Shown: piece by piece, positions 1-64,000 of the stretch | Numbering within the stretch: position 1 is the stretch's first letter | Layout: each line of letters begins with the position of its first letter | DNA from: Lusitaniella coriacea LEGE 07157 | Lineage (GTDB): Bacteria; Cyanobacteriota; Cyanobacteriia; Cyanobacteriales; Spirulinaceae | Length of the DNA stretch: 64,000 bases | Direction: 5' to 3' | Assembly (NCBI RefSeq): GCF_015207425.1 | Contig: NZ_JADEWZ010000025.1 | Location: 1-64,000, forward strand | Notes under the pieces: model-generated | What the model was told of the DNA's origin: nothing | Seen by the model: the letters and a program-made list of their open reading frames with translations, nothing else | The model's database searches: none | Program-made: the position numbers and the translations under genes

Positions 1-235
1 ATAGTCCATTGCTAGACTCAGAGGTAACAGGGGAGGGTAAAGGAGGTAGAAGCATCAATGTTTGAACCAGAAAATCTAGCCTCAAACTCTACCAGATTCT
101 GGCTCTCGTGAAAATGAAATAGCCCTGGGTTTTGAATATGATTCTTATTCCTCACAAAGCGGGAAGCGCAATAATTTCTCTCTTTATATTGAGGACGATC
201 CGGATGGCGATTGGGTTGCTTTTTCCTATCGCGAT

Positions 236-1123
236 GTGCAATGGGGTGCCATTCATCAAGGAGAAACTCTTCCTGCAAATCTTCAGAATTCAGATCATAC
301 CTTTATTGGATTTAAGGGAGCTGATGGAAATGACTTATTAGAGTTGCCAAACGAACCTGGTGAACTTTTGGAGCGATACGATAATACGCACTTTTTATTC
401 CGCATTGGTGAGGATGGAAAACCTAAGTTTATAACAAAATATAACAGCAACAAAATACAACAAGGAGATAACATTGAAAAAGATCCAATGAAAGAAGAAC
501 TTGGGATATTTCGATACATTCCTGAAATTTATAGGGTTGTTGAGGACTACAACAATCGATTATCAGAAGATTTGAAGGACGATCAGGGTAACTTACTTAG
601 GAAGAAACTTTCTTCCCCTTTAGATTGGAAATGGGTAGCAGCAATGATGATGCAAGAATCTAATCCCTCGTCGGAACCTTATCACGATGCACGAAGATAC
701 GATCCACTACAAACATCTAATAATGAAAGAGATTATGATGGGGTTGATTCTAGTATTTTAACAACGGTAAGAGATAAATTAGAGGGAACAGAACTCATAG
801 CAAGAGATGGCTTTCATGAAAGCTTACAAAATAAAAAAATAACACCCTGGGGACCAGATACTGATGGCGATGGAAGAGACAATCCAAATTATCAAGATCC
901 CAGTTTGAACGAGCAAGAACGTATGGATGCAAAAACTGGCATCGAACTTGCAGTGATAGGATTGCTCAATAAAACAGCAAAAAAAGAAGTGCCTGAGCCT
1001 CGTTATGCAGAGCGTTATATTTCTGGATGGGATTCCTGGGAGCAAGGTGTTCTAAATTATAACTCCAAGCTTTCATACTTAGAGGATGTTCAAAAAGCGT
1101 ACAATATCTTCGAGGATTTGTAG
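236..1123 (+). CDS. lysozyme-like (SLT-fold) protein, probably 5'-damaged
   Basis: Function is not established. The middle and C-terminal parts resemble a divergent lysozyme or lytic-transglycosylase fold: a helix reading AAMMMQES around residue 137 would place a Glu where the catalytic acid sits, and a late WEQGVLNYN segment resembles the YN motif of that fold. A DTDGDG loop near residue 208 looks like a calcium-binding loop. The ATG at 236 is only the first in-frame ATG. The same frame stays open upstream to a stop at 77-79 and encodes convincing acidic protein sequence (for example YIEDDPDGDWVAFSYRD), so the true N-terminus lies further upstream. A strong Shine-Dalgarno (AAGGAGGT, about 41-48) sits before an ATG at 58 in another frame, which suggests a frameshift near 80-110. 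The next gene starts 2 nt after this stop, so the two are probably one transcript. The region is AT-rich and lacks HIP1 sites. Confidence 0.55.
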   Translation: MQWGAIHQGETLPANLQNSDHTFIGFKGADGNDLLELPNEPGELLERYDNTHFLFRIGEDGKPKFITKYNSNKIQQGDNIEKDPMKEELGIFRYIPEIYRVVEDYNNRLSEDLKDDQGNLLRKKLSSPLDWKWVAAMMMQESNPSSEPYHDARRYDPLQTSNNERDYDGVDSSILTTVRDKLEGTELIARDGFHESLQNKKITPWGPDTDGDGRDNPNYQDPSLNEQERMDAKTGIELAVIGLLNKTAKKEVPEPRYAERYISGWDSWEQGVLNYNSKLSYLEDVQKAYNIFEDL

Positions 1124-1125
1124 AA

Positions 1126-2403
1126 ATGATAAAAAAAAATACCTATTCAAAAATCACATTTGTGCTGATTTTCATTCTTTCTATTTTTTTCTTTGATGTA
1201 AAAAAAGAAGATTTAAAGAGCAATACTGATTTCAAAAAATCAGTTACACAAGCTAAAATATTGTCAAAAGCATCTCAACAGTCTAAACAATCAGAAAACA
1301 ATGACTGGAAAACACAAACTGTACAATCAGAGCAAGTAAAAGCAATATTCTCTTATAATTATAAGGGCAAATTGTTTTGTTATCGAGAGTCTTCTTTGAA
1401 AATTCTTCGCTCAGAAAAAATTTACATTAATGAATCTCCAGAGCAAGTGTTATCAAAAAAATGGATGGGAGTAAGTGATTGTAACTTTCGATATGGTGGA
1501 TTAGATATTCAAGATTTGGATGGAGATCGCGAGCCAGAAATTATCCTCAATCTCCATACAGGTGGTAACAAATGTTGCTATCTTTCTTTGATCTACGGTT
1601 ATAATGTTGAGCAAGATCGATACGACGCTATCTCTCATTTTTTTGCTCAATCTCTTTTTCAAAAAGAGGATATAGATCGAGATGGAATTCTTGAATTTAA
1701 TGGTTTTGATGATAGCACAAGCAATTTTTTTGGTTTTTTCACAAGTACTTTTCCAAAACAAATATGGCAGTATCGTCAAGGAAAAATGCATCTTTCCAAT
1801 CAATGCTTTCCACAAGAAATTTCAAACGTAGCTGAATCACTTTGGCAAAAATATCTTGAGCTTCGTAGTAAAAAATTGGTGAAGCAAGGTGATTCTGAGG
1901 AAGAATTGGAAGAGTGGGGAATTTCAGATACATATGTAACAGTCATCTTAGCAGCATATCTAGCTAATAAATATTCGCTCAATCAAGGTGAAGATGGTTG
2001 GCAACAATTACGAGAGTTTTATCATTGGAGAGATCGAGAAGAATTTTTTGGAATTTTGCAAAATTTTTTAGAAAAACGAGGCTATATGCCTCAAACTCAT
2101 CCACAAAAAATAGATATGCCGTCTGACATGACAGAAATAAATGTATCTGGAGGAGTCTTTCCTGGAAATAAAAAAAGATATTTATTAAAATCTTTTAGGG
2201 GAAAGCACCTTGTCATTCAACTCAAAGACTTGGAACAAGGGGTTGTGGATATTGCTGTTCGCGCTCCTGATGGCCAACTCATTGGAACAATTAATCGAAG
2301 TCAACCTTCCTGGCAGAAGAAGCTAATTGACACGGGTAAGTACGAGTTAGAAGTTTTCTCTCCTTCTGGAGCGGGCTATGTTATGGGTCTGCAAGTTTTT
2401 TAA
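1126..2403 (+). CDS. secreted/anchored protein with FG-GAP-like and C-terminal beta domains, unknown function
   Basis: I do not recognise a named family. The first about 25 residues have a lysine-rich start and a phenylalanine/isoleucine-rich hydrophobic stretch, read as a signal peptide or N-terminal anchor. A segment near residues 126-190 has two Asp-rich loops (QDLDGDREPEI and EDIDRDGILEF), spaced like the calcium loops of FG-GAP/VCBS beta-propeller repeats, with a CC pair between them. The last about 90 residues (VFPGNKKRYLLKSFRGKHLVIQ..., ending GAGYVMGLQVF) look like a compact beta-sandwich of the pre-peptidase C-terminal type. The start is 2 nt after the preceding stop, so it is likely co-transcribed with the lysozyme-like gene. 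High A/T content and no HIP1 sites set both genes apart from the rest of the window. Confidence 0.7.
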   Translation: MIKKNTYSKITFVLIFILSIFFFDVKKEDLKSNTDFKKSVTQAKILSKASQQSKQSENNDWKTQTVQSEQVKAIFSYNYKGKLFCYRESSLKILRSEKIYINESPEQVLSKKWMGVSDCNFRYGGLDIQDLDGDREPEIILNLHTGGNKCCYLSLIYGYNVEQDRYDAISHFFAQSLFQKEDIDRDGILEFNGFDDSTSNFFGFFTSTFPKQIWQYRQGKMHLSNQCFPQEISNVAESLWQKYLELRSKKLVKQGDSEEELEEWGISDTYVTVILAAYLANKYSLNQGEDGWQQLREFYHWRDREEFFGILQNFLEKRGYMPQTHPQKIDMPSDMTEINVSGGVFPGNKKRYLLKSFRGKHLVIQLKDLEQGVVDIAVRAPDGQLIGTINRSQPSWQKKLIDTGKYELEVFSPSGAGYVMGLQVF

Positions 2404-2550
2404 AACGACTTAAACCACGTCTTGTTTGAAAAACATATTTTTGGGAATCCATCTAAAAATCTTTGAGGCTAAAGACTGTAGGTTTTAGAGTACCCTGAAC
2501 AAACTCCAGGTTCCAACGTGGACGTGGTTTATCTTACCTCTTTCAACAAT

Positions 2551-2946
2551 ATGCCCCTCAAAACCCCCATTCCCCCCAACTTTCTATTCGGCACCGCCGT
2601 CCACTCCGGACAGCTCAAAAACAACCCCCGCTACCGCCAAATCCTCCAAGAGGAATTCAACCTCCTCATCCCCGAAAACGCCCTGAAATGCGGTTGGGTC
2701 TGCCAAGACCCCAACACCTACAACTTCCAAGCCGCCGACCGCATTGTCGAATTCGCCCAACAATACCACCAAGCCGTGCGCGGTCACGTCCTCTGCTGGC
2801 ACATGGGCTATGCCCCCTGGATGAAAAAACTCACCGCCCTCGAACTCGAAAAAGTCCTGCGCGACTACATCTTCACTACCGTTGAACGCTACAAAGGACA
2901 ATGCTACGCCTGGGACGTAATCAGCAGTCAGCCAAAACCTTGCTAG
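2551..2946 (+). pseudogene. truncated GH10 endo-1,4-beta-xylanase fragment
   Basis: The 131-residue product (from ATG 2551; an upstream in-frame ATG lies at 2518) matches the N-terminal third of glycoside hydrolase family 10: FLFGTAVHSGQL, an ENALKCGW segment equivalent to the usual ENxMKW, YNFQAADRIVEFAQ, VRGHVLCWH, and ERYKGQCYAWDV. Family members run about 300-350 residues, and the motif should continue WDVVNE, whose Glu is the acid/base. Here the reading frame leaves the family right after WDV and stops within nine codons (ISSQPKPC). The nucleophile half of the barrel is absent downstream. The fragment cannot be catalytic, so it is a 3'-deleted relic. Base composition is C-rich, like the resident genome and unlike the AT-rich genes before it. 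Confidence 0.8.
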
Positions 2947-3007
2947 TGCTAGCTTTGCGTTTTTTGAGATGTCCTAACGTGTATATGTAGTGCGCTAATC
3001 AAAATAG

Positions 3008-4333
3008 TCAAATCCGATTCCGCGCTTTTAATCGTAAATAGCGATCGACAACTTCAGTGCTAATGCGATCCGCAGGGGCATCGAGGACAAGAACCCCGCG
3101 CTGTTTCAGCTTGGCAAAAGCAACCTCTCGCTGGGCGATTAAATCGAGGGCAACCGCGCGAGAATAAGCCATTTCGATGAGGGTGGCGGAACCTTCAGCT
3201 TCTGGGGGAGTGTGGGCGATGCGATCGACTTGGGGATCGCGCAGGGCGACGCAAAAGGGTAAATAGCGCGGCGTGAGGCGGGTTAGGGCGGCGAGAAGTT
3301 CGGCAGAGGCGGTACTATCCACTACATCGGTGAGAATCACCACAAGGGCGCGTCGCGCTTGCTGGCGGACTAAACGAGTCACTGCACCAAAATAATCCGG
3401 TTCGAGGAGGACGGGTTGGATGGGAGTGAGGCGTTCGAGGAGTTTGGGGAGTTGGTGTTGTCCGCGTTCTGGGGGAATCCAGGTGACGATTTCTTTATCA
3501 AAAACGCCTACGCCTACGCGATCGCCTCGACTCAATCCCGCTAGGGCTAAGGATAGGGTTGAATTTAAGCCCCAATCAAAGCGTTTCATCCCTTGCACTT
3601 GAGCGGTCATTAAACGTCCGCGATCGAGGAGAATAATGAGGGTTTGTTCTTTTTCCGGTTCGAGAACGCGAATCACCGGACGCGCGCGACGGGCAGTGGC
3701 TTTCCAATCAATGAGGCGCGTATCGTCCCCGGTGCTATATTCCCGCAGTTCGGTAAATTCAGTCCCTTGTCCCAAACGGCGGGCTTGGCGCATCGTTCCG
3801 GTATTTTCAACGGCGAGGCGAATAGAGAGCGATCGCAGTCCGATTAAATCGGGGTAAACGGCGACGGTTTGGCGTGCGGGGATTTTCCATTCGCGCCATC
3901 CGAGTCCCCAGGTTCCTAACTGGCGTACTTGAATATCTCTCCACAAAAATTCGCCCCGACGATGGGGACAAACGGTGTAGTGGAGTTCTTGGATTTGGTT
4001 GGGGGAAAGATCGAGGTGAAATTGAGAGGTGGAGGCGGAAAATTCGAGGGGGTAGAAGTCTGCAATGTGCAATCGAACGGATTTCTGTGAGGCTTTGACG
4101 GTGAGGGTTACGGGATTGTCTCGCCCGATGGAGAGTTTATTTAAGGGGGTTCGACTGACTTCAACTGCGTGGTTTTTGACCCGCCAGCTATCGATTGCCA
4201 TCAGGAGCAAAAGGAGGAGGCTGTAAGCGAGGGAAATGCCAATACTGAGGGGGATTTCGCCCCAGGTTGCCACGAGAACCGCGATCGCGCCCCCTAATAA
4301 CAACAGCCAATAAACTCGTTGTGATGGAATCAT
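3008..4333 (-). CDS. DUF58 domain-containing membrane protein
   Basis: A 441-residue protein with two N-terminal membrane helices (about residues 8-25 and 29-47), a beta-rich middle, and the hallmark DUF58 segment near residues 190-235 (GTEFTELREYSTGDDTRLID, then WKATAR and an RPVIRVLEPEKEQTL stretch). After this comes a VWA-like fold with DRGR in place of the canonical metal-site motif. DUF58 proteins usually accompany a MoxR-type AAA+ ATPase and are thought to act in assembly of membrane or periplasmic complexes. No moxR is adjacent here. The next gene on the same strand begins about 180 nt upstream, so this is probably a single-gene transcript. The family call is firm; the role is not. Confidence 0.9.
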   Translation of the reverse strand: MIPSQRVYWLLLLGGAIAVLVATWGEIPLSIGISLAYSLLLLLLMAIDSWRVKNHAVEVSRTPLNKLSIGRDNPVTLTVKASQKSVRLHIADFYPLEFSASTSQFHLDLSPNQIQELHYTVCPHRRGEFLWRDIQVRQLGTWGLGWREWKIPARQTVAVYPDLIGLRSLSIRLAVENTGTMRQARRLGQGTEFTELREYSTGDDTRLIDWKATARRARPVIRVLEPEKEQTLIILLDRGRLMTAQVQGMKRFDWGLNSTLSLALAGLSRGDRVGVGVFDKEIVTWIPPERGQHQLPKLLERLTPIQPVLLEPDYFGAVTRLVRQQARRALVVILTDVVDSTASAELLAALTRLTPRYLPFCVALRDPQVDRIAHTPPEAEGSATLIEMAYSRAVALDLIAQREVAFAKLKQRGVLVLDAPADRISTEVVDRYLRLKARNRI

Positions 4334-4514
4334 AATTGTTGCCCTGAAAGCGAATATCTAGCCTAATTTCCTCATTCCCAGAGATCGTCACTACCTACAA
4401 AAAAGCTGTTGTCCTGGGGCTGTCGCCCGTAGCTCATTGCGGCGAAAGTTAGCTGGCGGCCGCAACATTGCCTCAAATCGAGCTAATTAAGCGCGATCGG
4501 TCGAAGTAGTAAGT

Positions 4515-5666
4515 TTAGCGGTCGGGAAGTTTGGCCCCGGTGAGAAGGGCCCCGCTTAAGTCCGTACTCTCCAAATTGGCTCCCCGTAAGTCAGCGTTGG
4601 TGAGATTGGCATTTTTCAAAAAAGCTCCCCGCAAATCGGCATTAGTCAAATCGGCTCCTTGCAAGTTGGCGTTGCTCAAATCGAGACTTCGCAAATCTTT
4701 CCCGCTTAAATTGCACCCCGGACAATTTTGTAAGTTGCCAAGGGGTTGAGGTTGGGGTGCGGGGGACAAGTACATCCAGCCCAGACCTGCAACAATTATC
4801 GCACTGAAGGCGGCGAGACTGGAGATCGCAACGGGTTTGAGTCTCCTTCTCTTGAGGTCAAGCGATCGCAGTGCTGTGATGGCAACAACAGCGTTAGGAT
4901 AGCGATGTTTCAGACTGGGAGCCACCATTTTTTCCAACCAAGCGGCAAACTGGAGGTTAAGTTGGGGGAGCAAGTGCCGAAATTTAACCCGGTTGGCATC
5001 GTCAATTAACTGTCCTGCCTCCGTTGAGGGAGTTCCTGTCAAAGCGCAGATCAGCGTCATTCCTAAGCTGTAGAGATCGGAAGCGGGAGTCAGCGGACGG
5101 TTGAAAAGTTGTTCGGAAGGCATAAACCCCAGCGTCCCTTTAACAACGCTGCTGGCTGCCGTGTCGCTACCGTCGGGGCGGGCAAAGCCAAAGTCGATTA
5201 AGTATGTCTGGAAGGGTTCCTGGGACTCAATCAGAAGGTTTTCGGGCTTGATATCTCGATGGATAATGGGCGGGTCTTGCTGCTGCAAGTAGGCGAGGAT
5301 TTCGAGAACGGCAACGGCAATTTGCTTAACTCGCGAGGGAGAGAGGGGGCGATCGCACTCCAAATGCGGTGCGGGTTTATATTCTTGTACCAAACAGAAG
5401 CCGTCGGGGGTTTCAAAGGAGTCGAGATATTTAGGAATTTGGGGATGGTTGAGTTGCTGCAAAAGAGTAATTTCTCGTTCGTGCGCTCGATAGTCTGACC
5501 AACTCGCACCACTGCGAGCAAACTGGAATTGTTTGATAACGACGGGGTGCTGGCTACCGCACTCGACAGCTAGGTAAGTGACTCTTCCTCCCATGCGGTT
5601 CTGACCGAGCAATCGCTTGATTTCATAGCCGCGATCGGCAAATTGTTTGGGTTCCAAATTTTCCAT
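4515..5666 (-). CDS. Ser/Thr protein kinase with C-terminal pentapeptide repeats
   Basis: Hanks-type kinase followed by a membrane helix and a pentapeptide-repeat tail. Visible kinase elements: the ATP-binding Lys in PVVIKQF (K45), the partner Glu in HEREITLL (E64), the catalytic loop [10 protein letters not shown] (D138), and the metal-binding DFG at 158-160. The glycine loop is unusual (GQNRMGGRV). One transmembrane helix spans about 279-300, so the kinase is cytoplasmic and the tail is on the other side. The tail (about 318-380) is a run of A(D/N)Lxx repeats beginning [11 protein letters not shown]. Cyanobacterial SpkB-type kinases share the kinase plus pentapeptide layout, though SpkB has its cysteine motif at the N-terminus. 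The substrate is unknown. All catalytic residues are present, so activity is expected. Confidence 0.92.
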
Positions 5667-5708
5667 TTCTAAATTTCTCCCTCAACCCCTTCCTATTAGG
5701 GTTTATCG

Positions 5709-5755
5709 AAAAAAAACCGCCATAGCATAACTACACTACTAGTAGAAAGCGGCGG
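5709..5755 (-). terminator. possible intrinsic terminator downstream of the small membrane ORF
   Basis: Read on the minus strand, CCGCC (5755-5751) pairs with GGCGG (5721-5717), followed by eight T. The loop is long (29 nt) but contains its own self-complementary CTACTAGTAG. It lies just past the decayed membrane ORF and before the kinase gene, so it could end a short transcript there. Confidence 0.4.
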
Positions 5756-5811
5756 AAATGAACCTACTGTTCTTTGCTGTACCTCACAGTAGAAAAAGTC
5801 AACCGATTAAT

Positions 5812-5994
5812 TCAATAGTGGGCAGACTTACGCCCTAGTCTACTAGTCAGAAAAATAACACCCCCCATAATCGACAATACCGACCCAAGATTTGACCAGC
5901 CACCAACAATGCTAAGTCATCCCAAACCAATATAGATTAAGCTCAGTCCAGCGATGAGCGAAAACCATTTGCTATTAACAATCCTAGAAATCAT
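5812..5994 (-). pseudogene. small two-helix membrane protein interrupted by one in-frame TGA
   Basis: Reading from ATG at 5994 gives MISRIVNSKWFSLIAGLSLI then YIGLG, a TGA at 5919-5917, and in the same frame LSIVGGWSNLGSVLSIMGGV then IFLTSRLGRKSAHY, ending at a TGA (5814-5812). Both halves are typical transmembrane helices with a basic C-terminus, and the frame is otherwise clean over 60 codons. The simplest reading is a nonsense change of a TGG Trp codon to TGA. A sequencing error or use of only the 25-residue first half are alternatives. No family is recognised and no strong ribosome-binding site is visible. Confidence 0.5.
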
Positions 5995-6030
5995 GGGATA
6001 CCTGATGGGACTTTGGCACTTTTCCCCCTA

Positions 6031-7650
6031 TTATTCCACCAGCTTTTTGCTGCTTTGAATTAACCGAATAAACTCAGCTCGGTAGCCGTCGAGATCGACT
6101 CCCTCAGAGGCTTGTGCCAAACTTAGCGCCTGCTCCAAGCTGGCATTGCCTTTGTAAGGAGAATCCCGCAAAACCATGCCAAAACTGGCGACTGCTGCCG
6201 CAAACTTAAAGTTCTCCGAAGCGTTCTCTAAATTGGCTCCAGCATCCGCAACGGGAGAAGATAAAAGTTTGGAGTCGCTTCCTTTCGGGTCTTTGTAGCG
6301 CAAGTTTACCTGCACTAAAGCATTATCTTCAATGGGAGTTTCGGGGTTCGAGTCTGTAGAAGATGGGTCTGCCAACAATTCCACATCAAGGGGTATGCCG
6401 ACGGGAATGACTTCATACAGTGCTGTTACCGTATGTCCTGCCCCCAATTCTCCGGCATCTTTAGTATCGTCCTCAAAATCTTGGTCTTGCAGCCGTCGAT
6501 TTTCATAACCAATGAGGCGATATGCCTGTACCTTTTCTGGGTTGAATTGAACCTGAATCTTGACATCTTTGGCAATCGTTAATAGGGTTCCTCCCATCTC
6601 CGTCACCAAGACTTTATTCGCCTCTAGCTCGTTGTCGATATAGGCATAGTTGCCGTTGCCTTTATTGGCGAGTTTTTCCATTTTCGCGTCTTGAAAATTG
6701 TCGCTGCCAAATCCCAGTACGGTTAGGAAAACGCCTTTCTCCCGTTCTCCTTCGATCAACTTCACCAGTTCGGTGTCGCTGGAAATCCCGACATTAAAAT
6801 CGCCATCGCTGGCTAAAATAACTCGATTATTGCCTTGGGGGAGGAAGTTTTCTTGGGCAAGTTTATAAGCCCGTTGAATTCCCTCTCCTCCAGCCGTCGA
6901 TCCCCCCGCCTCAAGGTTCTCGATAGCTTGGAGAATTGTCTCTTTCTCGCTGCCAGGAGTGGGAGGTAAGACAACGCCGGCCGCCCCTGCATAGACGACA
7001 ATACTCACTTTGTCTTCGGCGTTTAACTCGTTGACGAGCATCCGAAACGCCGATTTGAGGAGCGGTAATTTATTGCGATCGCTCATCGAACCGGAAACAT
7101 CGATGAGAAAGACGAGATTGCTAGGGGGCAACTTTTCTGGCGCAATCTTTTTCCCTTGCAGGCCGATCTGAACGAGTCTGTGTTTGGGGTTCCAAGGGGC
7201 TGCTGCAATTTCAGTATTGATGGAGAAGGGGCGACCGCCTTGGGGTTGAGGATATTCGTAGCTAAAGTAGTTAATCAGCTCTTCGAGGCGGACGGCATCT
7301 TGAGGAGGACGCTGGCCGCCATTGAGGAAACGGCGCACATTGCTGTATGAGGCTGTATCCACGTCGATGGAGAAAGTCGATAGGGGACTGTTGCGAGCAG
7401 ACTCGAAAGGATTATCGGTGCTGCTTTCGTAGGTTTCGCTACTCGTCGGTTCGGAAGCGGTTTCTTCGTCAGCCGTAGCGGTTTGAGATTCAGCGTTTTT
7501 TTGATTGAGTTCTTTCTGGGGAACTGGCGATCGCTGCGGTGCGGGTACATCAGCAACTTCTGCTTCTTGCAAGCTGCCGTTTTGGGCCTCGCAAGCTGCG
7601 AGAAGAACCACAAGTCCCACAAGCGCGATCGCGGGGCGTAACTGTCTCAT
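6031..7650 (-). CDS. VWA-domain lipoprotein (YfbK-like)
   Basis: The start at 7650 is preferred over the ATG at 7686. It yields a compact signal, MRQLRPAIALVGLVVLLAAC, with a lipobox (LAAC), so the mature protein should be a lipoprotein. After a low-complexity Ser/Thr/Glu linker comes the conserved VWA-associated N-terminal region (NPLSTFSIDVDTASYSNVRR). Next is a von Willebrand A domain with an intact MIDAS motif DVSGSMSD, the SDGDFNVG segment and a TVLGFGSDNFQD strand. A C-terminal domain (HTVTALYEVIP...) is typical of YfbK-type proteins. Members are around 500-580 residues, so this 539-residue protein is complete. The function is unclear: probably metal-dependent binding to an envelope partner. 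No MoxR ATPase is next to it. Confidence 0.9.
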   Translation of the reverse strand: MRQLRPAIALVGLVVLLAACEAQNGSLQEAEVADVPAPQRSPVPQKELNQKNAESQTATADEETASEPTSSETYESSTDNPFESARNSPLSTFSIDVDTASYSNVRRFLNGGQRPPQDAVRLEELINYFSYEYPQPQGGRPFSINTEIAAAPWNPKHRLVQIGLQGKKIAPEKLPPSNLVFLIDVSGSMSDRNKLPLLKSAFRMLVNELNAEDKVSIVVYAGAAGVVLPPTPGSEKETILQAIENLEAGGSTAGGEGIQRAYKLAQENFLPQGNNRVILASDGDFNVGISSDTELVKLIEGEREKGVFLTVLGFGSDNFQDAKMEKLANKGNGNYAYIDNELEANKVLVTEMGGTLLTIAKDVKIQVQFNPEKVQAYRLIGYENRRLQDQDFEDDTKDAGELGAGHTVTALYEVIPVGIPLDVELLADPSSTDSNPETPIEDNALVQVNLRYKDPKGSDSKLLSSPVADAGANLENASENFKFAAAVASFGMVLRDSPYKGNASLEQALSLAQASEGVDLDGYRAEFIRLIQSSKKLVE

Positions 7651-7907
7651 CCAATACCTCCAAATACCTGGCAGACTCTCAAGCAATAGGATAGCTTAAG
7701 GAATTAGCCGGTATTGTTAACGTTTCCGTTTTGGTAACTGTTGGCGAAGACATCAGTTCAGATGGGCGTTGTTGCCATGTGCGGCATTGAATCGCATGAT
7801 GCAGATAGCTAAGCATGAAAGCTATCCGATCGATCGGTAACTGAGGAAACATCGATATGGGTGTTTTGCTTTCTCATCGATTCATGCAACAACACCATTG
7901 GTAATTG

Positions 7908-9335
7908 TTATTGCCCCAAAAGCGGTACAAAATCCAAACCCGTTCCCGATTTTCCCCCCGGTTCGATTTTAATCAGTAAAGCAGCACCATCGCGATCGCC
8001 CGACGGCAGAAAGCGAATTGCCCCCGATGCGCCCTCCGCAACAAAATTGGGAGAGGAGAGGTCTTTTTGCAAGGCTTGGCGATCGATCTTTCCTTCCTCC
8101 AATCCCTTGGCAATGGCTTGGACTGCATCGTAGGCTAAGGCGGTGCGCCAATTGACAGATCCCCCCCACAGCGCGATCGCGTCTTGGGAAAAAGACTGTT
8201 CTGCGATCCCGTCGGGATGCCAGGGAACCGCCAAAACCATGCCCTTAACAGCCGCCTGTCCCCGGCGAAGCGTTTCGATCGTGTACATTGCCGAACTCCC
8301 CAACAACGGTAAGCGTCGCTGATTAACTTGAGTCACTTCCACCGCAAGGTTCAAGCGATTCACTGCCGGAATGAGCAGCAATCCATCTGCACCGCTACTA
8401 ATGGCTTGAGAAACGGCGGTTTCCGCACTAAAATTCGACGCGGCGAGATCGCAATCAATGGGCGTAACCCTACCACCATCCGCAAACATAGCCGAGGTGA
8501 ATTCTGTTTTAAGAGACGTGCTGTACTCCGCACCAGAATCGACGCAGATTGCGATGTTCTTTATATTTGCCCGATTAACGGCATAGCGCGAAAGGGTATC
8601 GGCTTGGAAGCGGATACTGGGAATCGTGCGAAAAATGTAGTCGCCCGCCTCGGAGAGTTTTTTGGCATCGCTACTGGAAGAAATCATGACTAATTGCCCG
8701 CTTTCATAATTTGGGGCGGCAGCAATCGACGCATTACTTGAATTATGACCAATAACCGCTATAATTCGCTCATCTTCAACTAATTTCTTGGCAAGTTGCG
8801 TTGCAATTTTGGGACTATTGTCGTCATTGACAATCACTATTTGTAAGGGTCTACCTTGGATTCCGCCATTTTGATTGATACGCTCTTGACCCTGCGCAAC
8901 ACCCCGTAAAATTTCCTTGGCAATATTCAAATTTCCGCCAATGGGAACGCTGGTTGCAATGATGATGGGATTGCTGTTCGCGGCTTTGGCATTATTGAGG
9001 TAGATTCGCGTTTCGGGATCGTTAGCTCGATCTTGCAACGACGCTTCAAATTCCGCGATCGCGCCCTCAAAATCTTTCTCCCCAAAAGCTTTAACTCCCG
9101 CTTCTTTCTGGGGTGTAGTATCTGCACCCACTAAAATCTGCTCCCCTAAACTCAACCTTTTTTGCAAGTATTTCCCGCCGCCGCGATCGCTCCCCTCAGA
9201 AGATACTTGCGAGGATTCCGGCTCTTGCAACATCTGGAGAATAGGATCTTTCAATAACCAAAACCCACCGCCCAGCAACGCAACAGTTGCCAGGAATGCC
9301 AAAATTAGGATTGCAGTATCGTTTTTCTGGGTCAT
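7908..9335 (-). CDS. membrane-anchored ABC-type amino-acid-like substrate-binding protein
   Basis: The N-terminus has one uncleaved-looking hydrophobic helix (about residues 8-28, AILILAFLATVALLGGGFWL) and then a short TPR-like motif (KAFGEKDFEGAIAEFEASL). From about residue 125 there is a complete Leu/Ile/Val-type periplasmic binding fold: PIGGNLNIAKEILRGVAQGQ, INQNGGIQGRPLQIVIVNDD, VIGHNSSNASIAAAPNYESG, and a C-terminal GMVLAVPWHPDG segment. No permease or ATPase genes accompany it. Cyanobacteria carry many such orphan receptors, so it may be a sensor or adaptor rather than part of a transporter. The ligand cannot be inferred. Confidence 0.88.
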   Translation of the reverse strand: MTQKNDTAILILAFLATVALLGGGFWLLKDPILQMLQEPESSQVSSEGSDRGGGKYLQKRLSLGEQILVGADTTPQKEAGVKAFGEKDFEGAIAEFEASLQDRANDPETRIYLNNAKAANSNPIIIATSVPIGGNLNIAKEILRGVAQGQERINQNGGIQGRPLQIVIVNDDNSPKIATQLAKKLVEDERIIAVIGHNSSNASIAAAPNYESGQLVMISSSSDAKKLSEAGDYIFRTIPSIRFQADTLSRYAVNRANIKNIAICVDSGAEYSTSLKTEFTSAMFADGGRVTPIDCDLAASNFSAETAVSQAISSGADGLLLIPAVNRLNLAVEVTQVNQRRLPLLGSSAMYTIETLRRGQAAVKGMVLAVPWHPDGIAEQSFSQDAIALWGGSVNWRTALAYDAVQAIAKGLEEGKIDRQALQKDLSSPNFVAEGASGAIRFLPSGDRDGAALLIKIEPGGKSGTGLDFVPLLGQ

Positions 9336-9503
9336 GGGGTCACTTCAGTTATCAGTCATCTTTTTGGGATTAAGCAAATCAAAGAATCAGCCAGAACGGC
9401 ATTGCGCGATCGCAGAACAGTTCTCTGAGCGCAGCACGCATCTCCTCCACCAGCATAGAATAGGTTCAAACTGAGCCAGCACTAACCGATTTTACTCCTC
9501 CCC

Positions 9504-10688
9504 ATGCTAACTACAATAAAAGACCTCGCCGATACCCTTGCCCCGCGACTTATTGAAATTCGCCGCCACATCCACGCCCATCCCGAACTCAGTGGACAAG
9601 AATATCAAACTGCCGCCTACGTTGCGGGAGTCTTGTCCTCCTGCGGTTTGCAAGTAGAAGAAGCAATTGGGAAAACTGGCGTTGTAGGAGAACTCAAAGG
9701 TCAAGGCGCAGATCCGCGCCGCCTCGCCCTCCGTACCGATATGGATGCCCTACCCATTCAAGAACGCACCCACCTCGATTTTGCTTCTCGCAAACCTGGA
9801 ATCATGCACGCTTGCGGTCACGACGTTCACACCACCTTGGGACTGGGAACCGCAATGGTTCTCTCCCAACTCAAAGACCCCTTACCCGGTAACGTCCGCT
9901 TTATCTTCCAACCCGCCGAAGAAATTGCTCAAGGTGCGGGCTGGATGGTTCGAGACGGGGTAATGCGGGATGTTAATCATATTTTTGGCGTTCACGTCTT
10001 TCCGTCCATTCCCGCCCGTTCTATCGGCATTCGCTACGGGGCGCTGACCGCAGCGGCGGACGATCTCGAAATTTTCATTCAAGGGGAATCCGGACACGGC
10101 GCACGTCCCCACGAAGCCAAAGATGCCATCTGGATTGCGGCACAGGTCATCACCACGCTACAACAAGCCATTAGCCGTACCCAAAATCCCCTACACCCCA
10201 TTGTCCTCACCATCGGGCAAATTAGCGGAGGCAGAGCGCCCAACGTCATTGCCGACCAAGTGCGGATGGTGGGAACCGTGCGATCGCTCAACCCAGAAAC
10301 CCACGCCAACTTACCGGAATGGATTGAAAGTTTAGTAGCAAATATCTGTCAAATGTATGGGGCAAGTTACGAACTCAATTACCGTCACGGCGTGCCTTCG
10401 GTACAAAACGATCGCGCGCTCACACAATTACTCGAAAACTCAGCACGAGAGGCTTGGGGAAGCGATCGCGTACAGCTTTTATCCGAACCCTCCCTCGGTG
10501 CAGAAGACTTTGCCATTTACTTAGAAAGCGCCCCCGGAACCATGTTTCGCCTAGGGGTAGGTCGTCCCGACAAACCCAATCCTCCCCTCCACCACCCGCA
10601 ATTCGAGGTCGATGAAGCCGCGATTGTCACGGGAGTTGTCACCCTAGCCTATGCAATTTATCAGTATTGGCAAAAGCAACAAAAGTAG
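9504..10688 (+). CDS. M20 family metallo-amidohydrolase (IAA-amino acid/N-acyl amino acid hydrolase type)
   Basis: Cytoplasmic zinc or manganese hydrolase that cleaves N-acyl amino acid amide bonds. The 394 residues contain the family signatures: RRHIHAHPELSGQE near the start, DMDALPIQE, the metal-binding HACGHDVHTT (about 99-108), AEEIAQGAGWMV with the general-base Glu, the lid-domain HGARPHEAKDA, and the late metal ligand in NPPLHHPQFEVDE. The length is normal. Related cyanobacterial proteins are annotated as amidohydrolase or hippurate hydrolase; the natural substrate is not predictable. It stands alone, and a repeat-rich stretch follows it. Confidence 0.92.
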   Translation: MLTTIKDLADTLAPRLIEIRRHIHAHPELSGQEYQTAAYVAGVLSSCGLQVEEAIGKTGVVGELKGQGADPRRLALRTDMDALPIQERTHLDFASRKPGIMHACGHDVHTTLGLGTAMVLSQLKDPLPGNVRFIFQPAEEIAQGAGWMVRDGVMRDVNHIFGVHVFPSIPARSIGIRYGALTAAADDLEIFIQGESGHGARPHEAKDAIWIAAQVITTLQQAISRTQNPLHPIVLTIGQISGGRAPNVIADQVRMVGTVRSLNPETHANLPEWIESLVANICQMYGASYELNYRHGVPSVQNDRALTQLLENSAREAWGSDRVQLLSEPSLGAEDFAIYLESAPGTMFRLGVGRPDKPNPPLHHPQFEVDEAAIVTGVVTLAYAIYQYWQKQQK

Positions 10689-10696
10689 CCGAACTA

Positions 10697-10920
10697 TAGT
10701 AATCGCCAGGAGTATTAGGACATTGGTGAAGGGAAGCAGGGGGAGCTGGGGAAGTTGTTGGATGACGCGGCACTTCGACACGCTCAGTGACCGGGAGAAA
10801 CGGGGAGAGGGAAGTTGGGGGAGCGGGGGAAGCAGAGGAAGCTGGGGGAGATTGAGAAACCTTCTGCCCTCTGCCCTCTGCCATCTGCTCTCTGCCTTAC
10901 CGTCAGGCGCTATGGATTGA
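10697..10920. repeat. dispersed intergenic repeat, inverted relative to the copy at 47470-47625
   Basis: About 115 bp from 10697 reappears in reverse complement at 47470-47625. Shared landmarks are CCAGGAGTATTAGGACAT, a G-rich GGGGGAGCTGGGGAAG stretch, and GGCACTTCGACACGCTCAGT followed by GACCGGGAGA. Beyond it (10860-10905) a degenerate CTCTGCC heptamer run follows. There is no open frame of interest, so it is read as a non-coding repeat family. Confidence 0.75.
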
Positions 10921-10922
10921 GA

Positions 10923-11210
10923 TTAACTTTCCACTTCGCGATAAAACTCCACATAAAACTCCACTGAACCAAGGGGTTTAACTTGATGGGGAACTTGGGG
11001 TTCAACCACACCCGGTGAATCTGGCGTTAGGATGTGTTCTTCAGGAGAATCGAGCAGGATTTGGTAACAAAGCTGACCCGATATTACCCAAATTTTTGCC
11101 CAACTCCCTGCTTTGGTGGTATGACGACTCAGGAGTGCGCTGGGAACAGTTTCTTGCGTGAAAACGGGGGTTTTGCGATAAGCAATTACATTCGAGGGAA
11201 GTGTTTTCAT
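10923..11210 (-). CDS. DUF1971 (TehB/YeaR-like cupin) small protein
   Basis: A 95-residue protein that matches the DUF1971 family along its full length: an N-terminal AYRKTPVFTQETVPSALL, then HTTKAGSWAKIWVISGQLCY, a DSPGVVEPQVPHQVKPLG turn and a C-terminal VEFYVEFYREVES. The family is a small single-domain beta-barrel (cupin-like), also found fused to or beside tellurite-resistance TehB proteins and in enterobacterial YeaR. Biochemical function is not settled. The stop of the upstream SPOR-like gene is 12 nt from this ATG, so the two are probably co-transcribed. Confidence 0.85.
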   Translation of the reverse strand: MKTLPSNVIAYRKTPVFTQETVPSALLSRHTTKAGSWAKIWVISGQLCYQILLDSPEEHILTPDSPGVVEPQVPHQVKPLGSVEFYVEFYREVES

Positions 11211-11222
11211 CTGCGCTCTCTC

Positions 11223-12041
11223 TTAACGACGATGGAGCCTTGCATCAAGTCCATGAGAACGGAACAAAGCGTTCCAACGGTCTGCCGCCTCGCGACTTTC
11301 AAAAGGACCAATGGCAAGATGTTTGCCAAAAGGTTGCTCCCGTTCTTGAATATTCAAAGGCTGTACCCCCAATCCCAAAAGTTTTTGAGTCACTTCCACC
11401 AAATCTCCAGAACTTTCCGGAATCACCACGAAAAGTCCCCGTTCGTTAGTGGGATTGTTCCGCACTGTATTCATCGCATTCTGAGGAGGAGAAAAAGCTC
11501 CTGGGAACGAATTAATCGGCGTTTGTGTTGGGGAATCAAACGAACTCGACTCCACCCGAACGACCCTCGAACTAATCCCCTGTAGCGCTAGATTTTGGGT
11601 GAGTTGCAGCGCATTCACTTCTTGAGAGAACGCACCCGCTTGAATAATTCTCTCTGGCTGGCGGACAAAAGCATCGGGGACGAGGCTTTGCACCCGTGCG
11701 AAAACCAGGGGATTGCCCGTCATCAACTCAACGCGGTAAATCCAAGGAGATGCAATCGCAGGGAATGAGTTAGGGGAGGACTGTTCGATCTTTTCTATAT
11801 TTTCTGGAAAATCCGGTTGTTGTCTTGCTGGATTCAATGCCGGAATCGAGCGATTTGTGTTGGAATCTGGAAACTGTTGCGAAGGGGAATTGTTACTGGG
11901 GGGGAAAGAGAGGGGTTGAGCAATCGTTGCACTCGTTGGAAGAAAAATGCCCCATCCTCCCAAAACGCCGATTGTTGCGTGTCGAGCAATCTTGAGGACT
12001 TTAGGAAAAACTTTATTGTATTGCCGCGCGATCGTTGCCAT
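11223..12041 (-). CDS. secreted SPOR-like hypothetical protein
   Basis: A 272-residue protein with a signal-like N-terminus (basic stretch, then ATIGVLGGWGIFLPTSATIAQ) and a long Pro/Ser/Asn-rich linker to about residue 90. Two short alpha/beta units follow, each resembling a SPOR-type repeat: ERIIQAGAFSQEVNALQLTQ with LALQGISSRVVRVES, and GKHLAIGPFESREAADRWNA with LFRSHGLDARLHRR at the end. SPOR units bind peptidoglycan, so a cell-wall role is possible, but the match is by pattern only. It lies directly upstream of the DUF1971 gene on the same strand. Confidence 0.75.
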   Translation of the reverse strand: MATIARQYNKVFPKVLKIARHATIGVLGGWGIFLPTSATIAQPLSFPPSNNSPSQQFPDSNTNRSIPALNPARQQPDFPENIEKIEQSSPNSFPAIASPWIYRVELMTGNPLVFARVQSLVPDAFVRQPERIIQAGAFSQEVNALQLTQNLALQGISSRVVRVESSSFDSPTQTPINSFPGAFSPPQNAMNTVRNNPTNERGLFVVIPESSGDLVEVTQKLLGLGVQPLNIQEREQPFGKHLAIGPFESREAADRWNALFRSHGLDARLHRR

Positions 12042-12188
12042 GATTTTCTCTCCCCGGTAGCAAAGGTAACGAAAGAATTTTATAGTACTCGCCCGCGATC
12101 GGAAATTTAAAATTTTCGGCTTTTGCGCCTAAGCGTTTATTGGGGAATTGTGTCACCATGAGTAAAGTGAACCCGATCTGTTAGTTTC

Positions 12189-13241
12189 ATGAAAAGAATA
12201 GTCGTCGGTCTATCGGGTGGCGTAGACAGTTCTGTTGCTGCTGCTGCCCTACACCATCAAGGATATGAAGTTATCGGTTTGACCCTTTGGTTAATGAAAG
12301 GGAAGGGTCAGTGCTGCTCTGAGGGGATGGTGGATGCGGCGTTTATTTGCGAACAATTGGGCATTCCTCATGAGATTGTGGACACGCGGGAGCTATTTCA
12401 AGAGAACATTGTAGATTATTTAGTCTCTGGTTATGAATCTGGGGTGACTCCTTTGCCCTGTTCTCAGTGTAATCGAACGGTGAAGTTTGCGCCGATGCTG
12501 AAGTATGCCAAAGAAACCCTGGGAATCGATCAAATTGCCACGGGACATTATGCGCGAATTCGCTACGATGAGGCAACAGGACGCTATCAATTGCTACGGG
12601 CGCGCGATCACAACAAAGACCAGTCTTACTTTTTATACGATCTGAGTCAAGAATTGCTTGCAGGTTCTCTGTTTCCTTTGGGCGAGATTGTCAAGGAAGA
12701 AACCCGACGCATGGCAGCGCAATACCAACTCAAAACGGCAGATAAACCGGAAAGTCAGGATTTGTGCTTAGTTGAAGCTCACGGGTCGATGCAAACCTTT
12801 CTCGATCGCTATATTGATTTAAAAGAAGGAGAAATCGTCGATCGCGCGGGTAAAATTTTAGGCAAGCATACTGGCATTCACCACTATACGATCGGTCAGC
12901 GCAAAGGTCTGGGAATTGCCGCCCCCGAACCTCTTTACGTCATGGCGTTAGACCCAGTGATGAATCGCGTTGTGGTGGGCAGTCGAGACGAAGCAACCCA
13001 ACCGGATTGTACTGCCGGACGCACCAATTGGATTGCAATCCCCGAACCCACTGCACCCATTCGCGCCCAGGTACAAGTTCGCTATCGTTCTAAACCCGTT
13101 CCCGTGACGGCAATTCCATTAGGGGAAGGGCGAATCAAGTTGGGATTTGACGAACCGCAATTTGGCATTACCCCCGGACAAGCCGCCGTTCTCTACGATG
13201 GGGAAGTGGTGTTGGGCGGAGGAATTATAGAACGGCGATAA
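12189..13241 (+). CDS. mnmA: tRNA-specific 2-thiouridylase MnmA
   Basis: Cytoplasmic enzyme that activates U34 of Lys, Glu and Gln tRNAs with ATP and inserts sulfur, giving 2-thiouridine. The PP-loop SGGVDSSV is at residues 9-16. The conserved [11 protein letters not shown] segment around C91/C94 holds the first catalytic Cys, and C193 in ESQDLCLVE is the second. HNKDQSYFL and [14 protein letters not shown] are further family signatures. The length of 350 residues is typical. Note that the Phe usual after the second Cys is Leu here. It is a single gene, divergent from the SPOR-like gene. Confidence 0.97.
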
Positions 13242-13268
13242 GCTGCTATTCTGTCAGCGTTCTATCTG

Positions 13269-15737
13269 CTACTTTGCAGAGGGTTGAGGCTCGAAAGCCG
13301 CTTTCGGGTAGACAATACGCTGGTGATTGTACTGTTGCCAAACCCGAATAAACACATCCGCAATAATCGGTAACTCCTCTTTTTTCAAGCCAGAATCCAC
13401 GAGTTGCTCGTCCTGCCAACGGGCTTTAAATATCTTCTTAACGGTGGCAAGGGCAATGTCGGGCGTAACATCTTTAAGGGATCGCAAAGCCGCTTCGCAG
13501 GCATCCGCAAGCATGACAATTCCGGTTTCTTTCGATTGAGGCGTAGGACCGTCATAACGATAATCGGCTTCTTCAATTAATTTTCCTTCTTCTTGTGCCT
13601 TTTGTTTCGCTTGGAAGTAGAAATAGGAAATGAGGATCGTGCCTTGGTGTTCGGGAATAAAGTTGCGCAGGGCTTGGGGTAAATTATATTTGCGCGCCAT
13701 CACCAATCCTTCGCTGACGTGCTTTTTAATAATTTGCGCGCTTTTTTGGGGATTGTTAATCGCGTCGTGCTTATTGGGGCCGCCCATTTGATTTTCAATG
13801 AAGCCCAAGGGGTCGTGCATTTTCCCGATATCGTGGTACAGGGTTCCCGCCCTCACGAGTTCGACATTGCAATGAAGTTCCCTGGCGGCAGCTTCGGCGA
13901 GAGAGGAGACAAAGAGCGTGTGTTGGAAGGTTCCGGGGGCTTCGGTTGCCAGTCGTTTGAGTAGGGGACGATTGGGATTGGACAGTTCGGAGAGGCGAAT
14001 GGGGGTGACGAGATCGAAGAGTTTTTCGAGGTAGGGGGAGAGTCCTAGGGCAACCACCCACCAAGCAATCCCCGATACGCCAAATAATGCTGCGCCGGGA
14101 AGGGCAACCGACCAAATGGTTCCAGGGGTGGAACTAATAATGAGGGTGACGATTAGATTGATCCCGCCTTGGGTTAAGCCGACAACACCGCCAAAGAGAG
14201 CGAGTTCTTCGCGCGATCGCATTCGACCTGCTACTGCGGCGGCGAGCAAACCTCCAACCGCCCCTGGGATAAGATATTCCCAACCCACAATCATTCCTTC
14301 TTCTCCGGTGAGGGTGCTAAAAGTGGTTAGCCCGCTTAGAAGTGTAATGTGAGTGACGGCGAGGGTGGGGCTGTAGAAACTGCTCACCAGCAATCCTACG
14401 GCGGGGAAGTTGGTATATTTAACATTCAAGCTGACGAGCAGGGGCGTACTGATGCTCAACAGGCATAACAGAATGCGATCGCGGCAGCGCAAGCGGATGT
14501 TTAAACGTCGTTGGACTAACCAAAATGCACCAATGGCAAGGGTTACCAAACCCGCACTTATTGCCAACCCAGTCCAATTAATTTCCCGACGACTTAACTT
14601 TAAATTATCGAGGAGGACGAATTGTTGGCGCTCGATCTTTTGCCCTTTCTCAACAATGACTTGCCCTTTTTTAACCTCAACCATTTCCGGGTCAACGTTC
14701 TGCACGGCAAGGGTTGCGCGTCGCTTGGTTTCTTCTGCATCTTCAATTAAATTCGGCTCTACAATCTCATTGAGGAGGTCAGTCGCGATCGCGAGCGTCT
14801 CTCCTGAAAGGTCGGGTTTAAGCTGCGCTTGGATTGCCTGCCGCTTCAGTCCGAGGGGAAGTCCGGGGGGAATGCCTTGGGTGAGAATGCGCTCTAGGGA
14901 TTGCACTATTGCTTGTTTGGTTTCTTCCCATTCGTTATCGGTGAGATCGAGAAAGGGTTGGATGTTTTCTTTTTCAATCTCTTGAAGGGGAGTCTCCTCA
15001 ATGGCAGTTAAGGTGTCGGTGTAACTTTGGCGAGAGCGCTGAATTGTATCTATAAGGTTGAGAAAAGATTGCTCGCCGAATTGCTGGCGGTAATCGCTCA
15101 ACACCCTTGCCGCTCGTGCAATTTTGGGTTGTGAGGATTCAGGAATTGTAACGGGGGGGGAGTCTTCGGAGGCGATGGGTTGGATTGTCGAGATGATTTC
15201 CTCCCACTGTTCGTCGGTGCTAGCGCGCAAGAATTGTTGGAGATTTTGGGAGATAATCGTGTCCTCAACAAAGGGGAAGAGTCCAGCTCTATCCCGTTTT
15301 TGTTCGACGCGATCGATAAATTCCCCTAACTGTTCGCGAACTTTTGTGTTGGTGGGATCGCTAATTTGAAGAACGACAACGACTCCTGCTTGAGCTTCCT
15401 TGCGTTTGGCTTCTGTGGTTTGGATGTCTTCAAATTCAGCCTGTTTGGGAGCGATAATGTCTCGCGGGGCGATCGTTCCTTCTTTTAGTTTGGGTTGATT
15501 GTAGAAGCGATACCCGATCGCGCTGGTTAACGAAACTACGGCTAAAACCAGCATGAAGGGGGCGGGAATGGTCGAGCGGCGGGGTTTGGTGCGTGGAGGG
15601 GTTGGGCGCGAGATTGAGGGGGTTAGACGTGAAGAATCCCCTGTACGAACTCCCCCAGAGGAGAGAGTGGCATTGCGATGTAGAGATTGCTGTCGCCATC
15701 CCTTAAGCTGCTCGGTCAGTACGCGAAAGGATTTCAT
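13269..15737 (-). CDS. 7TM-HD (PgpH-like) phosphohydrolase
   Basis: The start at 15737 (MKSFRVLTEQLKG) is preferred because the upstream 21 codons from 15800 are low-quality. An N-terminal helix near residue 60 is followed by a roughly 300-residue extracytoplasmic 7TMR-HDED-type region, then a cluster of seven membrane helices (from about 390). The last portion is a cytoplasmic HD domain with HTLFVSSLAEAAA, the metal-binding YHDIGKMHDP, EHQGT and DACEAALRSL. In Listeria and relatives, PgpH hydrolyses cyclic di-AMP; cyanobacteria make this nucleotide, so that role is likely but inferred. The length of 822 residues fits the family. Confidence 0.9.
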   Translation of the reverse strand: MKSFRVLTEQLKGWRQQSLHRNATLSSGGVRTGDSSRLTPSISRPTPPRTKPRRSTIPAPFMLVLAVVSLTSAIGYRFYNQPKLKEGTIAPRDIIAPKQAEFEDIQTTEAKRKEAQAGVVVVLQISDPTNTKVREQLGEFIDRVEQKRDRAGLFPFVEDTIISQNLQQFLRASTDEQWEEIISTIQPIASEDSPPVTIPESSQPKIARAARVLSDYRQQFGEQSFLNLIDTIQRSRQSYTDTLTAIEETPLQEIEKENIQPFLDLTDNEWEETKQAIVQSLERILTQGIPPGLPLGLKRQAIQAQLKPDLSGETLAIATDLLNEIVEPNLIEDAEETKRRATLAVQNVDPEMVEVKKGQVIVEKGQKIERQQFVLLDNLKLSRREINWTGLAISAGLVTLAIGAFWLVQRRLNIRLRCRDRILLCLLSISTPLLVSLNVKYTNFPAVGLLVSSFYSPTLAVTHITLLSGLTTFSTLTGEEGMIVGWEYLIPGAVGGLLAAAVAGRMRSREELALFGGVVGLTQGGINLIVTLIISSTPGTIWSVALPGAALFGVSGIAWWVVALGLSPYLEKLFDLVTPIRLSELSNPNRPLLKRLATEAPGTFQHTLFVSSLAEAAARELHCNVELVRAGTLYHDIGKMHDPLGFIENQMGGPNKHDAINNPQKSAQIIKKHVSEGLVMARKYNLPQALRNFIPEHQGTILISYFYFQAKQKAQEEGKLIEEADYRYDGPTPQSKETGIVMLADACEAALRSLKDVTPDIALATVKKIFKARWQDEQLVDSGLKKEELPIIADVFIRVWQQYNHQRIVYPKAAFEPQPSAK

Positions 15738-15828
15738 AGTGTGTGAGTGCTGCTTCAGCAACAGGAGCAATACTTTAAATTTCAAAAAAATTGGGTTCAA
15801 TTCAGACTATTTTAAAGGGAAACCTAGA

Positions 15829-16719
15829 TTAAGAAGGTTTTTGAGAGATAATTCTGAGGCGCGATCGCGGTTGAATCGTTCCAGCCGCCGCGATCGCGCG
15901 ATCGTCCGGAATCTTGCGCCTCGGTCGATACGCCCCAGACCAAGCGGCAAAGAGTTGCGTGGCTTGGCGTTTGAGAGATTCTGTATTGGGGAAATTACGA
16001 TCGCGCCACGAGAGAGGAATGCCGTTTAAACTGTTATAACCCCCCGCAAGCGCTCCGGTCAGGGCTGCTGTTGTTGGCGCGCGATCGTCGATTTGCAAGG
16101 CGCGGGCAACGCAAAGGGGAAAATCCTCCGGAGTTGCAGCAAAACAGTACAGCGCAAGCAATAAGGGCGTTACGGGGGCGTTGAGTTGGCGGGGAATTTG
16201 CACCAGTCCAATCCCTCGGTCAATAAGGGACTCTAGGTGTTGAAGCGTCTCAGTTAACTCAGCAAAGACGGACTGGAGTTGCGAGAGAACAAAGCGAGAA
16301 TCAAGTTTTTCCCGCAAGGCAAGCGAAATTGTAACTCCCCAAGCCAGGAGGAGGGGAGTGGATTCGGAAGGTGCTTGCCAGAGGGTTGCGGCTTCTAAGA
16401 GATGCGATTGTAGGAGGTCGATATCCTCGTGGAAATAAAGGACAATGGGCAACGCAGCTAGGGCAACTTCGCTACTGCTGGCGGTGTGTTGTAGGGTTAA
16501 GACTTCTTTCCGCCTGCGCCCGATTCGCTCTAACCAATCTGTGCGATCGAGTTTGCCGCACTCAATCAGACTTTCGGCAGCGCAATACTGCATATCACTC
16601 CAGGGAGAAGGGTTTTCTAATGGTTGGAGAGGGTTAGAAGTTTTGCGAGTCCCAGAAAGGCATTCGACTGCATTGCCCAGTAAGGCCCCTTGAAATCGAC
16701 TCAATAATGAGTAACGCAT
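15829..16719 (-). CDS. divergent ADP-ribosylglycohydrolase-like protein
   Basis: The start at 16719 (MRYSLLSRFQGALLGNAVE) places the typical ADP-ribosylglycohydrolase opening near the N-terminus. The C-terminal part contains DDRAPTTAALTGALAGGYNSLNGIPLSW, equivalent to the family's second metal-binding region. The expected acidic metal ligands of the first motif (GxxGDALG and a following T-D-D) are not evident: GNAVE replaces GDALG. Catalysis is therefore doubtful, and this may be a degenerate member kept for another role. At 296 residues it is of normal length. It is a single gene between the PgpH-like gene and leuA. Confidence 0.72.
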   Translation of the reverse strand: MRYSLLSRFQGALLGNAVECLSGTRKTSNPLQPLENPSPWSDMQYCAAESLIECGKLDRTDWLERIGRRRKEVLTLQHTASSSEVALAALPIVLYFHEDIDLLQSHLLEAATLWQAPSESTPLLLAWGVTISLALREKLDSRFVLSQLQSVFAELTETLQHLESLIDRGIGLVQIPRQLNAPVTPLLLALYCFAATPEDFPLCVARALQIDDRAPTTAALTGALAGGYNSLNGIPLSWRDRNFPNTESLKRQATQLFAAWSGAYRPRRKIPDDRAIAAAGTIQPRSRLRIISQKPS

Positions 16720-16956
16720 AATTGACACACCCTAGCAAACCCAACGAGCGGAAACCGCCTATTTTTAGAATTCCCAAACTGCTTGACCATCTAAACTATT
16801 CAATCAATTTTTTTAAAACTCGATATTGCCCCTTCCTTTGTTATGGTATTGCAAAATTCTCAATACAGGATCTATCCTGTGACTGAAATTGACAGGAAAA
16901 AGCTGAGGAACACAGGCTGCGCTCCCCAACTTTAAATTTCAACGATTTTTCTTTAA

Positions 16957-18564
16957 CTATGGCGTAGCAATTTCCGCAAGGTGGTCTTGGCTATTTTGTT
17001 GCTGCAATGACCCGTACAGGCGATTTAAGGCGCTGACGTAGGCACGGGCGGAAGCCACGATAATATCCGTATCGGCAGCGTGACCGGAGTAGGTGCGTCC
17101 GGCATAGCGCAGGCGAATGGTGACCTCACCCATCGCATCGATTCCCTCTGTTACCGATTTGACAGCGAATTCAATCAATTGATTGGGAACGTTAACCACG
17201 CGATTAATCGCTTTGTACACCGCATCGACGGGGCCGGTGCCAATCGCTGCATCAGTCAGTTCTTTGCCATTGGGGGTGCGGATTGTCACGGTTGCGGTGG
17301 GAAGGGCGCGATCGCCACAGGACACCTGTATGTATTCCAAACGGAACAATTCCGGCGGTTGTTGTGTTTCGTCATTGACAATTGCCTCTAAATCCCAATC
17401 GGTAATTTCCTTCTTTTTGTCCGCAACATCTTTAAAGGAAAGGAATGCTTTGTTCAACTCCGTATCCGATAGCTCGTAACCTAACTCTCGCAAGCGGTTC
17501 CCGAAGGCATGGCGACCGGAGTGTTTGCCCAGAATGATCTGATTGTTCGTCAACCCGATGGACTCTGCGTCCATAATTTCGTAGGTCAGCTTGTTTTTCA
17601 GGATGCCATCTTGGTGAATTCCCGATTCGTGAGCAAAGGCATTCGCACCGACAATTGCCTTATTGGGTTGAACGGTCATCCCTGTGAGGTTCGACACCAA
17701 ACGAGAGGTTTTATAAATTTGTTGGGTGTCGATATTTGTGAGGGGTGCTTCGGATTCGGGGGGTCTTCCCAAGAATGGGTTGAAGTATTGGCGGCGCACA
17801 TACAGTGCCATCACTAATTCTTCTAAGGCTGCATTCCCCGCCCGTTCTCCAATACCATTAATCGTACATTCGAGTTGCCGCGCGCCATTTTTCACCGCTT
17901 CGAGGAAATTTGCTACGGCTAAACCCAAATCGTTGTGACCGTGAACGGAAATAATCGCTTGGTCGATGTTGGGAACATTTTCCTTAATTCCGCGAATCAA
18001 CCCGCCGAATTCGCTGGGGGTCAAATAGCCGACGGTATCGGGAATATTAACCGTTGTTGCCCCTGCCGCGATCGCGCGTTCTAAAACTTCATAGAGAAAT
18101 TCAGGATCGCTGCGTCCCGCATCTTCCGGGGAAAATTCCACGTCGTTGGTAAAGGTTTTTGCGTAGGCAACCATTTCCGGCGCAATGGCGAGAACCTCTT
18201 CCCTAGACTTCTTCAGTTTGTATTTGAGGTGAATATCTGAAGTGGCAATAAATGTGTGGATGCGACCTTTCGCTGCGGGTTTGAGCGCTTCTCCCGCCCG
18301 TTTAATATCCGCCTGGGTTGCTCTAGCTAAACCGCAAATGGTCGGCCCGTCTTCGGTTCCCACAACTTCAGCAATTTTCTGTACCGCCTGGAAGTCTCCC
18401 GGACTCGCGTAGGGAAAACCCGCTTCAATAATATCCACTCCCAGTCGTGCCAGTCCACGGGCAATCAGCAGCTTTTCATCAACGTTCAGCGTTGCGCCAG
18501 GAGACTGTTCGCCATCCCGAAGCGTGGTGTCAAAGATGATGATGCGATCGGATTGTGTGTTCAT
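16957..18564 (-). CDS. leuA: 2-isopropylmalate synthase
   Basis: First committed step of leucine synthesis: condenses acetyl-CoA with 2-oxoisovalerate. [16 protein letters not shown] at residues 12-27 and the metal-binding [12 protein letters not shown] near 215 are the two synthase signatures. The C-terminal part (from about residue 395) is the LeuA allosteric dimer domain, with [12 protein letters not shown]-like and [13 protein letters not shown] stretches, so leucine feedback control is expected. The 535-residue length matches cyanobacterial LeuA. leuC is about 20 kb away, so the pathway genes are scattered, as is usual in this phylum. The 240 nt upstream of the neighbouring gene show no attenuator I could confirm. 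Confidence 0.97.
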
Positions 18565-18648
18565 GGCATATTTTATGGACTGAAATGGATTGAATATACG
18601 GTAACAAATTCTACTCTAAACTGCTGAAAGTTGAAAAATAGGCAAAGC

Positions 18649-19104
18649 TTAGAAAGGAACAACTTCATAGAGAGATTTTAAAAATTCGTCAGTATTTTCC
18701 ACACTCATTAATAAAACATATCCCTGTTGAGTGGGAAGATAAACGACTTGTTGGGGATCGGTAACAAACATTAAAGCTTTTTCCCCATTGACGAGCTTGA
18801 ACCATCCCGACTGATATCCCGGTAAACCAATCCCGTTCGTTCTCCATTTGGGTTTGTAGGCAGAATTTTGACGAAGATTGAGGGTTTGAGCTTCCTGGGG
18901 AACTAACGCGGTGAGGGGAATTGTGCGTCCGTAGAGATCGCCTCTGATTTGCAGTTCGGTGGGGGAAAGTTCAACTCGAACGTGGTGCAAGGAATAAGTG
19001 AGGTAGCCGCAAAAACCAAGGGAGAGAAGAAGGATGAGCGCGATCGCGCCAATTCCCCAAAGAGCTTTCGCAGATGCGGGAAAAATCGGAAAAACCTGGC
19101 TCAT
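18649..19104 (-). CDS. membrane-anchored PH-like domain protein
   Basis: A 151-residue protein with an N-terminal membrane helix (about 14-36, LWGIGAIALILLLSLGFCGY) followed by a single beta-rich domain that resembles bacterial PH-like domains. Supporting elements are VELSPTELQIRGDLYGRTIPL, an IGLPGYQSGWFKL turn, and a C-terminal YVLLMSVENTDEFLKSLYEV helix. Its ATG overlaps the stop of the upstream SDR gene by 4 nt (ATGA), so the two are translationally coupled and probably function together. The molecular role is unknown. Confidence 0.8.
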   Translation of the reverse strand: MSQVFPIFPASAKALWGIGAIALILLLSLGFCGYLTYSLHHVRVELSPTELQIRGDLYGRTIPLTALVPQEAQTLNLRQNSAYKPKWRTNGIGLPGYQSGWFKLVNGEKALMFVTDPQQVVYLPTQQGYVLLMSVENTDEFLKSLYEVVPF

Positions 19105-19925
19105 TTGAAAAACCCTCCAAGCAATTTATCCCAAGCCCAATCTGGCAATAACCAGTGTAAAAATATTAGCAACTTTGCATCCATTGGTGCGGCATATCGT
19201 CTGCGCGGATTGCGACTATTGACCGCTTTTGACACGGCTTTGGCAATCACCTCCGGGCTAGAAGCACTGGGATAACGATCCAGAACCCGTGCCATTGGTT
19301 CAATTGTGGATTGATACACAGAATCTTTGGAACTCTCCATCAGCGTTTGCGCTGCAACCCCAGACCACTCGCTCTCAATGGCTCCCGGTTGCACGACAAC
19401 GACATGAATGCCGAAGGGTTTCGTTTCCATCCGCAACGCATCGGACAACACCTCAACGGCGTGTTTCGTCGCGTGATACCAACCGCCAATCGGCGACCAA
19501 ATTCGACCCCCCATCGAGCTAATATTCACGATTGTCCCCGATCGCGCGCCTCGCATTGTGGGGAGAACCAGTTGAGTCAGGCGTACCAACCCAAACACAT
19601 TGACCTCAAACTGTCGTCGCGCCTCATCAATGGGGACATCCTCAAGTGCGCCGTAGGAACCGTAACCCGCATTATTAATCAACGCATCGATCTGTCCCTC
19701 TGCCGCGAGGAGCGTTTGAATTGCGGCTTGCATACTTTCTTCATCCGTCACATCCAGAAACAGAATTTTAGCGCCTTCCCCTTTAATATCCTCCATTTTT
19801 TCCACTCGCCGCGCCGCACCATAAACGAGCCAGCCGTCTTTGAGGAGTTGTCGCGCGATCGATTTACCAATCCCTGCCGAAGCGCCTGTTACGAGCGCAA
19901 CCTTTTTCTGTGTAGCGTTAGACAT
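19101..19925 (-). CDS. short-chain dehydrogenase/reductase
   Basis: Classical SDR oxidoreductase of 274 residues from the ATG at 19925. It has the dinucleotide-binding TGASAGIG near residue 12, NNAGYGSYG, the catalytic Ser in VNISSMGG, and the catalytic YHATK. The Arg pair following the first strands (AARRVEKM) suggests NADP(H). The C-terminal end (FLHWLLPDWAWDKLLGGF) is amphipathic. The substrate cannot be told from the sequence. Its stop overlaps the start of the PH-like gene by 4 nt, the only contextual hint. Confidence 0.93.
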   Translation of the reverse strand: MSNATQKKVALVTGASAGIGKSIARQLLKDGWLVYGAARRVEKMEDIKGEGAKILFLDVTDEESMQAAIQTLLAAEGQIDALINNAGYGSYGALEDVPIDEARRQFEVNVFGLVRLTQLVLPTMRGARSGTIVNISSMGGRIWSPIGGWYHATKHAVEVLSDALRMETKPFGIHVVVVQPGAIESEWSGVAAQTLMESSKDSVYQSTIEPMARVLDRYPSASSPEVIAKAVSKAVNSRNPRRRYAAPMDAKLLIFLHWLLPDWAWDKLLGGFFK

Positions 19926-20068
19926 GGAATTCTTGTGCTGAAGTTGCAACTTCTATTGTAATGATGTGCGCGATCGCGCCAGTCCTCTCCTAACATTTGA
20001 AATATCAGAAAAAACAAGACTGAGCTTGAGTTAGATTGAAGGAAATCCAGACTCAACCATTAAATCCC

Positions 20069-20359
20069 ATGACCGTACAATCTATCTCGCGGTACGTCAC
20101 GCGCGACCCCAAAATCTTACAGGGCGAACCCATCATTGTTCAAACAAGAACCTCCGTTCGAGCCATTGTGGGATTATGGCGTTTGGGGATGACACCTGAA
20201 GAAATTCCCACACACCTACCCCACATCACCCTCGCTCAAGTGTTTGATGCGTTGAGCTTTTATTTAGACCATCAAGAAGAAATTAATTCTTATATCGAAC
20301 AAAATCGCATTCCTGAAGACTTAATTCATCCTGCTGTTAAAGCAGTACTGGAACAATAG
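20069..20359 (+). CDS. DUF433 antitoxin-like protein
   Basis: The start at 20069 gives a 96-residue protein with the DUF433 core: YVTRDPKILQGEPIIVQTRTSVRAIV, LWRLGMTPEEIPTHLPHITLAQVFDALSF and a C-terminal helix. DUF433 proteins carry a winged or ribbon-type DNA-binding fold and are commonly the antitoxin partner of PIN-like DUF5615 toxins. The stop codon shares one base with the GTG start of the next gene, so the two are coupled. Autoregulation is expected from the family, but no operator was defined. Confidence 0.88.
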   Translation: MTVQSISRYVTRDPKILQGEPIIVQTRTSVRAIVGLWRLGMTPEEIPTHLPHITLAQVFDALSFYLDHQEEINSYIEQNRIPEDLIHPAVKAVLEQ

Positions 20360-20703
20360 TGAAACTGTTCGCTTCCATTTATACAGATGAAGATATCTCC
20401 GTTCTTGTTGCGACTTTACTGCGCGCGAAAGGTTTTAATGCAACAACAACCCGCGAACAGAGAATGCTCGGTCAAAGCGATCGCGCACAACTGGTTTATG
20501 CTATCTCTGTCGAGCGTTGCATACTCACTCATAACCGCAGAGATTTCGAGCGCTTGCATTTAGAGTATACGACTAAAGAGCAGCATCATTGGGGAATAGT
20601 CATCGTTCCTCACAAGAATCCTCAAGAAATTGCTCGGCGGGTGGCAATTTTACTCGATACGCTAACGGCTGATGAAATTGCCAATCAACTCTTGTACGTT
20701 TAG
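20359..20703 (+). CDS. DUF5615 PIN-like toxin candidate
   Basis: A 114-residue protein starting with GTG, directly coupled to the DUF433 gene. Features of the DUF5615/Mut7-C PIN-like fold: an acidic start (YTDEDISVLVATLLRAKGFN), RCILTHNRRDFERLH as the central strand and Asp, and a C-terminal RVAILLDTLTADEIANQLLY helix. PIN-like proteins are metal-dependent ribonucleases. The usual first acidic pair (DENI or DEDI) is retained as TDEDIS, so the protein may be active. It is likely the toxin of an intact type II pair; the target is not known. Confidence 0.85.
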   Translation: MKLFASIYTDEDISVLVATLLRAKGFNATTTREQRMLGQSDRAQLVYAISVERCILTHNRRDFERLHLEYTTKEQHHWGIVIVPHKNPQEIARRVAILLDTLTADEIANQLLYV

Positions 20704-20771
20704 TATCAAATACTACAGTAGGAGCAGAGCATTGCTCTACCCCTAAACCGATAAATTAATGCACGAACTAT

Positions 20772-21095
20772 TTACTGTTCCATCGAAAGACAAGGGAAAA
20801 TTCGACTCGCGATGGGACGGCGAGAACTGGTCTTTTCTTCCTCGACAGGACTATTCGCCGCAACCTCACCTTCTGCTTCGGAAATCACAACCGTATCAGT
20901 TGCATCTCGCTCGACTGCATCTGTAGATTTAGGACTAACTTCCGTTTCTGTTGCGAGCAATGTGGGTACAGGTGCAATTCTGCTGTTCATCTCGCGATGG
21001 GACTCTTCTAAACCTTGCGCGTGCGATGGGAGCGCGCTCAACGCGACTCCGCCCGTTACAATAACCGCCAAGACCAATCGAATAGACTGAGACAT
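20772..21095 (-). CDS. small secreted hypothetical protein
   Basis: The start at 21095 gives MSQSIRLVLAVIVTGGVALS followed by ALPSHA, a clear Sec signal peptide with an A-x-A type cleavage site. The remaining about 80 residues are acidic and low in complexity, with a basic, Cys-containing end (SRIFPCLSMEQ). No family is recognised. It is a single gene, convergent with the toxin gene from the left. Confidence 0.6.
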   Translation of the reverse strand: MSQSIRLVLAVIVTGGVALSALPSHAQGLEESHREMNSRIAPVPTLLATETEVSPKSTDAVERDATDTVVISEAEGEVAANSPVEEEKTSSRRPIASRIFPCLSMEQ

Positions 21096-21503
21096 TACTA
21101 TTACCAACCTCAAAAATATCAAGACAACTAAGAGACTTTTTCCGTTAAATTCTTTGGTATTTGCTCTAAATAAAATCGTGAAAACCCTGAGAAAAAGAGC
21201 AAATGATTCCGTCAGCCCAAAGCTTTCTCTGTTGACATTTAAGCTTTGACTGGATGCACCTGTATTTCGCTAACCTATTCCTAATTTATCCTTTGGGACT
21301 TAATAGCTACAAGAGGATTTTTACGGAATTCATATATAGTTTCTGTAAAGTTATCAATTCGCAAAAAAGAAGGACGTTTGTAGATAACGTCCCTCAATAA
21401 GGTGCTACGTATTTAAATTGTGAATGAGACTGACGCGGAGAGAATATCTATCCCTCAAAACTACTTGCTTAACGCCATGACTTATTTAAGTTCGCGATCG
21501 CGC
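21096..21503. other. intergenic region without a gene
   Basis: This AT-rich stretch between the small secreted protein and the porin gene holds no credible reading frame. The only feature supported is the terminator hairpin at 21363-21392. Confidence 0.6.
21363..21392 (-). terminator. intrinsic terminator of the porin gene
   Basis: On the minus strand a perfect 7-bp stem GGACGTT/AACGTCC (21392-21386 with 21378-21372) and a 7-nt loop are followed by TTCTTTTTT. It lies about 110 nt past the porin stop codon. Confidence 0.75.
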
Positions 21504-23270
21504 TTAAAAAAGAAAGCTCGTTCGCAAAACACCAATCGTAATTGAATCGCTGTTTGGAGTGTGACGAGGGTTAAAGATTTGGATAATACCGGGCGTAATA
21601 CTAATATTATCCGTAATATTCATGCGATAGAACGCTTCAATTTGTAACGTCGTCCCCGGCTGTCCGCCAGCAGCGCCCACGCCCGTATTCAAAAAATCGG
21701 GGACATTGCTGCCAATGGGCAAATTACTGCTAACAATCTTGGGTGGAACTCCGATATAAATCCCTCCCAAATTCCCCTCTTTAAACAAATCTGGAAGGCT
21801 GAGGTACGCCATATAGTTTGTGGTTTGAACGCTTCCGGATTGCCCTGGAATGTGCGATGTGGTGTAACCGCCCCAAGCGCCCAACGTCACGGTGGGGGAA
21901 ATTTGCCAGTTTGCCGTTGCCCCGAATGCATGGGTTTGTAAGGGTTGCCCGTTAGCGGTGAGAGCGGAATCTCCAACGCCTGTAAAAAGGCTGCCATTAA
22001 TAGAATAATTATTAACGTAATGAAAGGCGATATCGAAAGGATCGGCTGGGGTGACGAGGACTTGGAGGGCTGCGGTGGTCACGCCATCAAATAAGCCTCT
22101 GGAGAGAATGCCAAAACGCCCTAAATTCAAGCTGGAATAAACCCCTTGGACGCTAACTTTTTCGGCAATTTGCCAATCGAAGGCAACCCCTGCGCTATTG
22201 TAGCCGCCAATCCATAAAATCGGGTTTCTTTGGGAAAAGAGGGAGAGCGAACCCGTTGCTGCGCCTTCAAAACGGTTGGGACCCCGGAAAGCGTTGAACA
22301 TATTAACTCCTTCGGTTCCCACGAGAACTGCAAAATTATCGGCAGCCAGCCAGTGGAAGTGGAGATCGAAGACATTCAATCCGCTGCTAGGAATTTCATA
22401 GGCGAGCAAACCATCGTTACTTACGGTGGGGTTGTTGGCTCCGGTACTGTTGAGCAACCCGATTTTCAGGTAACTGCGGGGATCGAAGTCCGTCCTGAGA
22501 AAAAGGAGGGAGAGGGTGGTCAGGTAGGGATCGCTGCGAGGGTCTTCGGTATCTGGGATGCCATCTCGTGGGTTGAGGTCTGCACGGTTGTCATTGCGGG
22601 CTTGAACCCCAAAAACGGTGATGCCTGAGAGTTTTGTTGTGGTGGAGAATTGATGGTTTTCGAGTTGGGCGGTGCGGGCTTCTAGGCTATCGACGCGACC
22701 TTGCAAAGATACGAGTTCGGTTTCAAATTCTTCTTGCAATCGGCGGAGGGTTTCTAAGTCTTCTCGCGTTATTCGCTCTCCCGCACCGAATTGGATAATT
22801 TCTTCAATCCTGCTCAAACAGGCGTTGAGTCCGGCGGCAAATTCGTAGCGGGAAAGGGGTCGATTGCCGCGATAGGTTCCGTCGGGATATCCAGCGAGAC
22901 AGTCGTAACGCTCTCGCAATTCGGCTAAGGCTTGGAATGCCCAGTCGGTGGGTTGAATATCGCGAAACTGTGATGCGGCGGGAATCTGCGCCATTGGATC
23001 GTCTTCGATTTCGCCTAATCCTTCGGGCTGTTGAGAGACTTCTGAAAGGGGGAAATTCGCTTCGTTCTGTTCGATTGAAGGGAAGGTTTCGAGATTGGGG
23101 TGCGTGACGTTTTCTTGGGGGGGAAGTGCGATTATATCGGAGATGTAGCTTTGCGAGATTGCGCGATCGCAATTACTGAAGGCAACGAACCCCGCTACCG
23201 GCAGCCACAAACAACGATAAGCTATTCCATGTTTGCAATTTCTTTGATTGCCGATTGATTTATTATTCAT
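21504..23270 (-). CDS. SLH-domain OprB-type outer-membrane porin
   Basis: Cyanobacterial major porin type (the SomA/SomB and iron-uptake porin group). The N-terminal signal peptide ends near residue 38. An SLH domain at about 103-160 (FRDIQPTDWAFQALAELRER, then GYPDGTYRGNRPLSRYEFAA) attaches it to pyruvylated wall polymer. A short coiled coil (about 175-205, LRRLQEEFETELVSLQGRVD) precedes the OprB-like beta barrel, which ends in an aromatic-terminated strand (GVLRTSFLF). The 588-residue length is normal. The Fur-family gene upstream suggests a possible metal link, but no Fur box was identified in front of it. Confidence 0.95.
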   Translation of the reverse strand: MNNKSIGNQRNCKHGIAYRCLWLPVAGFVAFSNCDRAISQSYISDIIALPPQENVTHPNLETFPSIEQNEANFPLSEVSQQPEGLGEIEDDPMAQIPAASQFRDIQPTDWAFQALAELRERYDCLAGYPDGTYRGNRPLSRYEFAAGLNACLSRIEEIIQFGAGERITREDLETLRRLQEEFETELVSLQGRVDSLEARTAQLENHQFSTTTKLSGITVFGVQARNDNRADLNPRDGIPDTEDPRSDPYLTTLSLLFLRTDFDPRSYLKIGLLNSTGANNPTVSNDGLLAYEIPSSGLNVFDLHFHWLAADNFAVLVGTEGVNMFNAFRGPNRFEGAATGSLSLFSQRNPILWIGGYNSAGVAFDWQIAEKVSVQGVYSSLNLGRFGILSRGLFDGVTTAALQVLVTPADPFDIAFHYVNNYSINGSLFTGVGDSALTANGQPLQTHAFGATANWQISPTVTLGAWGGYTTSHIPGQSGSVQTTNYMAYLSLPDLFKEGNLGGIYIGVPPKIVSSNLPIGSNVPDFLNTGVGAAGGQPGTTLQIEAFYRMNITDNISITPGIIQIFNPRHTPNSDSITIGVLRTSFLF

Positions 23271-23440
23271 ATTCAGCTTTACTCCTCACCAAGCCAGGGC
23301 AATTGATAATATCGAAGCACCCACATCCATTAGGATTCCCATAGCTTATCCAATCTTCAACACGCTGCCAAATTTTTGAAGGGCAAGGGTAATATCGTGA
23401 TTTTTGAGAGATTGGCGCGCCGCATCTCAAAATTTCAGCA

Positions 23441-23551
23441 ATTTAATGCCAAAGTTTCCGGATGATACCCCAAGAGAGGGGAAGTATGGAATGGTAGATG
23501 CACCCTGGTTCATCCTCTCCGACTCAACGAGATCGGGGGGATTTTTTTTTG
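23441..23551 (+). ncRNA. candidate small RNA, tandem unit 1 (111 bp)
   Basis: First of two head-to-tail 111-bp units. Within the unit: a CCCC-AAGAGA-GGGG hairpin (23468-23481), a GATGcACC/GGTtCATC hairpin (23497-23514), and at the end an interrupted stem ATCC..CCGA / TCGG..GGAT (23512-23542) running into nine T. This is the layout of a structured short transcript with its own terminator on the plus strand. No promoter was confirmed upstream. Confidence 0.45.
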
Positions 23552-23661
23552 ATTTAATTCCAAAGTTTCCGGATGGTACCCCAAGAGAGGGGAAGTATGG
23601 AATGGTAGATGCACCCTGGTTCATCCTCTCCGGCTCAATGAGATCGGGGGGATTTTTTTTG
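23552..23661 (+). ncRNA. candidate small RNA, tandem unit 2
   Basis: Second unit, differing from the first at about five positions and again ending in the GGGGGGAT hairpin plus eight T. The T-run ends one base before the stop codon of the oppositely oriented Fur-family gene, so a plus-strand transcript would stop just short of running antisense into it. The period is a multiple of three, which keeps spurious reading frames open on both strands. Confidence 0.45.
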
Positions 23662-24060
23662 TCAGATTTCTAGATTGTCTTGAGATTGACACTTTTCGCA
23701 CAATCCAAAAAATTCGAGGGTGTGATAGTACATCTTGAACTGATGAGATTGTTGGAGTTGGTTTTCGAGTTCGCGTACCGGACAGCAATCGATGGGAATA
23801 GAGCAACCGCAATCTAAACAAGTCAAATGATGCTGGTCTTTTTGAATTGGACTGTAGAGGGATTCGCCGTTAGAGAGCGTCCGAACTTGAATGGCTCCTC
23901 CCATCTTCAACGCTTCTAGGGAGCGATAAACTGTTGCTAGCCCCATACTCTGCTTTGAGGTGCGCAGTTCGAGATATAAATCTTGAGCGGAAATTTCTCG
24001 GTTAATGGTTTTTAGGAGCTTTAATACTTTTTCTTGGGAGCGAGTGCGTTGGACTTTCAT
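23662..24060 (-). CDS. Fur-family metalloregulator
   Basis: A 132-residue winged-helix repressor. The N-terminal half has the Fur DNA-binding helices (ISAQDLYLELRTSKQSMGLA, TVYRSLEAL). The C-terminal half has the metal and dimer region: the SLYSP strand, DQHHLTCLDCGCSIPIDCCPV and the late CEKC. Paired CxxC motifs (CLDC and CEKC) form the structural zinc site. The short hinge and the extra cysteines resemble zinc-responsive (Zur-type) members more than canonical iron Fur, but sequence reading alone cannot settle Fur, Zur or PerR. It is transcribed toward the tandem repeat and the porin gene. Confidence 0.92.
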   Translation of the reverse strand: MKVQRTRSQEKVLKLLKTINREISAQDLYLELRTSKQSMGLATVYRSLEALKMGGAIQVRTLSNGESLYSPIQKDQHHLTCLDCGCSIPIDCCPVRELENQLQQSHQFKMYYHTLEFFGLCEKCQSQDNLEI

Positions 24061-24186
24061 TTGCTAAATCGCGCTGTGCGGGAGTTAGAGGTTCTTCTAT
24101 CATAAGACGTTTGTGGGGAACCATTCTCTTTGCGCCCTACCCTTTGCGGTAAGATTGCTAATGTTGGCTTCACGAACTAAACGCCC

Positions 24187-24462
24187 ATGAGTAGTAAGTT
24201 TCACGCTCGCATTTATGTCACTCTTAGACCTTCTGTTCTCGATCCGGCTGGCGTTGCGGTGCAATCGGGACTCCAGCAAATGGGGTATGAAGGAATCGAG
24301 CAGGTTCGGATTGGCAAGTATATTGAGGTGAAGTTGAATGCAGCCGATGAAGCGGAGGCGAACCAACAGTTGGATGAAATGTGCGATGCGCTGTTGGCGA
24401 ACCCAGTGATTGAAAATTATTGTTTTGAATTGACGGCGTTACCTGTGGAGGCTGCGGCATGA
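24187..24462 (+). CDS. purS: phosphoribosylformylglycinamidine synthase subunit PurS
   Basis: Small subunit of the three-part FGAM synthase (PurS, PurQ, PurL), the fourth step of purine synthesis. At 91 residues it has the PurS fold signatures RIYVTLRPSVLDPAGVAVQS, MGYEGIEQVRIGKYIEV and NPVIENYCFEL. The stop overlaps the purQ start by 4 nt (ATGA), so the two are translationally coupled and likely made in equal amounts. purL is not in the window. Confidence 0.97.
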   Translation: MSSKFHARIYVTLRPSVLDPAGVAVQSGLQQMGYEGIEQVRIGKYIEVKLNAADEAEANQQLDEMCDALLANPVIENYCFELTALPVEAAA

Positions 24463-25154
24463 AATTTGGAACGATCGTATTTCCGGGGTCAAACTGCGAT
24501 CGCGATATGGCAATGGTGACGAGTCAGTTACTTAACCAACCGACGCGGATGATCTGGCATCAGGATACGGATTTGAGCGATATTGATGTGGTGATTCTTC
24601 CGGGGGGATTTAGTTACGGGGATTATTTGCGTTGCGGCGCGATCGCGCGATTCTCTCCCATTATGAATAGCGTACTGGAACACGCCAAGCAAGGGAAGTT
24701 TGTTCTGGGGATTTGTAACGGTTTTCAAGTCCTCACGGAAGTGGGATTATTACCGGGTGCGCTGGCACGAAATCGCGATCTCCACTTTATCTGCGATCGC
24801 GTCCCTCTCCGCGTCGAACGCACGGATGTTTCCTGGACGCAAGGATATGGAAAGAGAGACATTATTACCCTACCCCTTGCTCACGGTGAAGGTCGTTACT
24901 ATGCGGACGAGAATACCCTCAAAGCCTTGGAAGATAACGGACAGGTGTTGTTTCGCTACTGTAGCGCGATGGGGGAGATTGACGATGCGAGTAACCCTAA
25001 CGGTTCTTTGAATAATATTGCGGGAATCATTAACAAACAGGGTAATATTTTAGGGATGATGCCCCATCCCGAACGCGCCTCCGATCCGGTTTTAGGTGAA
25101 ACGGATGGGATGAAAATATTTGAGGGATTGCTTGCCTTGACTGCAATGGGTTAG
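24459..25154 (+). CDS. purQ: phosphoribosylformylglycinamidine synthase, glutaminase subunit PurQ
   Basis: Class I glutamine amidotransferase that feeds ammonia to PurL. The 231 residues contain the opening FGTIVFPGSNCDRDM, GGFSYGDYLRCGAIA, the nucleophile Cys in GICNGFQVLTEVGLLPG, the HGEGRYY segment, and the catalytic His and Glu in MPHPERASD. All triad residues are present. It forms an operon with purS by a 4-nt overlap. Confidence 0.97.
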   Translation: MKFGTIVFPGSNCDRDMAMVTSQLLNQPTRMIWHQDTDLSDIDVVILPGGFSYGDYLRCGAIARFSPIMNSVLEHAKQGKFVLGICNGFQVLTEVGLLPGALARNRDLHFICDRVPLRVERTDVSWTQGYGKRDIITLPLAHGEGRYYADENTLKALEDNGQVLFRYCSAMGEIDDASNPNGSLNNIAGIINKQGNILGMMPHPERASDPVLGETDGMKIFEGLLALTAMG

Positions 25155-25244
25155 GGAAGACTGATTGAGTAATGGAGAATTTGGAGCGCGTATTTTGATG
25201 GACTGGAATTGCGTAAGATTAGGAGGAAATTTATCTTGCGCCCT

Positions 25245-26438
25245 ATGACCAATCTCCAATCTCCAGTCAATTTGCACCAATATCGCCAGAATTTTTCCGC
25301 CCTTGCCAATAAAGCGTATTTCAATTTTGGGGGTCAAGGAACGATTTCTCGCCAAGCCTTGGAAGGGATTCACGAGGCTTACGAATATATTCAACAATGG
25401 GGTCCTTTTTCTACAACCGTTAATCAGTGGGTTATGAAACAAGGGAAATTAACCCGAAGCGCGATCGCGGCAGAATTGGGAACAACTTCGGATACGATTA
25501 CTCTGACGGAAAATGTGACTGCGGGGTGTAATATCCCGTTATGGGGAATTGATTGGCAAGCTGGCGATCGCGTGTTGATGAGCGATTGCGAACATCCCGG
25601 TATTGTCGCAACGGTGCGAGAGTTAGCGCGTCGCTTCTCCATTGAAGTTTCGGTTTTCCCTCTCCTGGAAACGCTGAATGAGGGGAATCCCACAGCAGTT
25701 ATCGAACAACACCTTCAACCCGATACGCGCTTGGTGATTTTCTCGCACCTATTGTGGAATACGGGGCAAATTTTACCCCTGGAAGAAATTATCGATCTTT
25801 GTCGCAACTATAACAGTCACAAGCCGCTACAAATTTTGGTGGATGCCGCTCAATCCGTGGGTTCGCTACCGCTCAATTTAACGGAGTTGGGAGTAGATTT
25901 TTACGCTTTTACCGGACATAAATGGCTGTGTGGCCCTGCGGGGGTTGGCGGGTTATACGTGCGTCCCGAAGCGAGGGAAACGATTGCACCGACGTTTATT
26001 GGCTGGCGGGGGGTAATTCAGGATGGGGAAGGCAATCCGGTGGGTTGGAAACCGACGGGGGAACGGTTTGAGGTGGCAACGTCGGCGTTTCCTTTGTATG
26101 TGGGATTGCAGCGCGCGATCGCGCTTCATCAAGAATGGGGAACCCCTCAAGAACGCTACGAACAGATTCGGCAAAATGGTCAGTATCTTTGGCAGCGTTT
26201 GTGCCAAATCAAGGGAGTACAATGCCTCAAAACTTCTCCCCCAGAAGCGGGTTTAGTCTCCTTCAAACTTACCGAGAATCGCTCGCATGGAAAATTCGTC
26301 CAAACCTTGGAAAAACAAGGCTTCCTGCTGCGCACCCTGCTCTATCCGGACTGCATTCGCGCCTGCGTTCACTACTTCACCGATCGCGCGGAAATGGATC
26401 GATTGGCGGACGCGATCGCGCAATTAATTAACCAATAA
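25245..26438 (+). CDS. class V aminotransferase-fold enzyme, L-cysteine/cystine lyase-like
   Basis: PLP enzyme of the NifS/class V family. It has ENVTAGCNIPLWG, the cofactor-binding DAAQSVGSLPLNL with its Asp, and the PLP lysine in FYAFTGHKWLCGPAGVGGLYV. The GHKWLCGP motif, with Cys after the Lys, and the absence of a desulfurase active-site Cys loop match the cyanobacterial C-DES group (cysteine/cystine C-S lyase) that supplies sulfur for Fe-S clusters; this is by resemblance. Start choice: ATG at 25245 gives 397 residues. A TTG at 25236 sits 9 nt after an AGGAGG (25221-25226) and is in frame, so translation may begin there instead. Confidence 0.85.
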   Translation: MTNLQSPVNLHQYRQNFSALANKAYFNFGGQGTISRQALEGIHEAYEYIQQWGPFSTTVNQWVMKQGKLTRSAIAAELGTTSDTITLTENVTAGCNIPLWGIDWQAGDRVLMSDCEHPGIVATVRELARRFSIEVSVFPLLETLNEGNPTAVIEQHLQPDTRLVIFSHLLWNTGQILPLEEIIDLCRNYNSHKPLQILVDAAQSVGSLPLNLTELGVDFYAFTGHKWLCGPAGVGGLYVRPEARETIAPTFIGWRGVIQDGEGNPVGWKPTGERFEVATSAFPLYVGLQRAIALHQEWGTPQERYEQIRQNGQYLWQRLCQIKGVQCLKTSPPEAGLVSFKLTENRSHGKFVQTLEKQGFLLRTLLYPDCIRACVHYFTDRAEMDRLADAIAQLINQ

Positions 26439-26459
26439 AAAGACGGGGTTTTCCCCGCC
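26436..26459 (-). terminator. intrinsic terminator shared between convergent genes
   Basis: A CGGGG-TTTT-CCCCG hairpin (26444-26457, extended by AG/CT). On the minus strand it is followed by TCTTTTTATT, which suits the end of the small gene at 26484-26696. It may also end the plus-strand lyase transcript less efficiently. Confidence 0.65.
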
Positions 26460-26483
26460 TCAACAATTCACATTAAGCAAAAT

Positions 26484-26696
26484 TCAGAAACTTGGACCCA
26501 GACCTTGACGAGAGACAAATTTCTCAGCCGTCGCTTGGGTTTCTTGTAACAATTTCCCTCGACTATCCGTGACGTGGGTCAGCGTGGGAACGAGATTACG
26601 AGCGTGGAGTGCCATGTGCAATTGAAGTTGAGCAACGTACTCGCTAATATCTTCGCGATCGTTAGAGTTGGAGTTTAAAGAGGTTTGTGAATGCAA
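26484..26696 (-). CDS. small conserved-looking hypothetical protein
   Basis: A 70-residue hydrophilic protein (MHSQTSLNSNSNDREDISEY at the start, ending FVSRQGLGPSF) predicted to be mostly helical (EDISEYVAQLQLHMALHARN). No family is recognised. Support for a real gene: no overlapping gene on either strand, a good hairpin terminator with T-run just past its stop, and a clean non-coding gap of about 120 nt before it. Function unknown. Confidence 0.5.
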   Translation of the reverse strand: MHSQTSLNSNSNDREDISEYVAQLQLHMALHARNLVPTLTHVTDSRGKLLQETQATAEKFVSRQGLGPSF

Positions 26697-26818
26697 GGGT
26701 TTCGCCCTCCTCGCCGAATATAATTTTTATTTAACACTCCATAGAAGTTATCACACTCGCCCGACGCTATTGCGTTTTGCAATCTAGATTACACATTTCG
26801 CAACATTTATGTGCAACC

Positions 26819-27814
26819 TTAAGTCGTCAAATTCTGCCGAGGATTAAACGTTTCGATCTGTCGCAACTTCTCGTATAGTTCTCGTTCTTGGGGACTAATC
26901 TCTGGCGGCATTGCAATTTGAATTTCCACCAGTTGATCGCCTCTGGTTCCGTCGCTGCGGGGATAGCCTTTATTGGCAAGACGCAGGCGCTGACCGACTT
27001 TTACAGGAGAGGGAACGTTCATTTTTACCAAACCATCGATTGTGGGAACTTCCACAAGACCTCCTAAAATCGCCTCGCTAGGAGTGAGGGGAACCGTGCA
27101 GAAAATATCAACCCCTTGAAGCGCAAAAAAAGGATGGGGTTGAACGGTGATTTTGAGATAGAGATCGCCGCCATTAATACCTTGATTTTTCAAGCGCACG
27201 CGCTGACCGTCAACCATCCCCACAGGCATTTCTACTTCAAGGGAGCGTCCGTCTTCCAAGCGAATGCGCTCTCTGCCGCCTTTGTAGGCTTTTTCCAGGG
27301 GGAGGGTGAGACGCGCTTCAATGTCTCGACGGCGGGTTCCTTCTTGGGTTACCGCGCGATCGCGCACAGTCTCGCGCGGTGGTGGAGTTCGCCTCGGTGC
27401 TGTTCGATTCGCCGTACCCACCGTATAAGCGGTTTTTGTCGTTCCAGGACGAAACGCCTCTTTCCCATCAACCACCCTCGTTTTTTGTCCCGGACGATTG
27501 AGAACTTGATCCACAAAACGGTTGAAGTCTCGGTACTCGCTAAAATCATTGGACGCTTTCCCCCGTCCCTTTTGTCGCTTCGAGCCTTGCTGCCAAAAAT
27601 CGCTAAATTGCTCGTACTGGACGCGCTTGCTCTCGTCTGAGAGGACATCATACGCCTCATTAATCGACTTAAACTGCTCCTCAGCGCTTTTATCCCCTGG
27701 ATTCATATCGGGGTGATAGCGCCGTGCGAGTTTGCGATAGGCTTTCTTGATTTCCTCCGCAGATGCTTTTTTCTCAACGCCTAAAATTTCGTAATAATTG
27801 CGAAAGTTCTGCAT
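26819..27814 (-). CDS. dnaJ: DnaJ-type co-chaperone (CbpA-like, no zinc finger)
   Basis: Hsp40 that stimulates the ATPase of its Hsp70 partner. The J domain (1-70) reads [20 protein letters not shown] with the essential HPD in [14 protein letters not shown] Lys/Arg-rich linker follows, then the C-terminal substrate-binding domains ([55 protein letters not shown]). The cysteine-rich zinc module of classical DnaJ is absent, making this a type II Hsp40. It follows the dnaK gene by 82 nt on the same strand, and dnaK3-dnaJ is a known cyanobacterial arrangement, so the two very likely work as a pair. Confidence 0.95.
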
Positions 27815-27896
27815 AGTACGGTCACTTCAGTCATCAGTTTGGGATGCTGTAGGAGCTGGTATCCGGTATTTGATATCTGGTATTTGATATCTGAAT

Positions 27897-30011
27897 TTAG
27901 AACCAATCATCATCCTCCTCGTCCCAATCATTTTGGTAACCGCCGCGATCTGGGGGACGGCGATCGGAATATCCACCGCGATCTGGGGGACGGCGATCGC
28001 GATATCCGCCGCGATCTGGGGGACGACGATCGGAATATCCACCGCGATCCGAACGATCCCAATCGGAGTATCCCCGATTGTAGGGATCGTCATAGGGATC
28101 GGGATCGTAGCCATAGGGAGAATTGCGATTGCCTCGTTCGTTATCTCCGGTTAAGGTGCGGCGAATCGAATCGATGATTCCCTCATCCTCATCGCCGTAC
28201 TGCGCTCTGACTTCTTGATTCAACTGATAGAGCGCATCTTGCAAGTCTGCTTGAGAACGATCGATTCCTCCTTCGTCATTGCGTTTGAGGTATTCTCGCA
28301 AGTCCGCGATCGCGCTTTCAATTTGACGGCGATAGTAACTGGCAAACTGACCGCCAAAATCCAAACTCACTTCTCGCAATCGTCGCTGAGATTGGTCGAT
28401 CAAAGCTTGCGCGCGATCGCGTTTTTCCACTTTCTCCCGCCGTTCGCGATCCACTTGAGCGAATTCTTCCGCCTCGCGAATCATGCGATTCACCTCTCCC
28501 TCGCTGAGGGTAGACGCACCTTGAATCACAATACTCTGCTCCCGTCCGGTGGTGCGATCCATCGCCGTCACTTGCAGAATCCCATTGGCATCGATATCAA
28601 AAGCTACTTGCACTTGAGGAATGCCGCGCGGCGCGGGGGGAATTCCCGTCAGTTTAAATCGTCCCAGGGATTTATTATCCTTTGACATTTCCCGTTCTCC
28701 TTGAAGAACGTGAATTTCCACCAGGGTTTGATTATTTTCCCCCGTAGAGAAGATATCGGAACGGCGCACGGGAATTGTCGTGTTGCGGGGAATGAGTTTT
28801 TTCATCACGCCGCTAACGGTTTCGAGTCCCAAGGACAGGGGGGTAACATCCAACAACAGGATGTCTGTTGTCCCTCCCGCCAGGATATCTCCTTGAATCG
28901 CCGCACCCACTGCAACCACTTCATCGGGATTGACATTTTGATTCGGTTCGCGATCGATAAAGCTGCGCACCAATCCTTGCACCAATGGGATGCGCGTCGA
29001 ACCGCCCACCAGCACCACTTCATCCACCTGAACGGGACTAATCCCCGCATCCTTCAGCGCTCGTTGTAGGGGACGACGCAAGCGACTCACCAAATCGCCG
29101 CACAAATTTTCAAATTCCAATCGCGTCAACCGCGTTTCAATGTGTTTTGGCCCATCATCTGTCGCGGTAATAAAGGGCAAATTGATCTCGGTGACGCTCA
29201 CCCCAGAAAGTTCGATTTTCGCCTTCTCTGCCGCTTCCATCAAGCGTTGCAATGCTTGACGATCGCGCCGCAAATCCACCCCTTCCGTTTCTAAAAACTT
29301 CTCCGCCAACCAATCCACAATTCGCTTATCAAAATCATTCCCCCCCAATTGGGTATCGCCACTGGTTGACAGAACTTCAAATACGCCGTCCCCAATATCC
29401 AGCAGCGAGACATCAAAGGTTCCACCGCCCAAATCAAAGACCAAAATCGTTTGAGTTTGCTGGCGATCTAAACCATAAGCCAGCGCTGCTGCTGTTGGTT
29501 CATTAATAATCCGCAGCACGTCCAACCCGGCAATTTGTCCGGCATCGCGAGTTGCCTGTCGTTGGGAATCGTTAAAATATGCCGGAACCGTTACCACAAT
29601 TTCCCTAATGGGTTCGCCCAAATAGCGTTCTGCTTCCTCGGTTAACTTGCGCAGAATCATCGCAGAGACTTCCTCTGGGGCAAACTCTTTGCGCAAGCGG
29701 GGACAGCGAATTTTTACATTACCTTGCTCATCGCGGCGAATGGTGTAGGGAACGCGCTTAGATTCTGGCGTGAGTTCCCCATACTTGCGTCCCATAAAAC
29801 GTTTAATGCCGTAAAACGTGTTTTGGGGGTTGAGAACTGCTTGTCGTCGTGCCATTTGTCCAACGACTAACTCTCCGTCCTTATTAATGCCAACCACAGA
29901 AGGTGTGGTACGCATTCCTTCGGCATTGGCAATTACGATGGGTTTACTTCCTTCCATCACTGCCACAACTGAGTTGGTTGTTCCTAAGTCGATGCCGACT
30001 ACTCTACCCAT
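27897..30011 (-). CDS. dnaK3: Hsp70 chaperone DnaK with acidic repetitive tail (DnaK3 type)
   Basis: ATP-driven folding chaperone. The N-terminal ATPase opens with [17 protein letters not shown] and has [16 protein letters not shown] and the linker region [14 protein letters not shown]. The substrate domain covers about 390-540, with a helical lid to about 620. The last about 65 residues depart from normal DnaK: a DP/DY-rich stretch, then three near-perfect copies of a [10 protein letters not shown] unit and an EEDDDWF end. Cyanobacterial DnaK3, reported to be thylakoid-associated and paired with a downstream dnaJ, has such an extended tail, which is why I use that symbol. The repeats are also visible in the DNA (about 27945-28060). 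Length 704 residues. Confidence 0.93.
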
Positions 30012-30612
30012 GCGCGATCTGTTCTCCTGTCAAACGTTCCTCGTGAGTTAGGCTTTGTGGTTTCTTGTACAAATATTAAGAGATCGTTTCCATTTTAGCT
30101 CGACACAGGAGTTTTACCTTAAGCCATCAGGTGTCAGCAAAAAATTGGCGATTTCTAGCTTGTCGCTTTCCCTAGCGCTATATAGCCGTCAGTCGTCAGC
30201 TTTCGTTCTTTTATTGGGTTTCGCTGACGCTCAACGCAACCTACTGGTCTGTTAAGGAAAAAATGACGGGTTGTCGTTGAGCGCTAACAGTCATCCTTTA
30301 ACCTTTACCCCTATCTTGCCAAGCGTTCCCAAGGCGAGCGCCCGGTATAAACATCTGGGGAAACCCCAGATGACACGGACTTGGAAACCTCGCCGAGTTC
30401 TCGGCGCTTTACCCGTCAATTGAAAATTGACAAACTACTCTGAAGGGGCGACAAGAGGGTTGAAAGCCTTACAGGAAAAATTGCGGATGACTCCTAAGAA
30501 GCACAATTTTTCGCCTAGGGCTAGGCAGGTTTAAACAGCCGTATGTTGTTGAAAATGGCTAAAAAATTGAGAAAACCTGTCCCTACTATTGATGACTGAT
30601 AACTGCAATAGC
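30012..30612. repeat. 600-bp intergenic stretch with two repeat elements
   Basis: No gene is supported here. 30211-30245 carries a TTGGGTTTCGCTGACGCTCA element ending CGCAACCTAC that recurs inverted at 36166-36200. 30315-30418 carries a hairpin element whose core is CATCTGGGG-AAA-CCCCAGATG (30352-30372) preceded by GTATAAA and followed by GACACGGACTTGG. It is related to the two hairpins at 47280-47357. The ends CTTGCCAAGCGTTCCCAAG and CTCGGCGCT match, in reverse complement, the borders of the 47243-47386 copy. Confidence 0.7.
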
Positions 30613-32904
30613 CTATTGCATTGCGGGGGGCTTCTTCGTCTTATCCACCTTCAAAATCAACACTCCCAATGGCGGTAAACACAAATCCAGAGAATGGGGT
30701 TGATTGTGGAACGACCATTCTTCCGTCCACTTTCCGCCCAAATTGCCCATATTACTACCCCCGTACTGTCGTCCATCGCTGTTAAAGATTTCCGTATAGA
30801 AACCCGCTTCGGGAACGCCAATTCGGTAGTGACTGTGGGGTTGAGGTGTAAAGTTGCAAACCGTAATGACAAACTCGTCGCTGTTCTTGTCGCGGCGAAT
30901 GAAAGAAACGACGCTATGGCGGTTGTCGCTGCAATCAACCCACTCAAACCCATGTTCCTCAAAATCCGCCGTGTAGAGTGCCGGTTCGCGCTTATAAAGG
31001 GCGTTAAGATCGGCAAAAAATTGGCTCAACTTCTGATGGGGTTCGTATTGCAATAAATGCCATTCCAAATCTGCCCAAACATTCCACTCGCCCCACTGTC
31101 CGAATTCCATGCTCATAAATAAGGTCTTCTTGCCGGGATGGGCAAACATATAAGCAAACAAACAGCGAACGTTGGCAAACTTTTGCCACTCGTCCCCCGG
31201 CATTTTGCCAATCATGGCACTCTTACCGTGAACCACTTCGTCGTGGGACAGCGCTAACATATAGTTCTCGCTGTGGTTATACCACATACTAAAGGTGATA
31301 TTGTTTTGGTGAAATTGGCGGAACCAGGGATCCATGCTGAAGTAGTCCAGCATATCGTGCATCCAGCCCATATTCCATTTGAGATTGAAGCCCAATCCCC
31401 CCACGTAGGTGGGCCAAGATACCATCGGCCAAGAGGTTGATTCTTCGGCAATGGAGAGGAGTCCGGGGAAGTAGCTGAAGGCAACGGAGTTGACCTGACG
31501 CAGAAAATCTGCCGCTTCTAAGTTTTCTCGTCCGCCGTACTGGTTGGTGACCCATTCGCCCGGTTCGCGGCAATAATCAAGGTAGAGCATTGATGCCACT
31601 GCATCGACGCGAATGCCATCAATGTGGTATTTATCAAACCAAAAGAGGGCGTTGGCAACCAGGAAGTTGCGAACTTCGTTGCGGGAATAGTTGAAAACGA
31701 GGGTTCCCCATCCTTTGTGTTCGCCCCTGCGAGGATCGCCGTGTTCGTAAAGATGCGTTCCATCAAAGAAGGCTAAACCGTGTCCGTCTTTGGGGAAGTG
31801 ACCGGGAACCCAGTCTACAATGACTCCAATGTCATTTTCGTGGCATTGGTCAACGAAGTACATGAAGTCTTCTGGGGTTCCAAAGCGGGAGGTGGGGGCG
31901 TAATACCCGGTGACTTGATATCCCCAGGAACCGTCAAAGGGGTGTTCTGCAATGGGTAGGAGTTCGATGTGGGTGAAGCCGAGTTTTTTGACGTAGGGAA
32001 TGAGTTTGTCTGCGAGTTCGGTGTAGGTTAGAAATCGCGCACCGGGCTTTAGATCGGCAACGGAAACGGGCGATAGGGTTGCGTTACTCGCCGATTTGAG
32101 GGGTTCTTCCCAAGCGGCGTGCAACCAAGACCCTAAATGCACTTCGTAGACGGAGACGGGTTTGGCAAGGGGGTCTGTGTTCCGGCGTTTTTCCATCCAG
32201 TCGCGATCGCGCCAAGTATAGTTGTTGAGATCGGCGACAATTGAAGCGGTTTTAGGTCGCACTTCTTGGTGGAATCCGTAGGGATCGGATTTTTCGTAGA
32301 TGTGACCTTCCCAATTCTTAATTTCGTATTTGTAGGAATCGCCAACGCTAACGCCAGGGACGAAGAGTTCCCAGGTTCCGTTGCCTTTTTTCCGCATTTG
32401 GTGCTGTCTGCCGTCCCATTGGTTGAAGTCCCCAAGAATTGAGACGTTGCGAGCATTGGGGGCCCAAACAGCAAAGCATACACCTTTTACGCCTTCAATT
32501 TCTGCGAGGTGCGCGCCGAGTTTTTCGTAGATGCGGTGGTGATTGCCTTCAGCAAAGAGGTGGAGATCGAAGTCAGTGAGTTGGGGGGAACGGAAGGCGT
32601 AAGGGTCGTAGAGCGTGCGCTCTTTGTCGTTTTCTTTTGCTTTGAGTTGATAGTTGGCAAGCTGCTGCGTTTCAATATGGCATTCAAAGAAGTTGGGGTG
32701 ATGCACCGATTCCATTGAATATTCTTTGCGTTCGTCGGGGCAAATCACCCAAGCCGCTTGCGCTTTGGGCAAGTAAGCGCGAACAACCCAACTTGTAATG
32801 GTTCCGTTTTGTTCGATGGGATGAGGACCCAAGACTTCAAAGGGATCGTGGTGTTGATTTGAGATAATCAGATTAACTTGTTCGGGCGCGATTACTGCGG
32901 ACAT
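30613..32904 (-). CDS. glgB: 1,4-alpha-glucan branching enzyme
   Basis: Makes alpha-1,6 branches in glycogen. The 763 residues follow the long bacterial GlgB plan: an extra N-terminal domain (from residue 14, [16 protein letters not shown]), a CBM48 module ([20 protein letters not shown]), the GH13 barrel, and a C-terminal beta domain. Catalytic features: [17 protein letters not shown], the nucleophile Asp in [18 protein letters not shown], the acid Glu in [12 protein letters not shown], and the transition-state Asp in [11 protein letters not shown]. Complete and of standard length. A single gene: upstream is a 236-nt AT-rich gap with no feature I can name; no glgA or glgC is near. Confidence 0.98.
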
Positions 32905-33140
32905 TTATATTATTTAAGATTTTTGAGCAACGACGTGGGTCGGATTGGATTGCCATTAGTTTAATATATTTTAATAATTAGTCGGATTTTTCAGAATTTT
33001 ATTTGATTTCGATCGCGGAAGTATTGCTCGAATTTCCTTAGTATCGCTATTGACCCTCAGATATCAGCGATCGGTCAAAACCTTACTATTTCTAGCGTTG
33101 TGCTTTTTGTCCTAACCGATGTGCATACTGCTATCCCTCA

Positions 33141-33449
33141 CTAAAACAAGGGAACCGGACTCACCGAGTTGATTAACTGGCGAATTTGCAGCATAAAGAT
33201 GAGGTGACGGAGGGTAGGAGAGAGTTCCGGGGGAAATGCCCCTTCTTCGAGTTTTGCTCGCAATTCGGCGTATTCTTCTGCTGTCAAGGGTTGACCGTTT
33301 AAGGGCGATCGCGCGTCGGTGATAATTTCGTTACGTAAGATTTCTTCGGGAATGTCTTCTGGGGGGGGAAGCGCGATCGCGGGTTGCATTCCCACACTCA
33401 GCGCACTCAGGCAAAGACCAATGCCACAGACTAAATATTTCTCGTTCAT
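33141..33449 (-). CDS. small secreted hypothetical protein
   Basis: A 102-residue protein with a signal peptide (MNEKYLVCGIGLCLSALSVG, cleavage after about AIA at 26). The mature part, LPPPEDIPEEILRNEIITDA, then RSPLNGQPLTAEEYAELRAK and LEEGAFPPELSPTLRHLIFM, is well ordered, and the LTAEEYAELRAKLEE element is of a kind seen in small cyanobacterial exported proteins. No defined domain. A single gene convergent with none of its neighbours; function unknown. Confidence 0.75.
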   Translation of the reverse strand: MNEKYLVCGIGLCLSALSVGMQPAIALPPPEDIPEEILRNEIITDARSPLNGQPLTAEEYAELRAKLEEGAFPPELSPTLRHLIFMLQIRQLINSVSPVPLF

Positions 33450-33714
33450 GGGTGTAACGAATAGGCTTCTATGAATTTAAATTGTGACTGAGGCTGGCAG
33501 GGGGACGCGGTGACGGGGTGATGGATTGATGGCTTTGATACAGAGTGTCCTACTACCCAATCTTAGATATGTTTTAGCTTAAAGGGAGAATTAAGTCATT
33601 ATATTGAGCAAATTTCAAGCAACTTCTCAGGGAAAATTCATCTACCCTGGCTTTAATACTCTTGTAGGCTGAGAAATTTAGAACGGACTGAACCGATTTT
33701 ACTCTAGACTTGGC

Positions 33715-34968
33715 ATGGTACAACAACTATCGAGAAAAAAGGAAGAAATATCTGTGACCGAAACTTCCACAATTCAACAGCAAGGACAAACTGGATCTTC
33801 TACTACTATTTATAATCCTGAAGATGCCGTTTTAGAGCGCTATCAAGAAGGAGCGAGGCAGCATCAAGAGAGTTTATGTTGTCCGACGGAATATGAGGGG
33901 AACTACCTTGAAATATTGCCTCAAGAAATTATTGAAAAAGATTATGGTTGTGGCGATCCGACTCGCTATGTCAATGTAGGGGAAACCGTTGTCGATCTGG
34001 GTTCTGGAGCGGGCAAAAACTGTTACATTCTCGCGCAGAAAGTGGGTGTAAAAGGAAGAGTCATTGGTGTTGATTTTAATGATGAAATGCTAGCATTGGC
34101 ACGAAAGTATCGTTCGGAAATCGGAGCTAAAATCGGACACGAAAATGTTAGCTTTGTCAAGGGTAAAATTCAAGATTTAAAACTGGATCTCGATCGCGCG
34201 CAGGCTTGGTTGCAGGCTAATCCCGTTGATTCTATTGAAGCCTGGGGTGCTTTTGAAGTTGTACGCGATCGCTTGCGCCAAGAAGAACCTTTAATTACCG
34301 ATAATAGCGTCGATGTCGTTATTTCCAATTGCGTTCTCAACCTCGTGCGTCCCCAGGACAAAAAGCAATTATTTCAAGAACTTTACCGCGTTCTTAAGCG
34401 TGGCGGCAGAGTCGTTATTTCTGATATCGTTTGCGATGAAAATCCGACACCTGAAATGATTGCAGATCCCGAACTTTGGAGCGGTTGTCTTTCCGGGGCA
34501 TTTCGCGAAGATGCTTTTTTGAAAATGTTTGAAGAAGCCGGATTTCATGGAATTGAAATTCTCGTTCGACAAAGTGAACCGTGGCAAACAATTGATGGCA
34601 TTGAATTCCGTTCGATGACAGTTCGAGCCTATAAAGGGAAAGAAGGTGCTTGTTGGGAACGCAACCAAGCCGTTGTTTATAAAGGTCCTTGGCGGCAAGT
34701 TTGTGACGATGACGGTCATATTTTAAGGCGGGGCGATCGCGTGGCAGTTTGTGATAAGACATTTCAAATCATGACCAACCCCAATAGTCCCTATTCTAAG
34801 GATATTATTTCCATTTCTCCCTATGAAGAAATTGCTCTCGAACAAGCGAAAAAATTTGATTGTAATCGCTCCTCTCTTCGCAATCCCAGAGAGACGAAAG
34901 GATTAGATTATCGCGTAACAGAAACGGATGATTCTGAATCTGGTTGTAATACCGAAAGTTGTTGCTAA
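33715..34968 (+). CDS. arsM: ArsM-family arsenite S-adenosylmethionine methyltransferase (arsenosugar type)
   Basis: Methylates As(III) using SAM. The SAM-binding motif is VVDLGSGAGKNCYILAQK near residue 91. ArsM-type cysteines are visible in LCCPTEYEGNY (about 55), VVISNCVLNLVRP and LWSGCLSGAF. The last residues end in a CNTESCC cysteine cluster. At 417 residues it is longer than the simple ArsM, with an added C-terminal domain (from about 310) of the kind present in arsenosugar-pathway methyltransferases. The following arsS supports that reading; the same arsM-arsS-TVP38 order is known in Synechocystis (slr0303-slr0305, from memory). No arsR gene is nearby, so regulation is unclear. Confidence 0.88.
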   Translation: MVQQLSRKKEEISVTETSTIQQQGQTGSSTTIYNPEDAVLERYQEGARQHQESLCCPTEYEGNYLEILPQEIIEKDYGCGDPTRYVNVGETVVDLGSGAGKNCYILAQKVGVKGRVIGVDFNDEMLALARKYRSEIGAKIGHENVSFVKGKIQDLKLDLDRAQAWLQANPVDSIEAWGAFEVVRDRLRQEEPLITDNSVDVVISNCVLNLVRPQDKKQLFQELYRVLKRGGRVVISDIVCDENPTPEMIADPELWSGCLSGAFREDAFLKMFEEAGFHGIEILVRQSEPWQTIDGIEFRSMTVRAYKGKEGACWERNQAVVYKGPWRQVCDDDGHILRRGDRVAVCDKTFQIMTNPNSPYSKDIISISPYEEIALEQAKKFDCNRSSLRNPRETKGLDYRVTETDDSESGCNTESCC

Positions 34969-35006
34969 AAATAATTCAAGTATTCAGCTTTCAACTTTTT
35001 ACATAG

Positions 35007-35039
35007 TTGGATAAGGCGAGGTTTCCTCGCCATGTCCAA
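35007..35039. repeat. palindromic hairpin between arsM and arsS
   Basis: GGCGAGG-TTT-CCTCGCC (35015-35031) inside an outer TTGGA/TCCAA stem (35007-35011, 35035-35039). The same core, as AAGGTCTCCTCGCC, recurs in the hairpin at 61954-61992. It could act as an mRNA stem between the two genes, but the second copy points to a repeat family. Confidence 0.6.
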
Positions 35040-35098
35040 TCGATCTGTTATGAATTAGTAATGGTCGCACAGTCCCCTGTATTTATCAAAATTTATTC

Positions 35099-36097
35099 AT
35101 GGTTCAATCACTCAATACTGCTCAAATTACGCCTTTTCATCAAAAAGTTAAATCTCCTTTAACCAAACAGAAAATAACAGTCTTACAAATTAACCTAGGA
35201 AGACGTTGTAATCTGGCTTGCACGCACTGTCATGTTGAAGCAAGTCCCAAGCGAACAGAAGAATTATCGCCGGAGATTTGCGAGCAACTGATCGAGATTA
35301 TTAATCGTTTTGAGCAAATTGAAACCGTTGATTTAACAGGCGGCGCGCCAGAAATGAACTATGGTTTTCGACCTTTAGTAGAAGCAGCGAGAGAGAAAGG
35401 AAAAGAGGTTATCGTTCGCTCGAATTTAACAATCTTTTTTGAGCCAGGATTTGAAGATTTACCGGAATATTTTGCTCGCCATCAACTACGAGTTGTTGCT
35501 TCTTTGCCCTGCTATTTACAGGAAAATGTCGATAAACAACGGGGTGCAGGAGTTTATAACGAGTCTATTGAAGCGATCAAGAAATTGAATCAGTTAGGTT
35601 ACGGGAACGATCCCAATCTTATTCTTGACTTGGTTTATAATCCCGGTTTACCCGTTAGCAATAGTTTTTCCCTAACTCCAGACCAACAAAAGTTAGAACA
35701 GGATTACAAAGAGTACTTAAACGAGCGATTTGACCTCAAATTCAACAATCTCTTTACAATTACAAATCTTCCCATTGGTCGCACGAAACAATATTTACAG
35801 CGCCGAAATCTCGAAAAACCCTACCTACAGTTTCTTGAAGAGAATTATAATCCAGTGACTCTGCCTCAATTAATGTGTCGCAACGAACTCTCTATCGATT
35901 ACTTAGGCAATATTTATGATTGCGATTTTAATCAGATGGAAGGATTGCCTGCGAAGATGAAAAATGGGAAAAATCTAACAGTAGCTGAATTATTAAAAGC
36001 GGAAAGTTTGGATGTGATTGAAATGATTCAAACTGCCTCATACTGTTATGGCTGTACGGCGGGAAGCGGTTCGAGTTGTGGAGGATCTTTGATATAA
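35099..36097 (+). CDS. arsS: arsenosugar biosynthesis radical SAM protein ArsS
   Basis: Radical SAM enzyme thought to transfer the 5'-deoxyadenosyl group onto methylated arsenic on the way to arsenosugars. The cluster-binding CxxxCxxC is at C37-C41-C44 (LGRRCNLACTHCHVEASP), followed by a VDLTGGAPEMNYGF motif. The C-terminal part has the family-specific LPQLMCRNELSIDYLGNIYD and a terminal CYGCTAGSGSSCGGSLI, likely ligands for an auxiliary cluster. 332 residues, complete. It is 130 nt downstream of arsM on the same strand and ahead of two TVP38-type membrane proteins. Confidence 0.92.
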   Translation: MVQSLNTAQITPFHQKVKSPLTKQKITVLQINLGRRCNLACTHCHVEASPKRTEELSPEICEQLIEIINRFEQIETVDLTGGAPEMNYGFRPLVEAAREKGKEVIVRSNLTIFFEPGFEDLPEYFARHQLRVVASLPCYLQENVDKQRGAGVYNESIEAIKKLNQLGYGNDPNLILDLVYNPGLPVSNSFSLTPDQQKLEQDYKEYLNERFDLKFNNLFTITNLPIGRTKQYLQRRNLEKPYLQFLEENYNPVTLPQLMCRNELSIDYLGNIYDCDFNQMEGLPAKMKNGKNLTVAELLKAESLDVIEMIQTASYCYGCTAGSGSSCGGSLI

Positions 36098-36165
36098 GTT
36101 GCCCTTCTTTAGTACGGGACAAAAAATAGATTGGTGAAAAACAACGGTTCAACCTTGATATTTTC

Positions 36166-36200
36166 GTAGGTTGGTGTTGAGCAAGAGCGAAACCCAACAA
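36166..36200. repeat. intergenic repeat, inverted copy of 30211-30245
   Basis: GTAGGTTGGTGTTGAGCAAG followed by AGCGAAACCCAACAA. In reverse complement it matches TTGGGTTTCGCTGACGCTCA...CCTAC at 30211-30245. About 50 nt further on, GATGGACAATGCCCATCCTAC (36253-36273) is another short palindrome of the same general kind. Confidence 0.65.
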
Positions 36201-36299
36201 AAGAGTTGTAAGTCTTGCTGAAAGCGGATAGCTCAAGTATAAAATTTTAGTGATGGACAATGCCCATCCTACGGGACTACTCAATTGGAGACGAGCAAA

Positions 36300-37067
36300 A
36301 TGGCTAATGGGAAACGAGGGAAATTTATTAAGTTTGGAATTATTGCAGTGGTAGTAGCAGTGGTGGTTATTGCAGCAAAAATGTTTGGAGTTGTAGACCA
36401 AATCAATGCAACTTTGCGGAATATTTTACAGTGGATTGATAGTTTAGGAACCTGGGGGCCCGTTGCCTTTATTGCCATTTATATTCTTGCTGCTGTGTTT
36501 TTGATATCGGGAGCGGTTTTGACCCTCGGTGCAGGGGCATTATTTGGAGTCATTAAGGGTTCAATTTTAGTTTCGATTGCTTCCACATTAGGTGCAACTC
36601 TTGCCTTTATTATTGGACGCTATTTTGCGAGAGGTTGGGTTTCCAAACAGATTGAAAATCAACCTAAATTCAATGCCATTGATAAAGCAGTTGCTGGGGA
36701 AGGCTGGAAGATTGTGGGTTTAACGCGACTATCTCCTATTTTTCCCTTCGTTTTTCTCAACTATGCTTTTGGCGTAACAAAAGTCTCCTTAAAAGATTAC
36801 GCACTCGCTTCTTGGATTGGAATGATGCCGGGAACGGTTATGTATGTTTATATTGGCGCTTTGATTGGAGATATTGCAACGATTGGTGCGGGAGAACGCA
36901 CGAAAACGCCTTTGGAATGGGGTCTTTATATCGTTGGGTTAATTGCAACAGTTGTAGTCACCGTTTACGTCACAAAAATTGCCAAAAAAGCGTTGGATAA
37001 TCAGCTTAAAGATGAAGCAGAAAGTAACCCCAATTTTTCCGGTGAAGATGAGGTCGCGTCGTTGTAA
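36300..37067 (+). CDS. TVP38/TMEM64 family (DedA-like) membrane protein, first copy
   Basis: The start at 36300 has a GGAG 9 nt upstream; a TTG at 36285 is less likely. 255 residues with an N-terminal helix (about 12-33), the family core FLISGAVLTLGAGALFGVIK with GSILVSIASTLGATLAFIIG and RYFAR, the re-entrant LSPIFPFVFLNYAFGVTKVS and two C-terminal helices. DedA/TVP38 proteins are thought to move lipids or act as proton-coupled membrane transporters. Genes of this family often follow arsM-arsS in cyanobacteria, suggesting export or membrane handling of arsenic products, but this is inferred from position only. Confidence 0.9.
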   Translation: MANGKRGKFIKFGIIAVVVAVVVIAAKMFGVVDQINATLRNILQWIDSLGTWGPVAFIAIYILAAVFLISGAVLTLGAGALFGVIKGSILVSIASTLGATLAFIIGRYFARGWVSKQIENQPKFNAIDKAVAGEGWKIVGLTRLSPIFPFVFLNYAFGVTKVSLKDYALASWIGMMPGTVMYVYIGALIGDIATIGAGERTKTPLEWGLYIVGLIATVVVTVYVTKIAKKALDNQLKDEAESNPNFSGEDEVASL

Positions 37068-37077
37068 GCAAGGCGCT

Positions 37078-37791
37078 ATGAGACAATGGTTTGAAAAGCT
37101 GGTTAAAAGTCCGCGTGGCTGGTTCGCGATCGCGCTCTTGAGTTGCATCCTCCACTGCTTTTTAGTGGGTCCTTGTCCCATCTTCCTCAATCAAGACGCG
37201 ATTGTTGCATACCTGCATCAACTCGGTTCCTGGTCGATTTTCGCCTTTATTATTGCCTATATTGTCCTTACACTAATCGGCATTCCCGGAACGATTCTTA
37301 CGATTGCAGGCGGCGTGGTTTTTGGTTTGGTTTGGGGAACGGTTTGGTCGGTCATTGGCGCGACATTAGGCGCAATTGGAGCCTTTTTGCTGGCGCGTTA
37401 CTTCCTCCACGATTGGGTACAACGGCAATTTCGCCACCACCAAATGTTAGAACGCTTCGAGCAGGCGGTAACAAAAATGCCTTTACAATTCGTTCTAGCG
37501 ATTCGTTTTGCACCCATTTCTCCCTTCAATGTGGTGAACTTCCTTTTTGGACTCACGCCAATTCAACTCAAACCCTACGCCATTGGAACGCTGCTGGGGA
37601 TTATTCCGGGAACTTTAGCTTATACGTGGTTAGGAGTTGCCGGGAGAGAGGCATTGTCGGGAGGAAATAGTACGCCGTTATTTCTTGCTTTGGGTTTTTT
37701 GGCGCTGTTATCTCTGTTGCCTTTTTTTGCCAAAGGAAAAGATGCACGATTCCAAAGGGGTCTGTCGAAGGACAGCACTCGTGTAGGCTGA
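37078..37791 (+). CDS. TVP38/TMEM64 family (DedA-like) membrane protein, second copy
   Basis: The start at 37078 (MRQWFEKLVKSPRGWFAIAL) is 10 nt after the preceding stop. Upstream in-frame codons overlap the first copy and are discarded. 237 residues share the same plan as the first copy: GIPGTILTIAGGVVFGLVWG, TVWSVIGATLGAIGAFLLAR, RFAPISPFNVVNFLFGL and the terminal helices. The two are diverged (about the usual paralog distance), so this is an old tandem duplication rather than a recent one. Probably co-transcribed with the first copy. Confidence 0.9.
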   Translation: MRQWFEKLVKSPRGWFAIALLSCILHCFLVGPCPIFLNQDAIVAYLHQLGSWSIFAFIIAYIVLTLIGIPGTILTIAGGVVFGLVWGTVWSVIGATLGAIGAFLLARYFLHDWVQRQFRHHQMLERFEQAVTKMPLQFVLAIRFAPISPFNVVNFLFGLTPIQLKPYAIGTLLGIIPGTLAYTWLGVAGREALSGGNSTPLFLALGFLALLSLLPFFAKGKDARFQRGLSKDSTRVG

Positions 37792-37874
37792 TAGATGCTC
37801 TTTGTTTGCGCGCGTTCTTATTTCGCCCAAAATTGGCTAGCATTAAGAGTCAAGTTCCTCATTAATTCTGCGTA

Positions 37875-38117
37875 ATGTCGGATTTATCAGTTAATGATGC
37901 TCAAATACAGTTAAAGCAGTTAATTGAGAAGGTCACAAAATCCCATAAACCTGTCCTGATTACGGGAGAACAAGGAAATGCAGTGCTTCTGTTGGAACAG
38001 GATTGGTCGGCGATTCAAGAAACCTTATATTTACTTTCTATTCCGGGAATGCGGGAGTCTATTCGGGAGGGTCTATTAACTCCTGTAGAAGAATGTGATG
38101 AGGCATTAAACTGGTGA
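37875..38117 (+). CDS. Phd/YefM-type antitoxin
   Basis: An 80-residue protein with the YefM/Phd fold: an N-terminal DNA-binding part (SDLSVNDAQIQLKQLIEKVT, HKPVLITGEQGNAVLLLEQD) and a flexible C-terminus (SIREGLLTPVEECDEALNW) that normally wraps the toxin. The last codons overlap the GTG of a Txe/YoeB reading frame by 4 nt (GTGA). That toxin frame is deleted internally (see 38114-38182), so this antitoxin appears orphaned. Confidence 0.88.
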   Translation: MSDLSVNDAQIQLKQLIEKVTKSHKPVLITGEQGNAVLLLEQDWSAIQETLYLLSIPGMRESIREGLLTPVEECDEALNW

Positions 38118-38182
38118 GTTGGAAGCTGGTTTATACAGAGCAGACAATTAAAATTCTCCGAATGTGGACTCATTACGAATAA
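38114..38182 (+). pseudogene. Txe/YoeB toxin remnant with internal deletion
   Basis: Twenty-two codons read (GTG start) VSWKLVYTEQ then TIKILRMWTHYE and a TAA. The first ten match the start of Txe/YoeB toxins (MSWKLVYTKQ...) and the last twelve match their exact end (...KVIRMWTHYE). The roughly 60 residues between, with the RNase core, are gone and the junction is in frame. It overlaps the antitoxin stop by 4 nt in the normal way, so the operon layout survives although the toxin cannot be active. Confidence 0.8.
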
Positions 38183-38238
38183 TCTTAAGTGACGCGCGAT
38201 CGCGTGGTCGAAATAAAATCCCTCAAACGAACGAAAAT

Positions 38239-39657
38239 CTACAGGGTATGAGAAGGCAGTAACTCGCGTACATCCGCAACCTCCCCACTGACCGCAGCCG
38301 CCACCACCATCACCGGACTCATCAATAGGGTGCGTCCCGTTGAAGACCCTTGACGACCTTTAAAATTGCGATTGGAGGAAGAGGCACTGATTTGGTCGCC
38401 TTGGAGTTTGTCGGGGTTCATCGCAAGGCACATCGAACATCCAGCATTGCGCCACTCAAATCCAGCCGCTTCAAAAACTTTGTCGAGTCCTTCGGCTTCA
38501 GCCTGTTGTTTGACTCGTTCGGAACCGGGAACGATAAAAGCTTTCACCCCTTTGGCAACCTGTTTGCCTTGCGCGAATTGTGCCGCTTCGCGCAGGTCGC
38601 TAATCCGACCGTTGGTGCAACTCCCCACAAAACAAACGTTCACTTTTGTGCCTTTGATCGGGTTGCCGGGATGGAGTTTCATGTAATTATAGGCTTCTTG
38701 CGCGATCGCGCGATCGTCTTCAGGTAATTTCTCCGGTAAGGGAAGCACCTCATTCACCCCAATTCCTTGACCGGGAGTAATCCCCCAGGTAACAGTGGGG
38801 GCAATCTCTGCCGCATCAAACCGGATAACATCGTCGTATTCCGCATCTGCATCGCTGCGAATGCTCGTCCACCATTCCACCGCCTCATCCCAATCCGCAC
38901 CTGTTGGGGCAAAATCCGTCCCTTTAAGATACTCAAACGTCGTGGCATCGGGATTAATATAACCGCAGCGCGCCCCACCTTCAATGGACATATTGCAAAC
39001 GGTCATCCGTTCTTCCATCGACATGGCTTCAATCGCCGTGCCAGCATATTCGTAAGCGTAGCCAACACCGCCTTTTACACCGAGTTGACGAATAATATGC
39101 AAAATGACATCCTTCGCATATACACCGGGACGCAAATCCCCATTCACCTCAATTTTACGAACCTTGAGTTTAGAGAGGGCGAGGGTTTGAGATGCCAGAA
39201 CGTCGCGAACCTGAGAGGTTCCAATCCCAAAGGCAATTGCGCCAAACGCGCCGTGGGTTGAGGTGTGGGAGTCGCCGCAAGCAATGGTCATTCCCGGTTG
39301 CGTTAAGCCTTGTTCGGGAGCAATCACATGAACGATTCCCTGACTGCCCGAACCAATATCATAAAAGCGAATCCCGTGTTCTTTAGCGCTTTCTTCCAAC
39401 GCCTGCATCATTTCCTCTGCGAGTACGTCTGCGAAGGGACGCGCCTGGTTTTCTGTGGGGACAATATGGTCTACCGTTGCGACCGTGCGTTCGGGATACA
39501 GCACCTTGAGTTCTCGCTCTCGCAGCATCGCAAATGCTTGAGGACTGGTCACTTCATGAATTAAATGCAGCCCGATAAACAGTTGCGTTTGACCGGAGGG
39601 CAAAACCCCAACGGTATGTGCGTCCCAAACTTTATCGAATAGTGTTCCCTTACTCAT
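38239..39657 (-). CDS. leuC: 3-isopropylmalate dehydratase large subunit
   Basis: Aconitase-family Fe-S enzyme that isomerises 2- to 3-isopropylmalate in leucine synthesis. 472 residues. Cluster ligands are seen in [20 protein letters not shown] and [13 protein letters not shown], the latter with two cysteines. Other signatures are [28 protein letters not shown] and the C-terminal [20 protein letters not shown]. The start [16 protein letters not shown] is standard. leuD is not adjacent, and leuA is about 20 kb away. Confidence 0.97.
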
Positions 39658-39799
39658 AACAGTCCGCAGATATTGAAATGGTTGGCGTTGGCTTTTGACC
39701 CAAATTCTTGCCTGGAGATAGTTAGTCAGGCGAGCAACTGAGCCTATTATTTTAGCAGTATTCGTCTTCCAATTTAAATGCGTAGCTGCTTACTTGGGT

Positions 39800-42544
39800 T
39801 CATTGATTTAATTTCTCCAAAAGGTTGCCCAGTTGCTTTTGATACTGTCCGTATAGGCTCCAGTTGCCCTGCTGTAGAGCGGTTTGTGCTTTTTGATGGA
39901 GATCCAATGCCGACTGAATATCCCCGGTTACAGGACGCGCTGCGGGTTGAGGAGAAGCTTCACCGAAGATGGTTTCTAAGGCTGCGTCTAGAGTTTTTGC
40001 CATCACCGTTTGATTTTCATAAACAACAATGACTCGCCGCAGTTCGGGCAATTCCCCTTGTTCTGCGCGTAAATAAATGGGTTCGACGTAGAGTAGGGAT
40101 TCTTCAATGGGAATGATCAGTAAGTCGCCACGAATGACGCGAGAACCTTCCTGACCCCAGAGGGTGAGTTGTTGGGAAATTTCTGGATTTTGATTGATGC
40201 GCGCTTCAATTTGAGAAGGGCCGTAAACGAGGACTTGTTTGGGAAATTCGTAGAGTAAAAGGTTCCCGTAGTTCTCGCCATCAGAACGCGCTGCCATCCA
40301 CGCGATCGTATTATCTTTGTTAACGGGGGTGAAGGGGGAGATGAGAACGAATTCTTCGGATTCTGCTTGGGGGAGGCGCATGATCATGTAGTAAGGATCT
40401 TTGACTTGTTGAGTCCCTTCATAAATTTCAAGGGGGAACCGCCAAAGGTCTTCCCGGTTATAAAATACGTCGGGGTTTTCCATGTGATACGCCAAGTACA
40501 TTTTGGCTTGAATTTTGAAGAGGTCAAGGGGATAGCGGAAGTGCGCTCGAATTTCGGGGGAGATGGCTTCGGAGGGTTCAAAAAGGTCGGGGAAAATCTT
40601 GCGGTAGGTTTGGAGAATGGGGTCTTGTTCGTCTACGACGTAAAAGCGCATCGTTCCGTTGTAGGCATCGATGACGACTTTAACGGCGTTGCGGATGTAG
40701 TTGATGTCTCCTGCGGTGATGGGTTGAATGTCTTCTTCTTGCGCGATCGCGCCCAGAAGATTATTGTGGGTAACGGGTTCTGAATAGGGATAGCGATCGC
40801 TAGTGGTGTAAGCGTCGATAATCCATTCTAGTTTGCCATCAATGACTGTAATGTAAGGATCGCGATCGAATTTAAGGAAGGGTGCGACTTGTTTGACGCG
40901 ATCGGCGATCAGTCGATGATAGTGGATGTGTGAGGTTTGGTTAAAGTAGTTGGAAATTAAGATTTTTAGGTTGCCAAAGTCGTAGGCGTAGGCGAGTCTG
41001 CGTCCTGGGGAACCCATTGGTACGCCACCTTTCCCGTCGTAGCGAGTGAGTGCGTTTTCGTCTCCTTGGGGATAGTCGAATTCTTCTGTGCGGGTTCGGG
41101 TGAAGATGTAAGAATCGGTTTCTTCGCCGTAGTAAATGGCGGGTTCTGTGAGTTTTAAATCGACTGTACTGGTGGGGGGGATGTTTTTGATGAAAAGTTC
41201 TGGCAATCCATTGGGAGTGACGGTATTCACCGGACTCATTGCCAAGCCGTAGCCGTGGGTATATTTCAAGCGCTGGTTGACCCAAGTTTTTGCTCTGGTG
41301 GGAACTTGCCTGTAGGCTAATTCTCTGGCGGAGAGCATGACTTGACGATAGTCTCCATCTAAGGTGTAGCGGTCGATATCGACATCTTTGAAGTGGTAGT
41401 AGAGGCGAATTTCTTGGAGTTGTCGATAGGTGCTGAGGAGGGGACGATAATCCCAGAGGCGGATATTATCGAGGGTGGATTGATTGGCTTGCAGGTCTTG
41501 GCGGGTGAGGTTGGCTTGGGGGGAATAGTTTTGGGTTTGGATGCGGTTGAGGTCGTAGGCTTGGCGCGTCGCTTCGATGTTATAGGCGATATAGGGTTCT
41601 TCTTTGGCGAGTTCGTTGGGTTCGACGACGAGTTGTTGTTGCAGCCAAGGATACGCTCCATCGACTAAGGTGAAGATTACGAAGTAGGCGATGATGCCGT
41701 AGATGGGGAGGGAAAGTCCTCGCCGCCAGAGGGAAACAATGAGTAGGATGGCAAGGGCGAAGGTGACGAACATCATCAGCCAGTAGGCTTGCAGTCTGGC
41801 GTGAACGTCGGCGTAACCCGCACCAAAAACCGCGCCGTCTCCGGAATACAAGAGTTTGTAGCGTCCCAACCAAAATCCCAAGGCGAGAAGGAGCGCGATC
41901 GCGGCTAATAATAAGCTTAAATGGGTTTTAATCGGGCGCGCCAGTGCGTACTGCCAATTCTTACCGCGAAAGAGCATCCCCTTCAAGTTATAGAGAACGA
42001 CAGCACCCACAAACCCCGCACCCAATAACACCAGGAACCAACGCTGAATCCCTTCGTAGAAGGGCAAACGGAAGACATAAAACCCAATATCTCGCTGGAA
42101 AATAGGGTCAGACCGACCGAAACTGCTCGCCTGCAAAAATTTCAAAACCGTTTCCCAAGAGGCGACGCTGGCGACGGCTGCTGCCACTGAAGCTAAAATA
42201 ACAGCAAGCGCGATCGCGTACTTAGGGAGTTTGTCGGCATAATTTCCCAAGCCTTGGTATTCTAAGGCGTTTAAAGAGCGATTCCACACAGAATTAACTT
42301 TAGGCAATGTTTTGCTCAAATTCATTGCCAGCAGCGCATTTCCCCCCAAAAACAACCCGTAGACAATGAATGTCACCGCACCGATGAGAATTTGCCAGCG
42401 AATTCGCGTCCAAAACGCATCTTCAAAACCCACCGACTCAAACCACCACGCTTCAACCAGCAAGTGAACCAAAGGACTCGAAACCGCCAAGAGAACAAAG
42501 GTGGTAAGGAGCAGGATTAACGTGAGATTTTGGCGAGATTTCAT
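39800..42544 (-). CDS. UPF0182 family membrane protein
   Basis: 914 residues. Seven to eight transmembrane helices occupy about residues 1-310, beginning LTLILLLTTFVLLAVSSPLV. A large extracytoplasmic domain follows and holds the family signatures: LWDYRPLLSTYRQLQEIRLY, YTHGYGLAMSPVNTVTPNGL, PAIYYGEETDSYIF, and VKVVIDAYNGTMRFYVVDEQ. The last about 60 residues (QSALDLHQKAQTALQQGNWS) resemble a TPR-like helical hairpin. The family is common in cyanobacteria and actinobacteria with unknown function. Full length, no damage seen. A single gene. Confidence 0.95.
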   Translation of the reverse strand: MKSRQNLTLILLLTTFVLLAVSSPLVHLLVEAWWFESVGFEDAFWTRIRWQILIGAVTFIVYGLFLGGNALLAMNLSKTLPKVNSVWNRSLNALEYQGLGNYADKLPKYAIALAVILASVAAAVASVASWETVLKFLQASSFGRSDPIFQRDIGFYVFRLPFYEGIQRWFLVLLGAGFVGAVVLYNLKGMLFRGKNWQYALARPIKTHLSLLLAAIALLLALGFWLGRYKLLYSGDGAVFGAGYADVHARLQAYWLMMFVTFALAILLIVSLWRRGLSLPIYGIIAYFVIFTLVDGAYPWLQQQLVVEPNELAKEEPYIAYNIEATRQAYDLNRIQTQNYSPQANLTRQDLQANQSTLDNIRLWDYRPLLSTYRQLQEIRLYYHFKDVDIDRYTLDGDYRQVMLSARELAYRQVPTRAKTWVNQRLKYTHGYGLAMSPVNTVTPNGLPELFIKNIPPTSTVDLKLTEPAIYYGEETDSYIFTRTRTEEFDYPQGDENALTRYDGKGGVPMGSPGRRLAYAYDFGNLKILISNYFNQTSHIHYHRLIADRVKQVAPFLKFDRDPYITVIDGKLEWIIDAYTTSDRYPYSEPVTHNNLLGAIAQEEDIQPITAGDINYIRNAVKVVIDAYNGTMRFYVVDEQDPILQTYRKIFPDLFEPSEAISPEIRAHFRYPLDLFKIQAKMYLAYHMENPDVFYNREDLWRFPLEIYEGTQQVKDPYYMIMRLPQAESEEFVLISPFTPVNKDNTIAWMAARSDGENYGNLLLYEFPKQVLVYGPSQIEARINQNPEISQQLTLWGQEGSRVIRGDLLIIPIEESLLYVEPIYLRAEQGELPELRRVIVVYENQTVMAKTLDAALETIFGEASPQPAARPVTGDIQSALDLHQKAQTALQQGNWSLYGQYQKQLGNLLEKLNQ

Positions 42545-42612
42545 GGGAGAATTTAAGGCAATGCCATAAGTGCGCGATCGCGTCCTACACCCAACAGTTT
42601 GTCAATACTCTC

Positions 42613-43041
42613 CTATCGAGCGAGTTGCACCAACATATCCTTAAGCGCAGGAGGAAGCTTGCGCATAATTTTACCCTTCTTACTATCAATCACAACCAAC
42701 GTCACTCGTCCGGTCACATAAAGTTCTTGAGCGTCGGGAGATTGTATTTGGTAGTCCCAATGGATGCGAACGCCAGTCATGCGGTTCATTCGCGTCCTGA
42801 TAACCGCAGCCATTCCCATCCGCAAGGGACGATGATAGCGAACGGAAAGTTCGACAACGGGAAGATCGCAACCTAATGTCACAAGGTCGGAAAAGTTTAC
42901 GCCGATCGCGCGCAAATATTCTACACGCGCCTCCTCCATCCATGCAATATAAGAACCGTGCCAAACTACGCCGGAATAGTCGGTGTGATGCGGTTGCGCC
43001 TTAACCGGGTATTCAAACCAATTTTCTGTAGTTGCTAGCAA
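42613..43041 (-). CDS. hotdog acyl-CoA thioesterase, DHNA-CoA thioesterase-like
   Basis: A 142-residue 4HBT-fold protein. The active-site region is QPHHTDYSGVVWHGSYIAWM with EEARVEYL: the Asp-Tyr-Ser-Gly and WMEEAR arrangement matches the cyanobacterial type (Synechocystis Slr0204 group) shown to hydrolyse 1,4-dihydroxy-2-naphthoyl-CoA for phylloquinone. Assignment to that substrate is by resemblance, as the family is broad. The C-terminal VTLVVIDSKKGKIMRKLPPA is conserved in type. A single gene. Confidence 0.85.
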   Translation of the reverse strand: MLATTENWFEYPVKAQPHHTDYSGVVWHGSYIAWMEEARVEYLRAIGVNFSDLVTLGCDLPVVELSVRYHRPLRMGMAAVIRTRMNRMTGVRIHWDYQIQSPDAQELYVTGRVTLVVIDSKKGKIMRKLPPALKDMLVQLAR

Positions 43042-43289
43042 GATATCCTGATGAACTTAGACGACATTAACGCAAATATCGCAAAAATTGGGTCAGCTTC
43101 TCTCAAATTGTTCGGGGTTCGGAGTCCGGGTTGGATTGTTTCTCGCATCCTAAACCCCAAACCCTACAAATCTGCAATAGCAATTCTCAACTCTGGTAAG
43201 GTACAAAACTTGAAGCTTAAGGGAACGGGGAATAGGGAACAGATGAATGTACCTCATGAGTCGGAGAAACACTATAAAGGCAAAACAAC

Positions 43290-43643
43290 TTAGCCAACAG
43301 TCACTTGAGTTGTATCAACATCCGTTGCACCGTTGACACCATTTGCAACAGAAACCATCTTGTCCAAAGTTTGTTGGCTGGGAACAGTTCCTTTCAGAAC
43401 AACAGTCCCGCTTGTTTGAGCCACCCATAGGGTTTCAACATCATCCAGTTGGGAATCTTGGTCGAATGCCAGAGCAACTCGCTTCGCCAAACCGCTTTGG
43501 TCGTATTCTCCATTTAACCCGACTCGTTCGGGGGGAATTGCTTCGCCTGTTGAAGCAGGAGCTTGTGCAGTACTCCTTGTTGTTGATGAAGACTTCGCCT
43601 TTTTTTCCTCATCTTTACCGAAAATTCGACTTAACCAGCCCAT
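43290..43643 (-). CDS. BON-domain small protein
   Basis: 117 residues. A basic, Ser/Ala-rich lead (MGWLSRIFGKDEEKKAKSSS) is followed by a single BON-like domain (SGLAKRVALAFDQDSQLDDV, LWVAQTSGTVVLKGTVPSQQ, TLDKMVSVANGVNGATDVDT). BON domains bind phospholipid or other proteins. No signal peptide is obvious, so it is probably cytoplasmic or membrane-peripheral. The family call rests on fold pattern, not on an exact motif. Confidence 0.8.
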   Translation of the reverse strand: MGWLSRIFGKDEEKKAKSSSTTRSTAQAPASTGEAIPPERVGLNGEYDQSGLAKRVALAFDQDSQLDDVETLWVAQTSGTVVLKGTVPSQQTLDKMVSVANGVNGATDVDTTQVTVG

Positions 43644-43742
43644 AACAACTAGAACTCCTGATTTTTGAGTTGATTTTTGACATTATAGTTGCGCGACGAC
43701 CAAAAAGCATCTGTCCGACGGTACAGTTTTTGACCGCGATTT

Positions 43743-43851
43743 ACGGCTGATGTGAATTACCTGAAACCTTTGTTAGGACAAGGGGATAGGGAATAGGGAA
43801 TAGGGAATTATCGCAGAGTAAGGGTTTTAGCTTCTAATACACATTAAGCGT
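43743..43851. mobile_element. MITE-like 109-bp element, degenerate copy
   Basis: Ends are ACGGCTGATGT (43743-43753) and ACATTAAGCGT (43841-43851), imperfect inverted repeats of each other. The inner left flank GTGAATTACCTGAAACCTTT matches GTGAATGACCTAAAACCCTT in the copy at 58859-58967, and the centre is a GGGAATA heptamer run (43789-43809). The total length, 109 bp, is the same in both copies. The flanks are not a clear target duplication here, so this is the older copy. No coding capacity. Confidence 0.75.
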
Positions 43852-43858
43852 CAAATTG

Positions 43859-43884
43859 AAAAAGCCGCGCGATCGCGCGGCTTT
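43859..43884 (-). terminator. intrinsic terminator of ahcY
   Basis: A perfect 24-nt palindrome (43861-43884: AAAGCCGCGC, GATC, GCGCGGCTTT with no mismatch) contains a HIP1 site at its centre. Read on the minus strand it is followed by TTTTTC and lies 22 nt past the ahcY stop. Confidence 0.75.
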
Positions 43885-43905
43885 ATTCTAGACTGACCAG
43901 TAGAT

Positions 43906-45207
<1,302 letters not shown>

Positions 45208-45242
45208 TTACATTGCCGTCATACTCCAGAGTACTCGATCTG

Positions 45243-45740
45243 TTATTCCTGAACCACTTGTCTGAGGTTCTGCCAGAAGACTCCGATGGAACGCTTGAAT
45301 TGACGCTTGCGTTCCCAGCGCAGGAATGCTTGTTCGTAGGCTTCTCCTTTGAGGAGAAAGACTTTCCAGGCATCGAGGCTGACCCACAATCCAGAAAAGA
45401 GGAGGGGATAGAGAGACCAGGACACCGTATGACCGCCGAGAAAGTCAATAACGATCAAAAAACCGTTGATAATGGCATATTTTCCGGCTTTATTCTGTAA
45501 AAGTTGCTGGCGATAGAGATTAAACGTGCGATACTTTTGTTGAATGAATTGCTGTTCGTGCCATTCTCGTTCGGCAGATTGCAAACAATCTTCGCTAATC
45601 CCTAATTCTGCGGCAATATCCACTAATTCCTTGCGGGAAAATTCCCCTGGGTCGGTTTGGCGCGCGATCGCGATATGCAGGATCTCCTGAATATCTTCGT
45701 GTTGATAAATTGGGGAATTTTCTGGGGTAAAAGCAGACAT
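45243..45740 (-). CDS. 2TM-domain membrane protein
   Basis: 165 residues. The N-terminal third is helical and cytoplasmic (DIQEILHIAIARQTDPGEFS, RKELVDIAAELGISEDCLQS). Two closely spaced membrane segments follow (YAIINGFLIVIDFLGG and SLYPLLFSGLWVSLDAWKVF), a hairpin typical of the 2TM domain family found next to or fused with regulators. A basic C-terminal helix ends the protein. It lies 59 nt upstream of ahcY on the same strand, and the two could be co-transcribed. Role unknown. Confidence 0.85.
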   Translation of the reverse strand: MSAFTPENSPIYQHEDIQEILHIAIARQTDPGEFSRKELVDIAAELGISEDCLQSAEREWHEQQFIQQKYRTFNLYRQQLLQNKAGKYAIINGFLIVIDFLGGHTVSWSLYPLLFSGLWVSLDAWKVFLLKGEAYEQAFLRWERKRQFKRSIGVFWQNLRQVVQE

Positions 45741-45972
45741 GATTTAGGGATGGGAGATTGGAGTAAAAAACGGGCAGCAATAACTCATTCTTTATCTATT
45801 ATGACCGATACAATAGGAATAGAGTGCTATTAATAAACTTCCCAATAACCGAACGTTCCGGGTCGGATTCTACGGCATTTTCGCCAATGGGAGTGATTTA
45901 ATATTTCGTTACACTAAAAAAAGCGAGAGGCAATCGCCAACCTCTCCACGATTAGAACAAGAGGTCATCTTT

Positions 45973-47097
45973 ATGAATGGTAATATTCGCGTTGGCAATT
46001 TATTTGGAATTCCTTTTTATATCAATCCCTCCTGGTTTTTAGTTTTAGGATTAGTCACCTTAAGCTTTGGGGGCGAAATGGCAGCCGTATTCCCTCAATT
46101 GGGGGGAATTACGCCCTGGTTTTTGGGATTGGTAACGGCTTTATTGTTATTTGCTTCAGTGTTAGCCCACGAATTAGGACATAGCTTTGTGGCTCTCGCT
46201 CAAGGGGTTGATGTGAAATCCATTACCTTGTTTATCTTTGGCGGGTTGGCAATGTTGGAGCGGGAATCAGAAACGCCAGAGCAATCCTTTGCGGTCGCGA
46301 TCGCGGGGCCTCTTGTTAGTTTAGCCCTGTTTGGACTCCTCACCGTTCTGGGCGTTAGTCTGTCGCTCCCGGCTCCCCTAACCGCCGTTGTCGCTCTCCT
46401 GGCTCAAATCAACCTCGTATTGGCGCTCTTTAACCTCATTCCCGGCTTGCCTCTCGATGGCGGAAATGTCCTTAAATCGATTGTTTGGAAAGTGACGGGA
46501 AATCCGAATAAAGGCGTTCTCTTTGCCAGTCGCGTCGGTCAGTTCTTTGGCGGTTTAGCGGTTGTTGTGGGCATTCTCGGTACCTTTAATGTGATTCCCT
46601 TCGGCAGTTTTTGGACGCTTTTTGTGGGATTATTCCTGTTGCAAAATGCCGGACGTTCGGCTCAATCAGCAGTGGTGCAAGATGTGCTGGATGGTTTGAC
46701 TGCGGAGGATGCAGCGATTCCCAATAGCCCGGTGATCGATGAAAATTTAACGCTGCGGGAATTTGTTAATAACCATGTCATCGGTCAGACTCAATGGAGT
46801 AAATTCCTCGTTACCGATGAAGCGGGTTGCTTAGTGGGCGCGATCGCGGTAGATGATTTAAAAAGCATCTCCACTTCCCTCTGGACAGAAACTTTCGTTC
46901 GCGAGTTGGTCAAACCCCAAGAAAACTTAACCACCGTTCGTCCCGAACTCTCATTGCTCGAAACGATTCAACTTCTTGAAGCCAAGCAAATCCAACAACT
47001 CCCAGTCGTTCGCGAAAATGGCGTAGTGGTCGGTTTGTTAGAGAAAGCCTCGATTGTGCGTCTCCTAGAAGAGCGAGCATCGGCTAAAGCCGCTTAA
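45973..47097 (+). CDS. site-2 protease (M50) with tandem CBS domains
   Basis: Intramembrane zinc metalloprotease. The zinc motif HELGH is at residues 66-70 inside a hydrophobic helix, and the third ligand is D162 in NLIPGLPLDGGNVLKSI. About five to six membrane helices span residues 1-225. Two CBS motifs follow (about 245-300, NSPVIDENLTLREFVNNHVI; and 315-365, TTVRPELSLLETIQLLEAKQ with IQQLPVVRENGVVVGLLEKA), a domain pair that usually binds adenine nucleotides and may gate the protease. 374 residues, complete. In other organisms such proteases release membrane-bound transcription factors; no such partner is adjacent. Confidence 0.95.
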   Translation: MNGNIRVGNLFGIPFYINPSWFLVLGLVTLSFGGEMAAVFPQLGGITPWFLGLVTALLLFASVLAHELGHSFVALAQGVDVKSITLFIFGGLAMLERESETPEQSFAVAIAGPLVSLALFGLLTVLGVSLSLPAPLTAVVALLAQINLVLALFNLIPGLPLDGGNVLKSIVWKVTGNPNKGVLFASRVGQFFGGLAVVVGILGTFNVIPFGSFWTLFVGLFLLQNAGRSAQSAVVQDVLDGLTAEDAAIPNSPVIDENLTLREFVNNHVIGQTQWSKFLVTDEAGCLVGAIAVDDLKSISTSLWTETFVRELVKPQENLTTVRPELSLLETIQLLEAKQIQQLPVVRENGVVVGLLEKASIVRLLEERASAKAA

Positions 47098-47627
47098 AAG
47101 TACGAAATGATGAGGGCGGGTTTTGAAGCAATTTGCTTGGAACCCGCTTTTTTTTATAGCTATAGCCATAACAGTTATCAGGGGGAATAGGGAATAGGGA
47201 ATAGGGAATAGGGAACAGGGAACAGGGAATAGGGAATAGGGAATAGCGCCGAGACCCCGCGTCGCACGGGGCGTATAAACTTTGGAGGAAACCTCCAAAG
47301 ACAGCCCCTCCGTCAGGCGCAAACGTCCGGCACAAGCATTTGAGGAGACCTCAAATGACGCGGACTTGGGAACGCTCGGCAAGACAGGGAATAGGGAATA
47401 GGGAATAGGTTTTTTCAGTTATCAATCATTCAGTCATCACCGTGTCTCCGTGTCTCCGTGTCACCCACTCTCCGTCTCCCCGTCTCCCGGTCACTGAGCG
47501 TGTCGAAGTGCCGTGTCATCCAAAAACTCCCCCAGCTTCCTCAGCTTCCTCTGCTCCCCACTCTCCCCGTCACCCCAACTCCCCTTCACCGATGTCCTAA
47601 TACTCCTGGTTATAGCGATAGTTTGGG
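47098..47627. repeat. 530-bp intergenic cluster of four repeat types
   Basis: No gene. In order: GGGAATA heptamers, nine copies with a few GGGAACA variants (47183-47245); a hairpin element bounded by AGCGCCGAG and CTTGGGAACGCTCGGCAAG (47243-47386) with two 9-bp stems CTTTGGAGG-AAA-CCTCCAAAG (47280-47300) and CATTTGAGG-AGA-CCTCAAATG (47337-47357); three more GGGAATA units (47387-47407); and an inverted copy (47470-47625) of the repeat at 10697. This is a hot spot where several families have nested. Confidence 0.8.
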
Positions 47628-49682
47628 TTAAGCGCGATCGCGTGGAGTATTGTTTGGTTTTTGAGAGGAAGGAGGAGGCGTTTGAGGTTTAGCCGCCGAT
47701 TGCGAAGGTCTTAGAGTTTGAGCTGGCGGTTTCGGCGTGGTTTGGCTTGGTTTTGTCTCCTCAGAACTCAAGAGTTGCTTAACCTGCGCTGCGAGGGTTC
47801 CCAATTTCCCTTCATCCAGGAGGGTATTAATCAAGGACAAACCACTCGTGGAGAGTAAGAGTTTATTAATATCTCCAACACCAGAACCGTTGCCGTTCGT
47901 GCCATTTGCACCAGGGAAAGAGTAAATTTTTGTCTCGCCCAAAACGCCACGCTGGGGTGCGAGATTTCGCGAGATTTCCGGCAATTTCTCAGCAATATCG
48001 GGAAGAATGCCTTCTAAAAGCTTGGCAACGCGGTTTGCAGTACTGAGGGCATTTTCCGCTTCAATTAGCGCTTGACTCCCTTCCGCTTCAGCGAGGGCTT
48101 TTATTCTGTTTGCTTCAGCAAGGGTGCGAATCGATTCCGCTTCCAATTCTGCGGCTTGACGAGCGATTTCCGCTTGACGGCGACGGCGGAAAACATCGAG
48201 TTCGACGACGTTTTGTTGGGAAATTCGCTGCTTTTCGGCTTCTTTTTCTGCCGCGATCGCGGAAAGTTGGCGTTCCCGTTCTGCACCTTCCACTTCTTGA
48301 GCGGTAATTACGCCTGCTTCCGCTTGCGCCCGTTCTGCTTCAGCCACGAGTCGATCGCGTTCCTTGTTCGCGATCGCGATCGCGGCTTCCTCTTGAGCGG
48401 TTTTCGACTCTCTTTCTGCCTCCGCAACATCAATCCGCGCCCGCAACAACTCCGCATCCACCATTTGCTGGCGTGCAATTTCCGCTACTTCTGCTTCTTG
48501 TTTTTGCACAATTTGAGCTACTTTCAGCTTTTTATTCTGTTCCTCCAAAGCAATATCCGCTTCAATTTGACTTTGCTGAATGGACAGTTTTTTGTGAATA
48601 TTTTCCTCCTCAACTGCCTTTTCCTGCAAAATTTTATTGCGTTCGATCTTTGCCGCTTCCTTATCTTTTGCCTCTTGAATTTCTCGCTCTCGTTGTGCCG
48701 TAAGTGCCTCAATTTCTTGCTGCTGCGTTAATCTCAATGCCGCGACTTCTTTAGTTTGATTGAGTTGCGCCGCTTCTGTCTCTTGACTAATTTGTAGCGA
48801 TCTTTTCTCTGCATCGAGTTCTTGCTGTTCGATCGTCACTTTTGTTAAGAGTTCGACCTCTCGTTTTTGTTGAATCGAACGCTGAATTGTTTCCGTTCTC
48901 AACTTCACGCCTTGCGCGTCGAAGAAGTTATTTTCATCGTAGGTATCACTTTCTTCAATCTCGGAAATCGCGATATTATTCAGCGTTAAACCCACTTTTT
49001 TTAGGTCTTGCTGAATCAAGTTATAGACTTCATCCGCAAACCCTAATTTATCCGAATCAATTTCCGCTAAACTCTTCTTCTTCGCGGCAGCACGGATAGC
49101 ATCGTCAGCGCGTTTTTCCAGTGCCTCTTTAATATCTACTTCGGAAATCATTCCCTTCTTCGACAATCTCGCTGCCGCATTTTTCACATCTTCCTTATCC
49201 GCGCTAATGCAAACATAGAAAGTAACGCGCATATTTGCTCGTAAATAATCCTGCGTGCGAACCGCTAAATGATCCGTCCGTTCCACATCAATAGAAATCT
49301 CACGCAATGGCACGCGAGTCAGTTCGTGAAATCCCGGCAAAACGACACATCCGCCGTGGAGAATAACCGTTTGTTGTTTGACAAAGAGTCCACCCGTTCT
49401 TACAAAAGCTTCGTTATTGGGCGTAATCTTGTAAACCAGTTTGTAAGACCACAAACTTAGAACGAGTAAGACGAAAACGCCAACAACAAGGCTAGCCGGA
49501 AACAAAATTCCATTACCAAAATTTTGGAGTGCGATGGGTTGTTCCACAGAAGAGGCATTTTGAGCAATTAATATCTCTTCAGTTTTGCGATTAAAACCAG
49601 GACTCAATTCCTGGATTTCTTTATCTACTTCAACAGTAGAAATAGAGGGTAATGATTCTAGTAGTGCAAGCCAAAATAACAT
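47628..49682 (-). CDS. flotillin-family (SPFH) membrane scaffold, YqiK-like
   Basis: 684 residues. One membrane helix (about 59-80, ILFPASLVVGVFVLLVLSLW) precedes an SPFH domain (VYKITPNNEAFVRTGGLFVK, LREISIDVERTDHLAVRTQD, YLRANMRVTFYVCISADKED). A long charged coiled coil of Glu/Ala/Gln repeats covers about 270-560, as flotillins use to oligomerise. The C-terminal end is a Pro/Ser/Gln-rich tail. Flotillins organise lipid microdomains. Its upstream neighbour is a YqiJ-like gene 5 nt away, matching the yqiJ-yqiK pair of E. coli. The N-terminal extension before the helix is longer than usual. Confidence 0.92.
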   Translation of the reverse strand: MLFWLALLESLPSISTVEVDKEIQELSPGFNRKTEEILIAQNASSVEQPIALQNFGNGILFPASLVVGVFVLLVLSLWSYKLVYKITPNNEAFVRTGGLFVKQQTVILHGGCVVLPGFHELTRVPLREISIDVERTDHLAVRTQDYLRANMRVTFYVCISADKEDVKNAAARLSKKGMISEVDIKEALEKRADDAIRAAAKKKSLAEIDSDKLGFADEVYNLIQQDLKKVGLTLNNIAISEIEESDTYDENNFFDAQGVKLRTETIQRSIQQKREVELLTKVTIEQQELDAEKRSLQISQETEAAQLNQTKEVAALRLTQQQEIEALTAQREREIQEAKDKEAAKIERNKILQEKAVEEENIHKKLSIQQSQIEADIALEEQNKKLKVAQIVQKQEAEVAEIARQQMVDAELLRARIDVAEAERESKTAQEEAAIAIANKERDRLVAEAERAQAEAGVITAQEVEGAERERQLSAIAAEKEAEKQRISQQNVVELDVFRRRRQAEIARQAAELEAESIRTLAEANRIKALAEAEGSQALIEAENALSTANRVAKLLEGILPDIAEKLPEISRNLAPQRGVLGETKIYSFPGANGTNGNGSGVGDINKLLLSTSGLSLINTLLDEGKLGTLAAQVKQLLSSEETKPSQTTPKPPAQTLRPSQSAAKPQTPPPSSQKPNNTPRDRA

Positions 49683-49687
49683 ACTTT

Positions 49688-50401
49688 TTAGTTCCTATGG
49701 GAATCGCGAATATCCTGTTCGTTTGCCAGCCATTTATCTTCATCGGACGTATCTTTGGCAATGACTAAATAACTATGCGTCCGACGATCGATCACGAGAA
49801 CGAGTTGTCCCCGATGTGGGATTGCTGTTGCCCATTGGGGAATTGTTGCGCTCACGCTAACAAGATTTTGTTCGGCATCTGAAACATCGACCTGACCGAT
49901 TTTTCCTTCAATCACCGAGGGGATTTTTTTGGAAACAACCGTTCCCACACAACCAATCAGGCGATCTCCACTCGCATCTTGTCCGAAGGGTGCAAATAAC
50001 TTACCAATGGGACGAGAAATCCAACTGCCAACAAACAAACTGGAGATAAAAGAAGCTACAAAGATCAACCCGCCAATTCCGAAAAAAGTGGTTGGAATTC
50101 TTCCGGTAAATCTTGCAACAAAGACGTTGAGCATCCAACCGATTAACCCCCAAAAGCTAAAGTCGGTGGCGAGTAAAAGAATCAGGGGAACTTTCCCCAC
50201 CCCCAACCATCCGAGAATGTGAACGACGCTGAAATCGAAGTCTCCGTCAACTTCCGCGTCTGCATCCACATCCCACCAGTCCCCATCCGCATCTAAATCG
50301 AGATCGTCGTCTCCCCCGCCAGAGGCGATAACGAAGATGAACAATGCGACACCAAGTCCTAAAAGGAGCCAATAGGGGAGGTTTGCAAGATCGTAGAGCA
50401 T
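49688..50401 (-). CDS. YqiJ-like OB-fold membrane protein
   Basis: The start at 50401 (MLYDLANLPYWLLLGLGVAL) is preferred over ATG 50485, whose extra residues are not protein-like. 237 residues: an N-terminal helix, a short Asp-rich stretch (GGGDDDLDLDADGDWWDVDA), two or three more membrane helices, then a C-terminal OB-type beta domain (IGCVGTVVSKKIPSVIEGKI, GQVDVSDAEQNLVSVSATIP, RGQLVLVIDRRTHSYLV) of the NfeD/YqiJ kind. Such proteins partner flotillins; the flotillin start is 5 nt downstream. The Asp-rich loop could bind cations. Confidence 0.88.
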   Translation of the reverse strand: MLYDLANLPYWLLLGLGVALFIFVIASGGGDDDLDLDADGDWWDVDADAEVDGDFDFSVVHILGWLGVGKVPLILLLATDFSFWGLIGWMLNVFVARFTGRIPTTFFGIGGLIFVASFISSLFVGSWISRPIGKLFAPFGQDASGDRLIGCVGTVVSKKIPSVIEGKIGQVDVSDAEQNLVSVSATIPQWATAIPHRGQLVLVIDRRTHSYLVIAKDTSDEDKWLANEQDIRDSHRN

Positions 50402-50505
50402 GGGTGCGAGTGAAAGAGAACTTTTTCTACTTCTAGTGTAAAGACATTCCCCAGTCGAATGGTGCTGAAATAGGAGCCAGCACATTGCTCAAAGCCTTGC
50501 CGTAC

Positions 50506-50612
50506 GGGCGGATTGCATCCGCCCTATCCCCCTACGAAATGAAACCCCAGAGGGCGAAACAGGCGACACCCCAGGGAATGAAACACAAGAGGGCGCAAGC
50601 ATTGCGCCCCTA
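50506..50612. repeat. palindromic intergenic repeat upstream of the CHAT operon
   Basis: Two palindromes: GGGCGGAT-TGC-ATCCGCCC (50506-50524) and GGGCGCAA-GCA-TTGCGCCC (50591-50609), with an ACCCCAGAGGGCG stretch between. Related sequence occurs in frame inside the CHAT gene at 52519-52596, and the second palindrome alone recurs inverted at 50919-50937. It lies within the leader of the CHAT operon and may fold in the mRNA. Confidence 0.8.
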
Positions 50613-50676
50613 CAGGAGTTGACTGAAATGACCGTCAGGTTAGAATCGAGGAGAAAACCCGCTTTTTCCCCTCAAT

Positions 50677-53600
50677 ATGGACGAACAACGCATTCAAGCT
50701 TACCTCGCGCTGATTCAAGAACTCCTTGCTTGTCCCGGTGGGGAAGAAAACCAAGTCCTCAATCGCCATTCGGAATTGATTGATGAAGGATTTGTTCAAA
50801 TGTGCGGCGTGGTGGCGGAACAGATGCGAGGGGAGGGGGGAGAAGATGAGGCGGGGTTTTTGCTTCAGGTGGCGCAACAGGTGGCGGAATATCTCCAAAA
50901 TGCGGAAAAACCTCGTAGGGGCGCAACGCTTGCGCCCGAAACCGCGTCCGAATCTTGCGACGGAACTCAACCCAACGCAACACCGGAGGAGTATTTCAGA
51001 TTTTTAATGCAGGTGTTGCAAGCTATCGTTGAAAGCAAAAACAATCCCCAGGTCGTTTATCCGATCCTCGCGCAGCATCAAGACAAACTCGACCTAGTTT
51101 TTGCAGAGATTCTCAAACGGTGGTTTGAAGCCGAACTCGACCCCGATGATTCAGAGAAAAATCAAGCTTTGGCGGCAATCCTGAATAGTTTTGCGGTTGA
51201 TATTCAAGAATTTCCCTTGGGAAGTCGAGCAAATAATATTGAAATCGCGATCGCGGCATACGAAAAAGCCCTCCAAATCCGTACCCGCGAAGCCTTTCCC
51301 CAAGATTGGGCAATGACCCAAAACAACCTGGGCAATGCCTACTCCGACCGCATCACCGGAGAGCGAGCCGAAAACCTCGACCGCGCGATCGCCTCCTACA
51401 ACAACGCCCTCCAAATCCGTACCCGCGAAGCCTTTCCCCAAGATTGGGCAACGACCCAAAACAACCTGGGGACTGCCTACAACAACCGCATCACCGGAGA
51501 GCGAGCCGAAAACCTCGACCGCGCGATCCGCATTTATCAAGAAGCTCTTGAAGTCTGTACCCGTACCGCTTTCCCCCAAAACCACACAGAAACCCTCAAT
51601 AACTTAGGCTTCACCTACCAAGATCAATCTCGCCACTACACCGCAGACCCCGAAAAGAAACAAACCGCTCTCCACAACGCCTACAACACCTTTGAACAAG
51701 CCCTCGATACCGTCGAATTCCTGCGAGGCGAAATCGTTTCTGGTGACGAAGCCAAACGCAAACTCAACGAAGAATGGAACAGACTCTATCGCGGCATGGT
51801 GGAAGTGTGCCTAGAGTTGGGCAACCACAACACTGCTATTGAATACGTTGACCGCAGCAAAGCCCGCAACCTCGTGGAACTCATCGCCATCCGCGACGCA
51901 TACCCCGAATGCGAAATTCCTTCTAAAGTTCGCCAACGCCTGCAAGACCTCCGCCAAGCCATCGACGAGGAAGAACGCCGCCTCAACCAAGACCCCAACC
52001 CCAACTACACCCACATCACCCAATTGCGGCAGGAATTCCAAAACAAATTCCCCTACAAACCCGTCACCTTCGACCAAATCCAAGGATTATTGGACGAAGA
52101 AACCGCGATTCTCGAATGGTATATCCTCGGCGACAAATTCCTCACCTTTACCCTCACTTCCCAAACCCTTAACCTTTGGACATCTTCTGAAGATGACTTA
52201 GAGCAATTGGGTAACTGGGCTGTTGAATACTTAACCGCTTATTACCAATCCAAAGAGCCTTTGCAAAAAGCTTCGGACGCACTAAAAGAAGCCAAAACGG
52301 ACGAGGAAACAAAAGAAGCTCAGCGACTGCTGAAAGAAGCCCAAGAAATTTGGCAAAATCCCCTCGCCGAACGCCTCGAAATCCTCGCTCAAATCCTCCA
52401 CCTCGACGAAATCCTCCACAACCTCTTTGAAAACTTCCCCTCCTGCAAAAAACTGATCCTCATCCCTCACCGTTACCTGCACCTGTTCCCCCTTCACGCT
52501 CTCCCCATAGTCATCTCCGTCGGGGCGGATGGCATCCGCCCTGTCCCTCCAAGGAACAAAACCCCAGAGGACGCAAGCATTGCGCCCCTACAGGAATTGT
52601 TTGGGAATGGTGTCGCCTACGCCCCCAACTGCCAACTGTTGCAACAAGCCCAAAATCGCTCCCGCCCGGACTTTAAAAGCCTCTTCGCCATCCAGAACCC
52701 CAAGGAAAACCTCGCTTTCGCCGACCTCGAAGTTGAAACCATCAGCAACATCTTCCCCAAACCCACCATCCTTGAAAGAAAGAAAGCCAAAAAATCCGCT
52801 CTCCTCTCCTCCCGCGAAGACCTCACCCAAACCAATCATCTCTACTTCTCCTGTCACGCCGCTTTCAACAACACCTCTCCCCTCGACTCCGGTTTAGAAC
52901 TTGCCGATGGTATTCTCACCCTTGAAGATATCATCAGTTCTCTCAACCTCAGTCGATGCAGTCTCGTCACCCTTTCCGCCTGCGAAACCGGACAAGTCGC
53001 AATTGACACCACCGACGAATATATCAGCCTTGCTAGCGGTTTCATCCTTGCAGGAAGTCCCAGCGTCATTGTCACCCAATGGTCGGTGAATCAAGTCTCC
53101 ACCGCCCTCCTCTTGATGAAAACCTACGAAACCCTCCAACAAAATCCCGGTAAACTTACCATCGCACTCAAAACCGCTCAAATTTGGCTGCGAGACACCA
53201 CCGTTGAAGGGTTTAAGGAATGGGTGCAACAGTCCCCCCTCCTGACCAACAGTTGGCGTAAGACACTCCAAACATTTTTCAACAATATGGCGGACAATAA
53301 AGATAGGAAGCCCTACCAGTCCCCCTATCATTGGGCGGCGTTTTGTGTTGTCGGAAAAGGAGAACAAAAAATGGCAAGCGATGCCGATAAAATTCAAGCG
53401 TTTGTGAGTCTCATTGAAGAAAATACCGATAAGCTTGTTGCCGAACACGGGCAGAGTTTGAGCGAACTGCGAAACCAACTCGGTGATGATGATGAAAAAA
53501 ATGTGGAAGTAATTGAAAAGTGGTTGCAAGACACGGACAATCAGCTCTATCAAACCTATTCTCAAACCTTAGACTCGATTAATCCCCTATTAGGTGCAAC

Positions 53601-53739
53601 GGGAGAAAAGGGATTTGGTGGCAGCAAAGCTACTCCAAAAAAGACCAGCAAATCTCTACAAGAGATTATCGGTAATATCACGAAACGCAATACAAATCCT
53701 CCTCCTTCTCCAGAGCAAAAATCCAATCCGCCATCGTGA
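50677..53739 (+). CDS. TPR-CHAT caspase-like protease
   Basis: 1020 residues. The N-terminus has two helical modules typical of cyanobacterial CHAT proteins (RIQAYLALIQELLACPGGEE; YFRFLMQVLQAIVESKNNPQ). TPR-like 46-residue repeats follow (about 190-330), two of them near-identical (ALQIRTREAFPQDWATTQNN). The CHAT domain covers about 560-900: the catalytic His is H727 in LYFSCHAAFNN and the catalytic Cys is C769 in LSACETGQVA, both intact, ending SPYHWAAFCVVGKG. After it come about 130 extra residues: an acidic helical module (QAFVSLIEENTDKLVAEHGQ) and a Pro/Ser/Lys tail. Two repeats have entered the frame (residues about 81-89 and 615-640). The stop overlaps the start of the next gene (GTGA), so the two are coupled. 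The protease target is unknown; the coupled membrane protein is the obvious candidate. Confidence 0.93.
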   Translation: MDEQRIQAYLALIQELLACPGGEENQVLNRHSELIDEGFVQMCGVVAEQMRGEGGEDEAGFLLQVAQQVAEYLQNAEKPRRGATLAPETASESCDGTQPNATPEEYFRFLMQVLQAIVESKNNPQVVYPILAQHQDKLDLVFAEILKRWFEAELDPDDSEKNQALAAILNSFAVDIQEFPLGSRANNIEIAIAAYEKALQIRTREAFPQDWAMTQNNLGNAYSDRITGERAENLDRAIASYNNALQIRTREAFPQDWATTQNNLGTAYNNRITGERAENLDRAIRIYQEALEVCTRTAFPQNHTETLNNLGFTYQDQSRHYTADPEKKQTALHNAYNTFEQALDTVEFLRGEIVSGDEAKRKLNEEWNRLYRGMVEVCLELGNHNTAIEYVDRSKARNLVELIAIRDAYPECEIPSKVRQRLQDLRQAIDEEERRLNQDPNPNYTHITQLRQEFQNKFPYKPVTFDQIQGLLDEETAILEWYILGDKFLTFTLTSQTLNLWTSSEDDLEQLGNWAVEYLTAYYQSKEPLQKASDALKEAKTDEETKEAQRLLKEAQEIWQNPLAERLEILAQILHLDEILHNLFENFPSCKKLILIPHRYLHLFPLHALPIVISVGADGIRPVPPRNKTPEDASIAPLQELFGNGVAYAPNCQLLQQAQNRSRPDFKSLFAIQNPKENLAFADLEVETISNIFPKPTILERKKAKKSALLSSREDLTQTNHLYFSCHAAFNNTSPLDSGLELADGILTLEDIISSLNLSRCSLVTLSACETGQVAIDTTDEYISLASGFILAGSPSVIVTQWSVNQVSTALLLMKTYETLQQNPGKLTIALKTAQIWLRDTTVEGFKEWVQQSPLLTNSWRKTLQTFFNNMADNKDRKPYQSPYHWAAFCVVGKGEQKMASDADKIQAFVSLIEENTDKLVAEHGQSLSELRNQLGDDDEKNVEVIEKWLQDTDNQLYQTYSQTLDSINPLLGATGEKGFGGSKATPKKTSKSLQEIIGNITKRNTNPPPSPEQKSNPPS
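50915..50940. repeat. palindromic repeat inside the CHAT gene (first)
   Basis: GTAGGGGCGCAACGCTTGCG and three further C, with the palindrome GGGCGCAA-CGC-TTGCGCCC at 50919-50937. It encodes RRGATLAPE in a linker between the two N-terminal modules and is in the opposite orientation to the upstream intergenic copy. Confidence 0.7.
52519..52596. repeat. palindromic repeat inside the CHAT gene (second)
   Basis: GGGCGGAT-GGC-ATCCGCCC (52523-52541) and a one-mismatch CGCAA-GCA-TTGCG palindrome (52569-52587), ending CCCCTACAGGAATTG. This matches the intergenic copy at 50506-50620 in order and spelling, without the internal duplication seen there. It encodes 26 residues (615-640, VGADGIRPVPPRNKTPEDAS then IAPLQE) just before LFGNGVAYAPN, in a loop of the CHAT domain. 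Confidence 0.8.
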
Positions 53740-55106
53740 AAAATCCGATCCTCAGTCTGTACGCTTTTCATCTCCGCCAAACCTTTGACGATGCTCCCAA
53801 TACGGCAAGTCAGGACGCGGCAACTCTTTGGGAGAGTTTAACGGAAGTGGGGCAAATTCTTTCGTTTCCCGAACTGCAAAGTTTGAAGTCTCAACTAATT
53901 TCTTATTCTCCAGACGAACGGGGAAATTATCAATATAATTCTCAACAGGAAAATGACTTAAAAAATGAGTGGTTAACTCATCATGGGGACGCTCTAGAGT
54001 TGACCCCAATCCCCACATCAATGGGGTTTAAAATCAAAGGAACGTTTCAGCCTTTCCGCCTCCACGATACCTATTGCGCAGATATTACACTCTCCCCGGA
54101 GATCGCCGATCTCGATATCGCTCCCGAACAGCTTTCCGCATTTAATCCGCCCGTATTAATTGAAAAAATTAATGCCAATTTAGGAAAAGTCATCGTTCTG
54201 CACGGCGAACAAAATTATTGGACGAAACCAAAAGAGCGGGATGCAGAAAAGTGGGTGAATGTGTTGTGTGCCAATACTCATTTAAATCCTCGGTTTGTCG
54301 ATGAAGGGGAATTGTTTAATTGTCCTTGCTTTCTTTTTGAAGCGGAGGATGTAACGATTATTATTTCCTTGGCAAAACCCAAACAACTGGACTTGGAACG
54401 GGCAAATGCAAACTACGATTGGTTGAGGGATTTGTTTTGGAGTCAAAAAAAGGTCGATTCCACTTATAAGGAAGCTCAAAAATGCTATCAAGCAGCGCGA
54501 CATCTTTACAGCACATTAGAAGCAAAAGTGCAAGACTTTTACGTGTTGCTTAATGAGAACCCAGAAAAACGTTTAGATTGTCTTGACGCTCTCTTGAAAA
54601 CTATTCCCAAAAACCTTTTGCAATACAATTGCTACATTAGAGATTTAAAAGCACATCGCACGACAATTGCAACGAATCTCGTTAATTTTAACAATCGTTT
54701 AAAACGGTTGAGAGAATCGGAAAACACTTTTAACGCTTGGTTGAATTATTCTAATGAAAAATATCCTCGCCATCTCGCTCAAATTCAAACATATATTCAT
54801 TACCTCGAACCGGGAAAAGACTTGTTCGGCAACCTGATAAATACGATCCGCGCAACGGTTGAAGTGGAACAAGCTCAAAGGGAAAAAGAGCTACAAAATC
54901 ACCTGCAATCGATTGGAATTGGGATCGCTGCGGGGGCAATTGTAGCTTCAAGTTCCGGGTTAATCGTACAACCGAAAACAGAGAGAATTGAGATCTTTCG
55001 TATGTCCTTACATCCCTTTATTTGGTCGTTGATGTTGAGTGCAATTTGCGCGATAGGGTTTTGGGGGATTGCGGAGGTGTGGTTGGGACGGAAGAAAAAC
55101 GGGTGA
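53736..55106 (+). CDS. coiled-coil protein with C-terminal membrane segments, CHAT partner
   Basis: 456 residues with no recognised family. GTG start overlapping the CHAT stop by 4 nt. The N-terminal about 200 residues look globular (SLYAFHLRQTFDDAPNTASQ; VIVLHGEQNYWTKPKERDAE). Residues about 225-375 are long helices with heptad-like spacing (QKKVDSTYKEAQKCYQAARH; LVNFNNRLKRLRESENTFNA). Two hydrophobic segments close the protein: a glycine/alanine-rich IGIGIAAGAIVASSSGLIV (about 394-412) and a classical helix LMLSAICAIGFWGIAEVWL (about 430-448), then a basic end. The weakly hydrophobic first segment is glycine-rich, as in some pore-forming or fusion-type helices. It may be a membrane effector or anchor controlled by the protease; that is inference from coupling only. 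Confidence 0.85.
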   Translation: MKNPILSLYAFHLRQTFDDAPNTASQDAATLWESLTEVGQILSFPELQSLKSQLISYSPDERGNYQYNSQQENDLKNEWLTHHGDALELTPIPTSMGFKIKGTFQPFRLHDTYCADITLSPEIADLDIAPEQLSAFNPPVLIEKINANLGKVIVLHGEQNYWTKPKERDAEKWVNVLCANTHLNPRFVDEGELFNCPCFLFEAEDVTIIISLAKPKQLDLERANANYDWLRDLFWSQKKVDSTYKEAQKCYQAARHLYSTLEAKVQDFYVLLNENPEKRLDCLDALLKTIPKNLLQYNCYIRDLKAHRTTIATNLVNFNNRLKRLRESENTFNAWLNYSNEKYPRHLAQIQTYIHYLEPGKDLFGNLINTIRATVEVEQAQREKELQNHLQSIGIGIAAGAIVASSSGLIVQPKTERIEIFRMSLHPFIWSLMLSAICAIGFWGIAEVWLGRKKNG

Positions 55107-55119
55107 TTAGAAAACTTAA

Positions 55120-55160
55120 GGGGAATCTCCCCAATTTATAAAGGCGGGTTTCCCCGCCCC
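55120..55160. terminator. hairpins between convergent genes
   Basis: GGGGA-ATC-TCCCC (55120-55132) and GGCGGG-TTTC-CCCGCC (55143-55158). On the minus strand the second is followed by TTTATAAATT. They sit exactly between the partner-gene stop (55106) and the pepA stop (55166) and may end both transcripts. The second is also a common intergenic palindrome type. Confidence 0.5.
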
Positions 55161-55165
55161 TACGT

Positions 55166-56629
55166 TTAACTCATCGCCCAATTCACCAACGTCCTCACCG
55201 GAAAGCCCGTTGCGCCGGAATTATTAACGCCAACCTCTTTATCCGCCCAAACTGGGCCCGCAATATCCAAATGCGCCCAAGGGGTTTTTTCCACAAATTC
55301 CTTTAAAAAGAGTGCCGCCGTAATCGAACCGCCTGGGCGAGGTCCCGTATTTTTCATATCGGCAATGGGGGACTTTAAGCCCTCGAAATAAACCTCTTCC
55401 ATTGGCATTTGCCAAAACTGTTCCCCTGCCAATTTTGCCGCGTCTTGGAGTTGCGTCGCGAGAGCGTCATCGGTACTCCACAACCCCGCAATTTTATTGC
55501 CCAATGCAACAATACAAGCTCCGGTGAGGGTTGCCAGATCGACAATCGCATCAACTTCTAATTTCTCTGCAAAAACTAAGGCATCCGCTAAGGTGAGTCG
55601 TCCTTCCGCATCGGTATTATTGACCTCAATGGTTTTGCCATTCGAGGCGGTGAGGATGTCGCCGGGGTGCATCGCATGACCGCTAATCATGTTCTCGGCG
55701 GCAGCACTGATAAAATGAACCTCAACATCGGGTTTGAGTTGCGCGATCGCGCGAGCTGCCCCTAAAGTGGCTCCAGCCCCGCCCATATCCATTTTCATCG
55801 TTTCAATCCCACTTCCCGATCCCTTGATGTTCAATCCCCCGGAATCGAAGGTTACGCCCTTCCCCACAATCGCCAGTTTGCGACGCGGTGTCCCTTTTGG
55901 TTTGTAGGTAAGATGGATGAATTTTGGGGGTAAATCCGATGCCATTGACACGCCCAAATACGCCCCCATTCCCAACTTTTCGCAGTCTTCTTTTTCCAGG
56001 ATTTCTAAGGTTAAACCGTAATCTGTCGCAATGTCTTGAGCGGTTTCTGCAAGGGTACTTGGCGTTACCGCATTGGCAGGAGCCGCAACCAATTCCCGTG
56101 CTAAGATCGTCCCCGCACAAATCGCCTCAGCCTTCTCAATCGCCGCCTCTCGATTGCCCAAGCCCAACAATTCAATGCTTTCTAGCTTCAACTCCTTCTC
56201 ATCGGGTTCCGACTTGAAACGATTATCAGCGTGCAGAGCCAGAATAATCCCTTCTGCAAGAGCTTGAGCCGAAATTGTCTCGTTTTCCACCACCGGAAAA
56301 CCAATTCCCAAAACTTTACTCTTTTTAGCAAGGCGAGCCACTGCTGCGGCACTATTCCGTACAGTCTCTACTGTTAGATCCGACGCTTTCCCCAAACCCA
56401 CTAAAATAAGTTTGCGAACCGCACTACTTCCCCCAATGCGAGTTGTTGCAATACTCCCGGCTTTGCCTTCAAATTCTTCTTCTGCAATCAATTCTTGAAT
56501 CGTCCCGGCAAACGCCTCATCCAGCTTTGCCAAGTCGCCTGTCACCTCAACAGCACCCTCAAATAATCCAAGGGCGAGAATATCTCCAGTCCAATCAAGC
56601 GGTTTTGTGTCTACTGCTTTAATCTGCAT
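55166..56629 (-). CDS. pepA: cytosol (leucyl) aminopeptidase
   Basis: M17 family two-metal aminopeptidase, forms hexamers in the cytoplasm. 487 residues with an N-terminal macro-type domain (1-165) and the catalytic domain. Metal and catalytic residues: [20 protein letters not shown] (with Lys and Asp), [19 protein letters not shown] and the family signature [15 protein letters not shown]. The C-terminal end [20 protein letters not shown] is conserved in type. Some PepA proteins also bind DNA; nothing here suggests it. The ATG lies 5 nt from a partial MITE-like left end (56635-56650). Confidence 0.97.
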
Positions 56630-56768
56630 TCTTTTACGTCTGATGTGAATTTGAAACTGTATTACCGTAGCTTGAAAATCGAGAACAGAAAAGGAAATTG
56701 TAAGATGCTTTGAAACTGGTTATCGAGCGATTGTTACCAAAGCTGTTAATTCCTCACCCCGTCTCCCC

Positions 56769-56815
56769 AATTGGTAATTGGTAATTGGTAATTGGTAATT
56801 GGTAATTGGTAATTG
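56769..56815. repeat. heptanucleotide tandem repeat AATTGGT
   Basis: Six uninterrupted copies of AATTGGT (56769-56810) plus AATTG, between pepA and the methyltransferase gene. This is a short tandemly repeated repetitive (STRR) sequence of the cyanobacterial kind. Confidence 0.9.
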
Positions 56816-56854
56816 CGAATTGTTACCCCGTCTCCCCCTCTTCCCCGCGTCAGC

Positions 56855-57703
56855 TTACTTCACGCCGTACAGCAGTCCAAAGCGAATCAAACCGCTTTCG
56901 TAACCCTGACGCATTAAACCCATCGATAGGGCGGCTTGAACGGTTCCCCATCCCGCACGGGCTAAACCGAGGAAGGCTTGAGGTTCAAAGGCGGAATCAA
57001 TCACCACATCCCAAAAAGGTGCAACGGCTGTTGACCAATCATTGGATTTTAGGTCGCGGAAACCGCAATTTTTTGCAATTTCTTCGTATTCGGGTAAAGA
57101 GATCGTGTAGGGCAAGCAATAGACGCGATAAATTTCTTCTAGGTGTCGCTGTTCCTTTGGGGTGAGCGCTCCCGCGAGGGAGTTGGTGGGACGGTGACAC
57201 CAGGTTGCAAAAAGGAGAGAACCGCCCGGTTTGAGAACGCGATAGCACTCTTGTAAAAACTGCTCTTTATCGGGCATATGTTCGCCGCTCTCAAGGGACC
57301 ACACCCAGTCAAAAGTATTGTCCTCAAAAGGGGTTTGTTGGGCATCGGTGACTTGAAAGCGAACGGTTTGGTCTAAATTTGCCGCTTGCGCCCGTTCTGT
57401 TGCTCTGGCAGCTTGGATGGGGCTTAGGGTGATACCCATAGCTTGGGCATTGTACTTCTTGGCGAGGTAAAGGGTGCTGCCTCCTATGCCGCATCCAGCA
57501 TCGAGTATGTTGCTTGGGTGGGGAGCATCTGCCCAGGAGAGCAATTCTTCAATGAGGTTGATTTGAGCTTGTCGCCGTTCGATTTTGTGGTTGCCTGTAC
57601 GTCCGTAATAACCGTGGTGCATATGTTCGCCCCAAATCTGTTCCCACAGTTCGCTGGAGTTGTCGTAAAATTGCCGAATTTGTTCGTATAGGGTGGTGGT
57701 CAT
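56855..57703 (-). CDS. SAM methyltransferase, gamma-tocopherol methyltransferase-like
   Basis: 282 residues. A class I SAM domain: the glycine-rich motif ILDAGCGIGGSTLYLAKKYN, the acidic LSPIQAARATERAQAANLDQ region, and post-motifs SLESGEHMPDKEQFL and RVLKPGGSLLFATWCHR. The start (IRQFYDNSSELWEQIWGEHM with HHGYYG) and the end (MRQGYESGLIRFGLLYGVK) match the tocopherol O-methyltransferase and sterol-methyltransferase-like subfamily found in plants and cyanobacteria. No signal or membrane helix is visible. Tocopherol as substrate is likely but not proved by sequence; another prenyl-phenol or an unrelated acceptor is possible. Confidence 0.85.
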   Translation of the reverse strand: MTTTLYEQIRQFYDNSSELWEQIWGEHMHHGYYGRTGNHKIERRQAQINLIEELLSWADAPHPSNILDAGCGIGGSTLYLAKKYNAQAMGITLSPIQAARATERAQAANLDQTVRFQVTDAQQTPFEDNTFDWVWSLESGEHMPDKEQFLQECYRVLKPGGSLLFATWCHRPTNSLAGALTPKEQRHLEEIYRVYCLPYTISLPEYEEIAKNCGFRDLKSNDWSTAVAPFWDVVIDSAFEPQAFLGLARAGWGTVQAALSMGLMRQGYESGLIRFGLLYGVK

Positions 57704-57913
57704 GGCGGGAGTTATGAATTTGCTAGGGGCTGAGTTTCAACAATCTTTCAATGGATCTTACCTAAAATTTGGTTCTGAAATCTTGCCCTAGTGGTCTGTC
57801 AGTTTCTAATTTGTGGATCGATTCTTTCTCCGCGTCACCGTGTCAGCCTCAACGCACAAGATCGAGGTTGACGAACCACTAGTGGGGGACTGTTATCTCT
57901 GTGGGGATCGCTG

Positions 57914-58840
57914 TTACTCTTGCGTTGAGTGTAACAAGCGCTCGACTGCTTCTCGGTGCGGTAGTGCGGGTTGAGCGCCGCTTTGGGTTGTGGTTAATGC
58001 ACCGCAGGCGGCACCCCATTTTAGGGCTTCGGGTAGGGAGAGTCCGCGATCGCGCGCAGAGGCAAAACCCCCATTAAAGGCATCTCCTGCCGCAACAGAA
58101 TCGATCGCGCGCACGGAATAGGGTGAGATGAAGTGGCAATCGGTGGAAGTGGTACAAACTAGTCCGCGATCGCCCAGCTTAACAATTGCGGTGCCAACGC
58201 CTCGTTCTACTAGGGTTTGAGCCGCTTGAGTGGCAGTCGCGCGATCGCGCACGGGAAACCCCACCAGTTGAGTCGCTTCGATTTCGTTGGGGGTAATTAT
58301 ATCAATGAGGGGGTAAAGTTCTGCGGGAAAATCTTGCGGTGCGGGTGCGGGATCGAGAATCACGGTAATGCCGCTTTCTCTAGCGGTTTGGGTTGCTGCT
58401 TGGACGGCGGAGAGGGGAATTTCCAATTGCAAAAGCAGCGCGCTAACCTCTGGGGTTAATAATGCAGTCAAACGCGCCACATCCTCCCGATTGACGCGCC
58501 CATTCGCCCCCGGAACGACGATAATTTGGTTCTCACTGCGATCGTCTACGGCAATTAACGCCACGCCAGAATGGGTTTCTTCGTCGATAAAAATCCCCTC
58601 TGTATTGACCCCACCCGCGTGCAATTGAGCCAATAAATCTTCTCCCGCGCGATCGCGCCCTACCCGTCCCACCATCGCCGTTTTTGTCCCCAAACGCGCC
58701 GCCGCCACCGCTTGATTTGCACCCTTTCCTCCCGCCGCCATGACAAAATTGTGACCCAATACCGACTCTCCCGGAACGGGCATCCGGGGAACCTGGGCAA
58801 CAAAATCCATATTCAAACTGCCGAAAACAAGAATACTCAT
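57914..58840 (-). CDS. rbsK: ribokinase
   Basis: PfkB-family sugar kinase, 308 residues, phosphorylates ribose at O5. Sugar-binding GGKGANQAVAAARLG (residues 32-46) and FGSLNMDFV at the start; the ATP and catalytic end is ..AIDSVAAGDAFNGGFAS with the base Asp. The monovalent-cation loop and the RVGRDRAGEDLLAQLH segment fit RbsK rather than fructokinase. No ribose transporter or regulator is adjacent. Confidence 0.93.
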   Translation of the reverse strand: MSILVFGSLNMDFVAQVPRMPVPGESVLGHNFVMAAGGKGANQAVAAARLGTKTAMVGRVGRDRAGEDLLAQLHAGGVNTEGIFIDEETHSGVALIAVDDRSENQIIVVPGANGRVNREDVARLTALLTPEVSALLLQLEIPLSAVQAATQTARESGITVILDPAPAPQDFPAELYPLIDIITPNEIEATQLVGFPVRDRATATQAAQTLVERGVGTAIVKLGDRGLVCTTSTDCHFISPYSVRAIDSVAAGDAFNGGFASARDRGLSLPEALKWGAACGALTTTQSGAQPALPHREAVERLLHSTQE

Positions 58841-58858
58841 TGTTAGCTATTATGATTT

Positions 58859-58967
58859 ACGCCTAATGTGAATGACCTAAAACCCTTGCTAGGGAATAGG
58901 TAATAGGGAATAGTAAGAAGAAACAGCAATAGGATAGGTGTTTGAGTGCTTAATCTACATTAGGCGT
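58859..58967. mobile_element. MITE-like 109-bp element with target duplication
   Basis: Perfect 11-bp terminal inverted repeats ACGCCTAATGT (58859-58869) and ACATTAGGCGT (58957-58967) enclose a short GGGAATA-type run. The element is flanked by GATTT on both sides (58854-58858, 58968-58972), consistent with a 5-bp target-site duplication. No transposase is encoded, so it must move with a helper elsewhere. Its right end supplies the stop codon and last codons of the Uma2 gene on the opposite strand. Confidence 0.82.
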
Positions 58968-59592
58968 GATTTTGTAACCATTTGCGAAACTCGCGAAACA
59001 GAGCATTTTCCCCCATTTCACCCCGTCGCTGTAAAAAATTCAAAATAACAGACTTCGACAAAATCGGTAAAACCTTAGACCGTTCTTGCTCCTCATAAAC
59101 CCCATCATTTAAACAATAAATTGATAAATTTTTTCCATCAAATCGCCAAATTTCCTCAATTCCTAACGCTCCATAAATTCCCAACCGATTTAAAGAACTG
59201 CTTATAATATCCACCTCAACAGCTAAATCGGGAACGGGGTCAACCGTAAAATCAAAATTAATTTTTCCCCGCACTAATGCTTCATTCGTAATGTAGTAGC
59301 ACTCATCGGGTTCAATCCCTTTTTGCAAGTCTTCCCGACTCAACGTCGTCGAACAAAGACTTGCGATCTCTAAACCCAAAACCTCCGTCGTTGTTTGCAC
59401 CAATCGCCCCAGAAACCCCTTATTGATTTCGTGTTCTGGCAAAGGAGTCATAATTTCCAATGAGCCTTGGTCAAAGGTTAATTGTTTGCTTGGATTTTCT
59501 GCCAAATCTGATAACAAAGCCTGATACGTTTCCCAGCGCACCCCCGTTAATAGCGTTCGATTTGACCGTTGGGGTAAAGTTTGAGTTGTCAT
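58960..59592 (-). CDS. Uma2 family (DUF820) endonuclease-like protein
   Basis: 210 residues. PD-(D/E)xK-type fold, very frequent in cyanobacteria: LSDLAENPSKQLTFDQGSLE, PLPEHEINKGFLGRLVQTTT, the catalytic DLAVEVDIISSSLNRLGIYG strand and IEEIWRFDGKNLSIYCLNDG. The acidic residues of the core are kept. Function is unknown; activity as a nuclease is inferred from the fold. The last codons (LQNHA and the TAA) are contributed by the inserted MITE-like element, so the original C-terminus may have differed. Confidence 0.9.
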   Translation of the reverse strand: MTTQTLPQRSNRTLLTGVRWETYQALLSDLAENPSKQLTFDQGSLEIMTPLPEHEINKGFLGRLVQTTTEVLGLEIASLCSTTLSREDLQKGIEPDECYYITNEALVRGKINFDFTVDPVPDLAVEVDIISSSLNRLGIYGALGIEEIWRFDGKNLSIYCLNDGVYEEQERSKVLPILSKSVILNFLQRRGEMGENALFREFRKWLQNHA

Positions 59593-59733
59593 TGCTTTTC
59601 AGTTAGTATTTTGAATCTTTTACATTCCCCTTTTTTTAAAGTTTGTTCTTGAAAGGAAAAGTCACGACTAATCCCTGTACTGCTAAAATACTAGCCGATT
59701 GTTTCTTGTGATTCTCCGATATAAACTTCACCC

Positions 59734-60771
59734 ATGCACAAAATCCCCGTTACCGTCATTACAGGCTTTCTCGGCGCTGGTAAAACAACCCTCGTGCGTC
59801 ACCTGTTGCAAAATAATCAAGGTCGCCGAATTGCCGTCCTGGTCAATGAATTTGGAGAGATGGGAATTGATGGAGAACTGTTGCGTGACTGTCAAGTGTG
59901 CGATGAGGAAGAAAATCCTCAAAGCAATATCGTTGAGCTGAACAACGGTTGTTTGTGCTGTACCGTGCAGGAAGAGTTTTACCCCACCATACAAGAACTC
60001 CTCAAGCGGCGAGAGCAAATTGATTGCATTCTTATTGAAACCTCTGGTTTAGCTTTACCCAAACCGTTAATTCAAGCGTTTCGCTGGCACGAAATTCGTA
60101 ACGGTGCGACGGTGGATGGCGTGGTAACGGTGGTTGACGCTCAAGCCCTCGCCGCAGGAACTTTGGTGGGAGATTTGGAGGCTTTAGAAGCCCAGCGACA
60201 AGCAGACCCCAATTTAGAGCATGAAACGCCGATTGAAGAACTATTTGAGGATCAACTCGCCTGTGCGGATCTGGTTGTGTTGACGAAAACGGATTTAGCG
60301 GATGAAACGGATTTAAATAAGGTTCGGGAATGGTTGCAAAAGGAACTCCCCTCTGGGGTCAAGGTGGTTGCGGGTCATCAAGGGGAAATTGAACCGGATG
60401 TTTTGTTAGGATTTAATGCGGCAGTGGAAGATAACCTAGAGAGTCGTCCCAGCCACCACGACACGGAAGAGGAACACGAACACGACGACGAGATTAATTC
60501 CGTACAAGTTATTTGCGATCGCGCGATCGCGCCCAAACCCTTAATTGAAAAACTGCAACACCTCGTCCAGCAGCAGGAAATTTATCGCATCAAAGGCTTT
60601 GTCAGCGTCCCCAACAAACCCATGCGTTTGGTTTTACAAGGAGTGGGCAACCGCTTCGATTCCTTCTACGATCGCCTTTGGACAGCAGAGGAACCCCGTC
60701 AAACTCGCCTCGTATTCATCGGTCGAGAACTCGATCGCGCCCAAATTGAGAAGGCAATTTTGCAGAATTAG
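59734..60771 (+). CDS. cobW: CobW-type GTP-dependent metallochaperone
   Basis: G3E GTPase of 345 residues. The P-loop GFLGAGKTTLVRHLL is at residues 9-23. The metal site GCLCC (NNGCLCCTVQEEF) follows switch I. ILIETSGLALP, VTVVDAQ and VVLTKTDLAD complete the GTPase core. A His/Asp/Glu-rich loop (SHHDTEEEHEHDDEINSVQV) and the CobW C-terminal domain end the protein. The length and His-rich loop match CobW of cobalamin synthesis (cobalt delivery); COG0523 relatives handle zinc, and no zinc operator was recognised upstream. argC follows 78 nt later on the same strand. Confidence 0.88.
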   Translation: MHKIPVTVITGFLGAGKTTLVRHLLQNNQGRRIAVLVNEFGEMGIDGELLRDCQVCDEEENPQSNIVELNNGCLCCTVQEEFYPTIQELLKRREQIDCILIETSGLALPKPLIQAFRWHEIRNGATVDGVVTVVDAQALAAGTLVGDLEALEAQRQADPNLEHETPIEELFEDQLACADLVVLTKTDLADETDLNKVREWLQKELPSGVKVVAGHQGEIEPDVLLGFNAAVEDNLESRPSHHDTEEEHEHDDEINSVQVICDRAIAPKPLIEKLQHLVQQQEIYRIKGFVSVPNKPMRLVLQGVGNRFDSFYDRLWTAEEPRQTRLVFIGRELDRAQIEKAILQN

Positions 60772-60849
60772 ATCCGTTCGCTCTTTTGATACTACAATGC
60801 AGCCAATGCTTAACGGCTGTATTGAAGAATATAAAGGAAATCGATTATC

Positions 60850-61908
60850 ATGGGCGATCCCGAACAAGTAAAAGTTGGTATTATCGGAGCTTCTGGCTAT
60901 GGTGGCGTGCAGTTGGTTCGACTTTTACACGATCATCCCAAGGTTGAGTTAGTTTATATCGGTGGGGATAGTAGTGCCGGGAAGTCTTACTCAGATTTGT
61001 ATCCCCATATCGGTCATCTCGTCGATCTGACCGTTGAAAAGATCGATTTAGACGCGATCGCGGATCGCTGTGAGGTGGTATTTTTAGGATTGCCCAATGG
61101 TTTGGCCTGCGATATGGCACCGACGCTAATAGAGAAAGGGTGCAAAGTTCTCGACTTGTCGGCGGACTATCGATTTGAGAATTTAGAAACCTACTCCGCG
61201 TGGTATAAAAAAGAGCGTCACGATCGCGCGATCGCGGCAACCGCAGTTTATGGTTTGCCCGAACTTTACCGCGATCGCATTCGCGAATCCGATCTCATTG
61301 GCTGTCCGGGATGCTACTGCACCGCCAGTTTGCTAGGAATTGCCCCCCTTCTCAAACAAGGTTTAATTGTCCCAGAAACCGCCATCATTGACGCAAAATC
61401 CGGAACATCCGGCGGCGGACGACAGGCAAGAACCCACTTACTTCTCGCCGAAGCAGATAACACCCTCACCGCCTACAGCGTCGCCGCACATCGCCATACC
61501 CCCGAAATCGAGCAAGTTTGCAGCGACTTAGCAGGACACGACATGATGGTGCAATTTACCCCCCACCTCATCCCAATGGTACGGGGCATTTTAGCAACCA
61601 TTTATGCAACCCTGCGCGACCCTGGATTAGTACGAGAAGACCTGATCACCATCTATAACGCCTTCTACCGCTCATCTCCCTTTGTTCGAGTTCTCCCCAA
61701 TGGCATCTATCCCCAAACAAAATGGGCTGTCGGTACAAATCTCTGCTACATCGGCGTTGAAGTAGACGTGCGAACGGATCGAGTCATCGTTATGTCTGCA
61801 ATTGATAATTTGATCAAAGGTCAATCCGGTCAAGCCGTCCAGTGTTTGAACATTATGATGGGTTGGGAAGAACTGCTAGGTTTACCTCAGTTAGGATTTT
61901 ATCCCTAG
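60850..61908 (+). CDS. argC: N-acetyl-gamma-glutamyl-phosphate reductase
   Basis: Third step of arginine synthesis, NADPH-dependent. 352 residues. Nucleotide-binding [20 protein letters not shown] at the start, then the active-site Cys in [40 protein letters not shown] and the [10 protein letters not shown] region with the catalytic His. The C-terminal [20 protein letters not shown] is conserved in type. The start at 60850 has [12 protein letters not shown] complete enzyme. Confidence 0.97.
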
Positions 61909-62234
61909 CGATTGTTTGATTTTCAATTGATATATAGCACTCAGCTTCTTGCGAGAGCGGATATAGCAAGGTCTCCTCGCCATATCCGCTCTTATAGAGT
62001 TCCACATCCCAAATGAAAACGCTATACTCCTGTTTGAAATTTCTGATGAGCTAACGGCTGACAGCTTACGATGCGACTCATGGAAACGAGAATTTCCAGA
62101 AGTACGGAAAACCCTAAAAAACATTTCGTTAAAACCAGATTTAATAATTTTACTTTTTCGTTATCTTAATTATTAAAGGCAAAAACATTCAAGCCTCTAA
62201 CACGACAAAAGCATTAAATAAAGGAGTACTAACT
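61909..62234. repeat. intergenic region with palindrome 61954-61992
   Basis: The only feature is a perfect 11-bp inverted repeat AGAGCGGATAT/ATATCCGCTCT (61954-61964, 61982-61992) with the core AAGGTCTCCTCGCC in the loop, related to the hairpin at 35007-35039. The rest, ahead of hsp20, is AT-rich, with the hsp20 ribosome-binding site AAGGAG 9 nt before its ATG. No CIRCE element is seen. Confidence 0.6.
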
Positions 62235-62675
62235 ATGTCCTTAGTTCGCTTAGAACTATTTCGCGAAGTTGACTCTCTACAACGAGAAATGAATCGCTTT
62301 ATCGAAAACTCGATCGCTCGTTCCGATGACAATCGTCTAACAACATCATTTGTGCCAGCCGCAGAATTAGAAGAAACATCTGACGCACTTCATCTTAAAC
62401 TCGAAGTTCCGGGGATGGAATCTAAAGATTTAGATATTCAAGTGAGTGCTGAAGCAGTTTCAATTAGTGGCGAGCGCAAATCAGAAAATAAGACCCAAGA
62501 AGGTGGAGTAACAAGAAGCGAATTTCGTTACGGTAGTTTTCGTCGAGTAATCCCGCTTCCCAATCGCATTCAAAATAACAACGTTCAAGCCGAATACAAA
62601 GATGGCATTTTGAACCTTACCTTACCGAAAGCAGAGGAAGAGAAAAACAAAATTGTGAAAGTGAACCTTGACTAA
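62235..62675 (+). CDS. hspA: small heat-shock protein Hsp20
   Basis: 146 residues. The alpha-crystallin domain spans about 40-135: SFVPAAELEETSDALHLKLE, VPGMESKDLDIQVSAEAVSI, EFRYGSFRRVIPLPNRIQNN, VQAEYKDGILNLTLPKAEEE. The N-terminal arm (VRLELFREVDSLQREMNRFI) and a short tail match class A cyanobacterial HspA, which binds unfolding proteins at membranes and in the cytosol without ATP. A good Shine-Dalgarno and a strong terminator show a single-gene transcript. The symbol is by resemblance. Confidence 0.95.
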   Translation: MSLVRLELFREVDSLQREMNRFIENSIARSDDNRLTTSFVPAAELEETSDALHLKLEVPGMESKDLDIQVSAEAVSISGERKSENKTQEGGVTRSEFRYGSFRRVIPLPNRIQNNNVQAEYKDGILNLTLPKAEEEKNKIVKVNLD

Positions 62676-62780
62676 ATACAAATGAGCAATAGGAAAGGGG
62701 AAAACAAGTAAACCATTTTCTTCCCCTGCAACCCAATAATCGAGGTCATACTCCACTTTGTTAATACACTTCAATTGAGA

Positions 62781-62806
62781 GGGCGTTCTAGAGGAACGTC
62801 CTTTTT
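62781..62806 (+). terminator. intrinsic terminator of hsp20
   Basis: GGGCGTTC (62781-62788), loop TAGAG, GAACGTCC (62794-62801) and five T; an 8-bp stem with one G-T pair. It lies about 105 nt past the hsp20 stop. Confidence 0.8.
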
Positions 62807-62871
62807 GTGTAGGCATTCAGGCATTGTCCTTAAAATTAACTTTAAACAGAGGTATTTCAAGTCCTGAATCT

Positions 62872-62913
62872 GTATCTTGGGCTACAAATGGCGCGCAAGC
62901 ATAGCCTTACCAT
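62872..62913 (+). promoter_or_regulatory. NtcA-activated promoter of urtA
   Basis: GTA-N8-TAC (GTA 62872-62874, TAC 62883-62885) is followed after exactly 22 nt by TACCAT (62908-62913), matching the -10 consensus TAN3T. This is the class II NtcA promoter layout (GTAN8TAC, 20-24 nt, TAN3T). It is 87 nt upstream of the urtA ATG, so urea uptake is expected to switch on under nitrogen limitation. Confidence 0.85.
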
Positions 62914-62999
62914 CATACTCACTTTCGTTTATGTGTCTCTACAACTCTATTTAATTTAGACTCCGTAAGAATCAGTTTGAGTGAGGTTATCGCAAAATC

Positions 63000-64000
63000 A
63001 TGGCAAAGCAGTTAGGGCGACGGAAATTTTTAATTTATGGTTCCGCAGCATTGGGAACGAGCTTGTTGCTCAAAGGTTGCGGGGGGTCGGACAGTAGTGA
63101 AGTAGGAACGACAGAAAGCCCCGACGGGGACTCTAGCACCGTTGCAGCGAGTAGTGGCGATACGATTAAAGTCGGGATTCTCCACTCTCTCAGTGGCACA
63201 ATGGAAATTAGCGAAAAAACCGTTGTCGATGCAGAAAAGCTAGCCATTAAGGAAATTAACGAAGCAGGTGGCGTACTCGGCAAACAAATCGAAGCCGTTG
63301 TTGAAGATGGCGCTTCTGATTGGGATGTTTTCAAAGAGAAAGCCGAAAAACTGATCGACCAAGACAACGTTGTAACTATTTTTGGCTGCTGGACTTCTGC
63401 GAGTCGTAAAGCGGTTCTCGATGTGTTTGAGTCGAAAGAGCATATGCTCTGGTATCCCGTCCAGTATGAAGGACAGGAATGTTCCCAAAACGTCTTCTAT
63501 ACTGGTGCAGCCCCCAACCAACAAATCGAACCCGCAGTAGAATGGCTGATGGAGAATAAGGGTGAAACCTTCTTCCTGGTGGGTTCTAACTACGTTTTCC
63601 CGAAAACTGCTAACACGATTATCAAAGAGCAGGTGAAGGCGTTAGGCGGCGAAGTGGTTGGGGAAGAGTACCTCGAACTCGGCGACCAAGAGGTTACGCC
63701 CATTATCGCCAAAATAAAACAAGACCTACCCGATGGCGGCGTTATCTTTAATACGCTCAACGGTGATAGCAACGCAGCATTCTTCAAGCAGATGAAAGGG
63801 GAAGGAATGGGCCCGGATAAGTACCCTGTCATGTCTGTAAGCGTTGCCGAGGAAGAAGTTCGACAAATTGGGAAAGAATTTCTCTTGGGTCACTACGCTG
63901 CGTGGAACTACTTCCAAACCGTCGAGACTCCTGAAAATGAGAAGTGGGTCAAGGCATTTAAGGAAGAGTACGGCGAAGATCGCGTGACCAACGACCCGAT
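63000..64000 (+). CDS. urtA: urea ABC transporter substrate-binding protein UrtA (partial, runs off the window)
   Basis: The first 333 residues of a periplasmic urea-binding protein. The ATG is at 63000. The N-terminus has a Tat-type signal with a twin-arginine ([19 protein letters not shown]) and a lipobox-like cysteine (KGCG), so it is probably exported folded and lipid-anchored. The fold is the Leu/Ile/Val type: [80 protein letters not shown] and [17 protein letters not shown]; the last pieces are the UrtA/FmdD hallmark. An NtcA promoter stands upstream. The other urt genes would follow beyond the window. Confidence 0.96.

Follow-up and report, generated by a model that had tools for sequence, protein, structure and literature searches.

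A tandem pair of predicted NsiR1 small RNA genes with DIF1 motifs beside a Fur-family gene in a cyanobacterium with hetR but no nifH match over cut-off

In Lusitaniella coriacea LEGE 07157, two near-identical units stand head to tail in the gap between two minus-strand genes, and the question was what these units are. They lie in the window, by which we mean the whole stretch of 64,000 nucleotides that was analysed (positions 1 to 64,000 of contig NZ_JADEWZ010000025.1). An earlier note on this DNA had described tandem 111-bp units between a porin and a Fur-family gene, each with two hairpins and a terminal stem followed by T8-T9 on the plus strand. Tandem Repeats Finder confirmed the repeat (23441-23660, two 111-bp units, head to tail, 96% matches, no indels). 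The units differ by four bases and by one T (T9 versus T8), so that unit 1 comprises 111 bp (23441-23551, plus strand) and unit 2, whose T-run is one shorter, 110 bp (23552-23661, plus strand). Both have the same architecture of promoter, putative RNA gene and terminator. The flanking genes were also as described: on one side an SLH/OprB porin gene of the 'iron uptake porin' family (21504-23270, minus strand; open reading frame, profile matches), on the other the gene of a Fur-family regulator (23662-24060, minus strand; open reading frame, PF01475), which is convergent with the pair.

Both units matched the Rfam family RF02399 (NsiR1) over the full model (1-60 of 60), with 47.4 bits for copy 1 and 47.6 bits for copy 2 (cut-off 39, E about 3e-6); at the Rfam cut-offs, the 64-kb window gave no further match. 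With the 5' end predicted from the Rfam match, copy 1 occupies 23492-23549 and copy 2 23603-23660 of the plus strand, 58 nt each. About position -35 from the predicted RNA start, each unit carries the hexamer TCCGGA (23457-23462 and 23568-23573, plus strand). TCCGGA at -35 is DIF1, a motif reported for promoters that are specific to heterocysts, the nsiR1 promoter among them (PMC6133370). TCCGGA followed by GTAGATG 27-31 bases further on occurred exactly twice in the window (23457 and 23568), against a mean of 0.00 in 100 shuffles. Features of the family were thus present in both units, namely a score above 39 bits, a length of about 60 nt with hairpin and T-run, and an exact TCCGGA near -35. 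Judging from the sequence, we concluded that each unit is a complete NsiR1 gene, so that a known cyanobacterial sRNA family has two members at a new place. The suggestion that the units are small RNAs, or one RNA gene recently duplicated, was borne out by the RF02399 matches and by the tandem near-identity.

The columns of the 5' core were invariant or nearly invariant in an alignment of 41 NsiR1 copies. This core, TGGTAGATGCACCCTG in copy 1 (23492-23507, plus strand) and located at 23603-23618 (plus strand) in copy 2, is the presumed pairing region. Downstream, sequence and fold revealed the plus-strand terminal stem and T-run as noted earlier, i.e. a terminator-like hairpin at 23515-23540 with a T9 run at 23542-23550 in copy 1, and a hairpin at 23626-23651 with a T8 run at 23653-23660 in copy 2. 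The predicted fold of the RNA consists of this single terminal hairpin and a weak 5' pairing, the latter missing in the centroid. Of the two hairpins per unit claimed before, the terminal one was retained, while the other (CCCCAAGAGAGGGG) proved to be a weak palindrome inside the promoter; it resides in the spacer that separates DIF1 from the predicted start of the RNA and should therefore be outside the RNA. The promoter halves folded no better than shuffled sequences (z -0.65 and -0.45), and the terminal hairpins were about as stable as expected from base composition (z -0.43 and -0.54 versus shuffles). A simple terminator scan of 22500-24500 gave no hit, the hairpins probably being missed owing to a bulge in the stem. 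With a DIF1 promoter, a 58-nt RNA, a hairpin and T8-T9, each unit is equipped as a complete gene would be.

The unit length of 111 being a multiple of three, an open plus-strand frame of 89 aa (23404-23673) extends across the two units, and it might be taken for the gene of a small protein. The chance of this is negligible in our opinion. Both DIF1 motifs and both hairpins with their T-runs fall within the frame. Each of the four substitutions by which the units differ would replace an amino acid (M/I, D/G, D/G, T/M), and in other genomes the RNA core, not the frame, is conserved.

NsiR1 was reported to be induced by nitrogen stress in a HetR-dependent manner, early in cells turning into heterocysts, and to repress hetF and alr3234 in Nostoc sp. 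PCC 7120, acting in trans on alr3234 (PMC9045159). The NsiR1 array upstream of hetF in that strain shares with the window pair the RNA core, the length of about 60 nt, the hairpin with T-run, DIF1 near -35, the head-to-tail order and a promoter of its own for each copy. However, the array comprises 12 copies upstream of hetF, whereas the window contains two copies at a porin/Fur-family locus and, unlike the Nostoc setting of NsiR1, belongs to a genome without nifH over the cut-off. A placement upstream of and antisense to hetF was not found for the window pair; it was found for a copy on another contig (C12). NsiR1 in a strain that does not form heterocysts is already known from Limnospira indica PCC 8005, which possesses hetR and patS. 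Its NsiR1-like RNA162 (57 nt) was reported as a single RNA responding to gamma radiation, and the accessible part of that account describes neither a promoter class nor conservation of the locus nor a tandem pair (PMC8400943). Two other HetR-dependent sRNAs of Nostoc, NsiR8 and NsiR9, were ruled out by size (171 and 122 nt versus 58 nt); their homologs were reported in heterocystous strains only (PMC4734099). The Nostoc transcripts as_gltA, as_hglD and as_acsF are DIF1-driven non-coding RNAs antisense to mRNA, which by their description stand outside the NsiR1 family (PMC10287535).

In the genome to which the window belongs (5.86 Mb, 99.96% complete), ten dispersed NsiR1 matches were found, seven of them over the cut-off. 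The best one, on contig C12, adjoins hetF and lies opposite its leader, as in Nostoc; the HetF-model score in this genome was 760.6 bits versus an equivalog cut-off of 1200. An open hetR frame of 300 aa is present. The frame upstream of hetR begins in a signal-like manner and contains the RGSGR motif twice; it is PatX-like by motif, and TCCGGA is located further upstream. No nifH over the cut-off was detected in the genome; the best match reached 217 bits versus 394, a range also seen in genomes without nitrogenase. Hence the gene content as predicted includes HetR, a PatX-like frame, HetF and NsiR1, but no sign of nitrogenase by nifH. As no nifH exceeded the cut-off, heterocysts are unlikely, and this cyanobacterium probably makes none.

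The earlier note had named an ordinary repeat scattered across the genome as the contrary outcome. Ten matches do occur, but only the 5' core and the hairpin-plus-T design recur in them, and the eight matches beyond the window pair differ in promoter and hairpin sequence. An ordinary interspersed repeat (REP, MITE or mobile) was therefore rejected, the whole unit with its flanks not being scattered. The ten predicted loci make up a gene family and are not copies of a mobile or REP-type element. Two of the copies, C12b (L050 8496-8551, minus strand) and C2 (L054 7336-7392, minus strand), share a promoter and body type of their own (TCCGGAAATCA..., AGTAGATGCAT) and form a putative divergent NsiR1 subgroup.

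We also determined the distribution of NsiR1 over the phylum. Of 386 genomes, 80 were over the cut-off for NsiR1 and 80 for HetR_C. Both were present in 78 genomes, NsiR1 only in two, HetR only in two and neither in 304, counts that treat genomes as independent without tree correction and in which the agreement is inflated because many of the 304 double negatives are distant members of the phylum. NsiR1 tracked HetR, not nifH, over the 386 genomes. The two genomes with HetR only (G058 and G083) contained sub-cut-off NsiR1 matches and are among 15 genomes with such matches that were counted negative. The two with NsiR1 only (G229 and G308) were also negative in a search with the HetR protein, and they count against the explanation given below. 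In the four copies of G229 (L077) and in that of G308 (L089), DIF1 showed exactly one mismatch (five of five), as if the motif decayed without HetR, the copies being too few for a firmer statement.

The 78 genomes with NsiR1 and HetR bear 15 family labels; 42 of them belong to family f6, which we read as Nostocaceae, and 36 to other families. Among these 36, nifH was over the cut-off in 15 and below it in 21. The strictness of the nifH cut-off is apparent from family f6, where 14 of 42 genomes also fall below it. Several of the latter gave partial nifH matches of about 250 bits, as from a broken nifH, while the 21 nifH-negative genomes outside f6 had the lower kind of match only (E 1e-63 to 1e-66). 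Fifteen genomes possess nifH without HetR, and NsiR1 was over the cut-off in none of them. A systematic link of NsiR1 and HetR in genomes without nifH was not encountered in the accessible text of the open-licence literature.

The Rfam model is confined to the RNA, so that the promoters played no part in the detection of the copies and provide independent evidence. We sampled 122 distinct copies by the core pattern from 28 genomes outside f6, including the window genome; copies outside the core pattern and several copies of G360 are missing from this sample. Between -44 and -25, TCCGGA was exact in 78 of the 122 copies and had one mismatch in 34, compared with none and one, respectively, in the control stretch from -75 to -56. 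In the tighter stretch from -40 to -29, DIF1 was found in 110 copies, and with L174, where it is exact just outside, in 111. Nine of the 11 copies without DIF1 exhibited the palindrome GGGGTNNNACCCC between -70 and -10 with at most two mismatches (eight with at most one), by eye often followed by a TATA-like -10 box. At one mismatch or less it was present in none of the 110 DIF1 copies and in 0.34% of random windows, at two or less in three of the 110 and in 2.0%, respectively. The palindrome fits the HetR site GAGGGGTCTAACCCCTC, in which GGGnnnnnCCC is required (PMC4192349, PMC4649674).

Thus, 120 of the 122 copies possess a HetR-linked promoter element, either DIF1 or the palindrome, the exceptions being L146 and L153, and nearly all collected copies seem to be wired to HetR by one of the two routes. 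The copies with the palindrome represent a putative second promoter class of the NsiR1 family, which was not encountered in the accessible open-licence literature. Two of them are located in the window genome (C18:80152-80205 and C31:47021-47077; L055 and L056). Further palindrome copies without DIF1 are L134, L145, L149, L167, L169 and L172; in these and in the two of the window genome, the palindrome is centred on the region from about -30 to -40. We also inspected nine distinct copies that the core pattern does not match; eight of them had DIF1 with at most one mismatch and L127 had none, while two more off-pattern copies are near-identical repeats of a counted copy.

Prediction of a shared structure from the alignment of 41 copies yielded no pairs because the sequence alignment leaves the hairpin arms out of register, and no covariation is claimed. 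When each copy was folded separately, a hairpin directly before the T-run was obtained for 107 of the 122 copies. By eye, about 11 of the 15 failures had been cut at an internal T-run, two had a stable hairpin that lay a few bases too far from the run, and two were without such a run.

Clustering of the neighbours of the collected copies disclosed two recurrent places. NsiR1 stands beside hetF in nine of the 28 genomes, always upstream and on the opposite strand, and beside lgt and/or cobM in 20 (18 with cobM, two with lgt only), a count that leaves out a Lgt match in G011 (40% identity, about 0.8 kb off). All 18 cobM-linked copies are upstream of cobM on the opposite strand. In 15 of 15 f6 genomes, chosen from the 42, an NsiR1 core with TTCCGGA was present between lgt and cobM. 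By contrast, among HetR-negative genomes with a cobM match (14 of 15 searched), none of the 14 had an NsiR1 core within 1.5 kb, while lgt was there in six. The copy opposite cobM is, as predicted from this placement, a second conserved NsiR1 gene besides the hetF copy. No mention of it was encountered in the accessible text of the open-licence literature, and it may have been listed earlier.

This copy bears on the origin of the window pair. CCCTGGTT occurs in the core region of both window copies, in 12 of 23 lgt/cobM copies and in none of 97 others; at the lgt-cobM place it was also found in all 15 f6 copies. The signature CCCUGGUU is common to the window pair and the lgt-cobM copy found in other genomes, which differs from the pair in place and hairpin. 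Most likely, the window pair was derived from the lgt-cobM copy. The Fur-family protein has 12 relatives at 64-72% identity. Its gene was located 30 times in 29 other genomes (30 genomes searched, one without a match, G116 being the sole genome of the same family among them), and no NsiR1 core was detected within about 1.5 kb of any of these loci. Hence the pair looks lineage-specific. Its presence at this place in one of the 30 genomes examined, and the near-identity of the copies, as after recent duplication, would also suit a relic, i.e. an unselected duplication of NsiR1, expressed or not, that has no role of its own. We regard this as unlikely. Neither copy shows damage to the promoter motif, the core, the hairpin or the T-run, and the stem can still pair despite the base changes within the RNA.

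The location between the 'iron uptake porin' gene and the Fur-family gene had led to the speculation that the units give rise to a metal-stress RNA, i.e. sRNAs under control of the neighbouring regulator that act on the porin or on metal genes. The Fur-family gene, which we take to be Zur/FurB, remained below the cut-off of every NCBIfam Fur, PerR and Zur model. Among five start regions, that of the porin gave the best duplex with the 5' part of the RNA (-21.2 kcal/mol), but 18% of the shuffles equalled or surpassed this value, and there was no evidence for membership of the porin gene in the NsiR1 system. A Zur-type palindrome with up to three mismatches, searched with a pattern that we presume to represent the operator, does not occur in the window. 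Moreover, the promoters are of the DIF1 kind, the family is known for nitrogen stress and HetR dependence, and at the 30 Fur-family loci no conserved linkage with NsiR1 was seen. The metal-stress reading was therefore abandoned as very improbable.

A different role of the Fur-family gene follows from its position. Its stop codon (23662-23664) starts 2 nt past the T-run of copy 2, so that the mRNA should end inside NsiR1 or run through it in antisense. We infer that a 3' extension of this mRNA would be antisense to NsiR1, with whatever relevance this contact may have. As there is no room for a terminator of the Fur-family gene before NsiR1, one could suppose a local cis-antisense device that works by collision or pairing with the convergent mRNA and has no role in trans. 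This seems improbable to us, though less so than a metal-stress RNA. The core is of the trans type, conserved and identical to copies elsewhere, the pair has promoters and T-runs of its own, and the NsiR1 family acts in trans on alr3234 in Nostoc (PMC9045159).

Instead, we consider it probable that the window contains two HetR-induced NsiR1 genes, derived from the lgt-cobM copy and then doubled, whose core pairs with mRNAs placed antisense to NsiR1 genes. An sRNA of about 58 nt would be made from each unit once HetR becomes active, probably upon nitrogen step-down, and the cells concerned would be those in whichever state is under HetR control here. The 5' core would pair with mRNAs that bear its complement, chiefly those transcribed through the opposite strand of NsiR1 genes; candidates are the hetF leader, the lgt-cobM junction and the 3' extension of the Fur-family gene. 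Pairing may lower translation or stability of the target, as described for two targets of Nostoc sp. PCC 7120, hetF and alr3234. Derivation of the pair from the lgt-cobM copy and its subsequent doubling would have raised the dosage and brought the Fur-family mRNA into antisense contact.

The first 19 nt of copy 1 are predicted to pair without interruption with the opposite strand of the NsiR1 copies at lgt-cobM, at hetF and in the window (-34.6 to -37.4 kcal/mol), while the best of 1499 background windows reached -24.3 kcal/mol. These perfect duplexes are due to the antisense placement and need mRNAs running that far. The complement pattern was found at 16 sites of the genome, eight of which are the NsiR1 genes themselves; the eight others, versus five for the reversed control, reside mostly inside or antisense to open frames. 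Duplexes of the window RNA with the start regions of the porin gene, the Fur-family gene, purS, hetF and hetR were at shuffle level. The lowest shuffle fraction in ten duplex tests was 3% (own hetF copy versus hetF start), which is not significant over ten. From complement sites and duplex tests, no independent trans target emerged in the window genome. Changing or deleting the -10 box of nsiR1.1 in Nostoc was reported to alter the hetF promoter-gfp signal little (PMC8406250), a result that counts against repression of hetF by NsiR1. The lack of a nifH over the cut-off also counts against our explanation, since the published heterocyst setting of NsiR1 is missing here, and so do the shuffle-level stability of the hairpins and the negative terminator scan.

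The presence of NsiR1 in a genome without nifH over the cut-off points to a wider job for NsiR1 and HetR. We tentatively propose, with somewhat less than even confidence, that NsiR1 is in essence no heterocyst RNA but the general sRNA arm of HetR in multicellular cyanobacteria. It would comprise two old antisense genes, at hetF and at lgt-cobM, wiring by DIF1 or the palindrome, and additional lineage-specific copies by which new genes are recruited. If so, the window pair would draw the Fur-family regulator into the HetR network by its antisense position. In species without heterocysts, the roles of hetR and patX were said to 'remain a mystery' (PMC11298460). NsiR1 offers a concrete handle on them, having promoters with HetR-linked elements and a core that is shared by many families, whether nifH is present or not, and this setting makes a role of HetR outside heterocysts testable. 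For those working on Nostoc, the copy opposite cobM is a candidate second NsiR1 gene beside the hetF array.

Some minor features of the window may be mentioned. At 20036-20703 (plus strand), two small overlapping genes resemble a toxin-antitoxin pair, the first presumably DUF433-like and the second encoding a DUF5615 protein. Tandem repeats of 33 bp and 66 bp (27936-28073) reside in the tail of the minus-strand gene 27897-30011, which we assume to be DnaK-like. A repeat of 138 bp (51246-51528, 2.1 copies, 91% alike) is, as we presume, probably TPR-coding. Finally, two heptamers are repeated in tandem, GGGAATA at 47183-47246 (9.1 copies) and AATTGGT at 56769-56822 (6.7 copies).
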